From assembly GCF_014077005.1 (NCBI RefSeq), contig NZ_JACGVC010000044.1:434001-498000 (forward strand): a DNA stretch of 64,000 nt, read 5' to 3'. Shown here piece by piece: positions 1-64,000 of this stretch. The notes under the pieces are model-generated. The model was not told the origin of the DNA. It did not search any database and was given only the letters and a program-made list of their open reading frames with translations. The position numbers and the translations under genes were made by a program. How positions within the stretch are numbered: position 1 is the stretch's first letter; each line of letters opens with the position of its first letter. This DNA comes from Colwellia sp. MB3u-45. Its GTDB lineage: Bacteria; Pseudomonadota; Gammaproteobacteria; Enterobacterales; Alteromonadaceae.

Positions 1-269
1 ACCTTAATGCCGAATAAGGTTGATAAATTTAACGACTCGGTTTGATCAGCTGCATTTTTTTGCCAATGCAATGACGCACTTTGGCGCTTTTGACTATCGA
101 TAAAGGCTATTTTCCCCACTATGGTCCAGCTATTAAGCTGTGATACTTGTTGGTTGCGGGTGGCAATATCTTGGTTTTTTTGATTATTCTCTACAGGTAT
201 GTCGTTGATGCTAGAACAAGCACTTAACAGACTGACAAAAAATAGCGTAATGAGTCGTATACTATACAT
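1..269 (-). CDS. lolB: Outer-membrane lipoprotein LolB, 5' part only (cut by window edge)
   Basis: An open frame reads leftwards from an ATG at 269 and runs off the window, giving about 89 residues. It begins with a short lipoprotein signal whose lipobox is LLSAC. The mature part contains the W-x4-GKIAF and SASLHWQ blocks typical of LolB, the acceptor that inserts lipoproteins into the inner leaflet of the outer membrane. Its divergent position next to hemA is the classical gammaproteobacterial lolB/hemA arrangement and supports the call. The C-terminal half is outside the window. Confidence 0.85.
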   Translation of the reverse strand, partial: MYSIRLITLFFVSLLSACSSINDIPVENNQKNQDIATRNQQVSQLNSWTIVGKIAFIDSQKRQSASLHWQKNAADQTESLNLSTLFGIK

Positions 270-458
270 AACATTCCTGAATTGAATGAATTAAATAAGC
301 TTTGCTTATATCAAGAGAAACAACAAATAACAAAAACATATAACTGCATGCTTTCAATTTAAGGTGATCTTACGTAAAATTATCGCGATTTTTTATCTCA
401 GATCATAGGTTTTTTTCAATATCTAACTGATAATTGCGCCAAATAGTCATTACAAGCG

Positions 459-464
459 TATAAT
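459..464 (+). promoter_or_regulatory. Candidate -10 element for hemA
   Basis: A perfect TATAAT lies about 75 bases before the hemA ATG. The best -35-like hexamer, TTGCGC at 434-439, is 19 bases away, which is longer than ideal, so only the -10 is reasonably supported. The rest of the 270-536 divergent region shows no other clear site. Confidence 0.4.
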
Positions 465-536
465 CGGCCGTAAGATAATGGTCATCCGCCGCAGACATTG
501 CCGGGCATTAACATTTTTTGGACTCAATATATTCAT

Positions 537-1805
537 ATGTCGATAGTTGCATTAGGTATCAATCATAAAACCGCTCCAGTGGCGATTAGGGAAAAAATAT
601 CATTTAACCCTGATAACTTGAGTTCGGCTTTGCAGGAACTGATTCATTCAGTAGATTGTAAAGAAGCCGCGATTTTATCTACCTGTAATAGAACCGAGCT
701 TTATATCGTTCAAGAAGGTGATATGACCTTAACCCAAGAGCGTTTAGTGCGTTGGTTAGTACAACACCACAATGTTTCTGCGTCTACCATAACGCCAAGT
801 TTATATTGGCATCAAGATCAACAAGCGGTTAATCATATGATGCGTGTTGCTTGTGGTTTAGATTCTTTGGTATTGGGTGAACCACAAATATTAGGGCAAA
901 TGAAACAAGCCTATAAACAAGCTAAAGCGGCGGGTTCAATGGCGTTAGTGATGGACAGGCTTTTTCAACGTACTTTTGGTGTCGCTAAACAAGTGAGAAC
1001 CGATACCGAAATAGGGGCAAGTGCGGTTTCTGTTGCTTTTGCTGCGGTTAACTTAGCAAAACATATTTTTGCCAGTTTAGATAAAACCCGGGTTCTGCTA
1101 GTCGGTGCTGGTGAAACGATTGAATTAGTGGCTAAACACTTATACGAAAATAATGTTGGCCATATTACGGTGGCAAACCGGACCTTAAGTCGGGCTGAAA
1201 ACATGGCCAAAAAATTTGGTGCCGATGTTATAACGCTCGCACAAATTCCAGAACTGATGTCTAGTGCTGATATTGTCATCAGTTCAACCGGTAGTACTTT
1301 GCCCATTATAGGTAAAGGTATGGTGGAAAAGGCTTTAATGAAAAGAAAGCATCGGCCAATGTTTATGGTCGATTTAGCTGTTCCTCGTGATATTGAAGAG
1401 CAGGTTTCAGATCTTGAAGACGTATTTCTCTACACCGTTGATGACTTACAAAATATCATTGCAAAAAATTTAAATAATCGCCGCAAAGAAGCGGTATTAG
1501 CCGAAGGTATTGTTACTGAACAGTCATCTGTTTTTATGTCATGGTTACGTGGTTTAAATACCCAAGATACAGTAATCTCATATCGTAAACAGTGTTTAGA
1601 AAGTCGTGATCAATTGCTTGAAAGAGCCATGCAGCAACTAGCGACAAACAAAAAACCTGAAGCGGTAATTGCTGAACTTGCCACTAAGCTAACCAATAAA
1701 TTTATGCATGCACCCACCAGTGCCATTCAATCGGCCGCACAAGGTGGAGAGTTAGACCGGCTTATTTACTTACGCGATATTTTTGATATTGACCATCAAG
1801 ATTAG
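537..1805 (+). CDS. hemA: Glutamyl-tRNA reductase
   Basis: Glutamyl-tRNA reductase makes glutamate-1-semialdehyde from glutamyl-tRNA with NADPH, the first committed step of C5-pathway tetrapyrrole synthesis. The protein starts MSIVALGINHKTAPVAIREK, followed by the STCNRTE block carrying the catalytic Cys, then LGEPQILGQMKQAY, a Rossmann segment VLLVGAGETIELVAKHL and a C-terminal dimerisation helix region. I chose the ATG at 537 (422 aa) because the family motif begins there; an in-frame TTG at 498 would add 13 unrelated residues. It heads the hemA-prfA-prmC run and is divergent from lolB, as in other Gammaproteobacteria. Confidence 0.97.
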   Translation: MSIVALGINHKTAPVAIREKISFNPDNLSSALQELIHSVDCKEAAILSTCNRTELYIVQEGDMTLTQERLVRWLVQHHNVSASTITPSLYWHQDQQAVNHMMRVACGLDSLVLGEPQILGQMKQAYKQAKAAGSMALVMDRLFQRTFGVAKQVRTDTEIGASAVSVAFAAVNLAKHIFASLDKTRVLLVGAGETIELVAKHLYENNVGHITVANRTLSRAENMAKKFGADVITLAQIPELMSSADIVISSTGSTLPIIGKGMVEKALMKRKHRPMFMVDLAVPRDIEEQVSDLEDVFLYTVDDLQNIIAKNLNNRRKEAVLAEGIVTEQSSVFMSWLRGLNTQDTVISYRKQCLESRDQLLERAMQQLATNKKPEAVIAELATKLTNKFMHAPTSAIQSAAQGGELDRLIYLRDIFDIDHQD

Positions 1806-1993
1806 CCACTGGCTTTAGCTAGTCTTTAATTTAAGCAGGCAATAATTTACCATTCGCTATCTTCACACCCGTTGAAACTCTGAGCTAAGCTCTTTATACT
1901 GCTCGCTTGCATACCTATTTAGTATAAATTACCTGCATAGTCGAATATAATGCGCGGGTAATTCATCAATCATTGACTATATAAGATCATTTA

Positions 1994-3082
1994 ATGAATA
2001 AATCTGTTTACCAAAAACTTGAGATACTTGTCGAACGCTTTGAAGAAGTACAAGCGTTATTGTCTGATCCTGAAACTATTTCTAATCAAGAAAAGTTTCA
2101 GGCATTATCAAAAGAATTTTCACAATTAGAAGTTGTAACCTCAGCCTTTCATCGCTTTCAAGATGCCGAGAATGATTTTGCCGCGGCAGAAGAAATGCTT
2201 AAAGATGAAGACCCTGATATGCGTGAAATGGCGCAAGAAGAGTTTAAGTCGGCGAAGAAATTGGTAGAAAAAATGACCGAGGAATTGCAAGTTTTATTAC
2301 TGCCTCGTGATCCAAAAGACGACAATAACTGTTTTGTTGAAATTCGCGCTGGAGCTGGCGGTGATGAAGCCGCTATTTTTGCTGGTGACTTATTCCGTAT
2401 GTACAGCCGTTATGCTGAAAAGCAAGGTTGGAAAATCGAATTGATGAACTCCAACGAAAGTGAGCAGGGCGGTTTTAAAGAAATTATTGTTAAAGTTAAC
2501 GGTGTTGGTGTTTACGGTCAAATGAAGTATGAGTCTGGCGGTCACAGAGTGCAACGTGTGCCTGAAACTGAATCACAAGGGCGTGTGCATACTTCTGCTT
2601 GTACTGTGGTTGTGATGCCGGAAATTCCAGAGTCACAAGCCATTGAAATCAATAAAGCTGACTTAAAAGTAGATACTTTCCGTGCCTCTGGTGCGGGTGG
2701 ACAACACGTCAACAAAACCGACTCAGCTATTCGTATTACCCATATCCCAAGTGGCGTGGCGGTTGAATGTCAAGATCAGCGCTCACAGCACAAAAACCGT
2801 GCCCAAGCGATGTCAGTATTACAAGCTCGCTTACAACAAATAGAAGATGAAAAACGCCGAAGTGCAGAAGAGTCTTCTCGTCGTAACTTAGTGGCCAGTG
2901 GTGATCGTTCTGAGCGAATTCGTACTTATAACTTCCCACAGGGGCGCATGAGTGATCATCGTATCAACCTGACACTTTATCGTTTAAACGAGATCATGGA
3001 AGGTAATTTACACTTAGTACTTGAACCCATTATGCAAGAAAGTCAGGCTGATTTATTAGCAGAGCTTGCCGAGCAACATTAG
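1994..3082 (+). CDS. prfA: Peptide chain release factor 1
   Basis: RF1 recognises UAA and UAG stop codons and triggers peptidyl-tRNA hydrolysis. The 362-aa length is normal. The stop-codon recognition tripeptide appears as PET in [10 protein letters not shown] (the PxT motif of RF1, excluding RF2, which has SPF), and the peptidyl-transferase-centre GGQ is in [15 protein letters not shown], the segment whose Gln is methylated by PrmC. The stop codon overlaps the prmC GTG start by one base, so the modifying enzyme is translationally coupled to its substrate. Confidence 0.98.
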
Positions 3083-3972
3083 TGAGTGCATCAGTTGTAG
3101 CGCAAAGGTTGTCGGTTGAACACTTATCATCGATGACCTTGGCTAAATTAACCGCCTTTGGGCAACAACTTTTGTTGCCTCACTCAGATAGCAGCAAATT
3201 AGATACTGAAATACTCATTTGCTTTGTTATTGAAAAACCGAGAAGTTTTTTATTAACTTGGCCAGAGCATCAGTTATCTACCAGCCAAGCAAAGCAATTT
3301 GCTGAACTCATGTTGCGCAGAGTTCAGGGCGAACCTATCGCCTATATTGTTCAACTACGTGAGTTTTGGTCATTACCACTGCAAGTTTCACCGGCGACTT
3401 TAATTCCGCGTCCAGATACTGAAGTGCTAGTTGAACTGGTGTTAACTCATCATCAAGCAGTAGAACTAAGTTGTCTAGATTTAGGCACAGGTACGGGGGC
3501 TATTGCCTTGGCTTTAGCCTCAGAACGACCTCAATGGCAAATAGAAGCGGTAGATTATAGCGATGAAGCCGTTGCGCTCGCCAAGGTCAACGCCGACAAT
3601 TTAGCGCTAACACAAGTTAATATTTATCAAAGTGATTGGTTTAATCAGATTGCTGATGATAAGCGCTTTGACATTATTGTCAGCAATCCTCCGTATATTG
3701 ATGAACATGATTATCACCTTAACGAAGGGGATGTCAGGTATGAGCCTAAAACCGCATTAGTTGCAGGGGATAATGGCTTAGCGGATATTAAAATCATTGC
3801 TCACCAAGCACTTAACTTTTTAAAATCGGGTGGCTTTTTGTATATTGAACATGGCTTTGAGCAAAGCAAAATGGTGCAAAAAATTCTAGCCGATTTAGCT
3901 TATAGCGAAATCCAAACAATAAAAGATTACAGTCACAATGACCGAGTTACTTGGGCTTGTTACTCTGCATAA
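3082..3972 (+). CDS. prmC: Release-factor glutamine methyltransferase PrmC (HemK)
   Basis: This SAM-dependent enzyme methylates the Gln of the GGQ motif in RF1 and RF2. Visible motifs are the SAM-binding LDLGTGTGAIALALA and the catalytic NPPY in IVSNPPYIDE, plus the substrate-recognition block REFWSLPLQVSPATLIPRPDTE. The protein is 296 aa; a GTG start overlapping the prfA stop by one base is used, giving about 19 residues more than E. coli PrmC. A later ATG (SSM|TLAKL) is an alternative start. Coupling to prfA is conserved. Confidence 0.96.
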   Translation: MSASVVAQRLSVEHLSSMTLAKLTAFGQQLLLPHSDSSKLDTEILICFVIEKPRSFLLTWPEHQLSTSQAKQFAELMLRRVQGEPIAYIVQLREFWSLPLQVSPATLIPRPDTEVLVELVLTHHQAVELSCLDLGTGTGAIALALASERPQWQIEAVDYSDEAVALAKVNADNLALTQVNIYQSDWFNQIADDKRFDIIVSNPPYIDEHDYHLNEGDVRYEPKTALVAGDNGLADIKIIAHQALNFLKSGGFLYIEHGFEQSKMVQKILADLAYSEIQTIKDYSHNDRVTWACYSA

Positions 3973-4009
3973 AGCACAAAACTAAAAAATAAACTTAACG
4001 GAGTTCATC

Positions 4010-4384
4010 ATGCTTAAAAATTTACATATGACCATTGCGGTGATCAGTGTTTTACTTTTTACTTTTCGTTTTGCCTTAACCTTAGCTAATTCAAATAAAT
4101 TAACCTTGAAATGGTTGAAAATTGCCCCACATATTATCGATACCTTATTACTGGGTCTTGGGGTCGCGTTATCGATTCAGCTAGCGATAAATCCAGTAGA
4201 ACAACTCTGGTTTGCCGAAAAACTGTTTGCCGTGTTTGCTTATATTTTTACCGGTTACTACACCCTGAAATTGGCGCGAAATCGCGCTATGCAAATTATT
4301 GGCTTTTTGGGCGCAATAGGCTGGGTAATGCTGATTGTTCGTCTAGCCATAAGCAAGGAGTCCGTATTTTTAGCTGGCTTATAA
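4010..4384 (+). CDS. sirB2: SirB2-family small membrane protein
   Basis: This 124-aa protein is almost entirely hydrophobic and has four predicted membrane segments (about residues 5-25, 43-63, 72-92, 100-118). The motifs LKIAPHIIDTLLLGLGVAL and AYIFTGYYTLKLAR match the SirB/YchQ family as I remember it. The biochemical role is unknown. It sits in the conserved prfA-prmC-sirB2-sirB1-kdsA order. A good ribosome-binding site (acggag) precedes the ATG. Confidence 0.85.
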   Translation: MLKNLHMTIAVISVLLFTFRFALTLANSNKLTLKWLKIAPHIIDTLLLGLGVALSIQLAINPVEQLWFAEKLFAVFAYIFTGYYTLKLARNRAMQIIGFLGAIGWVMLIVRLAISKESVFLAGL

Positions 4385-4694
4385 ACGGCTAAAATCATGA
4401 CCAAATTCATTAAGTTAGTTACCACTCAGAGCTTGTTAGCGGTTTGAGAACAAGTTTGATTTCTTGCATATAGAATATGCTATATGCAGGGAATTATAGG
4501 AAGTTATAGGCGGTTATCGAAGCGCTGTAAACTCCCAAGGGTGAGTTGAAAAAGCTGGCAGCCTGCGTTATTGATTTTGAAAATGGAATAACCATTCTCT
4601 CTAACCAATGCCTTGTTTCTAAGCTTTTAAATCTCGCTAAGTGGCAAGAAACTTATTGGCATTGGTATAAGTATTAAACACTAATAGAGTATGC
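4385..4694. other. Gene-free interval with inverted repeat, possible dispersed element
   Basis: These 310 bases separate sirB2 from sirB1, which lie close together in many relatives. No coding frame is supportable. Near its right end ACCAATGCC (4604-4612) and GGCATTGGT (4658-4666) form inverted arms, with TTGTTTCT/AGAAAC continuing the pairing imperfectly inward. The block ahead of it is not similar to anything else in the window. It may be a species-specific intergenic repeat (inference); only a genome-wide search would show that. Confidence 0.35.
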
Positions 4695-5495
4695 ATGAAC
4701 GATTTATTGTTATCAGAAATTAAATCTGAAGAAAATGAACTATTACAAACTTTTTTATTAATAGAAGAGTTTATTTTTGGCAAAAAAACGGCTGTTCAAA
4801 CTGAACTGGATGACCTAGTGGGTTATTGCCAAGGTGAAACTGATGAAATTAAAGATCCCATTGAACGTGCTGAGGTATTGATTAATGCCTTGTTTATTGA
4901 TCAACTTTTTATTGATAAACAGCAACAAAATTGGCCAGTAATGTCATATCAGGTGTCATCAGCGTTAACGCATAAACTGGTTTCACCTATCTTAAAATCG
5001 GTACTTATTGCCTATGTAGCCAATGCTTGTGATTGTCAGACTGACATTGTTTTTGTACCAGAAAAAGCCATGTTAAGAATTATTTGTGATGACAGTTACG
5101 CCATTATTCTTGATCCCGTTACCGGCGAGTCGTTAAATTGGCACGAGCTTGATACTCGCATGAGTGAAATTTCAGGTGACCCATTTGAAGTCACGCTAGA
5201 TATAATGAAACAAGAAAGCCTAGTGCTTGAACATATCACGAGTCTAAAAGCGGCTTTTATACGAGAACAGGCTTACGATAACGCACTCAAATGTGTGGAT
5301 ATGCTATTGGCACTTAATCCAAATGATCCCTTTGAACGTCGCGACCGTGGCTTTTTATTACATCAACTTGATTGTTTTAAAGTCGCCTATGATGATTACC
5401 AATACTTTGTTGAGCAATGCCCCAAAGATCCTGCGGCGCAGCTATTAAAACTACAGTTAGATAAAATTTCAATTGCAGATACCATATTGCATTAA
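4695..5495 (+). CDS. sirB1: SirB1-family transglutaminase-like/TPR protein
   Basis: A 266-aa soluble protein of the SirB1/YchA family. The N-terminal two-thirds match the transglutaminase-like SirB1 fold (ERAEVLINALFIDQLF; FVPEKAMLRI; IILDPVTGESLNWHEL). The C-terminal 70 residues look like paired TPR helices (AFIREQAYDNALKCVDMLLALNPNDPFERRDRG...). Molecular function is not established. Its place between prmC/sirB2 and kdsA is the conserved one. The start at 4695 follows a weak ribosome-binding site; an ATG at 4691 is in another frame. Confidence 0.85.
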   Translation: MNDLLLSEIKSEENELLQTFLLIEEFIFGKKTAVQTELDDLVGYCQGETDEIKDPIERAEVLINALFIDQLFIDKQQQNWPVMSYQVSSALTHKLVSPILKSVLIAYVANACDCQTDIVFVPEKAMLRIICDDSYAIILDPVTGESLNWHELDTRMSEISGDPFEVTLDIMKQESLVLEHITSLKAAFIREQAYDNALKCVDMLLALNPNDPFERRDRGFLLHQLDCFKVAYDDYQYFVEQCPKDPAAQLLKLQLDKISIADTILH

Positions 5496-5588
5496 CAAAA
5501 CTTACCGGTTAAAAAGTCGGCTTAAGCGTCATTTATAAGAATAATAACAATAATAATACCGTAACTTGAAAAATCATAAGGATAAGTA

Positions 5589-6851
5589 ATGCAAGATTCA
5601 GTCGTGGCTAGCATGCCATTGATCACCAACGACGCAACAGTACTTGGAATTCTAGCGCTAATTTTAGGCTTTGTTTTCTATACCTCAAGCAGCAGTAACC
5701 CCGCTTGTCGCTCATTTTATAAGTATGTGCCCGCACTGTTAATGTGCTATTTGTTACCATCGCTTTTAAATACTTTTGGTATTGTTAGTGCTGAAGTCAG
5801 TCAAGTTGATGAAGTGGCAAAATATTATTTATTACCCGCTTGTTTAGTCTTATTGACGCTTAGTATCGACATTAAAGCTATTGCTGGCTTGGGTAGTAAA
5901 GCCATTATTATGTTTTTAACCGGTACCGTTGGCGTAATCATAGGTGGGCCAATAGCATTATTAATTGTTTCAGCGGTATGGCCCGAGTTAATTGGGGTTT
6001 CAGGCCCAGACGCGGTATGGCGAGGTATGGCAGCGCTGGCGGGAAGTTGGATTGGCGGCGGCGCAAATATGCTTGCTATGAAAGAAATTTACGGTGCTGA
6101 TGGTAAAATATTCACCATTATGGTGACGGTAGATATTGTTGTTGCCAATATTTGGATGGCCATTTTGCTTTATATGGCGGCGAACCATAAGCGCATTGAT
6201 GCAAAAAATGGTGCAGATACTTCAAGCATTGATCGATTGATTGAAAAAGTTGAAGCCGAAACCAAAGAAAATTCAAAACAACCTGAACTAAAAGATTATA
6301 TGCTCATTTTAGCCGTTGGCTTTGGTGCTGCCGGTTTGGCACATTTAGCGGCTGATTACTTAGTACCCTTTTTTCAAAACAGCTATCCTGAGTTAAAGAA
6401 ATTTAGCTTGCACAGTAAATTATTTTGGATCATCGTATTAGTGACCACTATCGGTTTAGCACTTTCCTTTACTAAAGTCAGAAAACTAGAGGCGGTAGGA
6501 GCCTCAAAGGTAGGTAGTAGTTTTCTTTATATTTTAGTCGCTACTATTGGTTTGCATATGGATATTACGCAAATTGTTGAAGCGCCTAAATATATGGTGA
6601 TTGGCTTAATATGGATGGCCGTGCACATAGGCTTATTATTTGCAATACGTAAGTACATTAAAGCTCCGGTATTTTATTTAGCTGTGGGTAGTAAAGCTAA
6701 TATTGGCGGCGCAGCATCGGCACCCGTTATTGCCTCGGCATTTCATCCGTCATTAGCACCTGTTGGGGTTTTGTTAGCCGTTTTTGGTTATGCATTAGGC
6801 ACTTATATGGCATGGTTATGTGGCCAGTTGTTAAGAATTATTGGCAGCTAG
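5589..6851 (+). CDS. DUF819 family integral membrane protein
   Basis: A 420-aa polytopic protein with about ten hydrophobic segments, a cytoplasm-like charged loop at about residues 200-235 and glycine-rich GSWIGGGANMLAMKEIYG and SKANIGGAASAPVIA motifs, which are typical of the DUF819 (YjcL-like) family. Members are presumed transporters with unknown substrate. A strong ribosome-binding site (aaggata) precedes the ATG. It is inserted between sirB1 and kdsA, which adjoin in many enterobacteria, so it may be read with kdsA 37 bases downstream. Confidence 0.85.
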   Translation: MQDSVVASMPLITNDATVLGILALILGFVFYTSSSSNPACRSFYKYVPALLMCYLLPSLLNTFGIVSAEVSQVDEVAKYYLLPACLVLLTLSIDIKAIAGLGSKAIIMFLTGTVGVIIGGPIALLIVSAVWPELIGVSGPDAVWRGMAALAGSWIGGGANMLAMKEIYGADGKIFTIMVTVDIVVANIWMAILLYMAANHKRIDAKNGADTSSIDRLIEKVEAETKENSKQPELKDYMLILAVGFGAAGLAHLAADYLVPFFQNSYPELKKFSLHSKLFWIIVLVTTIGLALSFTKVRKLEAVGASKVGSSFLYILVATIGLHMDITQIVEAPKYMVIGLIWMAVHIGLLFAIRKYIKAPVFYLAVGSKANIGGAASAPVIASAFHPSLAPVGVLLAVFGYALGTYMAWLCGQLLRIIGS

Positions 6852-6870
6852 AATCGCCGCTAATCTATAG

Positions 6871-7731
<861 letters not shown>

Positions 7732-7885
7732 ATACTTCAACTTAGATATACGGCTTAGCTTATATGGTTTTTATAGTCGCGCTAGGTTAATTAGCTATTG
7801 TTGAGCTTACTAAGTTAGTAGCAATTGCCAGTAACTACTTTTAGTCACAACAACACATCGTTTACTCAACATATTGACTACAAAT

Positions 7886-7914
7886 AAAAAGGGCGCTATT
7901 AAGCGCCCTTTTTC
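7886..7914. terminator. Bidirectional terminator between kdsA and the symporter gene
   Basis: AAAAAGGGCGC and GCGCCCTTTTT form a GC-rich hairpin with a short TATTAA loop, flanked by A and T tracts on the two sides. It serves both convergent genes. Confidence 0.85.
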
Positions 7915-7940
7915 TATATGAGTAGTGCCATGATTAAGGG

Positions 7941-9275
7941 TTATTTCAAGTGGTGGAAGTCAATATCTTCAATATTTTTACCCGCTTCAGGGTCGTTAAA
8001 CACCGCTTCATCAAATTGATCTTCAGACTTACCGACAATAATCGTTACCATGCTATCACCCGTCACGTTAACCGCGGTACGTGTCATATCTAGTAAGCGG
8101 TCTACACCAATAATTAGCGCAATGCCTTCAACAGGTAAACCGACTTGCTCTAGCACCATAGCTAACATAATTAAGCCAACACCGGGAACACCCGCCGTGC
8201 CAATTGATGCTAATGTCGCTGTTAATATCACCATTAAATAATCAGTAAGCGTTAAGTCTTGGCTAAATACTTGTGCAATAAATACCGTAGCAACACCTTG
8301 CATAATTGCCGTACCGTCCATATTAATGGTGGCACCTAATGGCACAGTAAATGAAGCAATAGAGTTCTTAACTCCCATTTTCTTTGTTGTTGTCTCTAAG
8401 GTAATGGGTAAAGTTGCATTACTGCTTGAGGTTGAAAATGCAAAAATAGCGGTATCACGCATTTTCTTTAAAAAGATTAATGGATTTAAGCCAGTAAATA
8501 ACTTAAGTAAAACAGGATAAGTGATAAAGGCATGCAGTAATAATGCAAAAAGCACCACAAAGAAATACCCCAACAAATTGCCAAAGGTACTTAACGACAC
8601 GTCAGTAAATAAGCCGGCTAATAAACAAAATACACCATAGGGCGCAATGTTCATCAAGATAGTAACAAGGCGCATAATTACAACACTCATATCTTCAAAA
8701 AGTGCAGCAACACGCTCGCCCGGTTTACCAGAAAGTGCAATGGCGATACCAAATAATAAAGCAAAAATAATAACTTGCAGCATGTTGCCCTGAGCAAATG
8801 AGGCAAATGGATTACTTGGGAACATTTGAATAAGGGTTTGAGCAAGTGAAGGGGCTTCTCGACTGGTAAAGGTTGTACCCGCTGTCATATTTACACCTTC
8901 ACCAGGGCTAACAAGTAAAGCTAAACCCATAGCAAAGCTAATCGCAATAGCCGTTGTGAGTAAATATAAGCCTATAGACTTACCACCGATGCGACCTAGC
9001 TTAGTGGTATCTTTTAGTGAGCAAGTGCCGCAAATTAACGAAACGAACACTAAAGGTACGACCAACATCTGTAAACTAGAAATAAATACTTGGCCAATAA
9101 CTTCAAAAACACCATCAACTAAAAAGCCGCGGACTGAAAAATCAAAGAGGTATAGAGGAATAACGAAATCAGAGCCATCAGGCATCAACCATTGTAAAAT
9201 TGTGCCAGTGAGGATACCCGCAATCATACCGGTAACAATTCGAGCAGTTAAACTTGCTTGCTTTTTTTCAGCCAT
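7941..9275 (-). CDS. Dicarboxylate/amino acid:cation symporter (DAACS family)
   Basis: A 444-aa inner-membrane symporter of the GltP/GltT/DctA fold (glutamate, aspartate or C4-dicarboxylate with Na+ or H+). The reentrant-loop motif SSSNATLPIT, the NMDGT signature in VPLGATINMDGTAIMQG and the substrate-binding segment DRLLDMTRTAVNVTGD are all present. The exact substrate cannot be fixed from sequence; the Asp/Arg-containing DMTRTAVNVTGD block is compatible with acidic amino acids. It is monocistronic, convergent with kdsA and divergent from the Ig-repeat lipoprotein. Confidence 0.9.
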   Translation of the reverse strand: MAEKKQASLTARIVTGMIAGILTGTILQWLMPDGSDFVIPLYLFDFSVRGFLVDGVFEVIGQVFISSLQMLVVPLVFVSLICGTCSLKDTTKLGRIGGKSIGLYLLTTAIAISFAMGLALLVSPGEGVNMTAGTTFTSREAPSLAQTLIQMFPSNPFASFAQGNMLQVIIFALLFGIAIALSGKPGERVAALFEDMSVVIMRLVTILMNIAPYGVFCLLAGLFTDVSLSTFGNLLGYFFVVLFALLLHAFITYPVLLKLFTGLNPLIFLKKMRDTAIFAFSTSSSNATLPITLETTTKKMGVKNSIASFTVPLGATINMDGTAIMQGVATVFIAQVFSQDLTLTDYLMVILTATLASIGTAGVPGVGLIMLAMVLEQVGLPVEGIALIIGVDRLLDMTRTAVNVTGDSMVTIIVGKSEDQFDEAVFNDPEAGKNIEDIDFHHLK

Positions 9276-9739
9276 ATTTTTCTTATTTTATTGAGCGATG
9301 CCTTATTATGTTGTTGCGACGAGCAGAAATCAAATGATTAAAGCATAGGGCTACTGATTTTAGGCGATTATTTTTACTGCTGGTTTTTTTGCTCTTTAAT
9401 TAAGCTAAGTAGGTAAAAGGTAATGATTGGCGTTAATATGCGATGTTACGAGATTAACTACAAAAAAAAATTTTTATGGTGCGTATGTTAAGTTGTTTAA
9501 CTTTTCTTATTGTATCCACTTTGCTTGAAAAATTGCCTAGCTGCCTAACTCGCTACTTGGGACTTGTCTCAATAAAAAATAGCATTCCGTCTGATTTAAT
9601 TGGCGTAAATTTAATAAATAATCCCCTGAAAACCACCAGTTCTAGATAAATTATATTTTTATGTGAATCATTGTCTTTTTTTGCGATAATTCGGTTATTA
9701 TCGAGTTAACTTAATAAAAAATATAGGGAGATCCTTTTT
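9276..9739. other. 464-base divergent intergenic region
   Basis: This AT-rich interval lies between the symporter and the large lipoprotein gene and must hold promoters for both. No coding frame is supportable. The only clear structure is the 20-base inverted repeat listed separately at 9684-9703. Confidence 0.5.
9684..9703. promoter_or_regulatory. Candidate operator: CGATAAT-N6-ATTATCG dyad
   Basis: Two 7-base arms separated by six bases (tcggtt) lie 36 bases before the ATG of the Ig-repeat lipoprotein gene. The size and symmetry suit a dimeric helix-turn-helix repressor, but I cannot assign a regulator. A strong ribosome-binding site (agggag) follows at about 9726. Confidence 0.4.
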
Positions 9740-12700
9740 ATGGCGCTATTTCAACGTCTTAGTTTAGTTTTAATATTTGCACTATTAGTCGGTTGTGGAG
9801 GTAGTGCTGGTGGATTTGACGAAACCCCAGATGGCAGCGATGGTAGTACACCAGACGCTATAACTATTACTTTAGCTATTTCGGATAATAATCTTACTCA
9901 AGCGACACCACAAACGCTTACAGTAAATGTCATGCAAGGTAGTACACCGCTATCTGATAAATTAGTCACATTTACAGTTAGTAATACAGATTTGGCAAGT
10001 TTTAGTACTGATGTCAATACGAGTAGTACTGATGCAGATGGAAACGCTGAAATAGGTTTACTTGCCGGTGCAAGTAGCGGTGACGGTTCAGTCACTGCTA
10101 ACATCGACGGTATTGATTCAAACTCTGTAACGTTTAAAAGTGCAGGTGATGGCTCAGAAGAAGTCGGAAATGCATTAACCATTACTAGTTTTACTAATAG
10201 CACCTCGATTTCTAATGCCAATCCTGCCAATATTATTATTCATTTTGAAGCCGCTAATGGTATTGATTTGAGTAATGAAGTGATCACCTTTACTTCCACT
10301 TTAGGTTTGCTTGACCCTAAGACAGGTACGGTACTGACCAACAGTACGGGTGATGCAACCATCACACTTTCTACAGGGACAGTCCGTGGTGCGGGAGTCT
10401 TAACGGCTAGCTCTAATGCCGGTGATGCAGTAACGCAAGGTTTTTTTACCGAAGGTGACGGCTCAGAAGAAGACGGAAATGCATTAACCATTACTAGTTT
10501 TACTAATAGCACCTCGATTTCTAATGCCAATCCTGCCAATATTATTACTCATTTTGAAGCGGCTAATGGTACTGATTTAAGTAATGAAGTCATTACTTTT
10601 TCCTCAACTTTAGGTGTATTGGATCCCATTACGGGTACGGTACTGACTAACAGTACGGGTGACGCAACGATTACACTTTTTGCTGGTACAGTTCGTGGTG
10701 CAGGTGTATTAACAGTTAGCTCCAGTGCGGGCGATGTGGTTACACAAGGTTTCTTTTCTGAAGGTAATAGTGTTGGATCAGGTGTCAATATAAGCTTAGC
10801 TTTAACCGATAGTGAAGGTAATGAGGTTGAACAAATAAGCAGTATCTCTTCGGGTAAACTAATTGCAACCGTTACTGGGGTAAACAAAGCGGTTATTGTT
10901 ACTTTTACAACTGACCTAGGCACTATTCCCATTCAAACAGCAATCGCAACAACAGGTAGTGATTATATTGCAACTGTTGATCTATTAGCAGGTAATTCAC
11001 TAGGCGCTGGTACCGTGATAGCACAATTAGCATCAGGTGAATCAGAGCAGTTAGTTTTTTCAATTGGCGCATCTTCTCTTGGCATGGGTAATGCCATTGA
11101 TGGCGTTACGGGTTTACCTGATGGTTTAATTGCTGTGCCAGCTGGTGTTATTTCTGCTGGTGCTACTGCTGGTTTGTCTGTGAGCATTTGGGACGTCTCT
11201 AATGCTTCAGCGAGTACACCTGCGACATTATTTACCACAGAAACTGTTGAAGTTAGTTTTACTTCAGGTTGTAGTGACCTATCTGTAACAACAGCCAATA
11301 TTGATTCCCCTGTTGCAACTATAGCGGGTATTGCTCAAAGCACTTATTTAGCCCAAGGCTGTCAGGGACCTGATATTGTTACTGCAACGGCTAATGCTGG
11401 AGGAACAGTTTTATCTGCCACAGGAACGGTGACAATTAGTTCCCCGGATTCTGGCAGTATTGAATTTATTTCTGCAACACCAGAAAATATTAGTTTGAAA
11501 GGTGTTGGTGGTATCGAAAGCTCAACAGTTGTCTTTAAAGTAAGAGATACCAACGGTAATGTTGTTGCTAATAAAGACGTTGGTTTTTCTTTAAATACTG
11601 AAGTTGGAGGTATTGGCTGGAGCCCAAAATTTGCCAAAACTGATAGTAATGGTTTGGTTCAAACGGTTGTCAATTCAGGCACAGTACATACTAGTGTTCG
11701 GGTTAGAGCTGAGTTAAATGAAGATGCATCAATTTTTACACAATCTAACCTGTTAGTTATTTCAACCGGTATTCCAGATCAAGACAGTTTTAGTTTATCT
11801 GCCAGTGTCTTTAATCCAGAAGCTTGGAATATCGATGGCACTGAAGTAACCATTACAGCAAGGTTAGCGGATGCATTCAATAACCCGGCACCTGATGGGA
11901 CTGCGGTTTCTTTCACCACCGAAGGTGGTGCAATAGAAGATTCTTGTGTGACTACTAATGGTGTATGTGAAGTTACATGGACAAGCCAAAATGTTAGGCC
12001 GGCAGGTCAAGAGTTAGGTGAAGCTAATAATGGACCGACATTAGTTAAAAGTACTGCAGATATTAGTAAAGGTTTTGATTTTACAGGCAAGACAATCAGC
12101 TTTACTGTTTCGACTTCAGAGAGTACAGATACTATAACGCTTAACAAAGATTATGCATCTAGAGCTATATTACTTGCTGCAGTTAATACTTCGTTGGCAG
12201 ATTCAGACGTTAAAGCTGTATCAGGCTTTGAAGACTTGTTTGAACTTATATCGCCAGCAGGTTTAGATATTACCATCGAAGACACCTCAAGCGGCTCGGT
12301 AACAACTTTCGATGTTTTAGGTATAACTGACGGCACTACTTATTATAATGATGCTACTCAAGTACTAGGGTTAAATATCATTACAGGTGGTAAAGATTTC
12401 TCTGTTAATGATATTAAATTTAAGGTTATAACTACTGATGGTGAGGATATAGTGACCTTAAACACTGATCTTACAAGTACTGCTGATTTAGTTAACAAAG
12501 TTAATGATGAACTTGTAACCTCATCTGTTGTTGCATCTGAATTTATGTATGCTGGAAGTGCTTATTTGCTGTTGACTTCAGATACTCGTTTAGATATAAA
12601 AATTACAGATGATGCTGGTACTAATACTACTTTTGCAGAATTAGGAATTGCTAATGGTACAACTTTCGCTTCGAGAATTAACAATTCTTCACCTAGTAGC

Positions 12701-13465
12701 CAAAATTTTATGGGACAAAAGTACGGTGGACGAGCGACGATTTCTGCAACGGCGATAGGTGAGGAGTCATTTCCAGACTTTAATGGTAATGGCCTTTACG
12801 ACAACAGCGAAAAAAATGCATTTTTGGGCCTTAACGGTAACTCAGGGCTGGATGTCAATGGCACCCGTTATGATTTAGCAGAGTCATTTGTCGATTACAA
12901 CGAAGATGGTATTTATAACCCAGATCCAACAGTACCTGATGGTGAAAGAGCTGGCGGTGAAACTGGTGGTGAACAAGAAAAGTTTGATGATTTTAATTCA
13001 AGCGGCGATTTTGATTTAGAAGATAAGCAATATAATGGCTCATTATGTGGTGATGCTGATAATTGCTCTCCTGAAAAGTCAATTAATGTTCGGGGTTCAG
13101 TTGTGCTAGTTATGTCGGGTAGTAATCCAAGATTTGTTACAACTTATCCTACTAATGGTGAAAGCATTGATATAGTTCAAGATGGTACTGTGGCAGCAGC
13201 AGTAACTATTTCAGATTTTCATAATCAACCTATGCCAGCAGGTACAGTAGTCACTTTTGATGCGGCTGTAGGTACACCTATAGGTGTACCTTCAGGTGGC
13301 TATGAATGGCCTAATACTAACTTTAACGGTGGTAGCGTATTTACTGTCACTATTGAAGGGGTAAAAGATAAGGACATTAGTGGTCCACTTGTGGTTACCG
13401 TGACAACACTGTTGGGGGTTGCTACCTCCTATACTGTTGCTACTATAAATATAACGTCGTTTTAA
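9740..13465 (+). CDS. Large Ig-repeat surface lipoprotein (bacterial Ig/invasin-like)
   Basis: This 1241-aa exported lipoprotein has a signal ending in lipobox LVGC (Cys19), then an acidic Gly/Ser/Asp linker. Bacterial Ig-like domains follow from about residue 45. Residues 136-238 and 239-341 are a 103-residue tandem duplication. Further Ig domains cover about 350-775. Inside the last one (Cys735/Cys742 pair, then TSQNVRPAG at 748 and GGRATISATAIGEESF from 996) lie about 240 inserted residues forming two copies of a flagellin hook-IN-like module (from about 783 and about 890). Three calcium-loop-like acidic segments follow (DFNGNGLYD about 1011, DYNEDGIYN about 1052, DFNSSGDFD about 1083), then a final Ig domain. 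An adhesin or surface structural role is likely; the substrate is unknown. Confidence 0.85.
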   Translation: MALFQRLSLVLIFALLVGCGGSAGGFDETPDGSDGSTPDAITITLAISDNNLTQATPQTLTVNVMQGSTPLSDKLVTFTVSNTDLASFSTDVNTSSTDADGNAEIGLLAGASSGDGSVTANIDGIDSNSVTFKSAGDGSEEVGNALTITSFTNSTSISNANPANIIIHFEAANGIDLSNEVITFTSTLGLLDPKTGTVLTNSTGDATITLSTGTVRGAGVLTASSNAGDAVTQGFFTEGDGSEEDGNALTITSFTNSTSISNANPANIITHFEAANGTDLSNEVITFSSTLGVLDPITGTVLTNSTGDATITLFAGTVRGAGVLTVSSSAGDVVTQGFFSEGNSVGSGVNISLALTDSEGNEVEQISSISSGKLIATVTGVNKAVIVTFTTDLGTIPIQTAIATTGSDYIATVDLLAGNSLGAGTVIAQLASGESEQLVFSIGASSLGMGNAIDGVTGLPDGLIAVPAGVISAGATAGLSVSIWDVSNASASTPATLFTTETVEVSFTSGCSDLSVTTANIDSPVATIAGIAQSTYLAQGCQGPDIVTATANAGGTVLSATGTVTISSPDSGSIEFISATPENISLKGVGGIESSTVVFKVRDTNGNVVANKDVGFSLNTEVGGIGWSPKFAKTDSNGLVQTVVNSGTVHTSVRVRAELNEDASIFTQSNLLVISTGIPDQDSFSLSASVFNPEAWNIDGTEVTITARLADAFNNPAPDGTAVSFTTEGGAIEDSCVTTNGVCEVTWTSQNVRPAGQELGEANNGPTLVKSTADISKGFDFTGKTISFTVSTSESTDTITLNKDYASRAILLAAVNTSLADSDVKAVSGFEDLFELISPAGLDITIEDTSSGSVTTFDVLGITDGTTYYNDATQVLGLNIITGGKDFSVNDIKFKVITTDGEDIVTLNTDLTSTADLVNKVNDELVTSSVVASEFMYAGSAYLLLTSDTRLDIKITDDAGTNTTFAELGIANGTTFASRINNSSPSSQNFMGQKYGGRATISATAIGEESFPDFNGNGLYDNSEKNAFLGLNGNSGLDVNGTRYDLAESFVDYNEDGIYNPDPTVPDGERAGGETGGEQEKFDDFNSSGDFDLEDKQYNGSLCGDADNCSPEKSINVRGSVVLVMSGSNPRFVTTYPTNGESIDIVQDGTVAAAVTISDFHNQPMPAGTVVTFDAAVGTPIGVPSGGYEWPNTNFNGGSVFTVTIEGVKDKDISGPLVVTVTTLLGVATSYTVATINITSF
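10145..10762 (+). repeat. 309-base in-frame tandem duplication inside the Ig lipoprotein gene
   Basis: Two consecutive 309-base units (10145-10453 and 10454-10762) each encode one 103-residue Ig domain. The first ~95 bases of the two units differ at only two positions, while the remaining two-thirds carry many mostly synonymous differences. The uneven divergence suggests gene conversion or repeated unequal exchange over the 5' part. Confidence 0.9.
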
Positions 13466-13481
13466 ATATATAAGGCATAAT

Positions 13482-13509
13482 AAAAAAGGCTCCAGTAGGA
13501 GCCTTTTTT
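13482..13509 (+). terminator. Terminator after the Ig lipoprotein gene
   Basis: AAAAAAGGCTCC and GGAGCCTTTTTT form a strong stem with an AGTA loop and a T tract, 17 bases past the stop codon. The A tract on the other side lets it also serve the convergent ureohydrolase gene. Confidence 0.85.
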
Positions 13510-13546
13510 ATTAACTTGATGCTGAGCCAGCGTTATTTAAGATAAA

Positions 13547-14653
13547 TTATTTATTCATCTCTTCAATCAAGAAAGCTGAAATTTCTGCACCTGCAGCCAG
13601 GGTTTTATCACGGCTGACTTCACCTAAGCCAGTGCTGTCAGTAAATGGTGCAATTTCCATCATGTCGGCACCGGTAATTGGATACTGAGCGGCGATAGCG
13701 CGCAATATTTGCATTGACTCGTTGGGTGATAAGCCATCTGGCTCTGGTGTGCCTGTTGCTGCTGCATAGGTTTCATCGAGTGCGTCAATATCATAGCTAA
13801 CATAAATCTCATCGATGTTATCGGCTTTTAATTGCTTGATTATTTTTTCAATAATCGCTTCCACGCCTTGCTCTTTAAGTTCATGTGCCCAATGTTGTTT
13901 AACGCCAAAAGTGCTTTCCCAATGTGCTTTAGGCTTGCCACTTGAACGAATGCCGATTTGAATTAAATCACGACGTTCAGTTAAGTCGTCTAAGATGTGT
14001 GTGCACCACGAGCCAAAGCACAAGTCGATACCTAAACGTTCAACCAATAAATCGGTATGGGCGTCAAAGTGAATAATAGCCGCACGTATGCCTTGTTTTT
14101 TCTTTGCTTGTAAATAGGCTTTTGCTAATGGGTAACTAACAGAATGATCACCGCCAATACCAAATATGCCTTTGTTAGGAAATTCAGCATAAAAGTCGTG
14201 TAATACATCTTCTGTGATTGATAACGGGCTAACAGGAAACTCGCTATTCTGATCTTGATAAAGCGCTTTTCGACAATTGGCAATGGTTGCTTCATTAAGA
14301 TATTTATCATGTAACAAATGCGGAATAACGCGCACGTCGCCTAAATCAAAGGCATTTAAATCAGGGTATTGTTCTAACAATGTTGAGCGAACAAATAAAG
14401 GTCCCCAGTTAGCACCACGCAAAATTCCACCACCACAGTCTGAAGCAATGCCGAGAATAACCGCATTAGTCGACTGTGGCAGTTTTTCAATACTTTGCTG
14501 CCATAGTGACTCTATATCGTTTGATTGGCCAAATAAGGCTTTATGCAAACGCTCTTTACGCTCTTTGGCAGTGTTGACGGTAAAAACGCCGTTTCCTGGT
14601 GGACATAAGCACTGGTTGATTTTATTTTTAAATGTTGACCATGAAGTTGTCAT
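13547..14653 (-). CDS. Arginase/agmatinase-family (ureohydrolase) enzyme
   Basis: A 368-aa member of the binuclear Mn ureohydrolase fold. The metal ligands are all visible: GGDHS (His), DAHTD (Asp-x-His-x-Asp) and SYDIDALD (Asp-x-Asp), followed by the substrate-side TGTPEPDGLS loop and an ADMMEIAPF strand. It is about 60 residues longer than typical agmatinases, with an 80-residue N-terminal extension. I cannot choose between arginase, agmatinase, guanidino-acid or formiminoglutamate hydrolase activity, and no ornithine, polyamine or histidine gene lies nearby to help. It is transcribed alone. Confidence 0.8.
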   Translation of the reverse strand: MTTSWSTFKNKINQCLCPPGNGVFTVNTAKERKERLHKALFGQSNDIESLWQQSIEKLPQSTNAVILGIASDCGGGILRGANWGPLFVRSTLLEQYPDLNAFDLGDVRVIPHLLHDKYLNEATIANCRKALYQDQNSEFPVSPLSITEDVLHDFYAEFPNKGIFGIGGDHSVSYPLAKAYLQAKKKQGIRAAIIHFDAHTDLLVERLGIDLCFGSWCTHILDDLTERRDLIQIGIRSSGKPKAHWESTFGVKQHWAHELKEQGVEAIIEKIIKQLKADNIDEIYVSYDIDALDETYAAATGTPEPDGLSPNESMQILRAIAAQYPITGADMMEIAPFTDSTGLGEVSRDKTLAAGAEISAFLIEEMNK

Positions 14654-15051
14654 GTATATTCTCTTCCTATTAAAAGGTATTGAAATTCACTTAAATGAAC
14701 GCAAACTACCTGGAGTGATTGTAAAAAATTGTTAATACTGGCCATAAAGTGCAGTTATTTCGCTTTCAGCCCTTAAATTTTGCTAAAAAGTCGATTATGA
14801 TGGCGCCGAAAAGTTCGCGTCATTATAGCTAAAAGTTGTAAAAAGGCATATATATAAAATTTTTTGCTTGTCAGCTTGCTAATTTACAGATATATCTAAT
14901 AGTAATTTCAGTCTCAAATTTAATTTTACGTCTCAGTTTTATTCACGAAGGCAATTTTTTCTTAATGTTTTGCTCGCGCAATATTAAGTCATTCAATGCA
15001 AATAACTGTGACGCAACTGACATCGTCAGCTTAGTAGGAATATAAAATAAT
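14654..15051. other. 398-base divergent intergenic region before topA
   Basis: AT-rich, with no coding frame I can support. It presumably holds the promoters of the arginase-family gene and topA. A ribosome-binding site (taggaa) precedes the topA ATG. I see no clear operator, although topA promoters are usually supercoiling-responsive. Confidence 0.4.
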
Positions 15052-17733
15052 ATGGCAAAATCTCTGGTAATTGTGGAATCGCCAGCCAAAGCGAAAACAA
15101 TTAACAAGTACCTTGGTAAAGATTTTATTGTTAAATCTAGTGTGGGTCACGTTCGTGATCTACCGCATAGTAGCACGGGTAAAAAAGTAGCGGCAAAATC
15201 TCCTGCTGAAGTAAGAAAAATGGCGCCTGCGGCGAAAGCTAAATATAAAGCTAAACGCGACAAACTCGCATTAGTTAATCGTATGGGTATTGATCCTGAT
15301 AACGACTGGGCTGCGAATTATCAAATATTGGAAGGCAAAGAAAAAGTTGTTGCTGAATTAATCAAACTTGCCAGTACCGCAGATACTATCTATCTCGCAA
15401 CCGATTTGGATAGAGAGGGTGAGGCAATAGCATGGCACTTAAAAGAAATTATTGGTGGCGATGACGCTAAATTTAAGCGCGTAGTTTTCAACGAAATTAC
15501 TGAAAACGCCATTCAACAAGCGTTTTCTGCACCAGGCGAATTAAGCATGCCTGGGGTTAATGCCCAACAAGCACGACGTTTTCTCGATCGTGTTGTTGGC
15601 TTTATGGTCAGCCCATTATTGTGGAAAAAAGTAGCTCGAGGTTTATCAGCTGGTCGTGTGCAATCGGTTGCCGTTAAACTTGTCGTGGAAAAAGAGCGTG
15701 AAATTAAAGCTTTTGATCCAAAAGAATATTGGGAAGTTAGTGCCGATACGCAAACCTCTACAGGTAGCGACTTTGCATTAGATGTTACTCATGACCATGG
15801 CAAAGCTTTTAAGCCAACCAACGAAGCCGATACGAACAAAGCGTTAACTGTCTTAAAATCATCGGCTTATACAGTAAGTAAACGTGAAGACAAACCGTCA
15901 AAAAGTACGCCGTCAGCACCCTTTATTACTTCAACATTGCAACAGGCGGCTAGTACTAAATTAGGCTTTGGTGTTAAACGTACTATGGGGCTTGCGCAAC
16001 GTTTATACGAAGCGGGTCATATTACTTATATGCGTACCGACTCGACCAATTTAAGTAAAGATGCGGTTGAAACTTGTCGAGGTTATATTACTGATAATTT
16101 TGGTGAAAATTATTTACCAGAAAATGCGAAAGTTTATACCAGTAAAGGTAATGCTCAAGAAGCGCATGAGGCTATTCGTCCATCAAACGTTAAGCTTGAA
16201 GCGGCTTTTATCACTGATGTTGATGCGGACGCGAAAAAGTTATACGAATTAATTTGGCGCCAATTTGTGGCTTGTCAAATGACGGCAGCACGTTACACGG
16301 TAAGTACCATTACCGTTGATGCTTCTGGCTTTGATTTAAAAGCGAAAGGGCGTGTAATGCAATTTGACGGTTGGACACGTGTTCACCCGCAACTATCAAA
16401 AGGTGATGACACCCATTTACCTGATTTAGCCGTAGGTGAAGTATTAACACTTCAACAGTTAAATCCATCGCAAAACTTTACTAAGCCACCAGCGCGTTTT
16501 GGTGAAGCATCGTTAGTTAAAGAGTTAGAAAAACGTTCAATTGGTCGTCCTTCGACTTATGCGTCAATTATTTCTACCATTCAAGATCGTGGTTATGTGC
16601 GCTTAGATAAAAAACGCTTTTATGCCGAAAAAATGGGTGAAATTGTTACCGATAGCTTATCGGGTAGCTTTAAAAAATTAATGAATTATGACTTCACTGC
16701 CAATATGGAGCAGGAGTTAGATGAAGTTGCTGAAGGTAAAAGTAACTGGAAAGATGTATTAAACGGCTTCTATAAAAGCTTTACCGAACAGCTAGAACTT
16801 GCCGACACGCCTTCTGAGGAAGGTGGTATGCGTAATAACGAACCAATTGTAACCGATATTGATTGCCCAACCTGTGGTCGTAAAATGGGTATTAGAACTG
16901 GCTCAACGGGTGTGTTTTTAGGCTGTTCTGGCTATGCATTACCACCGAAAGAGCGTTGTACTACTACCATGAACTTAACGCCTGGTGAAGAAGCGGTTAG
17001 TGTCTTAGCTGAAGATCAAGAAACCGAAGCGTTACGTGCTATGCACCGTTGTGAGAAATGTGGCACGGCGATGGACAGTTACCTGATTGACGAAACACGC
17101 AAATTGCATGTTTGTGGTAATAATCCAGTATGTGACGGCCTAGAATTAGAAACAGGTGAGTTTAAACTTAAAGGTTACGACGGACCTATTTTAGCATGTG
17201 ACCGTTGTGATGCTGAAATGGAGTTAAAATCAGGCCGTTTTGGTAAGTATTTTGATTGTACTAACAGCGAGTGTAAAAACACCCGTAAGTTATTAGCCAG
17301 TGGCGAAGCTGCGCCACCCAAAGAAGACCCAGTACAATTACCTGAATTAGCATGTGAAAAGTCTGAAGCACACTTTGTGTTACGTGATGGCGCAGCCGGT
17401 ATCTTTTTAGCGGCCAATACCTTCCCTAAATCACGGGAAACACGAGCACCTAAAGTTGCTGAGCTAGCGCGTTTTCGCGATAGAATTTCAGAGAAATTCT
17501 ATTACCTAGCCGATGCACCAGCGCAAGATCCAGAAGGCAACTTAGCGGTTGTTCGTTATAGTCGAAAAACTAAGTCACAATATGTTATGACTGAAGTTGA
17601 AGGCAAAGCAACGGGTTGGAATGCTAAGTATGTTGATGATAAGTGGGTTGAAGAACTCGCTAAGAAAAAAGTAGTAAAAGCCAAAGCAAAACCTAAAGCT
17701 AAAGCTAAGCCTAAGGCGAAAAAAACAGCCTAA
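15052..17733 (+). CDS. topA: DNA topoisomerase I
   Basis: Type IA topoisomerase that relaxes negative supercoils; 893 aa, slightly longer than the E. coli enzyme. It starts with the TOPRIM domain ([34 protein letters not shown] with the acidic metal residues). The active-site Tyr is in [12 protein letters not shown]. The C terminus has three four-Cys zinc ribbons (CPTCGRKMG..., CEKCGTAMD..., CDRCDAEME...), then further topoisomerase C-terminal modules and a Lys/Ala-rich tail. It is monocistronic, with its own terminator. Confidence 0.97.
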
Positions 17734-17800
17734 ATAGATAACTGCTCTACTTCAAAATGCTGAAACTGTATCTTGAAGTAGAATAGGGCAGTAATGTTAC

Positions 17801-17833
17801 AAAAAAAAAGCGCTCTAAGAGCGCTTTTTTTTA
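17801..17833 (+). terminator. Terminator after topA
   Basis: An A tract, the stem AGCGCTCT/AGAGCGCT around a two-base AA turn, and a run of eight T form a canonical intrinsic terminator 68 bases past the stop codon. Confidence 0.9.
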
Positions 17834-17897
17834 TGTTCACGATAAACACTCAGTTTGAGCTTGTAAGCGTTTTTTTGTGCTAGAAAAAACTAAGTTC

Positions 17898-17985
17898 CAA
17901 AATCCTTGCCGGCAATGCCGTGTTCATATGGCGGTTCATCGCCATCTCAGTAATTGCTCCTGCATTACTTTAATGACTAACATCT
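17898..17985. repeat. Palindrome-rich intergenic element (REP-like candidate)
   Basis: Within the topA-rbgA gap, a perfect palindrome TTGCCGGCAA (17906-17915) is followed by ATGGCG-N6-CGCCAT (17928-17945) and then by AGTAATTGCTCCTGCATTACT, whose ends also pair weakly. This GC-richer patch stands out from its AT-rich surroundings and resembles the dispersed extragenic elements common in Alteromonadales. It has no second copy in the window, so its status as a repeat is inference. Confidence 0.35.
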
Positions 17986-18128
17986 CTATAAAAAAATAGC
18001 TTCACGGCATTCGTACATTCATGTGCGTTAATGTGAAAAAAACGGCGATGTCAAAAACAATGTCGAGTTTCAACAGCTTTTCATTATTATCAGTGATAAA
18101 ATCTGTTTTATTTTATCAAAGATTTATT

Positions 18129-19061
18129 ATGGCGATTAATTGGTTCCCGGGGCATATGCATAAAGCCCAAAGAGAAATTAAAGAAATTTTACCGCAAATT
18201 GATGTGGTGATTGAAGTTTGTGATGCGCGTTTACCTTTTAGTAGCGAAAACCCCATGATCACTGAAATTCGTGGTGATAAACCATTAATTAAAATTTTAA
18301 ATAAATCAGACTTAGCTGACCCAAAAGTCACCGAGTTATGGCTGAACTATTTAGAGTCTCAGCATAACGTAAAAGCGATTGCATTAACCACAGAGTCGCC
18401 ATCAGTTGCCAAGACGCTTCCCAACTTAATTCGAAAATTAGCCGCTAATAAAGATGAAGCTGGTAAGCAAATTAATGCCGTTATCATGGGGATCCCTAAT
18501 GTGGGGAAATCTACCTTGATTAACACCCTAGTCGGTAAAGCTAAGGCTAAAGTTGGTAATGAACCTGCGGTAACCAAAGGTCAGCAAAGAATACGTTTAG
18601 ATGAAGGTTTATATTTATATGACACCCCAGGTATGCTTTGGCCGAAAATAGTCAATGAAAATAGTGGTTATCGTTTAGCGATCACCAGCGCAGTGAAAGA
18701 TACCGCATTCGACCATGAAGAAATTGCTTGTTTTGCCGCTGAATATTTATTAGCGGCTTACCCTGAGCGTTTAAAAGAGCGTTATGCCATTGAAGAGCTG
18801 CCAGCACAAGAAGTTGAGTTAATTGAAGCGATTGGCAAACGTCGTGGTTGCGTTAAAAGCGGTGGACACATTGACTTTCACAAAGCGTCTGAAATATTAA
18901 TTAATGAAATTCGCGATAAAACCTTAGGCGGCATATCCTTTGAAACGCCAGAAATGGTGATAGCAGAGGTGGTGCATTTTGATAAGGTTGAAGCAGACAA
19001 AGTTGCTGCCAGAGAAGCCAAAAAACTCGCCAGAGGCCGAGGTCGCCGCAATAAACGTTAG
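18129..19061 (+). CDS. ylqF: Ribosome biogenesis GTPase YlqF/RbgA
   Basis: A circularly permuted GTPase: the G4 motif NKSD (ILNKSDLADP) comes before the Walker A G1 (GIPNVGKSTLIN) and G3 (DTPGM), as in RbgA/YlqF, which acts in late 50S assembly. I use the ATG at 18129 (310 aa) because the family start MAINWFPGHMHKA begins exactly there; an in-frame ATG at 18021 would add 36 residues unlike the family. The C-terminal helical domain and a basic tail (ARGRGRRNKR) are present. It is followed at 93 bases by the HIT-domain gene. Confidence 0.93.
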   Translation: MAINWFPGHMHKAQREIKEILPQIDVVIEVCDARLPFSSENPMITEIRGDKPLIKILNKSDLADPKVTELWLNYLESQHNVKAIALTTESPSVAKTLPNLIRKLAANKDEAGKQINAVIMGIPNVGKSTLINTLVGKAKAKVGNEPAVTKGQQRIRLDEGLYLYDTPGMLWPKIVNENSGYRLAITSAVKDTAFDHEEIACFAAEYLLAAYPERLKERYAIEELPAQEVELIEAIGKRRGCVKSGGHIDFHKASEILINEIRDKTLGGISFETPEMVIAEVVHFDKVEADKVAAREAKKLARGRGRRNKR

Positions 19062-19154
19062 TATTAACTAAGCTTGTCACTAAGCTTAGCATTAAAAATT
19101 TAGTGATAAGTTTAATCAGTAAGTTTAGTTATAAGATTAAGATAAGGTAGCAAT

Positions 19155-19586
19155 ATGAGTGAGCAATTTAAATTACATCCACAATTAGCCAATGACTGCT
19201 TTGTTATGGCTGATTTTCCACTTTCTCGTTTATTACTGTGTAATGACAGTGCTTACCCTTGGTTCATTTTAGTGCCAAAAGTCGATGGTATTCAGGATAT
19301 ATATCAACTTGATTGGCAACAACAGCAACAGCTATTAAATGAATCAAGCATGCTAAGTGAAGTGCTGATGCAAGAATTTAAAGGTGACAAAATGAATGTG
19401 GCAGCCTTAGGCAATGTAGTATCACAGTTGCATTTACACCACATAGTGCGTTATGAAAAAGATGCCTGTTGGCCAAAGCCTATTTGGGGGCAGCAAGCGC
19501 TAACACCTTATACAGATAGCGAACTAGACGTTATCAAAAGTCGCATAATACCTAAATTATCAGCCATATTGTTATCTGATAACTAA
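19155..19586 (+). CDS. HIT-domain protein
   Basis: A 143-aa histidine-triad nucleotide-binding protein. The triad appears as QLHLHHIVRYEKD with the H-x-H-x-H spacing, and NDSAYPWFILVPKV is the typical N-terminal strand of the proteobacterial diadenosine-polyphosphate-hydrolase-like branch. The substrate is unknown. A ribosome-binding site (aaggtag) lies before the ATG. It is probably co-transcribed with the GTPase gene upstream. Confidence 0.9.
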   Translation: MSEQFKLHPQLANDCFVMADFPLSRLLLCNDSAYPWFILVPKVDGIQDIYQLDWQQQQQLLNESSMLSEVLMQEFKGDKMNVAALGNVVSQLHLHHIVRYEKDACWPKPIWGQQALTPYTDSELDVIKSRIIPKLSAILLSDN

Positions 19587-19631
19587 GTTTCAATATAGCT
19601 TAGCTTTAATATAACTAAGTTTTAAAATAAC

Positions 19632-19668
19632 GAAGCCTTAATACTCAGTGTATTAAGGCTTCTTGTAT
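19632..19668. terminator. Bidirectional terminator between HIT gene and megL
   Basis: A perfect 13-base stem, GAAGCCTTAATAC / GTATTAAGGCTTC, around a TCAGT loop, followed by a short T-rich tail. It lies between convergent genes. Confidence 0.75.
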
Positions 19669-19745
19669 TTATCCGCTATATTTCAAGAGACAAACCAGTA
19701 TTTGAAGTGCAGCGGGTATAATCGTGCAAGCCTAAATCAGCTTAA

Positions 19746-20963
19746 CTAAGCTATACAGGTTTTTTTTGCAACAGACGATTGCTTCATCATGGCAAGAGAC
19801 TGGCTCAAATCTGCAATTAAGTCATCAACATTTTCAAGACCAACTGATATTCTAATTAAACTATCACTGATACCGGCGGCTAAACGTTCTTCTTGAGTAT
19901 AAGGTGAATGTGTCATCGAGGCAGGATGTTGAATAAGAGACTCTGCATCGCCTAAACTGACGGCAATTGAAAACAACTGCATACGGTTAATAAAGTCACT
20001 ACCACCGGCTAAATCACTATCAATTTCAAAAGCAATAACACCGCCAGCTGCTTTCATTTGCGAGCCGATAAATTTATGTCCTGGGTGGCTTTTTAGGCCA
20101 GGGTAATAAACGTGCGTGACTTGCTGATTACTTTCTAGAAATTTCGCTATTTTTTCAGCGTTACTGCAATGGCGTTCCATACGAATAGGTAAGGTTTTAA
20201 GGCCTCGCATGATCAACCAGGCATCATGTGGACTCATGGTTGCGCCAATATCTTTGAGTACCGTCATTTTTATCATCATGATCATTTCACTAGTACCACA
20301 AATAATACCAGCAACCACATCACCATGACCGTTTAAATATTTTGTTGCGCTATGCACTACTATATCTATGCCATACTTTCCCGGTTGCTGTAATACTGGC
20401 GTTAAAAAGGTGTTATCGACGATAGAAATAATATTGTGTTTTTGCGCTATTTCACCAATCATAGCTAAGTCGTATACCGCTAAGTTTGGATTTACCGGTG
20501 TTTCTAAAAAGATGACTTTTGTATTGGGTTTTATGGCCGCTTCAATTTCTGCAGGGTTTGCCATATCAACAAAGCTAACTTCAATGCCCCATCGGGTAAG
20601 TTGATGATTCATTAACGCAAATGAACAACCATAAACCGCTTTTGATGAAATTAAATGATCGCCACAAGATAAATTACTCAATAAAGCGCCAGAGACAGCG
20701 CCCATGCCAGTAGCCGTAGCAGCCGCGTCTTCCATGCCTTCCATTGCGGCTACTCGCATTTCTAATTGTCGAGTTGTTGGGTTGCCTAAGCGACTATATA
20801 TGTAGCCTTCAGCTTCGCCTGCAAACCTATCAGCGCCTTGTTGTGCATTGTCGAAGATAAAAGTAGAGGTTTGATAAAGTGGCGTAGCTAATGAACCAAA
20901 TTGTTCGTCATTAATACGGCCTGAATGAATCGCTTGAGTTTCAATATGTTTACTTTCTGACAT
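19746..20963 (-). CDS. megL: Methionine gamma-lyase (PLP-dependent)
   Basis: A 405-aa trans-sulfuration-family PLP enzyme that cleaves L-methionine to methanethiol, 2-oxobutyrate and ammonia. The Schiff-base Lys is in HSATKYLNGHGDV and the phosphate-binding YSRLGNPTTR is present. The active-site Cys in AVYGCSFAL and the LKDIGA motif are the residues that separate methionine gamma-lyases from cystathionine lyases and synthases (known from the Pseudomonas enzyme). Ribosome-binding site aagg is six bases before the ATG. It is divergent from a TyrR-family activator and faces a sigma-54 promoter (21032-21047). Confidence 0.9.
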   Translation of the reverse strand: MSESKHIETQAIHSGRINDEQFGSLATPLYQTSTFIFDNAQQGADRFAGEAEGYIYSRLGNPTTRQLEMRVAAMEGMEDAAATATGMGAVSGALLSNLSCGDHLISSKAVYGCSFALMNHQLTRWGIEVSFVDMANPAEIEAAIKPNTKVIFLETPVNPNLAVYDLAMIGEIAQKHNIISIVDNTFLTPVLQQPGKYGIDIVVHSATKYLNGHGDVVAGIICGTSEMIMMIKMTVLKDIGATMSPHDAWLIMRGLKTLPIRMERHCSNAEKIAKFLESNQQVTHVYYPGLKSHPGHKFIGSQMKAAGGVIAFEIDSDLAGGSDFINRMQLFSIAVSLGDAESLIQHPASMTHSPYTQEERLAAGISDSLIRISVGLENVDDLIADLSQSLAMMKQSSVAKKTCIA

Positions 20964-21031
20964 GGGATACCTTTATCTATGGGAGAATTATTATTGTTAG
21001 CTGTAAGTCAGTCACTTATTAATAGTTATTT

Positions 21032-21047
21032 AGCAATTATACTGCCA
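21032..21047 (-). promoter_or_regulatory. Sigma-54 (-24/-12) promoter for megL
   Basis: On the minus strand the sequence reads TGGCAG-TATAA-TTGCT, with the invariant GG and GC exactly ten bases apart. This matches the RpoN consensus TGGCAC-N5-TTGCW. The predicted start near 21021 gives a leader of about 58 bases to the megL ATG. The TyrR-type box at 21109-21126 lies about 96 bases upstream of that start, a normal enhancer distance. Confidence 0.8.
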
Positions 21048-21098
21048 TCTTTTTATTTTATTATTTATCAGTAACTTATGTTTTTTGCATTAGATTTA

Positions 21099-21136
21099 AC
21101 AAGTAGCTTGTAATATTATTATTACAAGCTACTTGT
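21099..21136. promoter_or_regulatory. TyrR-type box 1 within a 16-base-arm palindrome
   Basis: TGTAAT (21109-21114), six bases, ATTACA (21121-21126) fits the TyrR box form TGTAAA-N6-TTTACA. The symmetry extends outward to perfect 16-base arms, ACAAGTAGCTTGTAAT and its complement (21099-21114 and 21121-21136). It is the box placed for activation of megL. Confidence 0.75.
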
Positions 21137-21209
21137 GGCTAATAAAGATAGTGAGTTAAAATATGGAAGAAAGCTTTGTTAGCTATAGCTTTGCTTGAAT
21201 TTTGTCTTT

Positions 21210-21246
21210 TGTAATAAATTAATTACAGTGTAATATTATTATTACA
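21210..21246. promoter_or_regulatory. TyrR-type boxes 2 and 3, adjacent tandem pair
   Basis: TGTAAT-N6-ATTACA occurs twice more, at 21210-21227 and 21229-21246, with centres 19 bases apart. The pair ends 36 bases before the regulator's GTG start, which suits autoregulation and could also serve as a second enhancer for megL. All three boxes have identical half-sites and six-base spacers. Confidence 0.75.
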
Positions 21247-21282
21247 ACACTAAGAATAGTATGGTATTGATGAGGAGTTTAT

Positions 21283-22848
21283 GTGCGAATAGAAATAAAA
21301 TCTGAAGACCGAATGGGTATTAGCCAAGAAATATTGGCAACTTTTACTGGTTTGGCGCTAGACATTCAAGCAATGGAAGTAAGCTCACAATTTATATTTG
21401 TGCATTTGGCCAAAAGTGCCATTAGTTTTAATAAAGTAAAAAAAGCATTAATGAGCGTTGCCGGAGTTGATCACTGTCGGGCAGTGGATTTATTACCCTC
21501 AGAAAGTCGAGAACGGCATTTAAGGGCATTAGTGAATCGTCTGCCTGATGCTATTATTGATATTGATGAAAACGCTTGTGTGATGGCATTAAATCAAGCG
21601 AGTGAAAAGCTATTGGTGAATCATCAACGCCACAAAGGGGTGTCGCCATTACTCGGTGAGCAACTCAAAGGAGCTAAAGTTAATCGCTTACTTGATATAG
21701 AAATAACCTTGCCTTTATTGGATGAAATTAGCTCGCAAAATGTTGATATTGCGGGGCAAAGTTACTTAGCAGAAATTAGTCCGATCAGTGAACAAGAAAA
21801 CAGCTCTGGTGCCGTTATATCCTTAAAATCAATCACCAGTTTAGGTCGACAAATTTCGATACTGCAAACGAGAGATGCTCAGGGACTTGATAATATTATT
21901 GGTCAATCTGCTAGCATCCAATTACTTAAAGAACAAACAGCTCGCTTTGCTGAATTGGAATTGCCGGTATTAATTAATGGTGAAACAGGCACGGGTAAAG
22001 AGCTTGTTGCTAGGGCTTTACATAATGCGAGCAAACGTCAACAAGCGCCATTTTTAGCAGTAAATTGTGCAACGTTACCTGAACATTTACTTGAAAGTGA
22101 GCTGTTTGGCTACGCAAACGGTGCTTTTACAGGCGCGCAAAAGGGTGGTAAACCGGGTTTACTTGAGTTGGCGGAAGGCGGCACTTTATTCTTAGATGAA
22201 ATTGCTGAAATGTCACCTTATTTACAAGCTAAACTATTAAGGTTTTTACAAGACTTTAAATTTCGTCGTTTGGGTGGTACCAAAGAATTACAGGCCAACG
22301 TTAGAGTACTGAGTGCGACTCATCAAGATTTATTAGCCATGATAAGTCAGCACAAGTTTAGGGAGGATTTGTTTTATCGCTTAAATGTGCTGAATTTAAA
22401 TTCGCCGCCATTACGTGAACGTGCCGAAGATATTGCCTTAATAGCGCGTCATTTTGTGGTGCTTGCGGCAACACAAATGAACTTGCAGCAACCGAAAATT
22501 GATGAAAGTGCTATACAATTACTCTCATCGTATCCTTGGCCCGGCAATATTCGAGAATTACAAAATGTGTTGTTTAGGGCGGTAGCACTGAATGAATATG
22601 GTGATATCTCTGCACAAAATATCAGCGTCGCGTTAGCGCAATTTAAACAAACTGAAGTCACTGGTGTGGTTGAATTTAAAGTAGAAAACGAGCTGGAGGA
22701 TTGGGCAAGTGCGCAAGCAAAATTTGAACAGCAGCTTATTAGCGCTTTATATCCTTATTATCCGACAACGCGCAAATTGGCAGAGCGATTAAAGGTATCA
22801 CATAACAAAATTGCCATGAAATTGAGGCAGTTTGGCATTAATAACTAA
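21283..22848 (+). CDS. tyrR: TyrR-family sigma-54-type transcriptional regulator
   Basis: A 521-aa regulator with the TyrR layout: an N-terminal ACT domain (residues 1-72), a PAS domain (about 78-190), an AAA+ domain (about 205-435) and a C-terminal FIS-like helix-turn-helix ([24 protein letters not shown]). Walker A is [11 protein letters not shown] and Walker B is GTLFLDEI. Unlike E. coli TyrR, it keeps an intact sigma-54-contact loop GAFTGA ([13 protein letters not shown]), so it should be able to activate RpoN polymerase. The start is the GTG at 21283 after ribosome-binding site tgaggag; the ATG at 21281 is out of frame. Tandem 8-base repeats (aactaaat) run across its stop codon. Confidence 0.9.
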
Positions 22849-22929
22849 ATAACTAAATAACTAAATAACTAATAAATAATGCCAAATACCGAATCACTAA
22901 TAACTGTGGGTAACCGTTGTGAAGATGAT

Positions 22930-23718
22930 TTAATCTTCTAGTATTTTGTAGAGGATTTGTTTAACGTTTTTAGGCTCAAATGGTTTATCGCACATAGCTG
23001 TAACGCCCTCAGTGAGTATATTCGCTAAGTGGGTTTGACTACTTTCACTCGTTACCATAAGTATGGGAATATGTGATTGTTGGCTCTCACTGCGAATATA
23101 TCGGGTTAGCTCTTGTCCATTGACTTCTGGCATATTGTAGTCAGTAACGACGAGGTCATACATATTTTCTTTTAATAAGGCAATGGCTTCATTACCATCA
23201 ACGGCTTCGGTTATTTTCAGTAAACCCAAGTTGTTCAATACGCGTTTAATATGATTTCTGGCTAGGCGACTATCATCAACGAGCAAAACGCGCACTTGAT
23301 GAACATCAAAGTAGTCAAGTTCTAGCTCATCGGTTGATAATAAATCAATGGTCGTGTTTATTGCTGTTGCTAAGTGATCAGAAGTAAAAGGTTTTGGTAA
23401 TAAAGCAATAACACCAGATTGCTTAAACTCTTCTAATTTTTTCAGGCGACTCTCACTGGTAACTAGCATAAAAGGTGTGTCAGCAATAGCAGGGTTATTT
23501 CTTATTTTATGCAGCAATTCTATCGCACTACCGTCATCAAAATACATCGCGCTGGTAATTAAATCACGTGGATATTTTTCGGCACTATCATAAGCTTCAG
23601 CAATGTTTTTAGCTTCTGATACTTGGGTGATACCCAGCTGTTTTAACTCTTTAATTATAATTTTTCTTTGTAAGTCAGAAGGCTCAACAACCAGTAAAGA
23701 TAATTCATTTGGATTCAT
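22930..23718 (-). CDS. Two-receiver response regulator, first receiver degenerate
   Basis: A 262-aa protein of two REC domains and no output domain. The second (about 137-262) is complete: acidic pair in LLVDDSRLAR, phospho-acceptor Asp in VVTDYNMPEVNG, Thr in MVTSES and Lys in CDKPF. In the first (about 5-125) the acidic pair is reduced to VVEPSD and the acceptor position is Ser (LITSAMYFDDG), although the Thr and Lys positions (LVTSES, LPKPF) remain, so it is probably a pseudo-receiver. No partner kinase is nearby. It lies 30 bases downstream of yciH on the same strand. Confidence 0.85.
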   Translation of the reverse strand: MNPNELSLLVVEPSDLQRKIIIKELKQLGITQVSEAKNIAEAYDSAEKYPRDLITSAMYFDDGSAIELLHKIRNNPAIADTPFMLVTSESRLKKLEEFKQSGVIALLPKPFTSDHLATAINTTIDLLSTDELELDYFDVHQVRVLLVDDSRLARNHIKRVLNNLGLLKITEAVDGNEAIALLKENMYDLVVTDYNMPEVNGQELTRYIRSESQQSHIPILMVTSESSQTHLANILTEGVTAMCDKPFEPKNVKQILYKILED

Positions 23719-23748
23719 AATATTACTCTATAGTTTTTAATTGATTAC

Positions 23749-24147
23749 TTAGCCACCAATAAATTTGACCTTAAAGCCACTTTTTTCGAGCACTAATTTT
23801 ATTTCTTCGCGCTTATCACCTTGAACTTCTATTACGTCACCCACTACGCTGCCGCCAGTGCCACAGGTTTTTTTAAGTTTTTTGGCAAGTTCTTTTAAGG
23901 CTTTATTATCTAAACCTAAACCGGTAATGGTGATAACACCTTTTCCCTTTCTGCCTTTAGTTTCTCGACGTACTTTTGCAAAACCGTCTGACGGTGTAAC
24001 TGTCGTACTTTTAGCCGGTGATATTCTTCCGTCAGCCGTTGAATAGACCAAAGCTTGATGGTTACTATTTTGCTTAGGGGCTGTATCGTCGATACTTTTA
24101 CCAAAGGCACTAGCTAAGTCACTTAGGCTAGAAAATTTTTTTGTCAT
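23749..24147 (-). CDS. yciH: SUI1/eIF1-family translation factor YciH
   Basis: A 132-aa protein with a flexible N-terminal 60 residues and a SUI1 domain (VRRETKGRKGKGVITITGL, LAKKLKKTCGTGGSV, IEVQGDKREEI, LEKSGFKVKFIGG). YciH is the bacterial eIF1-like factor linked to initiation fidelity. It is probably co-transcribed with the receiver protein downstream. Confidence 0.92.
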   Translation of the reverse strand: MTKKFSSLSDLASAFGKSIDDTAPKQNSNHQALVYSTADGRISPAKSTTVTPSDGFAKVRRETKGRKGKGVITITGLGLDNKALKELAKKLKKTCGTGGSVVGDVIEVQGDKREEIKLVLEKSGFKVKFIGG

Positions 24148-24382
24148 AGTTGTACCAATCTCACTAATTTCTGATCATTTCTATTGGTTAAAACAAGCCA
24201 CTACTAGCTTGTTTATTTAATCATTATCGCTTTACCAATGCCGCTTATTAAGCAATGCAGTAGCCTATTGCCCTAAACAAGTCGTTATTAAATAAATGCT
24301 TTGTATTTGGTGATGTTACCTGCATATAAAGTAGAGCAGACAATTAATGGAACTGGCCCTACTGCTAAAATTTGGATAAAAT

Positions 24383-24406
24383 AAAACCACTGCTCGAGTG
24401 GTTTTA
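24383..24406 (-). terminator. Terminator after etfA
   Basis: AAAACCACT and AGTGGTTTT form a 9-base stem with a GCTCG loop, with A and T tracts outside, 23 bases beyond the etfA stop. Confidence 0.75.
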
Positions 24407-24428
24407 TTATACAGAGAATAAAGTGAGC

Positions 24429-25355
24429 TTAAAGCTTACTTTCTAATTCAGGTAAAGCGTCAAATAAATCAGCCACTAAACCGTAATCAGCTACTTGGAA
24501 TATTGGTGCTTCAGCATCTTTGTTAATCGCAACAATGACTTTAGAGTCTTTCATACCGGCTAAATGTTGAATAGCACCTGAAATACCTACGGCGATATAT
24601 AAGTCAGGAGCAACAATTTTACCTGTTTGACCCACTTGCATATCGTTTGGTACAAAGCCAGCATCAACCGCGGCACGAGAAGCGCCAATGGCTGCGCCTA
24701 ACTTATCAGCTATACCATCAAGTAATTTGAAGTTTTCGCCGTTTTGCATACCACGACCACCAGAGATGATCACACTTGCCGCACCGAGTTCAGGTCTTTC
24801 TGAAACCGAAAGTTGTTCACTTACGTAGCTAGAAATGCCGGCATCAGTGACCTTGTCTAGAGCAATAATTTCAGCATTACCATCGGTTGCAACGGCGTCA
24901 AAACCGGTAGAGCGAACAGTAATTACTTTTTTGCTGTCTAAACTTTGCACTGTGGCAATGGCATTACCAGCGTATATAGGACGGACAAAGGTGTCACTAC
25001 TTTCTACGGCAATAATATCTGAAATTTGCGTAACATCTAATAAGGCAGCAACACGTGGCATAAAGTTTTTGCCTGTTGTCAGTGCTGTCGCCATGATGTG
25101 GCTATAATCTGCGGCAAGTTCAGTCACTAATAATGAAACATTCTCAGCCAGTTGGTGTTCATAAGCGGCGTTATCAGCGACCAAAACTTTTGAAACACCA
25201 TTAACCTTGCTTGCTGCTTCAGCAATGGCTTGACAGTTGTGACCAGCCACTAAAAGATGAATATCTCCACCAATAGCTTGCGCTGCTGCAACAGTTTTTA
25301 GTGTATCGGCTTTTAATTCGCTATTATCGTGTTCGGCAAATACTAAAATGCTCAT
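24429..25355 (-). CDS. etfA: Electron transfer flavoprotein alpha subunit
   Basis: A 308-aa ETF alpha chain, which holds the FAD with EtfB and carries electrons from acyl-CoA dehydrogenases to ETF:quinone oxidoreductase. The C-terminal FAD-binding segment is clear: [57 protein letters not shown]. The start overlaps the etfB stop by four bases (ATGA), so the subunits are translationally coupled. Confidence 0.97.
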
Positions 25356-26104
25356 GAGATCACCTTCGCTTCATTTTTTAATTTTTCTACTAATTCATCA
25401 ATGCTTTCAACAATAATACCGGCTTTGCGTTCAGCAGGTGGTGTAACTTTAATTAAATTAGTACGTGCGGTTAAATCAATACCAAAATCAGCGGCCGCTT
25501 TTACCACTAGTGGCTTGCGTTTGGCCTTCATTATATTCGGTAATGAGGCATAACGAGGTTCATTTAAGCGTAAGTCAGTGGTGACAATAGCTGGTAGAGT
25601 TAAGGCTAGAGTTTGCAAACCGCTATCAACTTCACGAGTGACATTAACTTTATCGCCATCAATGCTTACAGCCGAGGCGAATGTACCTTGTGACATGCCG
25701 GTAAGTGCCGCTAACATTTGGCCTGTTTGGTTGTTGTCGCTGTCAATTGACTGCTTACCTAGAATAACCAGTTGTGGCTGCTCTTCTTCCACTATTTTTT
25801 GTAATAGTTTAGCAACGTTAATTGAATCTAAGCTTTCATCTGTCTCAATTTGAATAGCACGGTCAGCACCTAAGGCTAGGGCTGTACGCAACTGTTCTTG
25901 GCAAGATTTATTACCAATAGATACGGCGATAACTTCAGTGGCTATGCCCGCTTCTTTTAAACGAACGGCTTCTTCAACAGCAATTTCACAAAAAGGGTTA
26001 ATTGCCATTTTTACATTAGCAAGATCGACATTTGAATTGTCTGCTTTAACACGTACTTTTACGTTATAGTCAATAACGCGTTTGATGGGTACTAATACTT
26101 TCAT
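25352..26104 (-). CDS. etfB: Electron transfer flavoprotein beta subunit
   Basis: A 250-aa ETF beta chain. It starts [19 protein letters not shown] and contains [16 protein letters not shown], the AMP-binding region [22 protein letters not shown] and the [19 protein letters not shown] recognition loop. It is the first gene of etfBA, divergent from the ETF:quinone oxidoreductase gene, with shared operators between them. Confidence 0.97.
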
Positions 26105-26200
26105 CGTTGCCTCTGATTATGTTGGTTGTAGGTAATCTTGGTTAAACTAAAGTTAATTCAACTTAACGCTATTATTATGGCTTGAAAGACTACTTGCAGA

Positions 26201-26214
26201 TGACGTTTACGTCA
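26201..26214. promoter_or_regulatory. LiuR-like dyad TGACG-TTTA-CGTCA
   Basis: A 14-base inverted repeat lies about 100 bases before the etfB ATG, followed by a further ACGTC. It resembles, as I remember it, the MerR-family LiuR operator of branched-chain amino-acid and fatty-acid catabolic genes, whose regulons include etf genes in marine Gammaproteobacteria. The regulator assignment is inference. Confidence 0.45.
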
Positions 26215-26313
26215 ACGTCTTCTGTCGATATGGTCAGTCAAATCGTGTTTAAATAAATATTATCGTTAATTAATGCAATACAAGATAGTATTTAACACGA
26301 ATATATCTATAAT

Positions 26314-26359
26314 GTTTGATATTATCAAACAGGTGTTTGAAAATCAAACGTGTGTTTGA
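26314..26359. promoter_or_regulatory. PsrA-like operator array (CAAAC-N4-GTTTG x2)
   Basis: Alternating GTTTG and CAAAC half-sites cover 46 bases just before the ETF-QO start. Two exact CAAAC-N4-GTTTG sites sit at 26326-26339 and 26345-26358, with an extra GTTTGAT-ATT-ATCAAAC dyad at 26314-26330. CAAAC-N(2-4)-GTTTG is the known PsrA form (a TetR-family fatty-acid sensor). The site location suits repression of the ETF-QO gene and possibly etfBA. Confidence 0.6.
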
Positions 26360-26394
26360 ATATTTCATATAATAATTAAATGATGGGAGATGTT

Positions 26395-28044
26395 ATGGAA
26401 CGCGAATCAATGGAGTTTGATGTTGTAATTGTTGGAGCGGGTCCTGCAGGCCTGTCGACTGCTTGTCAACTAATGAAACTTGCACAAGAAAAAGAACAAG
26501 AACTTATGGTCTGCGTAGTTGAGAAGGGCTCTGAAGTTGGCGCTCATATTCTTTCTGGTGCAGTTTTTGAACCACGAGCATTAAATGAATTATTTCCTGA
26601 TTGGAAAGAAAAGGGTGCGCCTTTAAATACCGCTGTTACGGGCGATGATATTTATTTATTTAATGGCGAAAAGAGTGCGATAAAATTACCTAGCTTTAGT
26701 GTCCCTAAAACTATGCACAATGACGGTAACTACATTGTTAGTATGGGCAATGTTTGTCGTTGGTTAGCCGAACAGGCTGAAGAGTTGGGCGTGGAGATTT
26801 TTCCAGGCTTCCCTGCACATAGCATTATTTATAATGACGATGGCAGTGTTGGCGGTGTTACTACCGGTGATATGGGATTAGATGCAGAAGGTAAGCCTAA
26901 AGATTCGTTTATGCCGGGTATGGAGCTAAAAGCAAAATACACGGTTTTTGCTGAAGGCTGTCGTGGCCATTTGGGCAAAGAACTTATCGCTAAATTTGGC
27001 CTGGATGCTGATAAATCACCACAACATTACGGTTTAGGTTTTAAAGAAATTTGGGATATTGCCCCTGAAAAGCACCAAGAAGGTTTAGTGGTGCATTCTG
27101 CTGGTTGGCCGCTTGAGAAAGACACTAACGGTGGCGGTTATTTATATCATGCGGAAAACAACCAAGTTTTTGTTGGCTTAATTGTTGATTTAAGTTATAG
27201 CAATCCGCATTTAAGTCCGTTTGATGAGTTTCAACGTTACAAGCATCATCCTAAAATTGCCCAATATCTTGAAGGTGGCAAGCGTGTATCATATGGCGCA
27301 AGAGCAATGGCTAAAGGTGGCTTTAATTCACTACCTAAAATGACTATGCCAGGTGCGGTATTAGTAGGTTGTGACGCGGGTACCATTAACTTTGCTAAAA
27401 TCAAAGGTAACCATACCGCGATGAAGTCTGGCATGTTGGCGGCTGAGTCTATTTTTGATGCCTTACTAACAGGTGATGAAGGTGGCAAAGATTTAACCAG
27501 TTTTTCAGAGAAGTATCAAAATTCTTGGTTATATGACGAATTATATAAGACACGTAATTTTGGCCCAGCTATGCACAAGTTCGGCACCTTTTTAGGTGGC
27601 GCTTATAACACAGTCGACCAAAACTTCTTTGGTGGTAAGTTACCGTTCAACTTTAAAGATGACAGCTTAGATCATGAACAACTAAAACTAGCCGCAGATG
27701 TGCCGGTGATTAATTATCCCAAACCTGATAATAAATTGAGTTTTGATAAACTGTCATCAGTATTCTTATCAAATACTAATCATGCAGAAGAGCAGCCATG
27801 CCACTTGAAGTTAGCAGATAGCAGTATTCCTATTGGTGTTAACTTAGTTAAATATGGTGAGCCAGCGCGACTTTATTGTCCTGCAGGGGTATATGAAGTT
27901 GAAAGTACAACAGACGGCGATAAATTTGTTATTAACTCGCAAAACTGTGTGCACTGTAAAACTTGTGATATAAAAGATCCGAGCCAAAATATTACTTGGG
28001 TAACACCAGAAGGCACCGGTGGCCCTAATTATCCTAATATGTAG
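26395..28044 (+). CDS. Electron transfer flavoprotein-ubiquinone oxidoreductase
   Basis: This membrane-associated FAD/4Fe-4S enzyme passes electrons from ETF to the quinone pool. The FAD-binding VVIVGAGPAGLSTA is at the N terminus. The C terminus carries the cluster cysteines (LYCPAGVYE, then NCVHCKTCDIKDP) and ends in the usual ITWVTPEGTGGPNYPNM. I chose the ATG at 26395 (549 aa) because gggag lies six bases before it; ATGs at 26380 and 26383 are in frame but lack a ribosome-binding site. It is divergent from etfBA. Confidence 0.95.
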   Translation: MERESMEFDVVIVGAGPAGLSTACQLMKLAQEKEQELMVCVVEKGSEVGAHILSGAVFEPRALNELFPDWKEKGAPLNTAVTGDDIYLFNGEKSAIKLPSFSVPKTMHNDGNYIVSMGNVCRWLAEQAEELGVEIFPGFPAHSIIYNDDGSVGGVTTGDMGLDAEGKPKDSFMPGMELKAKYTVFAEGCRGHLGKELIAKFGLDADKSPQHYGLGFKEIWDIAPEKHQEGLVVHSAGWPLEKDTNGGGYLYHAENNQVFVGLIVDLSYSNPHLSPFDEFQRYKHHPKIAQYLEGGKRVSYGARAMAKGGFNSLPKMTMPGAVLVGCDAGTINFAKIKGNHTAMKSGMLAAESIFDALLTGDEGGKDLTSFSEKYQNSWLYDELYKTRNFGPAMHKFGTFLGGAYNTVDQNFFGGKLPFNFKDDSLDHEQLKLAADVPVINYPKPDNKLSFDKLSSVFLSNTNHAEEQPCHLKLADSSIPIGVNLVKYGEPARLYCPAGVYEVESTTDGDKFVINSQNCVHCKTCDIKDPSQNITWVTPEGTGGPNYPNM

Positions 28045-28111
28045 TAATACAAAACGGATTATTAGTCACTCGTTCAGATTGATGTGATTGTGTATATCGC
28101 TATTTTTGAAC

Positions 28112-28139
28112 AAAAAAACCTGCAATTGCAGGTTTTTTT
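28112..28139. terminator. Bidirectional terminator after the ETF-QO gene
   Basis: AAAAAAACCTGCAA and TTGCAGGTTTTTTT are perfectly self-complementary around the centre (AATT turn) and followed by T. The convergent yggN gene can use it too. Confidence 0.85.
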
Positions 28140-28226
28140 ATGTTTATAAAATGGGGCTTTACAATTATAAAGTTTACTTTAGTGCTTTTTCAATGCCGTA
28201 GCGAGGAGCGCTGTCAATGCAGTTGA

Positions 28227-29000
28227 TTAATGAGTTATTATCAAATTGAATTCTGCTAAGGCTGGTATTTCTAATTGCAGCTTGTTTTCTATCTGATCAA
28301 GTTTTAGTAAGCTTGCACAAATTATTGCCGCTTTATTTTCTAACGTATTAGCTTGGTTACTTATATCGATTTTTATATCATTACCCATTGATTCAATGCG
28401 CTGGTCAAAAGTTTCAACACGTTGTTCGGTACTTTGTTTTTCTTTATGGGTTATGGCTTCACCCACAGCGACTAAAATGTTACCGACAGAGTTAGTCACA
28501 ATAGTTTCGATTTCTTTTTTAAATTCACCAGCAAAAATCTCATCAAAATCATCAAAATCTTGTGGCGCAATATAGTAGCTTTCATCGCTATGGTTAAAGC
28601 GAGTACGTAGTCGCGATTTCATCTCATCAAACTTTTCTTGAAACTGTTGATGTGTAGCACTGTTTTCGCCAGTTAAGCTGCTGATCACTTTATTGACCGC
28701 TTTTAACCCGAGCTCAACACCTTCTATAGCGATTGAAACTATCGCAGGCACTTGTGATCTAATGCCGCGGGTATACTCGCTCAATTGACTTTTTTGTGCC
28801 TGGTTAAGCGCAACTTCACGGCCATAAACAAAAAGCTGATGTTGGCCATTTATTTGTACATAAGTTTGCCCCTGATTGACAATACGCAGGTGAGCTGGAT
28901 CGATAATAACACCATAATTAAAATTAATATCGCATTGTTGGGCGTTTGCTGCGCTCATAAACAAACATGTAACTAGTAAGCTGCGGGCGATAAATGCCAT
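28227..29000 (-). CDS. yggN: YggN-family (DUF2884) exported protein
   Basis: An exported protein with signal peptide MAFIARSLLVTCLFMSAANA and a mature N terminus QQCDINFNYGVIIDPAHLRI, which matches the YggN/DUF2884 family; QLFVYGREV and RSQVPAIVSIAIEGVELGLKAV are also family blocks. Function is unknown. I start at the ATG at 29000 (257 aa): it has GGAG eight bases upstream, begins a proper signal peptide and avoids overlap with the preceding gene, whereas an upstream ATG at 29054 would add a charged 18-residue leader. Confidence 0.85.
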   Translation of the reverse strand: MAFIARSLLVTCLFMSAANAQQCDINFNYGVIIDPAHLRIVNQGQTYVQINGQHQLFVYGREVALNQAQKSQLSEYTRGIRSQVPAIVSIAIEGVELGLKAVNKVISSLTGENSATHQQFQEKFDEMKSRLRTRFNHSDESYYIAPQDFDDFDEIFAGEFKKEIETIVTNSVGNILVAVGEAITHKEKQSTEQRVETFDQRIESMGNDIKIDISNQANTLENKAAIICASLLKLDQIENKLQLEIPALAEFNLIITH

Positions 29001-29040
29001 AGCAAAACTCCATATTATATCGGATTTGTAGCGGGAATTA

Positions 29041-30726
29041 TTATATTGAAACAAGTGGTTCTATATGAACTTTCTGGTCTTTGTAAATGAAACGACTGGG
29101 GCCATATTCACGGCGAGTTTTATCGTGAGATTCACCAATGATAACTTTTACACCATGATACACTTTTTCGCTTGCTTCAACACAACCACTGGTCATATAT
29201 TCTTGCAGCTTCTCTTTATCTGACTCTTTTTCGGCGCTAAACTCAGCCATTTTTTTCGAATGATAACGGTAAGTGGAGATAACTTTTGCCAATATTTCTG
29301 GTTTTGCTTTATCTTTGGGGAGTTTTTTTAGTTTAATCACAGTATCTTTCAGCCCTAAAAGGGTATCCGACTCAGCTTTTACAGCCAGATCAATTTCTAC
29401 AATTTTAGCTAAGCAATCGTGCATTCTATCGGCAAAAGTTATAATGGTCATACTGCCAGCTGTTGCACCTATTATACCTGCATGCACCGATTTTCCTGCA
29501 CTAATATAGCCAGCAATAAGTTTACCGTTGGCTTTTTCTTCGCGGCCAACCCATACCGTTTTATTAACCTTTACTATGCTATGCATTATTTGATTTTCAA
29601 TTCGTAATGAGTCACAGGTGATATCGGCGTATTGGCAATATTTGGCAAAAACCTTACCATTGGCTTTAATATGAGCACTTAAGTGGATTTTAGAAATATC
29701 GACTGATTCAACTTCTTGTTTTTTACCAATAATACCTTTGCCAATAGTTATATCTCCACCAGCATCTAGCGTAGCAGATTCAACGAAACCGCCAATTGAA
29801 ATGTCACCTGTAGCAACTACTTTCATGCCTTCACCAATGTCACCATCTATAATGACACTACCTTTAAATTTAACATGGCCAGTACCGACATCAACATTTT
29901 TAAGATGGTAAACACTGTCAACCTCCATACCGTTTTCAATAATACGAGGTAGGCCAACCAAGGTAGAAACTAAAATGCTGCTGTTTTTTGGGCTTAAAGC
30001 GGTTCCTTCACCAACTAATATGTCAATATCTGTACCAGGTGTAGAGTCTAATATATCGCCGGTGACGGTATAGCCTGGAATACCATTAGTCAGTGGGATT
30101 TTTTTAGCGAGAGGATCACCTATTTTTACACAGATAATATCACCAAGATCGCGCATATCTACACTACCATCATCACGTTTTTTGGGTTTTAATATTCTAT
30201 CTTGTGCACTCTCTACTAAGAGTTTTACATAGGCATTTTTACCCTCTATCGGTAATTTTCCGTGCGCTATTTCACACTTTACCATCGAACCGGCGGGCTC
30301 TTTAGCTGCCCGTTTGGCAAGTGATATTAATTGTTCTTTACTAAAACCTTTATAAACCTTAGCGGCTTGAGCCGCATCGAGTATTGCTTTTGCGCTCATG
30401 TGTTGGCCACCAAGCGCGGTTGTAACTTCTGCTGAAGCTGACATTTTGTCGTCAGCAATTTCAATTAAAAACGTAGCATCGCGCCGCTCAAGTATTTGGT
30501 ATTTTATTTCACGACCAGTATGATTTTCTTTTAACGGTTTTAAAACACTTTCTAGTTCAGCGATGGCATTTTTAATATTAGCCTCAACAGCATATAAATG
30601 ACTGTATTGAGAGTTATTAATTAGCTCATGTATATCAGCTTCCGTTAGGGGGGTCTTCGTTTTTATCGGAGACAACACTAGGTCGATGTTATTGACTTCG
30701 TTACTTACTAAACTTACCTTGCTCAC
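29041..30726 (-). CDS. FapA family (DUF342) protein
   Basis: A 561-aa protein with an N-terminal alpha/beta region and a central right-handed parallel-beta repeat region (about 260-400; SVIIDGDIGEGMKVVATGDISIGGFV, LDAGGDITIGKGIIG, ISAGKSVHAGIIGATAGS) typical of DUF342/FapA, then a coiled-coil (about 420-510) and a short C-terminal strand domain. Members are linked to flagellar or polar assembly, but no flagellar gene is near. The start is GTG at 30726 with ggag ten bases upstream. Its 5' end lies in a 76-base tandem duplication (30711-30862). Confidence 0.85.
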   Translation of the reverse strand: MSKVSLVSNEVNNIDLVLSPIKTKTPLTEADIHELINNSQYSHLYAVEANIKNAIAELESVLKPLKENHTGREIKYQILERRDATFLIEIADDKMSASAEVTTALGGQHMSAKAILDAAQAAKVYKGFSKEQLISLAKRAAKEPAGSMVKCEIAHGKLPIEGKNAYVKLLVESAQDRILKPKKRDDGSVDMRDLGDIICVKIGDPLAKKIPLTNGIPGYTVTGDILDSTPGTDIDILVGEGTALSPKNSSILVSTLVGLPRIIENGMEVDSVYHLKNVDVGTGHVKFKGSVIIDGDIGEGMKVVATGDISIGGFVESATLDAGGDITIGKGIIGKKQEVESVDISKIHLSAHIKANGKVFAKYCQYADITCDSLRIENQIMHSIVKVNKTVWVGREEKANGKLIAGYISAGKSVHAGIIGATAGSMTIITFADRMHDCLAKIVEIDLAVKAESDTLLGLKDTVIKLKKLPKDKAKPEILAKVISTYRYHSKKMAEFSAEKESDKEKLQEYMTSGCVEASEKVYHGVKVIIGESHDKTRREYGPSRFIYKDQKVHIEPLVSI

Positions 30727-30862
30727 AAGCCTATAACTCCATTATTTTATAAAATTTACTATTCCCTGAATATAATTCTCTTGATGAACTTACCTTGCTC
30801 ACAAGCCTGTAACTCCATTATTTTATAAAACTTATTATCCCTAAATATAATTCTCTTGATGA
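30711..30862 (-). repeat. 76-base tandem duplication at the 5' end of the FapA-like gene
   Basis: Bases 30711-30786 and 30787-30862 are near-identical direct repeats with only a few substitutions. Each copy holds the end of the upstream 108-aa gene, the spacer, the ribosome-binding site and the first codons of the FapA-like gene. The outer copy therefore gives a second GTG start that opens the short ORF listed at 30731-30802. Confidence 0.9.
30731..30802 (-). CDS. Chimeric 23-codon leader ORF created by the duplication
   Basis: From the duplicated GTG at 30802, preceded by its own ggag-type ribosome-binding site (shifted by substitution in this copy), an ORF reads MSKVSSSRELYSGNSKFYKIMEL and stops with TAG four bases before the GTG of the FapA-like gene. 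The first five residues copy that gene's own N terminus. Placement suggests translational coupling or a decoy initiation site; whether it is translated is unknown. Confidence 0.4.
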   Translation of the reverse strand: MSKVSSSRELYSGNSKFYKIMEL

Positions 30863-31167
30863 ACTTTAATAAAATTTTCGGTGTTTATTTTTGAATAATC
30901 TAATTTATATTCTTTATTGTCTAATGCCTCGATAAACACTAAAGTTTTTTCTTGGCCAAACACGTCAGGTTTACACAAATCAATAAGTTCTTGATGGGCT
31001 CTTTTTGCATCTATGCGTTTTTCTGGTAAAACACCTTTATATAAATCAATACCTGTATGGCTTACTATTATCACTGGATGATCACCGTTAACCAAAAGTA
31101 GATCAATTTTTCTGTTTTTATGAATAATAGTGTTACGGCCACTGACTCTAAAGTTTTTATCGTTCAA
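30841..31167 (-). CDS. Conserved-looking hypothetical protein (108 aa)
   Basis: I do not recognise this small mixed alpha/beta protein. It is basic at its N terminus (MNDKNFRVSGRNTIIHKNRKID), has alternating strands LLLVNGDHPVIIVSHTGIDLYKG and KTLVFIEALDNKEYKLDY, and lacks signal or membrane segments. A ribosome-binding site (gggag) precedes the ATG. It lies upstream of the FapA-like gene on the same strand and is likely co-transcribed with it; its last codons fall in the 76-base duplication. Confidence 0.65.
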   Translation of the reverse strand: MNDKNFRVSGRNTIIHKNRKIDLLLVNGDHPVIIVSHTGIDLYKGVLPEKRIDAKRAHQELIDLCKPDVFGQEKTLVFIEALDNKEYKLDYSKINTENFIKVHQENYI

Positions 31168-31394
31168 AGTACTCTCCCTATGATAATGAGTGACTTGTCA
31201 CTTTAACTTGTTGTCAAAGCAAATTTTGCTGCTAATGTTTAAATATATTATTTTATATTAATATCAGCTTGCAATAAGATTAAAATTTAATGGTTCTAAA
31301 TATATAAAGATTTGAATCACTAAGCAATATAAAACCGCTCGCTTACCTCAATTTGCCTTATAGATTAACTTATACGGTCCTAGTATGGTTCATC

Positions 31395-32645
31395 TTAACT
31401 ATTTATTAACATCCTTCGAATTAAGTCTAAACTGCGAGCAGCAACCACCTGCTGAAAATGTTGTCTAGCGACAGGGATACAATAATACTTCGCCTGTAAC
31501 GCTTGTTTGTTACCCCAAGCTATCCATACCGAGCCGACAGGTTTGTCTTCTGTAGCGCCATCTGGCCCTGCTATACCAGACACAGCGATGACATAATCAG
31601 CATTCGACTTAGCTAAAGCTCCTTTGGCCATGGCTAACACGGTTGCCTTACTAACCGCGCCGTGGCTAATTAAAGTTGCCGCCGGCACATCAAGCATTTC
31701 ACTTTTCATCTTATTGGAGTAAGTGACAAAGCCAGCTTCAAAAACTGCTGAAGCGCCAGCTATAGCCGTTATTTGACTGGCAATTAGTCCGCCAGTACAA
31801 GATTCTGCAAGGGTAATTTTTTGCTGTGACTTAATGAGTAAGGGGACAAGGTAATCAGCGATTGTTACATGGTTACTTTTACCTGTTGTGAGTATATGAC
31901 TACCTAACAAGTTACTCAGCTTATGCTGCCATTGCGCTAATAGCTCTTTACCTTTTGGGCATTGAACGCTTAATTTCACTTCCAACAATGGCATCGCAGC
32001 GCGAAAACCAATCGCTATTTCATTAGGCCAGTCAGGCAACTTGTCATTGATCAGTGCCTGTAATGTTGACTCACCCATACCAAAAGTCTGCAAACGGATG
32101 AGATTTTGTTTGTTTGTTATTGGAAATAATTGCTGCAAGCTAGGAATAATTTCATCTTTTAGCATGTGGCTTAATTCACTTGGCACCCCAGGGGTACAAA
32201 TAATCAGACACTGGCCTAATTGAATACGAATACCGACAGCGCTGCCAGTGGCATTATCAACAATTTCACTGCCTAAGGGTAAGTAAGCTTGTTTTAAATT
32301 AGGTTGATTGAGTTGAGTGTTTCTACGCTTGGCCCATTTTTTTAAGTGTGAATGTGCTTGTGGATCAAGGTGTAAGTCAACACAGCAAGCTTGTGCTAGT
32401 GCTTGTGATGTAAGATCATCAATCGTTGGGCCAAGGCCACCATTAATGAGTAATACATCTGCTGTTTGACTAAGTTGAACTATTTCTGCACATAAAAGTG
32501 CTAGATCATCAGCAATGGTTACTTTTTTATTGATAGTTAAGCCAATGTCATTGAGCTGTTGTGCAAACATTACTGAGTTTGTATCAATAACATCGCCGTT
32601 CATCAATTCGTTACCGGTTAACAGTATATTCACCTGAGTAGTCAT
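31395..32645 (-). CDS. cinA: CinA-family protein (MoaB-like plus PncC domain)
   Basis: A 416-aa two-domain protein. The N-terminal COG1058 molybdopterin-binding-like domain (ILLTGNELMNGDVIDTNS, INGGLGPTIDDLT, CTPGVPSELSHML) is associated with ADP-ribose pyrophosphatase activity. The C-terminal PncC/CinA-C domain (TLAESCTGGLIASQITA, VTYSNKMKSEML, AVSGIAGPDGATEDKPVGSVWIAW) is an NMN amidohydrolase for pyridine nucleotide salvage. It is monocistronic. Confidence 0.93.
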   Translation of the reverse strand: MTTQVNILLTGNELMNGDVIDTNSVMFAQQLNDIGLTINKKVTIADDLALLCAEIVQLSQTADVLLINGGLGPTIDDLTSQALAQACCVDLHLDPQAHSHLKKWAKRRNTQLNQPNLKQAYLPLGSEIVDNATGSAVGIRIQLGQCLIICTPGVPSELSHMLKDEIIPSLQQLFPITNKQNLIRLQTFGMGESTLQALINDKLPDWPNEIAIGFRAAMPLLEVKLSVQCPKGKELLAQWQHKLSNLLGSHILTTGKSNHVTIADYLVPLLIKSQQKITLAESCTGGLIASQITAIAGASAVFEAGFVTYSNKMKSEMLDVPAATLISHGAVSKATVLAMAKGALAKSNADYVIAVSGIAGPDGATEDKPVGSVWIAWGNKQALQAKYYCIPVARQHFQQVVAARSLDLIRRMLINS

Positions 32646-33134
32646 ATAGCGCCAAAATTCAATTGTAATATGGCTTTCATGTTAGCGAAAAAGTGGCTTG
32701 ATTGCGCTGTAAATTTAGCTGATTGTTTTATTGTTTTTCACCTGATTGCCGTATTGTCATTATAGATAATAAATATAATGCAAAATGAGCGATTAATAGC
32801 AAAAAACAAAAGTAGAGGGGTTATTAAGTGTGTTTTTTTACCTTGTGGCTCTTTCATCTGTCACTATCACTCTTACTAACATAGAGGCTAAAGCCTGTAT
32901 TATATGGTAATCTTGATGATAGCAATGCTTAAGTGAAAATAGTCAAGCCGTACTAAAATAAAGCAGAAATACACTATTGTTGAAATACGAGCAAAAGTTG
33001 TTGAAATACGAGCAAAAGTTGTTGAAATACGAGCAAAACTTTTGAAACACTAGCCAATTTTTAGTCCAATACCCAAGCCTGCAGCTTGAAGTGGCTTGGC
33101 TATATCACTATGAATTAATAAGACTTTTTATAAA
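32646..33134. other. 489-base divergent intergenic region
   Basis: There is no supportable gene in this AT-rich interval between cinA and the 131-aa gene. Its only distinct structure is a triple 21-base direct repeat (32977-33039), listed separately. Confidence 0.5.
32977..33039 (+). repeat. Three 21-base direct repeats upstream of the 131-aa gene
   Basis: The unit ttgttgaaatacgagcaaaa plus one base occurs at 32977-32997, 32998-33018 and 33019-33039; the third differs only in its last base, and a degenerate ttttgaaacac follows. The 21-base period is two helical turns, so any bound protein would face one side of the DNA. It ends 95 bases before the next gene. Confidence 0.85.
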
Positions 33135-33530
33135 ATGACCAAGAAAATACAGTCGTACCATCGCACACTTTTGTTTGGTAAATGGTATCGCAGCGAACGA
33201 GATGACGAAGGTTACATGTTTACCGAGTTTGCAGAAATTTCAGCTGATGGCCGCTATGAATTTACTTTTATGCAGCATGACGACCATGGCACGGTTTCAG
33301 AACAATCGGTAGAATCAGGTGATTGGGGTTTAGTAGGCGATATTCATTTTACCATTAGTAAGAGTGAATTTGTCAATGATGAACATTATGCGGCGGACTT
33401 AGAGCATGATGATAATTATCATGCTTATCGCGTACTGACCTTAAATAGCCAAATTTTTGAATATCAACACATCTTAAGTAATGAAGTGTTTATCCTACGC
33501 CGAGTTATTGATAATATTGCCTTAAGTTAA
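33135..33530 (+). CDS. Hypothetical acidic protein (131 aa)
   Basis: Not recognised. It is a soluble, Glu/Asp/His-rich protein with alternating beta strands (LLFGKWYRSER, AEISADGRYEFTFMQHDDHGTV, GDWGLVGDIHFTISKSEF, YRVLTLNSQIFEYQHI) that resembles a lipocalin-like or calycin-type beta barrel in pattern only. There is no signal peptide. It stands alone behind a triple direct-repeat array. The start is uncertain because no strong ribosome-binding site is visible. Confidence 0.65.
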   Translation: MTKKIQSYHRTLLFGKWYRSERDDEGYMFTEFAEISADGRYEFTFMQHDDHGTVSEQSVESGDWGLVGDIHFTISKSEFVNDEHYAADLEHDDNYHAYRVLTLNSQIFEYQHILSNEVFILRRVIDNIALS

Positions 33531-33597
33531 ACTTATTTAAACTAATACAAGGGCAAAAGTATCGTCTTCTTGTTATCAGTTTCCATTTATCATTTTT

Positions 33598-34518
33598 ATG
33601 AGAGTTCGGATGAAGCAATTTAAAGCAGCCAGTTTAATGACGGCAATCAAAACACCATTTAATGTCAAAGGCGAGATAGATTTTAATACTTATGATCAAT
33701 TGGTCGCTAAACAGATTAAAGCCGGTGTTGATGGCATTGTTGTTGGCGGTACTACAGGTGAAGGACACTTGCTTACTTGGGAAGAACATTTAATCCTTAT
33801 TGCTCATAGTGTTCACAAACATGGTAAAGATTTACTTATTATCGGTAATACCGGTAGTAACAACACTAGAGAAGCTATTAAAGCGACACAATATGGTTTT
33901 GCTGCCGGTATGGATGCAACACTACAAATTAATCCCTATTATGGTCGCAGCTCATCTGAAGGTGTCATAGCGCATTTTGAAAAATTGCTTGATATTGGCC
34001 CCACTTTTATTTACAACGTGCCAAGCCGCACAGGTCAGGATTTAACGCCCGAGTTAATTGAGCCATTATCAACACATAAAAACTTTATCGGTGTTAAAGA
34101 ATGTACCGGTAATGAGCGCATTGCCTATTATGAAGAGCGAGGCATTGCGTGCTGGTCTGGTAATGATGATGAAAGTGCCGCTGGGCGCCATCAGTATGGC
34201 TCTCATGGTGTTATTTCGGTAACTTCTAATATTGTTCCTAACTTAATGAGACAATTAATCGATGCGCCAAACGACAGTTTACAGCAAAGTATGGAACCGT
34301 TAATGCAATGGCTTTTTTGTGAACCGAACCCCATTGGTATTAATACCGCACTCATGATGACAGGTGCTGTAGCGCCTATTTTCAGAATGCCTTATAAAGC
34401 ATTAACTAAAGTGCAGCGTGAACAAGGTCTAGCCCTACTTGCCAATATTGCTAAAGATGAACTTGTAGGTGATAAACTGATGTTAATGGCAGATGATGAT
34501 TTTCAATATTGTTGTTAA
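33598..34518 (+). CDS. dapA: 4-hydroxy-tetrahydrodipicolinate synthase, plant-like type
   Basis: DapA condenses pyruvate with aspartate semialdehyde in lysine/diaminopimelate synthesis. The Schiff-base Lys is in GVKECTGN, the catalytic Tyr/Arg in IYNVPSRTG and the Thr in GGTTGEGHL. The blocks TAIKTPF, WEEHLILIAHSV, GNTGSNNTREAIKAT, WSGNDD, GVISVTSNIVPNLMR, MQWLFCEPNPIGINTALM and VGDKLMLMADDDF follow plant chloroplast DapA far more closely than E. coli DapA (remembered comparison). The start may be 33598 (306 aa) or the ATG at 33610. No other lysine genes adjoin it. Confidence 0.85.
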   Translation: MRVRMKQFKAASLMTAIKTPFNVKGEIDFNTYDQLVAKQIKAGVDGIVVGGTTGEGHLLTWEEHLILIAHSVHKHGKDLLIIGNTGSNNTREAIKATQYGFAAGMDATLQINPYYGRSSSEGVIAHFEKLLDIGPTFIYNVPSRTGQDLTPELIEPLSTHKNFIGVKECTGNERIAYYEERGIACWSGNDDESAAGRHQYGSHGVISVTSNIVPNLMRQLIDAPNDSLQQSMEPLMQWLFCEPNPIGINTALMMTGAVAPIFRMPYKALTKVQREQGLALLANIAKDELVGDKLMLMADDDFQYCC

Positions 34519-34570
34519 AAAACCTAAAACCTAAGCGTTAAGTTTATAAGCTAACCAGGTCTTAAAAATG

Positions 34571-34606
34571 AAAAAAACAGTGAGCTTATGCTCGCTGTTT
34601 TTGTTT
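34571..34606. terminator. Bidirectional terminator between dapA and the RluA-family gene
   Basis: AAAACAGTGAGC and GCTCGCTGTTTT pair (one G-T) around a TTAT loop, with A and T tracts outside. It separates convergent genes. Confidence 0.8.
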
Positions 34607-34689
34607 CTAAGGCTATAACTAGTTTATAACTAGTCTAAAAGTAAATTAAAAGTAAATTACAAGTCAGCTAAATTTACTTGAACTTGCTG

Positions 34690-35577
34690 CTAATCGAGCA
34701 ATTTTGCTAATTGCGGGTGAAGTGCTATCGGCAGAGAAAAGTGCTGCTCAGTTTTGTTTGTTGGACAGATAAATTTCAGCTGTACGGCGCAAAGTTGTAA
34801 ATCTACTGGCTCATCAGCGTCGTTAAGTTGATTTAGCTCTGCTGCCTTGCCATGCAGTCGGTCGCCAACCACGGGCAAGCCGATACTAGCAGCATGAATG
34901 CGTATTTGATGCTTGCGACCAGACTCAATGTTAACTTGCAGTAAAGATAAATTGCTTGCTTGGTGATGTTCAAGGCAAAGAAAATGACTGCGAGCGTTTT
35001 TATCATCAATAGCCAAGTCAATAGTGTCAGGTTGCGGACGCTGCTGGTGATCGCCATGAACAATAACATGATAGGTTTTTTCTACTTGGTTTTGCTCAAA
35101 CATCATACTTAATGCCCGTGCGGCACTTTTACTGTGAGCAACTAAAATTAAGCCAGTGGCGGCACGGTCAAGACGATGTACGGGGAAAACTGGCCGTTCA
35201 GGAAGCAAGTTTTTTTGTGCCCAGCGCGTTACGGTGCAATGGTCACTCCACTTTGAGCCCTGAGACAACATGCCGTAAGGTTTATACCAAACACTGTAAT
35301 CACTTAAGTCGGCGATTAATATTGCCGGTGTTGGGGTTTGAGATAAAACATCCACGTCATAATAAAAATGCAGTTTATCGTCGATATGTAATTTTTTTTT
35401 CAGGCGACGGCAGCGTTGTGTCGTTTTACCGCGGCTATGCCATAATGCGCCTTTATCAATCGCTTTTTTTATTTCACCGACGCTTAAGTCACATTGAATT
35501 TGCAGCGCTTCAACGATATTTATCGCGCGATCAATATTGATATGGCATTCAAATTTTTTCAAAATAAATCTACTCAA
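34690..35577 (-). CDS. RluA-family RNA pseudouridine synthase
   Basis: A 295-aa enzyme with a short S4-like N-terminal region (about 20-75) followed by the RluA catalytic domain. The catalytic Asp is in VHRLDRAATGLIL. The closing motif ESGRKHQIRIHAASIGLPVVGD is diagnostic of the family. The target uridine cannot be told from the sequence; it is not clearly RluA, RluC or RluD. The gene is monocistronic and convergent with dapA. Confidence 0.88.
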   Translation of the reverse strand: MSRFILKKFECHINIDRAINIVEALQIQCDLSVGEIKKAIDKGALWHSRGKTTQRCRRLKKKLHIDDKLHFYYDVDVLSQTPTPAILIADLSDYSVWYKPYGMLSQGSKWSDHCTVTRWAQKNLLPERPVFPVHRLDRAATGLILVAHSKSAARALSMMFEQNQVEKTYHVIVHGDHQQRPQPDTIDLAIDDKNARSHFLCLEHHQASNLSLLQVNIESGRKHQIRIHAASIGLPVVGDRLHGKAAELNQLNDADEPVDLQLCAVQLKFICPTNKTEQHFSLPIALHPQLAKLLD

Positions 35578-35759
35578 TTAATAATTAATGCTTAGTTTAA
35601 CAAATTTCTTCCGATAATTGGCATGGCTAAAAGCAACTTATTATAGCTGCAAGGGAATATTGACGATAAATATGTTTAATTAAGTGTAATTGCCCTTGGT
35701 TTTTAACTTCAGAGAAAGATAAAATACCCGCAACAGTAAAACTAATATGAGCACAAGCT

Positions 35760-36110
35760 ATGCAACGTAACGAAAAATTATTTCCACTTGATAATGTCGG
35801 TAATGCACTATGGGAGATGTTAAATAGTGGTGATGATTTAACTATTGAACGCGAGTTTGAATTTTCCACCATTTTCTCAAGCCAAGACCAAGCCTTAAAA
35901 TTTGGTCAGTTACTGTTAGAAAATAATCAGAAATTATCTTTTTGTCCTTATGAAGGCGATGACAATCTTCCTTGGGAAATTACTGCATATCCTTTTATGT
36001 CAGCGAGTTATGAAAATATAGCCGCTTATCAAGAGCTACTAATGACTAGCGCGACTCCCTTTTCTGGCCAGTATGACGGCTGGTATTGTGTTGATGCGAG
36101 CAAAACCTAA
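35760..36110 (+). CDS. RraB-like ribonuclease E inhibitor family protein
   Basis: A 116-aa acidic protein matching the RraB fold in pattern: FPLDNVGNALWEMLNSGDDLTIEREFEFSTIFSSQDQAL, then a second ferredoxin-like unit (PWEITAYPFMSASYENIAAYQELL) and a YDGWYC end. RraB binds RNase E and modulates mRNA decay; whether this copy is the functional RraB or a paralogue is unknown. The next small gene follows after 16 bases and is probably in the same transcript. Confidence 0.7.
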   Translation: MQRNEKLFPLDNVGNALWEMLNSGDDLTIEREFEFSTIFSSQDQALKFGQLLLENNQKLSFCPYEGDDNLPWEITAYPFMSASYENIAAYQELLMTSATPFSGQYDGWYCVDASKT

Positions 36111-36126
36111 AGGTTGAGAATTTTTT

Positions 36127-36339
36127 ATGGATGAACAACAGTTTGATCGTCTAAAAAGTGTCAGCGCTAAATCATTTAATGATCAAAAAGCCTTGATAAA
36201 AAAAGTGCTAGCGGGACGCGACATGGCATGTAAGCAATGTGGAACATTTATCAGAGTTACTTTGCCTGAAGACAAAAAAACCACAGGTTTATTCTGTGCT
36301 AAAGGTTGCACGAATATCGCTTTAGATTTTGTCATATAA
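36127..36339 (+). CDS. Small zinc-ribbon-like protein (70 aa)
   Basis: Not recognised by name. It has a charged helical N-terminal half and then a probable four-Cys metal site: CKQCG, then CAKGC about 20 residues later. A ribosome-binding site (aggttgag) lies a little ahead of the ATG. It follows the RraB-like gene closely, so an RNA-related accessory role is possible but only inferred from position. Confidence 0.7.
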   Translation: MDEQQFDRLKSVSAKSFNDQKALIKKVLAGRDMACKQCGTFIRVTLPEDKKTTGLFCAKGCTNIALDFVI

Positions 36340-36402
36340 CGAGTTAAGTGATTTTTATTAGCTCGAATGTTTGACCTGACCTAGCTCGTTATATTTTATT
36401 TG

Positions 36403-37077
36403 CTATAAAAATGTTGCGATATCTGCAAGCGCTTTTTTTGTTGTTGCGTGATCTGGAATGGTCGCGTCTTCACTTGGATAACCAACAATAAGCAGCATAT
36501 AAGGCCGGCTATTATCATCACGACCACAAATTTTACTTAAAAATGACATGGGTTTTGGGGTATGGGTTAAGGTGACTAGACCGCTTGAGTGTAAGGCATT
36601 AATTAAAAAACCAGTGGCGATACCCACCGACTCATGCACATAATAATTGGTGTTTTTATCTGCTGTAGCAACCCCGCCTGTTTTCTCACTGAAAACCGCA
36701 ATTAACCAAGGCGCATGTTCTAGGTAAGGCTTTTTAGCATCGGTACCTAAAGGCTTTAACGCGTCTAACCATTCCTCACTTGCTCGGCCCTGATAGAAAT
36801 TACTTTCGTGGATCTCAGCTTGCTGGCGTATTTGTTTTTTAACGTCAATATTGTTGATTGCAACAAAATGCCATGGCTGATGATTAGCACCACTTGGCGC
36901 TGTTCCTGCTGCTTTTATACAGTTTTCAATGATCTGTTTTTCCACCAAGCGATCACTAAAACTGCGAACACTGTGGCGACGTTTAATATTTTCATAAAAT
37001 TCAGCCGAGCGCTGTAACATTTCTTCAGGGGGGTATTCAATATAATCGCTTAAAGGCGATGAGTTATGGGCCTTCAT
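36403..37077 (-). CDS. Nitroreductase-fold flavoprotein, iodotyrosine-deiodinase-like
   Basis: A 224-aa FMN protein of the nitroreductase superfamily. RRHSVRSFSDR and AAGTAPSGANHQPWHFVAI are the FMN-binding blocks. The lid region ESNFYQGRASEEWLDALKP...TDAKKPYL carries Glu, Tyr (Glu+4) and Lys (Tyr+21), in the same spacing as Glu157, Tyr161 and Lys182 that bind the halotyrosine zwitterion in human IYD. LVTLTHTP and VGYPSEDATIPD further match that subfamily. It is likely a reductive dehalogenase of halotyrosines (inference). The gene is monocistronic. Confidence 0.8.
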   Translation of the reverse strand: MKAHNSSPLSDYIEYPPEEMLQRSAEFYENIKRRHSVRSFSDRLVEKQIIENCIKAAGTAPSGANHQPWHFVAINNIDVKKQIRQQAEIHESNFYQGRASEEWLDALKPLGTDAKKPYLEHAPWLIAVFSEKTGGVATADKNTNYYVHESVGIATGFLINALHSSGLVTLTHTPKPMSFLSKICGRDDNSRPYMLLIVGYPSEDATIPDHATTKKALADIATFL

Positions 37078-37206
37078 AAACTAACTTCTCTAATCAATAT
37101 TTTTTATAGCTTATCGATAAAACTCATCAAAAGGCAAGTTTATGTCAGCAAACTATATTTTAAAGGAGCGAGAAGTCGCTGGATATATCAGGGGGAGGGC
37201 AGTGAT

Positions 37207-37482
37207 TTAAAAATCGTGGTGTTTTTGATGAGATAACTTAATCAAATAGCTATTGAGCCCAGTATAGCGACGCGTGACTTCAGCGTTATACACGCCAATG
37301 AAAAGGAATAGGGTCATAATTAAGCTGATGGCGGGTAAACTCACCGTTTGAATATAGGCAGACAACAGTGTGGTGATAACCGCACCCACAACGCAATAGC
37401 TTAAGGTTATACGCAACCAGATGTATGTTGCCATTAATGCTTTCTCTAGATAGAGCGGCTTTATCGATGTGACTTTTTTCAA
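37207..37482 (-). CDS. Hypothetical small membrane protein (91 aa)
   Basis: Not recognised. Two hydrophobic segments (about 22-42 and 47-65) are followed by a basic/His-rich C-terminal tail (TRRYTGLNSYLIKLSHQKHHDF). The N terminus is basic. It lies upstream of nothing obvious on its strand, 129 bases away from the flavoprotein gene. Confidence 0.6.
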   Translation of the reverse strand: MKKVTSIKPLYLEKALMATYIWLRITLSYCVVGAVITTLLSAYIQTVSLPAISLIMTLFLFIGVYNAEVTRRYTGLNSYLIKLSHQKHHDF

Positions 37483-37791
37483 TGGCTGATTTTCTTATAT
37501 ACCAAGTTAATTATTCACTCATAAGTATAATTAACTAAATAGGAATATATAAGTTAATTTATATTCAAAAATAATATATGAAAGAAGTGAAGTTTATAAT
37601 CTCATAGCTTTTTTTCAGTGCGAGGTTTAAATTTTTTATTTCAATAGCTTATGAGGTTTTATTTTTTAATGCTCTCAAGCGTAGTGAAATCAATAAAAAA
37701 CCACTTGTGTTTGACAGCATAATTATCAACGCAGAAATTTAAATGGACTAAAATTATTCATTAACTCCTTAGGGATAAATAAGGTTTTAAA
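37483..37791. other. 309-base AT-rich intergenic region
   Basis: No gene is supportable. The left part contains AGTTAATTA and TAATTAACT as inverted arms next to a TATACCAA motif, which may be the remnant of a small dispersed palindromic element. A ribosome-binding site (aagg) precedes the Usp gene start. Confidence 0.35.
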
Positions 37792-38658
37792 ATGAAAAGC
37801 TTTAAGAATATTTTAGTGATTGCTGAAGATATTGGCCAAAATCAAACATTACTGAACAAAGCGCTGACGCTTGCGCACCGTGCCAAGGCAAGTTTAACGA
37901 TTATGGCCAATAATCAAGATAAGGAAATAGCGCCGCATCTTGAGCTGATTTATCAACAAAAAATAGCAGATTTAGCCATGCTAAATGGCTATCAAGCATC
38001 AAGACTTAACATGGATATCAATATAAAATATTGTGCAGCGCCATTTTCTCACCAAGCTATACTCGCTGAAATTACTGAACATGCTTATGATTTACTGATT
38101 AAAGACATTCATTCAGCACATTTTCAGTGGGGTTTGTCTTGGTCTGATAATTATTATTTATTGCGCGAAGGTGAGACAAATCTCTTGCTCGTGGGTGAAA
38201 CACAATGGCCAAACAGAGGCAAGATTCTAGCGGCGCTAGAAACAGAAGAGTTAACTGAAAAACACCAACAACTAAACCATTTTATGATAGATGAAAGTCA
38301 GTACTTGGCTACACTATTAAATAGTGAAGTACATTTGCTCAACTGCTATCAAGAACAGCCAAGCATTTCATTGGCTGAGCAGCTATTTGCCGGAGGGTTT
38401 GAAGAGCCATTACAACAGCATTGGCGTCACTTACAAGACTCAGCATTGCGCTATGGTTTACCACCAGAGCAGATACACGTTGAACCGGGATTACCCGAGT
38501 ACGTTATTCCACATCAAGCTAAAAAACATCATGCGAATATTGTTACCCTTGGGGCTGGTGAGCATCATGGTTTAATCGATTTACTTAAAGGCCACTCTTG
38601 CGAGTATGTTGTTGATGGCTTAGCTTGTGATGCCCTCATTTTAAAAGCTAAAAGCTAA
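37792..38658 (+). CDS. Tandem universal stress protein (UspE-like)
   Basis: A 288-aa protein made of two Usp domains: residues 1-140 (FKNILVIAEDIGQNQTLLNKALTLAHRAKASLTIMA; DLLIKDIH; NLLLVGE) and about 145-288 (KILAALETEE; EVHLLNCYQE; HANIVTLGAGEHHG; CDALILKAKS). The two-domain layout is that of UspE. The nucleotide-binding G-2x-G-9x-G(S/T) motif is not preserved (GAGEHHGLIDLLKGHSCEYV). The last codons lie in a 7-base tandem repeat. Confidence 0.82.
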   Translation: MKSFKNILVIAEDIGQNQTLLNKALTLAHRAKASLTIMANNQDKEIAPHLELIYQQKIADLAMLNGYQASRLNMDINIKYCAAPFSHQAILAEITEHAYDLLIKDIHSAHFQWGLSWSDNYYLLREGETNLLLVGETQWPNRGKILAALETEELTEKHQQLNHFMIDESQYLATLLNSEVHLLNCYQEQPSISLAEQLFAGGFEEPLQQHWRHLQDSALRYGLPPEQIHVEPGLPEYVIPHQAKKHHANIVTLGAGEHHGLIDLLKGHSCEYVVDGLACDALILKAKS

Positions 38659-38758
38659 AAGCTAAAAGCTAAAAGGTGTAATGCACAATAGTACCTATTA
38701 GGAGGCATAAAAAAGTTAGGATAGGAGGCATAAAAAAGTTAGGAGGCATAAAAAAAAG
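38643..38758 (+). repeat. Short tandem repeats at the end of the usp gene
   Basis: Four copies of aaaagct (38643-38670) run through the stop codon. Then aggaggcataaaaaagtt occurs at 38700-38717 and 38723-38740, with a third copy starting at 38741 that merges into the terminator A tract. Each of these carries a perfect AGGAGG with no gene after it. Confidence 0.85.
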
Positions 38759-38778
38759 CGCCATCAAGGCGCTTTTTT
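38749..38778. terminator. Bidirectional terminator between usp and purL
   Basis: AAAAAGCGCC and GGCGCTTTTT pair around ATCAA, with A and T tracts. It lies between convergent genes. Confidence 0.85.
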
Positions 38779-38830
38779 AATGCTGATATTTTTTATACTG
38801 AGATTTACGACTCAAGCAATGAACCTCGAC

Positions 38831-41800
38831 CTAAGCAATAAACTTACGCGCGTTGCGGAACATACGTACCCAAGGCGAATCTTCTTGCCATTCGTCAGGG
38901 TGCCATGAGTTAGCTACCGTGCGAAAAACGCGTTCAGGGTGCGGCATCATAATCGTTACGCGACCATCAGTGGTGGTTAATGCCGTAATACCGTCTGGCG
39001 AACCGTTAGGGTTTGCCGGATAAGTTTCAGTGATCTGACCATAGTTATCGACATAACGCATAGCCACTGTGCCAGATGAATTTGCGCTATCAATCGCGTC
39101 ATCAGAACTAAATTCTGCTCGACCTTCACCGTGTGATACGGCGATAGGCATGCGAGAGCCAGTCATACCATCAAAGAAGATAGATGGCGTTGGTTGTATT
39201 TCAACTAAACTAAAACGTGCTTCAAAGCGCTCTGATTGGTTTTGTACAAAACGAGGCCATGCGGCTGCACCCGGAATAATTTCTTTCAGGTTTGACAACA
39301 TTTGACAGCCGTTACACACACCTAATGAGAAAGTATTTTCACGTTCAAAGAATGTTTTGAACATGGCTTTGGCATCTTTGTTGAACAAGATTGATTTTGC
39401 CCAACCTTCACCAGCGCCTAATACATCACCGTAAGAGAAACCACCACAAGCCACTAAACCATTAAAGTCAGCTAAATCAGTACGACCAGATAAAATGTCT
39501 GACATATGCACATCAATAGCAATAAAACCTGCACGATCAAAGGCCGCTGCCATTTCTACATGGGAGTTAACGCCTTGCTCACGTAAAATGGCAATACGCG
39601 GATTGGTACCCTGTTGTGCATCTTTTGCAATTAAATGTGCAACAATATCTTCATTGATATCAAAGCTTAAGTCAGCGCTTAGGCCTGGGTCTTCGGTATC
39701 AAATTTAACAAAGTGTTCTTGCTGTGCACATTCTGGGTTATCACGCAGTGACTGCATTTTATAGGTGGTTTGTGCCCAAGTAGTACGGTAATAAGTACGA
39801 GAGTTTTCTAACACCACTTCGCCATCACGGCTAAAGCGGAGTGTATCTTCGTTATTGATACGACCAATATCAGTACAACAATCGGCAATACCGTACTCAG
39901 CAAAAACAGCCTGAATAGCATCAGCATCACTAGCAAGAATTTGAATTACTGCGCCAAGCTCCTCATTAAATAATACATCAACGTCGTTGCCTGATATGGA
40001 TGTTAACTGAGATAAGTCGATATCAACACCAGTATGACCAGCAAAAGCCATTTCAACCACAGTGGTGAACAAGCCGCCATCAGAAATATCATGGTAAGCG
40101 ATCAGTTTCTCATCACGTACTAAGGTTTGCATGGCATTGAAGAAAGCTTTTAAGGTTTCAGGACTATCAACATCAGGCGTTTCATTGCCTAACTGTTTAT
40201 AAACCTGAGCTAAACATGAACCCCCTAAACGTTGTTTACCTTTTGATAAATCAATGGCAATAAGTTGCGTCTCGCCTAAATCTATACGTAGTTCCGGCGT
40301 TACCGTTTTACGAATATCTTCAACAACACCAAAAGCGGTGATAATTAATGACATTGGCGAAGTAACAGATTTTTGCTCACCGTTTTCATCCCATTGGGTT
40401 TTCATCGACATTGAGTCTTTACCCACGGGGATAGTTAAGCCAAGCGCTGGACAAAGCTCTTCACCAATGGCTTTAACTGCTTCATATAAACCCGCATCTT
40501 CACCCGGATGGCCTGCTGGCGACATCCAGTTAGCTGAAAGCTTAATGCGATTTAAATCGCCGATATCAGTACCGGCAATATTAGTTAACGACTCAGCAAC
40601 CGCTAAACGCGCTGAAGCGCCAAAGTTTAATAACGCTACTGGGGTACGCTCACCTAATGACATAGCTTCGCCGTGGTAAGAGTCAAGTGCTGAAGCGGTA
40701 ACACCACAATCAGCCACAGGTACTTGCCATGGGCCAACCATTTGGTCGCGATTAACCATGCCAGTTACTGAGCGATCGCCTATGGTAATAAGGAAAGTTT
40801 TTTCTGCAACCGTGGGGAGTGATAAAATACGTTCTGCCGCATCAGCTAAAGTGATGTCAGCAACAGAGAAATTATCGCCAGCGGCCTTTGCTGTTTCCAC
40901 GTCCTTGAATATTTTAGGGGTTTTGCCTAATAACACTTCAAGCGGTAAATCAATCGGTGTATCGAGTTTATCATTACCGGCAAAGTGGGCATCAGTCACG
41001 GTTAAATGTAGCTCTTCGGTCGCACGACCAACGACAGAAAACGGTGCACGTTCACGATGGCATATTTGTTCAAAAGTCGCTAAATTTTTGTCTGATACGG
41101 CAATAACATAACGTTCTTGAGACTCGTTACACCAGATTTCATGTGGCGCCATGCTGCGTTCATCATTAGGGACGTTACGCAGTTCAAAAACACCACCACG
41201 ACCGCCATCAGCGACTAACTCAGGGAAAGCATTAGATAAACCACCTGCACCCACATCATGAATAAAAGCAATAGGATTTTCCTCTCCTAGCTGCCAACAC
41301 TTATCAATAACTTCTTGGCAACGACGTTCCATCTCAGGATTTTCACGTTGCACAGAAGCAAAATCTAAACTTTCAGCGGATTGACCTGATGCCATTGAAG
41401 AAGCCGCACCGCCACCTAAACCAATGTTCATTGCAGGGCCGCCAAGGGCAATTAAGTTAGCACCGACAACAATTTCACGTTTTTGTACGTGTTCATCACG
41501 AATATTGCCTAAGCCACCGGCCAGCATAATAGGTTTGTGGTAACCACGCACTTCACTGCCATTGAATGAATTCACTTGCTCTTCATAGGTACGAAAGTAG
41601 CCTAAAATAGCGGGGCGACCAAATTCGTTGTTAAATGCCGCGCCACCTAATGGGCCTTCGGTCATTATATCTAAGGCTGAAACGATACGATTGGGTTTGC
41701 CAAAGTCGGTTTCCCAAGGTTGTTCAAAACCGGGGATACGTAAGTTTGAAACTGAAAACCCGACTAAACCTGCTTTGGGTTTTGAGCCGATACCGGTTGC

Positions 41801-42778
41801 GCCTTCGTCACGAATTTCACCACCTGAGCCAGTTGCTGCACCTGGATAAGGAGAAATAGCGGTAGGGTGGTTATGCGTTTCAACCTTCATTAATATTTGA
41901 ATGTCTTCATGGTGATAACCATAAATATTAGTGTCTGGATTTGGAAAGAAACGACCACCTTTATTGCCGACCATAACCGCGGCGTTATCTTTGTAGGCAC
42001 TTAAGACAAAATCAGGATTGAGTTCATGCGTGTTGCGGATCATCTTAAACAATGATTTAGGCTGTTTTACACCGTCAATAGTCCAATCGGCGTTAAATAT
42101 TTTATGACGACAATGTTCTGAATTCGCTTGGGCAAACATGTACAGTTCTATATCGTGGGGATTACGGCCAAGTTTAGTAAAGTTTTCGAATAAATAATTA
42201 ACTTCGTCATCGGCTAAGGCAAGGCCGAGTTCACTATTGGCTCGAACTAAAGCGTTTTTACCGCCGTGTTCAATATCAATGCTGGTAAGTTCACCTGGCT
42301 CTGCACTAGCAAAAAGTGCGGTAGCGTCATTGAGATCAGTGAAAATGGCTTCCATCATGCGATCATGAATTAAATTATTCAATGTCGATTGTTGCTCTGT
42401 CGTCAATGGCACTGAATTTTCGGTACTGACATAATAAGCTAAACCACGTTCAAGGCGAATAACCTTAGTTAAACCACAGTTGTTGGCAATGTCGGTAGAT
42501 TTTGATGACCAAGGAGAAATAGTGCCAGGTCGTGGGGTTACTAAGATAAATTGCCCGACAGGCTCATGTTCTTCAATGGTCGGACCGTACTTAAGCAGTT
42601 GCTGTAAAACCTGAGACTCTTCAACGTTTAGTGCTGCTGAAATATGAGCAAAGTGGCTAAATTCAGCATAGATATCCGTGATGGGCAGTTGCAGCTCAGT
42701 ACACTGATTTAATAGCTTGTTTACTCTAAAATCAGAAAGTGCTGGCGCACCGCGAAAGGTTTTCATCAACATCGACAT
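38831..42778 (-). CDS. purL: Phosphoribosylformylglycinamidine synthase
   Basis: The large single-chain PurL (1315 aa) converts FGAR to FGAM with glutamine and ATP in purine synthesis. It has an N-terminal PurS-like domain ([15 protein letters not shown]), two AIR-synthase-like halves ([34 protein letters not shown] nearby) and a C-terminal class I glutaminase with Cys nucleophile in [13 protein letters not shown] and the His/Glu end PHPERVFR. Three in-frame ATGs open it (42778, 42772, 42766); the third lines up best with E. coli. It is divergent from mltF, as in many relatives. Confidence 0.97.
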
Positions 42779-42953
42779 AGACTATTTCACCGGGTTATAT
42801 TAATTAAGGAAATTAAGCATAAAAAACGCGCGTATTATAGATGAAACAGGGCGATTAGAGAAATGATTTGTCTCATTTCAAACTAATTTTATGAGGGTAA
42901 AACTGGTTAAGCAGTAAAAAAATAGCTTTTTAAATAACTCAATTCACGTGACA

Positions 42954-44399
42954 ATGGCTACTATGATAAAAAAACAAATAAAATTATTTGCTCATAAAGT
43001 GAATGTACATAAGCTGTTAACCTTATTGTTACTGCCCTGTATCTTTATTTTGTCTGCTTGTGAAACACAAAAAACCTCGGCAAATTTGCAGCGTATTATT
43101 GATCGCGGCTATGTAACCGTAGGCACACTTTATGGTAACACTAGTTACTATCTTGATGCCGAAGGGCCGGCAGGTTTTGAATACGAACTTGCGCAAGAAT
43201 ATGCTGAATATTTAGGTGTCGAATTAAAAATGATGCCGAGTTACAACTTAAAAGAGTTATTTCAGCAACTCGATAATGGTAGCGTCGATTTACTCGCTGC
43301 TGGGCTAGCGGTAACAGATGAACGTCTGAAAAATTATCACTTTTCGCCAAGTTATGATGAAGTCAGCCAAAAGTTGGTTTTCAAGCAAGGTAATATTCGC
43401 CCACGTACATTGGCTGATTTAACCGGCACGTTAGAAGTGCTAGAGCAATCTAGCCACGTGGAAAGTTTAGGGCAATTAAAATTATCTAACCCTGAATTGT
43501 CATGGTCGACCACTAACGAGTTAGATAGCGAAGAACTTTTGTTACGTGTACTTATGGATGAAATTGACTATACCATTGCAGACAGTAATGCTTTGGCCAT
43601 TAGTCGCCGATATTATCCAGAGATCAGTATAGGATTTACTATCAATGAAGCAGAGTCTTTAGCTTGGATGATCAATAAAAATAGCGATGATTCCATTTTT
43701 GCTAGTTTAATTGAGTTTTTTGGTCAAGTGCATCATAACGGTGTTTTGTTAGCCTTGAATGATAAACATTATGGTCACATTGAAGAGTTCAATTATGTCG
43801 ATACCCGTATGTATATCAAAGCGATTGAAAAAAAGCTGCCTAAATACCAGCCGCTATTTGAAAAATATGGTCAAGGAGTTGACTGGCGCTTATTGGCGGC
43901 TATAAGTTACCAAGAGTCGCATTGGGAGCCTCATGCTCGTTCTTATACCGGTGTGCGTGGCATGATGATGTTGACCTTGCCGACAGCAAAACAAATGGGT
44001 ATAAAAAGTCGCTTAGATGCAGAACAAAGTATTCGTGGTGGTGCTAAATATATTAAACAACTTATTCAACGTATGCCTGCACGAGTGCCAGAGCCGGATC
44101 GACTTTGGTTTGCGTTAGCATCTTATAATGTTGGCTTAGGGCATTTAAACGATGCGCGTAAAATCACCCGACAACAAGGTGGAGATCATGACCGCTGGGT
44201 CGACGTAAAAGAACGTTTACCGCTCCTAAAGCAAAAGAAGTTTTATAAAAAAACCCGTTATGGTTATGCTCGCGGTGATGAACCTGTTCATTACGTAGAG
44301 AATATTCGTCGTTACTATGATACGTTAACTTGGATAGACAATCAGACTAAGCAACAGCCGGCGAAAAGTGAGTTAACGGTGAATGCGGCTGAAGAATAA
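42954..44399 (+). CDS. mltF: Membrane-bound lytic murein transglycosylase F
   Basis: An outer-membrane lipoprotein with lipobox LSAC, a solute-binding-protein-like domain (about 40-270; [36 protein letters not shown]) and a C-terminal SLT lysozyme-like domain with the catalytic Glu in [16 protein letters not shown]. It cleaves peptidoglycan to 1,6-anhydro-muropeptides. The start is uncertain: GTG 42948, ATG 42954 and ATG 42963 are in frame with no clear ribosome-binding site. The purL/mltF neighbourhood is conserved. Confidence 0.93.
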
Positions 44400-44807
44400 T
44401 GGTTAAGGCATACTAGAATATTATCTGTTATGTCACTAAGTTGTCACAAAAGTGGGTAATACTAAGTCTAGTAACCAGTAACCAATAACCAAGGGATTAA
44501 ATAAAGGATTAAAAATTCAACAAGGATAAATAGTTAACTTCAGATGTTTTTGTTCCAGACTAAACATAAGTACCTACAGCTATGTCACAACACGGCTGTA
44601 CGGTATTAGCAAAGCCTTGTAGCTTGAGGTAAGTCAGTAGAACAAGGCAAAACAAGTGTTGAGCAATAGTGAGTTTCACAATTGCGCACAGTGAAGAAAT
44701 TTATTATTTAGACAATTTGAAGGTGATCCATTTGCTAATCTGTTTGGTATAACACTAGTATTAGCAGTCTATATATTATTAGTTATACTCATGCCAAAGA
44801 GGTAAAT
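44400..44807. other. 408-base intergenic region, possible dispersed repeat
   Basis: No gene is supportable. From about 44550 the sequence is less AT-rich, with short inverted blocks (acagc/gctgt around 44577-44598; tagctt/aagcc), and resembles the interspersed non-coding elements of Colwellia-type genomes. There is no second copy in this window. A strong ribosome-binding site (aagagg) ends the region at 44796-44802. Confidence 0.3.
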
Positions 44808-44966
44808 ATGAGAATTAAAAAAAGTTTATTAAGCAACCAAAGAAAAAGAACGTTAAATCGTAATAAAACAAGATTAGTTAATCGCCGTCATACCCAATTT
44901 GCCTTGGATCTGTGTAGTAATGATCGCCCGTGGTTAAACAGCGAAAGCGAGCTGGATTTAAATTAA
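44808..44966 (+). CDS. Small very basic ORF (52 aa), hypothetical
   Basis: An ATG seven bases after a strong aagaggt ribosome-binding site opens a 52-codon frame. The first 30 residues are extremely basic (MRIKKSLLSNQRKRTLNRNK... VNRRH), and the last 22 are acidic/neutral (LCSNDRPWLNSESELDLN). No known family comes to mind. The basic front suggests nucleic-acid or ribosome binding (inference). It is preceded and followed by several hundred non-coding bases, so it is a single-gene unit. Confidence 0.6.
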   Translation: MRIKKSLLSNQRKRTLNRNKTRLVNRRHTQFALDLCSNDRPWLNSESELDLN

Positions 44967-45193
44967 TTTGCTAGCCTTTTAATCGTGCTTGTCGCGGTTC
45001 CAGTCGCTTTTTCAGTCATTTCGCTCCCACATTAATTGCACCAACTTCCATTGTAGTCGTCATAAAGTCACGCCATCGTTTTAAATAATCAACTATGTAT
45101 TGCCAATACAATCGGCTTTTTCATTTATTAATCAAAGTGCATATTTCAGCTGTGCAACAAAGAGCGTCTAAGTAGGTGTAAAAAAAGCCCATC

Positions 45194-45216
45194 TAAGTTA
45201 AGCTAAACTTAACTTA
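45194..45216. promoter_or_regulatory. Candidate operator: TAAGTTAAG-N5-CTTAACTTA
   Basis: Perfect 9-base inverted arms lie 33 bases before the 126-aa gene. The position and size suit a repressor site, but no regulator can be named; the rest of the 282-base interval 44967-45248 shows nothing else clear. Confidence 0.35.
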
Positions 45217-45248
45217 AGAAAATCAATGTTTAATGAGGTCTTTTACTT

Positions 45249-45629
45249 ATGGATGGACACGGCACTTTTTCAGTTGTACTCGAGGGCAATTTGTTAAGCA
45301 TTACTTTATTAGGTACGTTTAATGATATTGCAACACTTTCTGCTTGTCAGCAAATAGAAGCTAAAGTTGAAAGCTTGAATGGTCAAGCCTTTGGCATATT
45401 GCTTAATTGTATTGGCTATGAAGGTAGTACGCCTGATGCGCATAAAATATCCAACCAGTATTTACTATGGTTAAATAAAAGTAATTATATTGCCCTAGCC
45501 ACTATTTATAGCCAGAATATTTATGCTGATATTGTAAAAAATGAGCAAGCGGCATTATCTGAACTCAAAAGCCGTCGAGAGTTCACTGACGTGCAAGAAG
45601 CAAAACTTTGGCTTATAAGCCAGTTGTAG
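45249..45629 (+). CDS. Hypothetical STAS-like protein (126 aa)
   Basis: Not firmly recognised. The order of elements (FSVVLEGNLLSITLLGTFND, a helix, FGILLNCIGYEGSTPDA, a helix, IALATIYSQN, then a C-terminal helix) resembles the SpoIIAA/STAS-like domain seen in many marine gammaproteobacterial hypotheticals. There is no signal or membrane segment. It is monocistronic. Confidence 0.65.
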   Translation: MDGHGTFSVVLEGNLLSITLLGTFNDIATLSACQQIEAKVESLNGQAFGILLNCIGYEGSTPDAHKISNQYLLWLNKSNYIALATIYSQNIYADIVKNEQAALSELKSRREFTDVQEAKLWLISQL

Positions 45630-45738
45630 TGTGCAAGATTTCTAGCACACTATTCCCAATGTCATATTTTTACAAATGGGATTGTGTTTCCTCGTTATAA
45701 TCATTTGCCCATTTTAATTGGTGTTATTCAAATGGTGT

Positions 45739-46341
45739 TTATTCTGGGATTCTTAGCGCTTTTTTTGCCGCTTGTTTTTCAGATTTTTTTGCTGCTCGTC
45801 GACGTTTAAAAAAAGTCGACAGCATAGTACTGCATTCATCGGCTAAAAGACCGGCTGTGACCGCCACTTGATGATTATGTTTTTCATGCTTTACTAATGA
45901 AAAAGCACTGCCTGCAGCCCCAGTTTTTAAATCGTGACTGGCAAATACTAATCGCTTGATACGACTGTGTACCAATAAACCTGCACACATTGGGCAAGGC
46001 TCAAGGGTAACGTATAGCGTGCAATCTAGTAGGCGATAATTTTGTAAATTTTTACCCGCATCACGAATGGCCATCATTTCTGCATGTGCTGAAGGGTCAT
46101 TATTCATAATCGATTGATTAAAACCTTCGCCAACAATTTCCCCTGCACAAACAACCACAGCGCCAACTGGAATTTCATCATGACTGTCGGCAATTTTGGC
46201 TAGTTCAATAGCGCGGCGCATAAACTTACGATCGTCATCAGAAAAACTGTCATCATAAACACTGTGGTCAGAAACCCCGTCATCATTTACTTTACTAACA
46301 ACTTGATCTTTGTGTTTATCTGCTAAGGTATTTTTTATCAT
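45739..46341 (-). CDS. tadA: tRNA adenosine(34) deaminase
   Basis: TadA converts A34 to inosine in tRNA-Arg(ACG). The zinc and catalytic motifs are HAEMMAI (His-Ala-Glu) and PCPMCAG, with the family block GAAGSAFSL. The protein is 200 aa; the core begins around FMRRAIELAK, so about 40 N-terminal residues (acidic, low complexity) exceed the usual enzyme. They may be real, or an internal start may be used. It lies three bases after hemW on the same strand. Confidence 0.95.
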   Translation of the reverse strand: MIKNTLADKHKDQVVSKVNDDGVSDHSVYDDSFSDDDRKFMRRAIELAKIADSHDEIPVGAVVVCAGEIVGEGFNQSIMNNDPSAHAEMMAIRDAGKNLQNYRLLDCTLYVTLEPCPMCAGLLVHSRIKRLVFASHDLKTGAAGSAFSLVKHEKHNHQVAVTAGLLADECSTMLSTFFKRRRAAKKSEKQAAKKALRIPE

Positions 46342-46344
46342 AAG

Positions 46345-47490
46345 CTATAAAAACATTTCTAATAAATCATTAAGGTAGCGGTGGCCAAGTGTGCTGACTG
46401 ACCAATGTGTGCCATTAAATTCCATTAGGTTTTTATCTTGGGCTTTTAATAATATTGGTAAAACACTGTTAATGCTTAAGCCGGTATACGCTTGATATTC
46501 ATCGAGTGAGAAACCTGAAAACAAACGTAAACGATTCATCATGTATTCAAAGGGCAATTCTTCATTGCTTACGGTATGCAGTTTATCCAGTGCTTTTCTA
46601 CTGATATCTAAATAACCTTTTGGATGTTTTACTTTTACCGTACGATAAATAGTTTGTTTTTCAACATCAGTAATTTTGCCGTGTGCGCCACAACCAATGC
46701 CAAGATAGTCACCAAACTTCCAGTAATTAAGGTTATGCTGACATTGAAATTCAGGCTTGCTGTAAGCTGAAATTTCATATTGCTGATAACCGGCTTGGTT
46801 TAATAACGCAATGCCTTGGTCTTGGATATTCCAAAGTACTTCATCTTGCGGTAATTTTGGCGGCCGAGAATGAAAGGCAGTATTAGGTTCAATAGTTAAT
46901 TGATACCAAGAAATATGGCTTGGATTTAAGCTAATGGCGGTTTTTAAATCATCAAGTGCATGGGCTACCGTTTGTTCTGGTAAGCCGTGCATTAAGTCAA
47001 GATTAAAACTTTTCACCCCACACTCGTGAGCTAACTTTGCCGCTACTTTAGCTTGCTCGCTGTCATGAATACGCCCTAGCTTAATTAATTTATCTGAAGC
47101 AAAACTTTGTACACCCACCGATAATCTTGAAACACCGCCATTAAAAAAACCGATGAACTTATCTGCTTCAACCGTGCCTGGGTTGGCTTCTAAGGTTATT
47201 TCGATATCAACTTTATGCTCAAAACGTTGCAGAACTTGTGTTAGTAGTTGCTCAATAGCGGGTGCAGAAAACAAACTGGGTGTTCCGCCGCCAATAAAAA
47301 TGGAATGTAAGGGCCTGTTGTTGAGCTTGAAACGGGTAATATCACTGTCTAAATCAAGCAGCAGCTGCGAAATATAGTCTTGCTCAGGAATAGCATGCTT
47401 TAATGCGTGCGAATTAAAGTCGCAATAGGGACATTTTTCTACACACCAAGGTATGTGGATATAAAGCGAAAGTGGCGGTGCAATTAACAT
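46345..47490 (-). CDS. hemW: Radical SAM heme chaperone HemW
   Basis: A 381-aa HemN-like radical SAM protein. The 4Fe-4S motif is IPWCVEKCPYCDFNSH (C-x3-C-x2-C), which is the HemW rather than the true HemN pattern; YIHIPWC, GGGTPSLF, LEANPGT and VGVQSF blocks follow. HemW delivers heme to respiratory proteins. Its ATG directly abuts the rdgB stop codon, so rdgB-hemW-tadA look like one operon. Confidence 0.95.
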   Translation of the reverse strand: MLIAPPLSLYIHIPWCVEKCPYCDFNSHALKHAIPEQDYISQLLLDLDSDITRFKLNNRPLHSIFIGGGTPSLFSAPAIEQLLTQVLQRFEHKVDIEITLEANPGTVEADKFIGFFNGGVSRLSVGVQSFASDKLIKLGRIHDSEQAKVAAKLAHECGVKSFNLDLMHGLPEQTVAHALDDLKTAISLNPSHISWYQLTIEPNTAFHSRPPKLPQDEVLWNIQDQGIALLNQAGYQQYEISAYSKPEFQCQHNLNYWKFGDYLGIGCGAHGKITDVEKQTIYRTVKVKHPKGYLDISRKALDKLHTVSNEELPFEYMMNRLRLFSGFSLDEYQAYTGLSINSVLPILLKAQDKNLMEFNGTHWSVSTLGHRYLNDLLEMFL

Positions 47491-48090
47491 CTAAGCAAGT
47501 TCTTCTAAAAGCAGTGGCACCAATTTCTGTAGTGCTTGGCCACGATGGCTGAGTTGGTTTTTTAGCTCTCTTGGTAATTGTGCCGATGTCATTTGATGTT
47601 CAGCCTGCCAAAATACGGGATCATAACCAAATCCTTGCTGACCTATTTTTTCTCTGCAAATACTACCTTGCCATACGCCATGACAAATAAGCGGCGTTGG
47701 ATCGTTTTCATGGCGCATATAAACCAGCACACAATGAAAACGCGCACTGCGTTGCTCATCAGCAATGTTTTCTAGGGCGCTTAGCAGCTTAGTGGTATTG
47801 TCATCATCATTGGCATTTTCGCCGGCATAACGAGCTGAATAAACACCAGGTGCGCCGTTCAAGGCGTCAACTTCTAGACCTGAATCATCAGCAATAGCAG
47901 GTAAACCGGTGATTTTTGCCGCGTGACGAGCTTTAATAATCGCGTTTTCGACAAAGGTTGTGCCGGTTTCTGCAACATCACTTACATTGAATTCGCTTTG
48001 TGGCTTAATTTCAATGTTGTGCGTTGCTAGCAAACTAGCAAGTTCGTTAACTTTACCTTTGTTACCTGTGGCTAATACGATAGTGGTCAT
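47491..48090 (-). CDS. rdgB: XTP/dITP diphosphatase (RdgB/HAM1)
   Basis: A 199-aa house-cleaning nucleotide pyrophosphatase that removes ITP, dITP and XTP. The family motifs are [59 protein letters not shown] and LSHRGQAL. It is the first of the tightly packed rdgB-hemW-tadA genes. Confidence 0.97.
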
Positions 48091-48353
48091 GGAAAATACC
48101 TTTTATATTTCTAGCTAAAAGCCTAGCTAATGTCTGATTAGCGGCTTAGCTTAAACAAGCCGTGAACAACCTATGATAGTGATAAGTAAACGACTAGATA
48201 AATTAATTAAAACAATGGCGCGCATAATACCTTAATCTGCATCAAAGAGGGAGCGTCAAAGACACAATTACCCAGAACGGAACACAAGAAGGCGATAATG
48301 TAATGAGATTGCTATCAGGGCCAAAACGCTAGTTTATGTTAACAGCAGGCAAT
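48091..48353. other. Upstream region of rdgB
   Basis: 263 bases with no supportable gene. It must contain the rdgB promoter, but no hexamers or operators stand out. Confidence 0.35.
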
Positions 48354-48384
48354 AAAAAACGGCAAATTAATTGCCGTTTTTTTG
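48354..48384 (-). terminator. Terminator after the DUF4426 gene
   Basis: AAAAACGGCAA and TTGCCGTTTTT pair around ATTAA with A and T tracts outside, 55 bases beyond the DUF4426 stop. Confidence 0.8.
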
Positions 48385-48438
48385 GGGTCAGTATTATTAG
48401 TAGCTTAGCTAGTGAACATAAAGCTAGGCAAGATAAAA

Positions 48439-48879
48439 CTAATCAACATAAAATTTTTGAGAAAACTTTAAGTTATGTTGCTTGCCTTTATCTGTGATAT
48501 TAATATCAAAATAGATGGTTTCTTTATTGGTATAACTCACTTGTGCGAGATAATAAACCGCATCACCTTCTTTTACTTCGGTAAATTCTAATGATTTAAT
48601 TTGCCCAACATCGTTTCTAGCTTTACCGTTAATAAAGACTGTTTTTGACGGATTACCCGCTTGGGTATTATCCAGCACTGAGATATTGACTAAACCTTTA
48701 TAGCGGCTACGTTCAATACCGTATGCTTTAGCAATTTCAGGGGTTAAAAATGCCGAACCTAAGGCAATGTAATGTACATTAAGACCATCCATTTTTTTCA
48801 TGTTTTCAGCGCTACTGGTGGTAATAACAGACAGTGCTAATAAAGTAATTAATACAAATTTGTTGATGATACTTTTCAT
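48439..48879 (-). CDS. DUF4426 family exported protein
   Basis: A small exported protein with signal peptide MKSIINKFVLITLLALSVITTSSA and family blocks NVHYIALGSAFLTPEIAKAYGI, GLVNISVLD and FSQKFYVD. Function is unknown. I start at the ATG at 48879 (146 aa) because aagg lies nine bases before it and a signal peptide begins there; the ATG at 48933 would put charged residues in front. It occupies its conserved place between yggT and rdgB. Confidence 0.85.
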   Translation of the reverse strand: MKSIINKFVLITLLALSVITTSSAENMKKMDGLNVHYIALGSAFLTPEIAKAYGIERSRYKGLVNISVLDNTQAGNPSKTVFINGKARNDVGQIKSLEFTEVKEGDAVYYLAQVSYTNKETIYFDINITDKGKQHNLKFSQKFYVD

Positions 48880-48946
48880 GTTGATGACCTTATTATTTAA
48901 GTCGTTGATGTTTAGTATATATGACAATCTCAAATTAGATAACCGC

Positions 48947-49495
48947 TTACAACATCCCCCAATACGGTATCCAACCTCTAAAGAGAATATTAAGTACGTT
49001 CAATAATAAAAAGGCGATCAGCACAGATAAATCAAGTCCACCAATGCTGGGGATAATGCGTCTAATCGGTTCTAAAACCGGTGTAGTCAGTTGATGAAAA
49101 ATCATTTGCGTTGGATTGTAACCTTGAACTACCCAGCTCATTAACGCCATGACCAACATAATGATAAACAGTAAAATTCCGGTTTGTTTAATAAGATATA
49201 TTAAGCCCAAATACAAAGCAGAAACGATATCAATAGGGCCACTATTGATTAATGGAATAATGATAAAAGTTAACGTGGCGAAAACATAAGCTAAAACAAT
49301 GGTGGCTAAATCAACACCAGCAATACTGGGGATGATACGGCGCAATGGAATAACTAATGGGTTACTCACTTTAACAATAAATTGACTAAAAGGATTATAA
49401 AAATCAGCGCGCACTAATTGTAACCACACTCGCAATACTAAAATCATGAGTACAGTGTCAAAGGCAAATTTAAGCAAGTAATTAATTGCTTCCAT
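48947..49495 (-). CDS. yggT: YggT family membrane protein
   Basis: A 182-aa inner-membrane protein made of two YggT repeats, each with the NPFSQFIVKVSNPLVIPLRRIIPS-type motif (second copy MIFHQLTTPVLEPIRRIIPSIGGLDLS) after hydrophobic segments. Its role is uncertain; it has been connected with osmotic tolerance. It is in the conserved yggS-proC-yggT order. Confidence 0.92.
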   Translation of the reverse strand: MEAINYLLKFAFDTVLMILVLRVWLQLVRADFYNPFSQFIVKVSNPLVIPLRRIIPSIAGVDLATIVLAYVFATLTFIIIPLINSGPIDIVSALYLGLIYLIKQTGILLFIIMLVMALMSWVVQGYNPTQMIFHQLTTPVLEPIRRIIPSIGGLDLSVLIAFLLLNVLNILFRGWIPYWGML

Positions 49496-49540
49496 CTAAA
49501 ACTCCAAAATTATGAGAAGGGATTTGATCATCATGTAATA

Positions 49541-49567
49541 GTTACTCAAGTTACTCAAGTTACTCAA
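49541..49567. repeat. 9-base triple tandem repeat in the yggT-proC spacer
   Basis: The unit gttactcaa occurs three times in a row, followed by a degenerate gtgacta. It lies between yggT and proC, with no visible role. Confidence 0.85.
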
Positions 49568-49657
49568 GTGACTATTGGAGATGTAAAAGACTAAAATATC
49601 AGCATGTTACTAATTTTTTATACAGTTAAAATCTCAAACATCATGATAATAATACTA

Positions 49658-50470
49658 TTAACCATTTTTCGCCATTTCTTTAGCACGATCTACAGCACAA
49701 TTCATGGCATTTGATACCAGTGACTCTAATCCACCTTCAATCAAAGAACTCAGAGCCGCTTGGGTTGTGCCACCTTTAGAGGTGACGTTTTCACGTAATT
49801 TGCTGATCGGTAACTGATTTTCTATCACCATCTTAGCTGCGCCTAAGGCGGTTTGCTGAACAAGATCTCGACTATCTTGTTCGCTAAATCCATAGGCTAT
49901 TGCCTGTTTTTGCATAGCTTCCATAAATAAGAAGAAGTAGGCAGGGGCAGAGCCTGACACGGCAATGATATGATCAATCTGTTGTTCTGATTCTAACCAT
50001 TTAACAATACCGACTGATTCCATAAGCGATGTGGTGAATGCTCTTTCTTCGTCATTAGCGTGATCGTTGGCATATATTCCAGACACGCCAAAACCTAGTT
50101 GTGAAGGCGTATTTGGCATAGTTCTGATCACAGTACATGGTTTATTTAGCGCCTGCTCTATTTGCTTTATGGTGCATCCTGCCGCAACAGAGATAAAACA
50201 TTTACCGGTAATATCCACATGCTCACTTAAGTGTTGGCAAACATCGCTAATAAGGTAAGGCTTAACGCCAAGCACGATAACGTCAGCAAATGTTGTTGCT
50301 TCAATATTATCTGGTGTTTGCTTAATGCCATGTGTTGCTTGCAATGCTAAGCGTTTTTCGGGCGATGGATTCGACACCATGATATTTTCAGGGTTGAAAC
50401 CGCCATTGATAAGGCCAGAAATAATAGCGCCGTTCATGTTGCCTGCGCCGATAAAAGCTATTTTTTTCAT
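49658..50470 (-). CDS. proC: Pyrroline-5-carboxylate reductase
   Basis: The last step of proline synthesis (NAD(P)H reduction of P5C). A 270-aa protein starting KIAFIGAGNMNGAIISGL (Rossmann), with FISVAAGCTIKQIE, VIRTMPNTPSQLGFGVSG, AVSGSAPAYFFLFMEAM and the substrate-binding TSKGGTTQAALSSLIEGGL. Ribosome-binding site aagga is six bases before the ATG. It lies in the yggS-proC-yggT group. Confidence 0.96.
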   Translation of the reverse strand: MKKIAFIGAGNMNGAIISGLINGGFNPENIMVSNPSPEKRLALQATHGIKQTPDNIEATTFADVIVLGVKPYLISDVCQHLSEHVDITGKCFISVAAGCTIKQIEQALNKPCTVIRTMPNTPSQLGFGVSGIYANDHANDEERAFTTSLMESVGIVKWLESEQQIDHIIAVSGSAPAYFFLFMEAMQKQAIAYGFSEQDSRDLVQQTALGAAKMVIENQLPISKLRENVTSKGGTTQAALSSLIEGGLESLVSNAMNCAVDRAKEMAKNG

Positions 50471-50610
50471 AATTTTCCTTCAAGAATTACTGATTCGATA
50501 TTTAGTCGTCGCTCAAATACCGGAATATTTTGTAGTAAACCGTCACTATTGTTAGCGGCAGATACCTTTTATATTAACATTATTATATTATTTTTTTTGC
50601 ACTGATTTAC

Positions 50611-51285
50611 TTAGCTTCTAGCGCCAAATATTGCTGAGCCAATACGCACTAACGTAGAGCCGGCATTAATCGCAAGTTGTAGGTCAGCAGACATGCCCAT
50701 TGATAACGTATCCATGGTGGGATATTGCTGTTTAAGTTCGATGAACAGATTCTGCATCTTAACAAAACTTGCCTGAGCCGCATTTTTTTCTGGAATGGCC
50801 ATCAAACCACGCAAGCATAAATTGTCACAAGTTTCGATAACAGCCAGCAGTTCAGGAAGCGCTTCGGGTAATACGCCAGCTTTACTTAATTCGCCACTAA
50901 TATTCACTTGTAAACAAATGTTTAGCGGAGTATCTTGACCAGACCTATGCTCGTTAAGACGTTTAGCCACTTTAATTCTGTCTATGCTATGTACCCACGA
51001 AAAATGGCTAGCGATTAACTTGGTTTTATTGGTTTGAATTGGACCAATAAAATGCCAAGTTATATCTGGCTTATTTTGCAAAGCGATAATTTTTTCCACC
51101 GCTTCTTGTACATAGTTCTCGCCAAAATTTCGTTGTCCTGCGTGGTAAGCTTGTTCGAGCATTTCAATAGGTTTAGTTTTACTTACCGCCAGCAAAGTGA
51201 CTTCATCAGGGTTGCGGTGAGCAAGTTGACAAGCAGAAGCAATTTGCAGTTCAACCGCAGCAATATTATCTTTAATAGCAATCAT
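50611..51285 (-). CDS. yggS: YggS family PLP homeostasis protein
   Basis: A PLP-binding alanine-racemase-like barrel that buffers pyridoxal phosphate. The PLP Lys is in LLAVSKTKPIEML; NFGENYVQEAVEKI, WHFIGPIQTNK and SMGMSADLQLAINAGSTLVRIGSAIFG are family signatures. I use the ATG at 51285 (224 aa); an in-frame TTG at 51306 adds seven residues. It is divergent from pilT, a widely conserved arrangement. Confidence 0.95.
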   Translation of the reverse strand: MIAIKDNIAAVELQIASACQLAHRNPDEVTLLAVSKTKPIEMLEQAYHAGQRNFGENYVQEAVEKIIALQNKPDITWHFIGPIQTNKTKLIASHFSWVHSIDRIKVAKRLNEHRSGQDTPLNICLQVNISGELSKAGVLPEALPELLAVIETCDNLCLRGLMAIPEKNAAQASFVKMQNLFIELKQQYPTMDTLSMGMSADLQLAINAGSTLVRIGSAIFGARS

Positions 51286-51355
51286 ATTGTTTATTTCAGT
51301 TCTCAATGACTTATTAAGTTGTTAGTTCAATTATAAATTAGACTAAGAGGTTTGT

Positions 51356-52399
51356 ATGGATATTACCGAATTATTAGCATTTAGTGTCGAAAATAATGCT
51401 TCAGATTTACATTTATCAGCGGGAAATCCCCCGTCTATTCGCGTCGATGGTGATGTGCGAAAGTTAAATATACCAGCATTTGACGAAAAAGATGTTAACG
51501 CTTTGGTCTATGATATTATGAATGATAGACAACGCAAAGAATATGAAGAAAATTTAGAGGTCGATTTTTCTTTTGAAGTGCCAAATCTAGCGCGTTTCAG
51601 GGTCAATGCCTTTAATCAAAATCGTGGCCCTGCCGCGGTATTTCGTACTATCCCGAGCAAAATTCTCTCATTGGATGATTTAGGTTGCCCTGATATTTTC
51701 CGAGATATAGCCGATCTTCCTCGTGGTTTAGTCTTGGTTACTGGGCCTACAGGCTCAGGTAAATCAACAACGCTGGCCGCGATGGTTGATTATATAAATA
51801 AAAATAAGCACGATCATATCTTAACTATTGAAGACCCGATTGAATTTGTGCATCAAAGCCAGTCATGCCTGATTAACCAACGCGAAGTTCATCGCGATAC
51901 CTTAAGTTTTAGCGCCGCATTACGCTCGGCTTTACGTGAAGACCCTGACGTTATTTTGGTGGGTGAAATGCGTGATTTAGAAACCATACGTTTAGCGATG
52001 ACCGCAGCTGAAACTGGCCATTTAGTTTTTGGCACCTTACATACAACTTCAGCGCCAAAAACGATTGACCGTATTATTGATGTATTTCCGGGCGAAGAAA
52101 AAGCTATGGTGCGTTCCATGCTTTCTGAGTCATTGCGTGCAGTAATCTCGCAAACCTTGGTTAAAAAAGTGGGTGGCGGACGTGTTGCTTCGCACGAAAT
52201 TATGATGGGTGTGCCGGCAATTCGTAATCTTATTCGTGAAGATAAAATTGCACAAATGTATTCAGCTATCCAAACGGGTATGTCTCATGGCATGCAAACG
52301 ATGGATCAATGTTTACAAAACTTGGTCAACCGCGGCATGATAACTAGGCAAGATGCTATGGACACAGCGTACGATAAAAACCAATTTAATGGTTACTAG
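51356..52399 (+). CDS. pilT: Type IV pilus retraction ATPase PilT
   Basis: A 347-aa hexameric secretion-type ATPase that powers pilus retraction. Walker A GPTGSGKSTT, the Asp box (EDPDVILVGEMRD) and the His box (ETGHLVFGTLHTTSA) are all intact. The C-terminal AIRNLIREDKIAQM is the PilT signature. Ribosome-binding site aagagg precedes the ATG. pilU follows 35 bases later. Confidence 0.97.
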   Translation: MDITELLAFSVENNASDLHLSAGNPPSIRVDGDVRKLNIPAFDEKDVNALVYDIMNDRQRKEYEENLEVDFSFEVPNLARFRVNAFNQNRGPAAVFRTIPSKILSLDDLGCPDIFRDIADLPRGLVLVTGPTGSGKSTTLAAMVDYINKNKHDHILTIEDPIEFVHQSQSCLINQREVHRDTLSFSAALRSALREDPDVILVGEMRDLETIRLAMTAAETGHLVFGTLHTTSAPKTIDRIIDVFPGEEKAMVRSMLSESLRAVISQTLVKKVGGGRVASHEIMMGVPAIRNLIREDKIAQMYSAIQTGMSHGMQTMDQCLQNLVNRGMITRQDAMDTAYDKNQFNGY

Positions 52400-52434
52400 T
52401 CTTGCTGGTGTGAAATAAAGCGAAAGGTAATTAA

Positions 52435-53562
52435 ATGAATTTTCATGATTTATTACAAAAAATGGTGCAGCACGAAGCATCAGATATGTTTGTTACGGCT
52501 AAATTGCCCGTTAGTGCAAAAATTAATGGTGAACTTATCGCTATTGATGAGCAAGTTTTGTCGGCGACTGAGGCTTTAGGCTTAGTGCATGACGCTATGT
52601 CAGAAAAACAAAAAATTGAGTTTGAAGCAAGCAAAGAATGTAACTTTGCGATTTCGATAGACGGCATTGGCCGATTTCGTGTGTCGGCATTTTGGCAGCG
52701 AGATATGGCAGGTATGGTTGTTCGCCGTATTGTTACCGAAATACCCGAAGCGGATGATTTGGGTTTACCCTCAGTACTAAAAGATGTGGTGATGTCAAAG
52801 CGCGGTTTATTGTTATTTGTTGGCGGTACGGGTACCGGTAAGTCAACGTCAATGGCCGCGTTAATTGGCTATCGTAACAAAAACTCTCGTGGCCATATCC
52901 TGACGATAGAAGACCCCGTTGAGTTTGTTCATGAGCACGGTAAATGTATGGTAACGCAACGTGAAGTGGGTTTAGACACTGAGAGCTTTGATGCCGCCTT
53001 AAAAAGTTCTTTGCGCCAAGCCCCTGATGTTATACTTATTGGCGAAATTCGTAGCCAAGAAACCATGGAGCATGCGTTGAGCTTTGCAGAAACGGGTCAC
53101 TTATGTATTGCGACCTTGCATGCTAACAATGCAAACCAAGCTATTGATCGTATTATGCATTTAGTACCCGCAGATCAACATGGCAAACTACTGTTTGATC
53201 TTGCATTAAATTTACGCGGTATTGTCGCGCAACAATTAATTCCAACGCGTGATGGTAATAGCCGAGTGGCAGCGATTGAAATATTACTTAACTCACCGTA
53301 TATCGCTGAGCTAATTAAAAAAGGTGATATCGGTAGTATTAAAGAAGTTATGGAAAAATCTACTGATCAAGGTATGCAAACATTTGACCAAGCATTATTT
53401 CATTTGTATCAACAAGGACTTATTAATTACGCTGACGCTTTGCATCATGCTGACTCACCTAATGATTTACGCTTAATGATCAAATTGCGTAGCAATGATC
53501 AAGGAGGAACGGGTTCATTGTCGGGTGTAACGATTGATGGTTTAGCGCCGAAAGAGCAATGA
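52435..53562 (+). CDS. pilU: PilT/PilU-family type IV pilus ATPase PilU
   Basis: A 375-aa PilT paralogue that acts with PilT in retraction. Walker A is GGTGTGKSTS, Asp box APDVILIGEIRS, His box ETGHLCIATLHANNANQ, and SPYIAELIKKGDIGSIKEVME closes the core. The C terminus adds about 30 residues that PilT lacks (TGSLSGVTIDGLAPKEQ). It is in an operon with pilT. The pilin and assembly genes are elsewhere. Confidence 0.95.
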   Translation: MNFHDLLQKMVQHEASDMFVTAKLPVSAKINGELIAIDEQVLSATEALGLVHDAMSEKQKIEFEASKECNFAISIDGIGRFRVSAFWQRDMAGMVVRRIVTEIPEADDLGLPSVLKDVVMSKRGLLLFVGGTGTGKSTSMAALIGYRNKNSRGHILTIEDPVEFVHEHGKCMVTQREVGLDTESFDAALKSSLRQAPDVILIGEIRSQETMEHALSFAETGHLCIATLHANNANQAIDRIMHLVPADQHGKLLFDLALNLRGIVAQQLIPTRDGNSRVAAIEILLNSPYIAELIKKGDIGSIKEVMEKSTDQGMQTFDQALFHLYQQGLINYADALHHADSPNDLRLMIKLRSNDQGGTGSLSGVTIDGLAPKEQ

Positions 53563-53586
53563 TAACTATCGGATAAGTCGCCCGTT

Positions 53587-53630
53587 CTAAACATAAAAGC
53601 ATGCCTATATCGGCATGCTTTTATGTTTAG
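53587..53630 (+). terminator. Long perfect hairpin after pilU
   Basis: Nineteen-base perfect arms (ctaaacataaaagcatgcc and its complement) around TATATC lie 24 bases past pilU. The stem contains the TTTTA run but lacks a long T tract after it, so it may act as a terminator, an mRNA-stabilising hairpin, or both. Confidence 0.6.
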
Positions 53631-53722
53631 AAAGAGTGGTGATTTTTTAAACGCTATAATAAAATAAAATAAAATATAATAAAGTAAAATAAAGTTTAGA
53701 TGCAAAATAAAAGGATCAGCCA

Positions 53723-54268
53723 ATGTTATTTACAATACGTGTGTTAATGCTTGTTTTAGCCTTCACTACAGTTAATTTCGCCATAGCTGGGACTGATGAA
53801 TTTATGGCGGGGCCAGTGATTAAAAACTATGGCAAGCATGCCAAGGTTCAGCAGGATTTTAATTTTGATAAAAATAGTGTCTTTAAAGTCGCTTTTGACA
53901 TCAGTGAGCAAGGAAAAATAGGCGAGGTTAATCGAAAGATCGAGACTCTGGCGCGTTTTATTAACATGCATGTGGCAAATGGTATGCCGGCAAAGAATAT
54001 TCATTTAGCTTTGGTGGTACATGGTAAAGCGGGTTTTGATTTACTAAAAGGGCTGTTGTACCAAGAAAAGTTTCAGCAAAAAAATGCGAATAGCGCACTG
54101 TTGCAAGACTTGATGAAAAACCAAGTAAGGGTTTATTTATGTGGTCAATCGGCCGCTTATTACGAGATTAGCAATGACATGTTAGCACCAGGCGTTGAAA
54201 TGGCCTTGTCTGCAATGACCGCTCATGCGGTATTACAAAGCAAAGGTTATAAGGTTAATCCATTCTAA
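53723..54268 (+). CDS. Exported DsrE-family protein
   Basis: A 181-aa protein with an N-terminal signal peptide (MLFTIRVLMLVLAFTTVNFAIAG) and a DsrE/DsrF-like fold: FKVAFDISEQGKIGEVNRKIETLARFINMH, NIHLALVVHGKAGFDLL, VRVYLCGQSAAYYEI, MALSAMTAHAVLQSKGY. The Cys in YLCGQSA is at the DsrE active position. Periplasmic DsrE proteins are of unknown role, possibly sulfur-related. A ribosome-binding site (aaagga) precedes the ATG. Confidence 0.85.
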   Translation: MLFTIRVLMLVLAFTTVNFAIAGTDEFMAGPVIKNYGKHAKVQQDFNFDKNSVFKVAFDISEQGKIGEVNRKIETLARFINMHVANGMPAKNIHLALVVHGKAGFDLLKGLLYQEKFQQKNANSALLQDLMKNQVRVYLCGQSAAYYEISNDMLAPGVEMALSAMTAHAVLQSKGYKVNPF

Positions 54269-54306
54269 GGCTTTCAATAAGGCTTTTATAGTCTGTCATA
54301 AAGTTT

Positions 54307-55239
54307 TTATAAAGGAAAGAGACTCGACAAACCCCATATCCATAAGGGGATAGAAACGATAGACATTAAGGTGGTAATCACTACTATTCCGGCTATAGTC
54401 TCTTGATGTTTTGCATGTTGCTTGGCAATTAAATAAGCATTTACGCCCGTTGGACTTGCACTTAAAATCACTAACGTCATGGTGGTGAGCGCCGAAAACT
54501 GAAATATAAAATGACTAGTTAAGAGAATTAAAGTTGGTAACAGTACTAGCTTTAGTAGACTGGCAGTAACAATAAATTTAACTTCATTGCGAATTTTATA
54601 AAAGGCTAGCGAAGCGCCGAGTAAAAAAAGTGCTAAGGTAATAGCAGGTTTACCTAACAATAACAGACTGTTGTTAACAATTACGGGTAACTTTATCGTC
54701 ATTAAATTAACGATAAAACCACCGGTAATAGCAATGAGTAATGGGTTGTAAAATGTCTGCTTGAGAAATATCCACCCATTAAACTGTTTAATATTAACCG
54801 CCAACACACTGGTAATGCCAATTAGCAGTGCACTGTGTAAACTGATCACTAAAAATATTGTTGGCAATACTTGCTCACCTAGCACCATTAAAGCGATAGG
54901 CATGCCAACAATAACATTATTTGAATAACCAGCACCGAAAGCGTAAACAGCGGATGCAGGAAGATCACGTTTTAAATGCTGGTGAAAATAGTAATTTATT
55001 GCCCAAGCTAGGCCATAAACTAACAATAAGGGTAAATAAAAGGCACTATAAATATTCAAATTTATTGTGCTCATATCCGCATTGGCCAACTGTTGAAATA
55101 AAAATGCCGGAATAGCGATATTAAAGGTAAATTTACTTAAGGCATCGACTTGGGCTTTGTTAAACCAGTTACTTTTAGCCAGTATAAAACCGAGCAAGCC
55201 GACCATAATTAATGGACTAATAAGGGTGAAAATAGCCAT
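54307..55239 (-). CDS. AEC family (auxin efflux carrier-like) transporter
   Basis: A 310-aa inner-membrane protein with ten hydrophobic segments in two five-helix halves, typical of the AEC/BART fold. The blocks SPLIMVGLLGFILAK, FNIAIPAFLFQQLA, GAGYSNNVIVGMPIAL and ILSASPTGVNAYLIAKQH carry the conserved Asn/Gly/Pro helix breaks. Bacterial members export or take up organic acids, but the substrate cannot be assigned. It is convergent with the DsrE-family gene. Confidence 0.88.
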   Translation of the reverse strand: MAIFTLISPLIMVGLLGFILAKSNWFNKAQVDALSKFTFNIAIPAFLFQQLANADMSTINLNIYSAFYLPLLLVYGLAWAINYYFHQHLKRDLPASAVYAFGAGYSNNVIVGMPIALMVLGEQVLPTIFLVISLHSALLIGITSVLAVNIKQFNGWIFLKQTFYNPLLIAITGGFIVNLMTIKLPVIVNNSLLLLGKPAITLALFLLGASLAFYKIRNEVKFIVTASLLKLVLLPTLILLTSHFIFQFSALTTMTLVILSASPTGVNAYLIAKQHAKHQETIAGIVVITTLMSIVSIPLWIWGLSSLFPL

Positions 55240-55331
55240 TAAACGCTTATGACTCTAACGACAAAGTAAAACTCGCTAAACAAGTACTTGTTAATACTCA
55301 TCAGGCTAGATTGTAATCACGGTTAATCGGC

Positions 55332-55769
55332 TTAATATTGATTTTCAAAATAACTTTCTATAATTAATTTTGCTGATGCGGCGTCGATATTATCTTTTTT
55401 AAGATTACGGTAACCGCCTTCAGCAAACAGTGCTTCTTTGGCAGTGGCGGTGGTTAGGCGTTCATCTTGAAATTCAACTTTGACGCCAAATCTTCCGGAT
55501 ACTCGGTTACCGAACTTTTTCGCATCATGGGTCAAGGGTTGCTCGCTGCCATCCATATTGAGTGGCAAACCCACCACAACAAAGTCAGGTTGCCATTCGT
55601 GCATAAATTTGGTCATTTTGTCCCAATCAGGAATACCATCACGCGCTTTTACTGAACCCAAAGGGGAAGCTAAACCGGTTATTTCTTGACCGACAGCAAC
55701 CCCAATATATTTTTTGCCAAAATCAAAGCCAAGTATTGTTCGTTCGCCAATGGCGGTTTTACTCGCCAT
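55332..55769 (-). CDS. ruvX: YqgF/RuvX family Holliday-junction resolvase-like nuclease
   Basis: A 145-aa RNase H-fold protein. [16 protein letters not shown] carries the first catalytic Asp, [14 protein letters not shown] is the second family block and [13 protein letters not shown] the third. Members act in 16S rRNA 5' maturation (YqgF) and have been proposed as resolvases. Its start overlaps the yqgE stop by one base, so the two genes are translationally coupled. Confidence 0.95.
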
Positions 55770-56323
55770 TATGCATGTCCTACTTCACTGGATAAATGAG
55801 CCATATCAATACCCAATTTATCAGTGGCTTTTTTCCACCTTTGCTCAATAGGGGTATTAAAAATAATATCGCCATCAGCGGGGGTAAGTAGCCAAGAGTT
55901 AGCTTTAATTTCTTCCTCTAATTGGCCCGGTCCCCAGCCAGCATAGCCTAAGGTTACCATATATTTTTCAGGTGCTTGTGCTGTACCCAGGGCCAATAAA
56001 ATATCTTTTGAGGTCGTGATCATTACCTCAGCAGTTAAGGCTAAAGAACTATTCCAGCCCGCTTGTGTGCTGTGTAAAACAAAGCCTCGGTCTTGTGAAA
56101 CGGGGCCACCGGTTAAGACTTGTTGGTCTAACTCGGGTGCTGCAACTTTATCTTGATCTATTTGGGTTAATAATTCGTTCAAGGTGACATTGATAGGAAG
56201 GTTTATGATCAAACCCATTGCCCCTTCAGCATTATGCTCACAGATATAAGTCACTGTTTTATTAAAATAAGAGTCGTCTAAACTGGGCATAGCAATCAAA
56301 AGTTGATTTTCAAAACTATCCAT
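55769..56323 (-). CDS. yqgE: YqgE/AlgH family protein
   Basis: A 184-aa protein with the family blocks [48 protein letters not shown] and [15 protein letters not shown]. The molecular function is not established. The yqgE-ruvX pairing, here with a one-base overlap, is widely conserved, and gshB lies upstream on the same strand. Confidence 0.95.
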
Positions 56324-56400
56324 AAATATACCTTAATAATCAGAGAGAAATACGCTAAAGGTCACTTTGCCTTTAGCAATCTTATTGCGATTGGTATTAA

Positions 56401-57354
56401 CTAGCGTTTTCTGATGTTTTGCTCAATAGCATCCATGAGTTTACCGCTAATATTTATTGGGTATGCTGCTTCAATTTCGCGAATACAGGTTGGACTTGTT
56501 ACATTGATTTCAGTGACTTTGTTGCCAATAACGTCTAAACCAACAAAAAATAAGCCACGTTTTTTCAGTTCTGGTGCAATAGTTTCAGCAATAAATTTGT
56601 CGCTAGCACTTAATGGGCGGGCTTCACCACGACCACCAGCGGCTAAATTACCGCGGGTTTCTCCTTGTGCAGGAATGCGGGCTAAACAGTAAGGCATAGG
56701 TTCACCATTAACGATTAATATGCGTTTATCACCGTCAACAATTTCTGGTAGGTACTCTTGTACCATAGCATATTGTGTTGAATGTGCTGTTAATGTTTCA
56801 AGAATTACGCCAACATTGGGATCATTCTCACCAATACGAAATATAGATGAACCACCCATACCGTCTAAGGGTTTGATGATAATATCTTTGTTTTCTTTAT
56901 GAAATTCTCTAATTTTTTGATTATTACGTGTAACTAATGTTTTTGGTGTTAACTCTGGAAACCAAGCGGTAAATAATTTTTCGTTACAATCACGTAAACT
57001 TTGTGGCTTATTAACAATCAAAGTGCCCGCAACTTCTGCGCGTTCTAACATGTAGGTGGCATAAATAAACTCAGTGTCAAACGGCGGATCTTTTCGCATT
57101 AATACCGCATCTAAGTCAGCTACATTGATGTCTTCTCGTTCATCTAATTCATACCAATGCTCAGTGTCGTCAAATACTTTCACTTTGGCTGCGGTTGCTC
57201 GACAAACGCCTTGCTCTAAATAGAGATCTTGCATTTCCATATAATAAATTTCATAACCACGGGCTTGCGCTTCAAGCATCATCGCCATTGAAGAATCTTT
57301 TTTTACCTTGACCTGGGCAATAGGGTCCATAACAACGCCAATTTTTATGCTCAT
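56401..57354 (-). CDS. gshB: Glutathione synthetase
   Basis: The ATP-grasp ligase that joins glycine to gamma-glutamylcysteine. The 317-aa length matches E. coli GshB (316). Blocks are KIGVVMDPIAQVKVKKDSSMAM, LMRKDPPFDTEFIYATYMLE, VNKPQSLRDCNEKL, IIKPLDGMGGSSIFR, QEYLPEIVDGDKRILIVNGE and INVTSPTCIREIE. It is part of the gshB-yqgE-ruvX group. Confidence 0.97.
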   Translation of the reverse strand: MSIKIGVVMDPIAQVKVKKDSSMAMMLEAQARGYEIYYMEMQDLYLEQGVCRATAAKVKVFDDTEHWYELDEREDINVADLDAVLMRKDPPFDTEFIYATYMLERAEVAGTLIVNKPQSLRDCNEKLFTAWFPELTPKTLVTRNNQKIREFHKENKDIIIKPLDGMGGSSIFRIGENDPNVGVILETLTAHSTQYAMVQEYLPEIVDGDKRILIVNGEPMPYCLARIPAQGETRGNLAAGGRGEARPLSASDKFIAETIAPELKKRGLFFVGLDVIGNKVTEINVTSPTCIREIEAAYPINISGKLMDAIEQNIRKR

Positions 57355-57477
57355 GTGTTTTCCTAAAGGTTATATGTTGATAAATGCCATGGCATTATTT
57401 ATATGCTGCAAGCGATTAAATTCTGTTAGCTGGTCTTTCTACTAGTTGCTCTATGGTGCACGAAACTTAACACTGAG

Positions 57478-58224
57478 TTAATTTAAATCACCGTAACGAC
57501 ATTGTAATGCCGTTATTGCGGTTAGGGCTGCGGTTTCTGTTCTTAGTACCCGCGGCCCGAGTAAAACATCGTGAAAGCCTGCTGTATTGGCACGAGCAAT
57601 TTCATCATCACTTAAACCACCTTCTGGCCCAATTAACAGGCGAACCCGTTGGTTTTCGATTGGCAAACTCATAATAGAGTGCTGGGCTTTAGGGTGTAAA
57701 TTTAGCTTTAATGCTGAACTTTCTTGTTGTAACCATTCATCCAAATAAATGGGTAGGGCAACAATAGGGACAGTGCAACGGCCACTTTGCTCACAAGCGC
57801 TGATCACTATTTTTTGCCATTGCTGGTGTTTTTTCTCTAAACGCTCGCCGCTAAGCTTTACATTGCAACGTTCACTAAAAATAGGCGTAATGGTATTAAC
57901 ACCTAACTCTACCGATTTTTGCAGCGTAAAGTCCATGCGTTCACCGCGTGAAACACCTTGTGCTAAATGAATATTGAGTGGCGACTCGTTTTCAACAATT
58001 TTTTTAGTAATAATCTCTACATCAGCAGACTTTTTATTTATATTACAAAGTCTTGCTTGATACTCAAAATAACCTTCTTGCTCTGCTATGCCATTAAATA
58101 GTGTAATGGCATCACCGTCTTTAAGTCGTAATACGCGCACAATATGGCCAAAAGCGTCAGCATTTAATACTTGTGTTTGACCTATTTCAAATGCTTGTGC
58201 TTGGTAAATACGAGGGTTACGCAT
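57478..58224 (-). CDS. rsmE: 16S rRNA (uracil(1498)-N3)-methyltransferase
   Basis: RsmE methylates U1498 of 16S rRNA. It is a SPOUT-fold protein with the knot motifs LLIGPEGGLSDDEI and LGPRVLRTETAALTAI, and a PUA-like N-terminal part (MRNPRIYQA; GHIVRVLRLKDGD). I use the ATG at 58224 (248 aa): ggat lies before it and the family start MR-x-PRIY begins there, while the ATG at 58239 would add five residues with no ribosome-binding site. Confidence 0.95.
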   Translation of the reverse strand: MRNPRIYQAQAFEIGQTQVLNADAFGHIVRVLRLKDGDAITLFNGIAEQEGYFEYQARLCNINKKSADVEIITKKIVENESPLNIHLAQGVSRGERMDFTLQKSVELGVNTITPIFSERCNVKLSGERLEKKHQQWQKIVISACEQSGRCTVPIVALPIYLDEWLQQESSALKLNLHPKAQHSIMSLPIENQRVRLLIGPEGGLSDDEIARANTAGFHDVLLGPRVLRTETAALTAITALQCRYGDLN

Positions 58225-58239
58225 AATAAGGTTATCCAT

Positions 58240-58763
58240 GGTTATTGTCGCAGCTATAGATGAGTGATATTACAGTAGCCGTTCAGGTTAAAGTTAATAG
58301 CGATTAAAGACCAAAGCTTTGTTGCTAGAAATTATGAGTAATAATTATTTCTAATATAGCCTGTTAATAAGGGCAACTCATCGTAAATTCAATTGTTTAT
58401 ATTAAAAAAATGATATTATTTTTTGTTAGCACTTGTTCAAAATAAAGCAGAAAAAATCGCAGGTTATTAAAACACTTGAAATTGAGATACTGCTGTTCTT
58501 GATTGAATTTTTATTAAGATAAGTCATTTGCCAGACGATTTATTATTTGCACCTATCTTATTATATAACTCGTGTTATTTTTCTCTCTTTGCCTGAGTAT
58601 ATCACTGTAATCATTGAGGTTGGTGAAGTACCGTCTAAATAAGTGGCAGCGGATGATGATATTTCGCCAATAGTGACAAGCAATAGCATATTAGGAGTAT
58701 TTTTATACGTTATGGCTGATAAGCCTATTGCAAATAAAAGCATGAAAATTCAAGCATGAAAAT
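58240..58763. other. 524-base intergenic region between metK and rsmE
   Basis: AT-rich and mostly featureless. A 60-codon minus frame (58561-58743) is visible but lacks a ribosome-binding site and starts inside the metK terminator flank, so I do not call it. The rsmE promoter must lie near 58300-58450; no site stands out. Confidence 0.4.
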
Positions 58764-58793
58764 AAAAAAACCGCTCAAAGAGCGGTTTTTTTT
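58764..58793 (-). terminator. Terminator after metK
   Basis: AAAAAACCGCT and AGCGGTTTTTT pair around CAAAG with A and T tracts, 28 bases beyond the metK stop. Confidence 0.9.
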
Positions 58794-58820
58794 AAACAGA
58801 AGCTTTAATCAAAGTACGAA

Positions 58821-60008
58821 TTAAATACCAGCTGACAAGCGCAGTGCTTCAGCTTTATCTGTTTTTTCCCAGCTAAATGCGGTGAAGGTATCATCGCCAA
58901 CGGTCATTTCAAATGGTTCGCGACCAAAGTGACCATAAGCCGCCGTTTGCTTATACATAGGGTGTAGCAAGTCTAACATTTTAGTTATACCGTAAGGGCG
59001 TAAGTCAAAGTGTTCACGTACTATTTCAACCAAACGCTCTTCAGACACTTTACCGGTACCAAAAGTATCAATCGAGATTGAGGTCGGCTCAGCAACACCA
59101 ATAGCGTAAGATATTTGAATTTCACAACGCTCAGCTAAACCCGCTGCGACAATGTTTTTGGCAACATAGCGACCAGCATAAGCCGCACTGCGATCGACTT
59201 TTGATGGATCTTTACCCGAAAAAGCACCACCGCCATGACGAGCCATACCGCCATAAGTATCAACAATAATTTTACGACCAGTTAAACCACAATCGCCGAC
59301 AGGACCACCAATAACAAAGCGACCTGTTGGGTTGATATGATATTTAGTGTCTTTGGTTAATAACTCGGCAGGTAAAACATGTTTAATAATGTTTTCCATT
59401 ACGGCACTGTGCAAGTCTTCTTGTTTAATATCTGGGTTATGCTGAGTTGACAACACAACGGTATCAATAGCTACAGGCTTGTTATCTTTATAAATAAAGG
59501 TTACTTGGCTTTTTGCATCAGGACGTAACCAAGGTAAAATTCCTGATTTACGTGCTTCAGCCTGACGCTCAACTAAACGGTGTGAATAATATAATGGCGC
59601 AGGCATCAGGGTTTCGGTTTCATTGGTCGCATAACCAAACATTAAACCTTGATCACCGGCACCTTGGTCTTCTGGATTTTCTCGGTCAACACCTTGGGCA
59701 ATTTCGGGTGATTGTTGGCCAATTAAGTTCATAATGCCACATGTTGCGCCATCAAAACCAACATCTGAAGATGTGTAGCCAATCTCAGAAATAACGTCAC
59801 GGGTAATTTGTTCTAAATCTACCCAAGCAGAGGTTGAAACCTCACCTGAAATAATAGCAACACCCGTTTTTACCATAGTTTCACAAGCAACGCGTGCATT
59901 TTTATCTTTGGCAATAATAGCATCTAAAACCGCATCAGAAATTTGATCGGCAATTTTATCTGGATGTCCTTCTGACACTGACTCAGAAGTAAAAAGGTGT
60001 GTAGACAT
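58821..60008 (-). CDS. metK: S-adenosylmethionine synthase
   Basis: MetK makes SAM from methionine and ATP. The 395-aa protein contains [71 protein letters not shown] and the C-terminal [21 protein letters not shown]. It is monocistronic, with a candidate MetJ operator upstream. Confidence 0.98.
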
Positions 60009-60095
60009 AAAACCTCGGTAAAAATTAACTGAAAAACAATAATCGTCTTTAATAACGATATTCTAACTGTTTAGTTAAGCTTTTTCTAGATTTAT

Positions 60096-60119
60096 TTACG
60101 CCTAGATGGCTAAACGTCT
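60096..60119. promoter_or_regulatory. Candidate MetJ operator (three tandem met boxes) before metK
   Basis: Three contiguous 8-mers, ttacgcct, agatggct and aaacgtct, match the met box AGACGTCT at 5, 6 and 7 of 8 positions in phase. They lie about 90-110 bases before the metK ATG. MetJ binds tandem met boxes cooperatively, so even weak boxes count. No metJ gene is in the window to confirm the regulator. Confidence 0.5.
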
Positions 60120-60206
60120 TTAAGACGGAAAAGTTTCAATATAAATTCTGTAGCCATTTATTGACAAAAATTAAGTTTTAGCGAGATGTAACCTGAAGTT
60201 AAGCTA

Positions 60207-61061
60207 TTAAGGATACATATTTAAGCGCAGTGGCCGTTGTAAAATGTGACTAAAAAGCGCTTGTTGTTTTAAGCAATACTTCGAACTGTAAAAGGTCGTT
60301 GTGCCTATATTATTCAGAGGATTAATGAGCTGATGTAAGGATAATTGCCGTTTTAATTGCTCAGTTACCGGCTGTGCTGTTTCCATAATGACTACGCTGT
60401 CGCCACATATTTCGTTAATCAAGTTTTTGATTAACGGGTAATGTGTACAACCTAATACGATAGTATCTACCCCTTTTTCGAGTAAAGGTTGTAAATAGCT
60501 CAACAGCATTAATTTGCACTCAGGCGAGTTTTTCTTGTCTTGTTCAATAAGTTCTACCAAGCCGGGACAAGGCTGAATAGTAACATCACTGTTATGACTA
60601 TATTGCGCCACTAAGGCTAAAAAACGCTGATTTTCAGCCGTAGCTTTAGTGACTAATATGGCTATTTTTTTGTTTTTACTAATGCGGGTTGCCGGCTTTA
60701 TGGCGGGTTCAACACCAATAACTGGAATTGAAATATTTTTCCGTAGCTGATCTATAGCATTAACCGTGGCGGTATTGCAGGCAACAACAATAGCTTTGGC
60801 GTTACGGGCAATAAACCACTGGGCAATTTCATTAACCCGTTGTTGAATAAATTCAGTAGATTTTTCACCGTAGGGTGCATATAGGGTATCAGCGACATAG
60901 AGCAAGTTTTCATGGGGTAATTGTTGTTCAATGCACTGCGTGATAGACAAACCACCAACGCCGGAGTCAAATATACCAATAGGATCGGCATTAGCCGTTT
61001 GGCGTTTACTTTTTAGGATTGAAGTAGCTGCTTTTATATCAGCTTGGTTTTGCATGGGCAT
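60207..61061 (-). CDS. murI: Glutamate racemase
   Basis: MurI makes D-glutamate for peptidoglycan. The 284-aa protein has IGIFDSGVGGLSI, DTLYAPYGEKS, VVACNTATVNAID and VLGCTHYPLIKNLI, carrying the two catalytic Cys residues. About 25 N-terminal residues (MPMQNQADIKAATSILKSKRQ) precede the core and are unlike the family, so a later start is possible. It is 198 bases upstream of metK on the same strand. Confidence 0.95.
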   Translation of the reverse strand: MPMQNQADIKAATSILKSKRQTANADPIGIFDSGVGGLSITQCIEQQLPHENLLYVADTLYAPYGEKSTEFIQQRVNEIAQWFIARNAKAIVVACNTATVNAIDQLRKNISIPVIGVEPAIKPATRISKNKKIAILVTKATAENQRFLALVAQYSHNSDVTIQPCPGLVELIEQDKKNSPECKLMLLSYLQPLLEKGVDTIVLGCTHYPLIKNLINEICGDSVVIMETAQPVTEQLKRQLSLHQLINPLNNIGTTTFYSSKYCLKQQALFSHILQRPLRLNMYP

Positions 61062-61335
61062 TGATTAAGCACAGCTTAAGTTTGGTGTAGTTAGTTGGGC
61101 CAAGTATATTATCAACAAGCAAATGAGATCTATACATATTTTGAGATAGGTATTGATTGCCAAGCTGCCGCCGTTGAGATGAGTCCTGAAGACAGGGGAT
61201 TTAGGAACGTTTAAAGACCAGTTTTTAGCTGTCAGTAAGTTAAAGTTTGAAGCTCAGTTTTGCTATGCTTTTCTAGGAGTGCGCAAAAATATTGTTGATA
61301 TTTTAGGATGAGTTACAGAATGAGAAAGTAGAGGA
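61062..61335. other. Non-coding interval between murI and 6S RNA
   Basis: About 270 bases with no supportable gene. The fau (5-formyltetrahydrofolate cyclo-ligase) gene that often follows 6S RNA is absent here. The murI promoter presumably lies in this stretch. Confidence 0.5.
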
Positions 61336-61519
61336 AGTGACTTCCAAGGTGCCGCAGTTTACATTTGTCCTGAACACCGGGTGTTCAGGGCGGACGTATC
61401 ATGCTAACCGTAGGCTTCCCGATACGAGCCGGGCTTGCACAATAGTTAATAATCAACATCCTTAGGTAAAACTTATCGGCTCAGGGACATAGTTCACAAC
61501 AAACACCCCAGAAGTCAAA
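61336..61519 (-). ncRNA. ssrS: 6S RNA
   Basis: On the minus strand downstream of zapA, the transcript would begin near 61519. It contains GTCCCTGAGCCGATA (61487 to 61473), the GGGAAGCC block, CCCTGAACACCCGGTGTTCAGG and CTGCGGCACCTTGG, all matching the conserved order of E. coli 6S RNA. The ends close: GACTTC at the 5' side pairs with GAAGTC (61344 to 61339), followed by GGGTG with CACC. The length is about 180. 6S RNA mimics an open promoter and sequesters sigma-70 polymerase. Ends are approximate. Confidence 0.92.
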
Positions 61520-61657
61520 AACATTATAGCGAATAATCTCAGCCAAATTAAGTCTTTTATTACTTGTAAGACCTGTTAGCTTAATGCTTGAACAAATTGA
61601 AGTTTCTTTAAACGAAAAGAGTATATTTAAAAATAGGTTAAACGATGAATAAGTGTA

Positions 61658-61963
61658 TTAGGCAGATTTAGTGCGGTTTACTGCTTGTGCAATAGTGGTT
61701 TGTAGCAGTTCAATTTTGCTTTGCATTTTTTCGCGTTCTTGCTCTTGCTCATTTCGTGCTTGGATTAAATCATGGGCAAGGTTTAATGACATCATCACCA
61801 GCGACTGCTCAACAGTTTTTGTTGAGAATTTTTTCTTGGCGTCTTGTTCTAAACGTTTGTTTATTTCACTCGCCGCCTGCAACAACGCAGACTCATTTCC
61901 AGCTGGACAAGCGACTTTTAGTCGTTTGTTGGCAACATTTATGGTGACTGTGTGTTGGCTCAT
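61658..61963 (-). CDS. zapA: Cell division protein ZapA
   Basis: ZapA bundles FtsZ filaments. The protein (101 aa) starts MSQHTVTINVANKRLKVACPAGNESALLQAASEINKRL (ZapA globular head) and ends in a long coiled coil (about 60-95). I use the ATG at 61963, because the family start lies there; the upstream ATG at 62014 would add 17 unrelated residues. zapA followed by 6S RNA is the conserved order. Confidence 0.93.
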   Translation of the reverse strand: MSQHTVTINVANKRLKVACPAGNESALLQAASEINKRLEQDAKKKFSTKTVEQSLVMMSLNLAHDLIQARNEQEQEREKMQSKIELLQTTIAQAVNRTKSA

Positions 61964-62198
61964 TGCGTGTATATTCTCAATGCATAATATTAGTTTATTG
62001 AGCTCTAAGCTCAAAAAATTGCGCTACTCGCTTGTAATACCAAGAAAAATACTGATAACTAAACTTAGTGCGCCATAAGATGAAACTATAACGGTGAGCG
62101 TTACACTATGCAAGTGATCTCTATGGTTTTTTCTGGAATCAAGGCTATGCCAATGTTAAGATAGCTAGCAATATCCCCCTGATTGAATTTATATTTTT

Positions 62199-62768
62199 AT
62201 GTCTGATAACACCGCTTTAGATTTTTCCGCCGCACAAGCGATATTAACCAGTGAAGGTATTGAGGCACATGCTGCTGAAATTCACGGTGTGCTAACAGGT
62301 TTGATTTCTGCAGGCTTTGAATTTGAAAGTAATGATTATATCGCTATGGTTAATGACATGCTTAATAATGCTGAAGGTTTACCGGTAGCCATTAAAAGCT
62401 TAGTTAAAGACATTTATAGTGATATTTGGCAAAAAATCCTTGATGACTCCTACGGCTTCCAATTAATGCTACCTGATGATGACGACTCAATTATTGAACG
62501 TGGACACGCACTAGGTAAGTGGGTGCAAGGCTTCAACTTAGGCTTTGGTTTACAACAAACAAAAAATGCCGCTTTGTCTGAAGATGTTAAAGAAGTATTG
62601 GTCGACTTTGGCGAAATTGCTAACTTGTCAGATGAAATGGAAGAAAATGAAGCGACCGAGCAAGCGTATTTTGAAATTGCTGAATATGTTAGAATCTCTG
62701 CACTATTGTGTTTTACTGAATTAGGCGCGCCACCTGCGCAACAAGACACAAGCGCGACCTTGCACTAG
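62199..62768 (+). CDS. ygfB: UPF0149 (YgfB) family protein
   Basis: A 189-aa acidic helical protein of the UPF0149/YgfB family. Blocks are AAEIHGVLTGLISAGF, LMLPDDDDSIIERGHALGKWVQGFNLGFGL and EQAYFEIAEYVRISALLCFTEL. The role is not settled; in pseudomonads YgfB affects gene regulation. It is divergent from zapA and directly upstream of pepP, as in E. coli. Confidence 0.93.
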   Translation: MSDNTALDFSAAQAILTSEGIEAHAAEIHGVLTGLISAGFEFESNDYIAMVNDMLNNAEGLPVAIKSLVKDIYSDIWQKILDDSYGFQLMLPDDDDSIIERGHALGKWVQGFNLGFGLQQTKNAALSEDVKEVLVDFGEIANLSDEMEENEATEQAYFEIAEYVRISALLCFTELGAPPAQQDTSATLH

Positions 62769-62921
62769 CGCTTCGCGGTTAAATTTCTTTAGTAATAAAA
62801 CGCTTAACGCTGACCTTTTAACGCTGAAATTTTAATACTAATAACTTAAAAATCAGCTTAAAACACTCAAGGTTGAAAACCTAACTGTCAAAATTTAATT
62901 ATAAAAAATAAGCTGGTATCC

Positions 62922-64000
62922 ATGATCAAAAACACCTTATTGCCCGTTGCTGAATTTTGTCAGCGTAGAAATGATTTTATGGCGCAAATGCCGGTAAATA
63001 GCATTGCATTAATTTCTGCTGGTCAGGAAGTTACCCGCAGTAATGACACCGAATATCCATTTTGCCAAAATAAGCACTTTTATTATCTTAGCGGTTTTAA
63101 TGAACCCGATGCCATTTTAGCCCTAATTAAAGGTGATGACGCAAGGTCAGCAGAAAGTGTTTTATTTTCTCGTGAAAAAGATCCTCAGCAAGAAATTTGG
63201 CATGGACGACGTGTTGGTCAAGTGCAAGCTGTTGACGTTTATCAGTTTAATCAGTGTTTTAGCTTAGCAGAAATTGATGAGCAATTATTAGCGTTAATGG
63301 CAGGTAAAACCGCCGTATTAATTTGCCAGCATGAACAAAATGCATTCCAGCAACAAGTACTTTCATGGTTAGCCGAGATTAAAAAGGCAGCTCGCACGGG
63401 TGTTAAAGCACCAACGACCTTAATTGATTGCAGTGCCTTACTAGATGAAATGCGCTTACATAAATCAAATGCTGAACTTGATATTATGCGCCAGGTTAAT
63501 GTCATCAGTGGCGGCGCTCATCAAAGAGCAATGCAACAAACTAAAGCCGGTAAGTTTGAATATCAAATAGAAGCAGAGTTATTGCACGAATTTGCCACTA
63601 ATGGTGCGCGTTACCCGGCTTATGGCTCGATTGTGGCTGGCGGCGATAACGCCAATATTTTACATTACACTGACAATGATGACGTGCTAAACGACGGCGA
63701 CTTATTACTTATTGATGCCGGTGGTGAATTAGCGGGTTATGCTGCTGACATTACACGCACATTTCCGATTAATGGTAGATTTACTGCGGCACAACAAGTG
63801 ATTTATCAATTAGTGCTTGATAGCCAAAACCTTGCCATTGCCGCGATAAAGCCAGAACAAAACCTTGCTGAATTAAACCGCATAGTGTGTGATTTTCTGA
63901 CCAGAGGTTTGCATGATTTAGGCATTCTCAAAGGCAATTTAAACATATTATTAGTTCAACGAGCCTGCAAAAAATACTTTATTCATGGCCTTGGACACTG
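62922..64000 (+). CDS. pepP: Xaa-Pro aminopeptidase P, 5' part (cut by window edge)
   Basis: The frame opens at the ATG 62922 and runs off the right edge after about 359 codons. The N-terminal creatinase-like domain (FCQRRNDFMAQMPVNSIALISAG, FYYLSGFNEPDA) is followed by the start of the metallopeptidase domain (GGDNANILHYTDNDD, IDAGGELAGYAADITRTFPING with the first metal Asp residues, and FIHGLGH at the window end). It cleaves the N-terminal residue before Pro. It follows ygfB after 153 bases. Confidence 0.95.
   Translation, partial: MIKNTLLPVAEFCQRRNDFMAQMPVNSIALISAGQEVTRSNDTEYPFCQNKHFYYLSGFNEPDAILALIKGDDARSAESVLFSREKDPQQEIWHGRRVGQVQAVDVYQFNQCFSLAEIDEQLLALMAGKTAVLICQHEQNAFQQQVLSWLAEIKKAARTGVKAPTTLIDCSALLDEMRLHKSNAELDIMRQVNVISGGAHQRAMQQTKAGKFEYQIEAELLHEFATNGARYPAYGSIVAGGDNANILHYTDNDDVLNDGDLLLIDAGGELAGYAADITRTFPINGRFTAAQQVIYQLVLDSQNLAIAAIKPEQNLAELNRIVCDFLTRGLHDLGILKGNLNILLVQRACKKYFIHGLGH

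Follow-up and report, generated by a model that had tools for sequence, protein, structure and literature searches.

Identification of the gene in the window

The window, that is, the whole stretch of 64,000 nucleotides of Colwellia sp. MB3u-45 DNA analysed here, harbors a gene whose product resembles iodotyrosine deiodinase (IYD), and which we therefore refer to as iyd. Translation of the window revealed a 224-residue frame on the minus strand, running from an ATG at 37077 to a stop codon at 36403, while the plus-strand frame over the same positions is riddled with stops. The preliminary description had given these coordinates exactly but left the strand unstated. The gene, the segments of it discussed below and its two flanking small frames are as follows.

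36403..37077, minus strand: gene of the IYD-like FMN flavoprotein (P0001), supported by the open reading frame, Pfam PF00881 (E-value 1.3e-18) and a phmmer match to PDB 5ko7 (E-value 3.6e-65)
36730..36807, minus strand: lid segment with Glu91 (codon 36805-36807), Tyr95 (36793-36795) and Lys116 (36730-36732), supported by alignment, lid-only search and conservation
36559..36561, minus strand: Thr173, in the column of human IYD Thr239, supported by phmmer alignments and invariant in 137 of 137 homologues
36871..36894, minus strand: loop Ser62-Gly-Ala-Asn-His-Gln-Pro-Trp69, placed by phmmer alignment
36127..36339, plus strand: small conserved frame of 70 residues, a convergent neighbor that is not in an operon with iyd; no Pfam match
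37207..37482, minus strand: frame of 91 residues, upstream of iyd and codirectional with it; no Pfam match

The protein belongs to the nitroreductase superfamily, with a score of 68.2 bits against PF00881 compared to the Pfam gathering score of 23.5. The gene is under purifying selection, as the comparison with the 93%-identical orthologue of Colwellia sp. MB02u-6 gave a dN of 0.029, a dS of 0.248 and a ratio of ~0.12; in more distant pairs dS is near saturation. A promoter scan around the gene found one promoter-like site against 6.8 expected. A terminator scan found three terminator-like sites where 1.3 would be expected; two lie within the gene and one within the convergent small frame. Neither scan is informative.

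Assignment to the IYD family

Sequence similarity search using phmmer against the PDB sequences revealed that the full-length protein is closer to the characterized IYDs than to the other nitroreductase-superfamily members of solved structure. The top match is the IYD of Haliscomenobacter hydrossis (hhIYD, PDB 5ko7), with an E-value of 3.6e-65; the entries 5ko7, 5ko8 and 5krd share one hhIYD sequence. Mouse and human IYD come second (4.7e-47 to 6.3e-45), followed by PDB 6pz0 at 1.2e-22, an IYD that we take to be that of Thermotoga neapolitana. Altogether, the top six of the 35 PDB sequences are all IYDs, and the remaining 29 match at 1.6e-10 or weaker. Few bacterial IYDs have a solved structure; the PDB matches include two such sequences, those of H. 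hydrossis and 6pz0.

Comparison with these enzymes showed that the protein shares ~47-48% identity with hhIYD over 215-219 aligned positions, at a similar length (224 against 228 residues). They differ in phylum and, in the loop described below, at residues 65-66. The identity to human and mouse IYD (IYD/DEHAL1; the ligand-bound entries 4ttc, 3gfd and 3gh8) is ~42-44% across the catalytic domain. Mammalian IYD carries an N-terminal membrane anchor, which is absent from the 224-residue Colwellia protein. The IYD of 6pz0 has the same fold but only ~29-32% identity, and its match begins at residue 27 of the Colwellia protein.

Nine NCBIfam models matched the protein, including those of BluB, FbiB and the oxygen-insensitive nitroreductases, all with scores far under their cut-offs. 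Thus BluB (5,6-dimethylbenzimidazole synthase) was rejected as an assignment at 48.3 bits against the TIGR02476 cut-off of 150, and so was an oxygen-insensitive nitroreductase of the NfsB/NfsA type, at 27.3 against the NF008275 cut-off of 227 and 18.8 against the NF008033 cut-off of 223. Overall, the protein is well supported as a further member of the already known IYD family, ordinary in kind. In a literature search, with subscription journals mostly outside its scope, none of the titles listed dealt with an IYD from Colwellia, Alteromonas or Pseudoalteromonas.

The substrate-binding lid and the flavin site

The preliminary description proposed an IYD-like flavoprotein that retains the substrate triad of the lid in identity and spacing. 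In the phmmer alignments, Glu91, Tyr95 (at +4) and Lys116 (a further 21 residues on) face the Glu, Tyr and Lys of hhIYD, human IYD and mouse IYD without a gap. To evaluate conservation, 163 loci were aligned and 26 duplicate sequences dropped, giving 137 distinct proteins. All three residues are invariant in 137/137, down to ~45% identity, as are Arg34, Arg38, Gly63, Ala64, Gln67, Pro68 and Trp69. Of these homologues, 96 came from scans that keep best hits (own genome, named genomes and family), so that close relatives dominate the set; it nevertheless extends to Bacteroidota, Actinomycetota, Deinococcota and Betaproteobacteria at 45-52% identity.

The spacing of the triad was rejected as a proof by itself. 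When the protein was shuffled 20,000 times, the pattern E-x3-Y-x20-K turned up at some position in 690 of the shuffled sequences, a frequency that makes spacing alone weak evidence; at the level of sequence, alignment and conservation support the triad more strongly. A search of the PDB sequences with the lid only (45 residues, 80-124) gave just five matches at E-values up to 1, namely that to hhIYD (3.2e-09) and those to four mammalian IYDs (0.22-0.94), the latter non-significant on their own. Neither BluB nor NfsA/NfsB was recovered by this search at E-values up to 1. The claim of an IYD-like protein with an intact triad is thereby backed by the full-length sequence, the lid-only search and the conservation, in addition to the model comparison given below.

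A fourth residue, absent from the preliminary description, is Thr173. It faces the threonine that is replaced by alanine in the row of PDB 5yak, whose title reads "human IYD Thr239 mutant", and is found in the matching column of hhIYD and of the mammalian enzymes alike. The reported switch of IYD toward nitroreductase activity presumably concerns this threonine. Its invariance in the 137 homologues compared strengthens the reading of the protein as a dehalogenase.

The loop Ser62~Trp69 contains Ala64, which we take to correspond to the residue that contacts the substrate phenolate through its backbone NH in IYD structures. The two residues that follow (65-66; 36880-36885, minus strand) are Asn-His, compared to His-Lys in hhIYD and His-Thr in mammalian IYD. 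Asn65 is present in 134 of the 137 distinct homologues, and the other three, all actinobacterial or Deinococcus relatives, have a histidine. Asn65 beside Ala64 is possibly a clade marker.

The predicted structure resembles ligand-bound IYD

We predicted the structure of the protein as a ligand-free monomer by AlphaFold2 from an alignment of 25 sequences. The best of the five models has a mean pLDDT of 83.5 and a pTM of 0.82, and the others range in mean pLDDT from 79.0 down to 42.9. In the best model the lid residues 91-120 are of moderate confidence (block-mean pLDDT of 66-77), and residues 131-150 are lower, at 57-58.

Structural similarity search using Foldseek returned IYD chains in all of rows 1-25, and hhIYD with bound monoiodotyrosine (PDB 5ko8) occupies the top two. 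In VIA-align 2, chain 5ko8_B is again the best match, with a Z-score of 24.3 and an RMSD of 2.0 over 215 aligned residues, so that the iodotyrosine-bound form of hhIYD fits the model best; 6pz0 follows with a Z-score of 21.5. BluB is the best non-IYD row, with a Z-score of 18.4 at ~20% identity, and the rows of Vibrio NfsB and NfsA have Z-scores of 18.4 or lower at 15-16% identity. Despite sharing the PF00881 superfamily and its fold, BluB, NfsA and NfsB are thus more distant from the model than the IYDs. Taken together, the predicted model adopts the IYD fold, including the lid.

Genomic neighborhood of iyd

In the window, iyd is flanked on one side by the convergent 70-residue frame and RraB, and on the other by the 91-residue frame, a universal stress protein and PurL. 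RraB, a pseudouridine synthase and a DHDPS-like gene were tested against Pfam in the window; the name PurL, like those of the MFP/RND-, ArsR- and rhodanese-like genes mentioned below, was read from sequence. The 70-residue frame adjoins RraB and has two cysteine pairs (CKQC and CAKGC). In 24 of 80 named loci, a cluster of such small frames occurs close to iyd, the membership of the window frame being judged by eye.

Two settings recur among the 80 named loci. In one, RraB, a small frame, the pseudouridine synthase and the DHDPS-like gene lie downstream of iyd (21-26 loci), and PurL lies upstream on the same strand in 19 loci, in 11 of them as the immediate neighbor; by blastp, homologues of all four (RraB, pseudouridine synthase, DHDPS-like gene, PurL) occur in 21-26 of the loci. 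In the other setting, whose cluster representatives come from Pseudoalteromonas and Psychrosphaera, an MFP/RND-like pair, ArsR-like and rhodanese-like genes lie mostly downstream (17-24 loci). Neither setting, among the 80 named loci, points to a pathway. The universal stress protein recurs by blastp in only three of the 80 loci, and a homologue of the 91-residue frame is likewise found in only three, which argues that the latter is not a conserved partner.

With frames called mechanically, 68 of the 80 loci have a downstream neighbor of opposite orientation, and 27 have a same-strand neighbor within 100 bp, of mixed identity. In 25 other loci, no neighbor family recurs in more than four. A conserved operon or pathway context was accordingly rejected across the 80 named and 25 other loci. 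The lack of a conserved operon and the single copy in the genome indicate that iyd is best described as a stand-alone gene, which upholds the earlier remark that it stands alone with no evident pathway.

Four of the 25 distant loci (L144, L146, L148 and L156) also have a PurL-like gene on the iyd strand, separated from iyd by a few genes on its upstream side. The encoded proteins differ in length, with ~1,315 residues in the window (38831-42778) against 733-765 in the distant loci. The proximity of PurL to iyd may reflect either chance or a shared chromosomal neighborhood. At three loci of one family (f45), L144, L148 and L157, iyd is immediately followed by a same-strand gene for a membrane-protein-like product, with an overlap or a gap of up to 28 bp; these loci may represent a lineage-specific operon.

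We also compared the occurrence of iyd with that of HPD, the dioxygenase of tyrosine degradation. The HPD model TIGR01263 is found in 268 of the 295 sampled genomes of the family. iyd occurs in 146 of these 268 and in 12 of the 27 HPD-negative genomes, showing no clear association when the lists are compared by eye, uncorrected for kinship; seven of the HPD-negative genomes were recognized from gaps in the genome numbering. Its presence in both groups suggests no visible tie between iyd and tyrosine catabolism of the homogentisate type.

Distribution and inheritance

The genome of Colwellia sp. MB3u-45 has a single iyd copy, and the closest named relative among the matches listed is that of Colwellia sp. 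MB02u-6 (93% identity). Including its own genome, iyd is present in at least 16 genomes of the genus (among the rows listed, with 117 no-match rows outside the listing), in 158 of the 295 sampled genomes of the family, representing 33 of 52 genera with one match per row listed, and in 46 of the 398 sampled genomes of the phylum. A scan of named genomes found at least 589 confirmed relatives, of which the best 80 were kept as the named loci; among the matches listed, the family members are mostly of marine genera and include many named isolates. The gene is carried by about half of the sampled family genomes, and a member from a cold-marine bacterium would bear on an ecological question, namely whether marine bacterial IYDs handle natural halotyrosines.

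The preliminary description argued that halotyrosines from algae or sponges are plausible substrates in a marine organism. This rationale stands as plausible but is not diagnostic: homologues of 41-52% identity occur in non-marine bacteria, including the actinomycetes Streptomyces and Nonomuraea (one listed from soil), an insect-associated Paraburkholderia and Deinococcus, which weakens it, and no link to HPD is visible.

In a quick tree, midpoint-rooted and with several long branches, the window gene clusters with sequences from its own genus, within a clade of Gammaproteobacteria (SH-aLRT 100; 107 of 137 rows). Relatives are carried by nine of 72,556 plasmid records (E-values up to 1e-20), all below 60% identity, five of which were inspected at their loci, and 50,697 phage records gave five weak matches of 26-37% identity. 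The tree placement and these counts fit a mainly vertical inheritance. A mobile or phage origin was rejected on the plasmid, IMG/VR and phage counts together with the tree placement.

Three cases stand apart. Two IMG/VR contigs of 17 and 22 kb (L167 and L168) encode IYD relatives of 51-52% identity and may be bacterial fragments. One genome (G505) has two divergent, nearly full-length iyd copies, on G505:C7 and G505:C3 (L123 and L157), with 57% and 52% identity to the query. In another (G662:C12:152871-153526), iyd is split into two pieces, perhaps by a frameshift.

Proposed function

The sequence and the model together make it highly probable that the gene encodes a bacterial halotyrosine dehalogenase of the IYD type, and dehalogenation of halotyrosine by the Colwellia protein is likely. 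By analogy with the known IYDs, we propose that the protein would form a homodimer with FMN at the interface, and that the halotyrosine would stack on the FMN. Glu91, Tyr95 and Lys116, together with the flavin, would hold the ammonium and carboxylate groups of the substrate, upon which the lid would become ordered over the site. The phenolate would be held by the backbone NH of Ala64 and the ribityl 2'-OH of FMN, and Thr173 would hydrogen-bond to the flavin N5 and favor stepwise one-electron transfer. The reduced FMN would then expel the halide to leave tyrosine, with electrons presumably supplied by an NAD(P)H-dependent reductase encoded elsewhere. In the cell, the enzyme might make scavenged iodo-, bromo- or chlorotyrosine usable, or clear tyrosine damaged by halogens. 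A cold-marine member of this kind would offer a native host in which a deletion phenotype could reveal the function of a bacterial IYD.

Alternatively, the protein could be a nitroreductase or quinone reductase of general type that depends on NAD(P)H and has simply kept an IYD-like lid. As a PF00881 member it has a fold common to nitroreductases, and in the three annotated plasmid regions inspected, from Aureibacter, Deinococcus and Streptomyces, its relatives bear the name "nitroreductase family protein". Against this, IYDs are by a wide margin its nearest relatives in the PDB, the triad and Thr173 are invariant in 137/137 homologues, and its scores fall far short of the cut-offs curated for the nitroreductase equivalog models. 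Moreover, the genome holds two other PF00881 proteins, both without the triad, one of which is PRK10828-like (179 bits against a cut-off of 183 for this NAD(P)H nitroreductase model). We thus consider a general reductase improbable. We give an equally low probability to a dehalogenase or reductase of the IYD fold that naturally acts on another zwitterionic phenol, for instance a halogenated derivative of tyrosine or some other aromatic amino acid, and for which halotyrosine would be only a surrogate. The broad spread over marine and non-marine bacteria, the lack of pathway linkage and the Asn65/His66 change adjoining Ala64 would all be compatible with such a substrate; however, the triad that reads the ammonium and carboxylate of tyrosine is fully kept, and nothing points positively to a different substrate.

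Within the preferred reading, halotyrosine dehalogenation, a more speculative and rather doubtful extension concerns the large proteobacterial IYD group, which is marked by Asn65, one copy per genome, no conserved operon and no visible HPD link. This group might dehalogenate for its own sake, either detoxifying halogenated tyrosine produced by algal or animal haloperoxidases or recycling iodide and bromide, rather than feeding tyrosine catabolism. If so, halotyrosine turnover would be common, though unrecognized, among marine copiotrophs, and would make a real contribution to the cycling of organic iodine and bromine.
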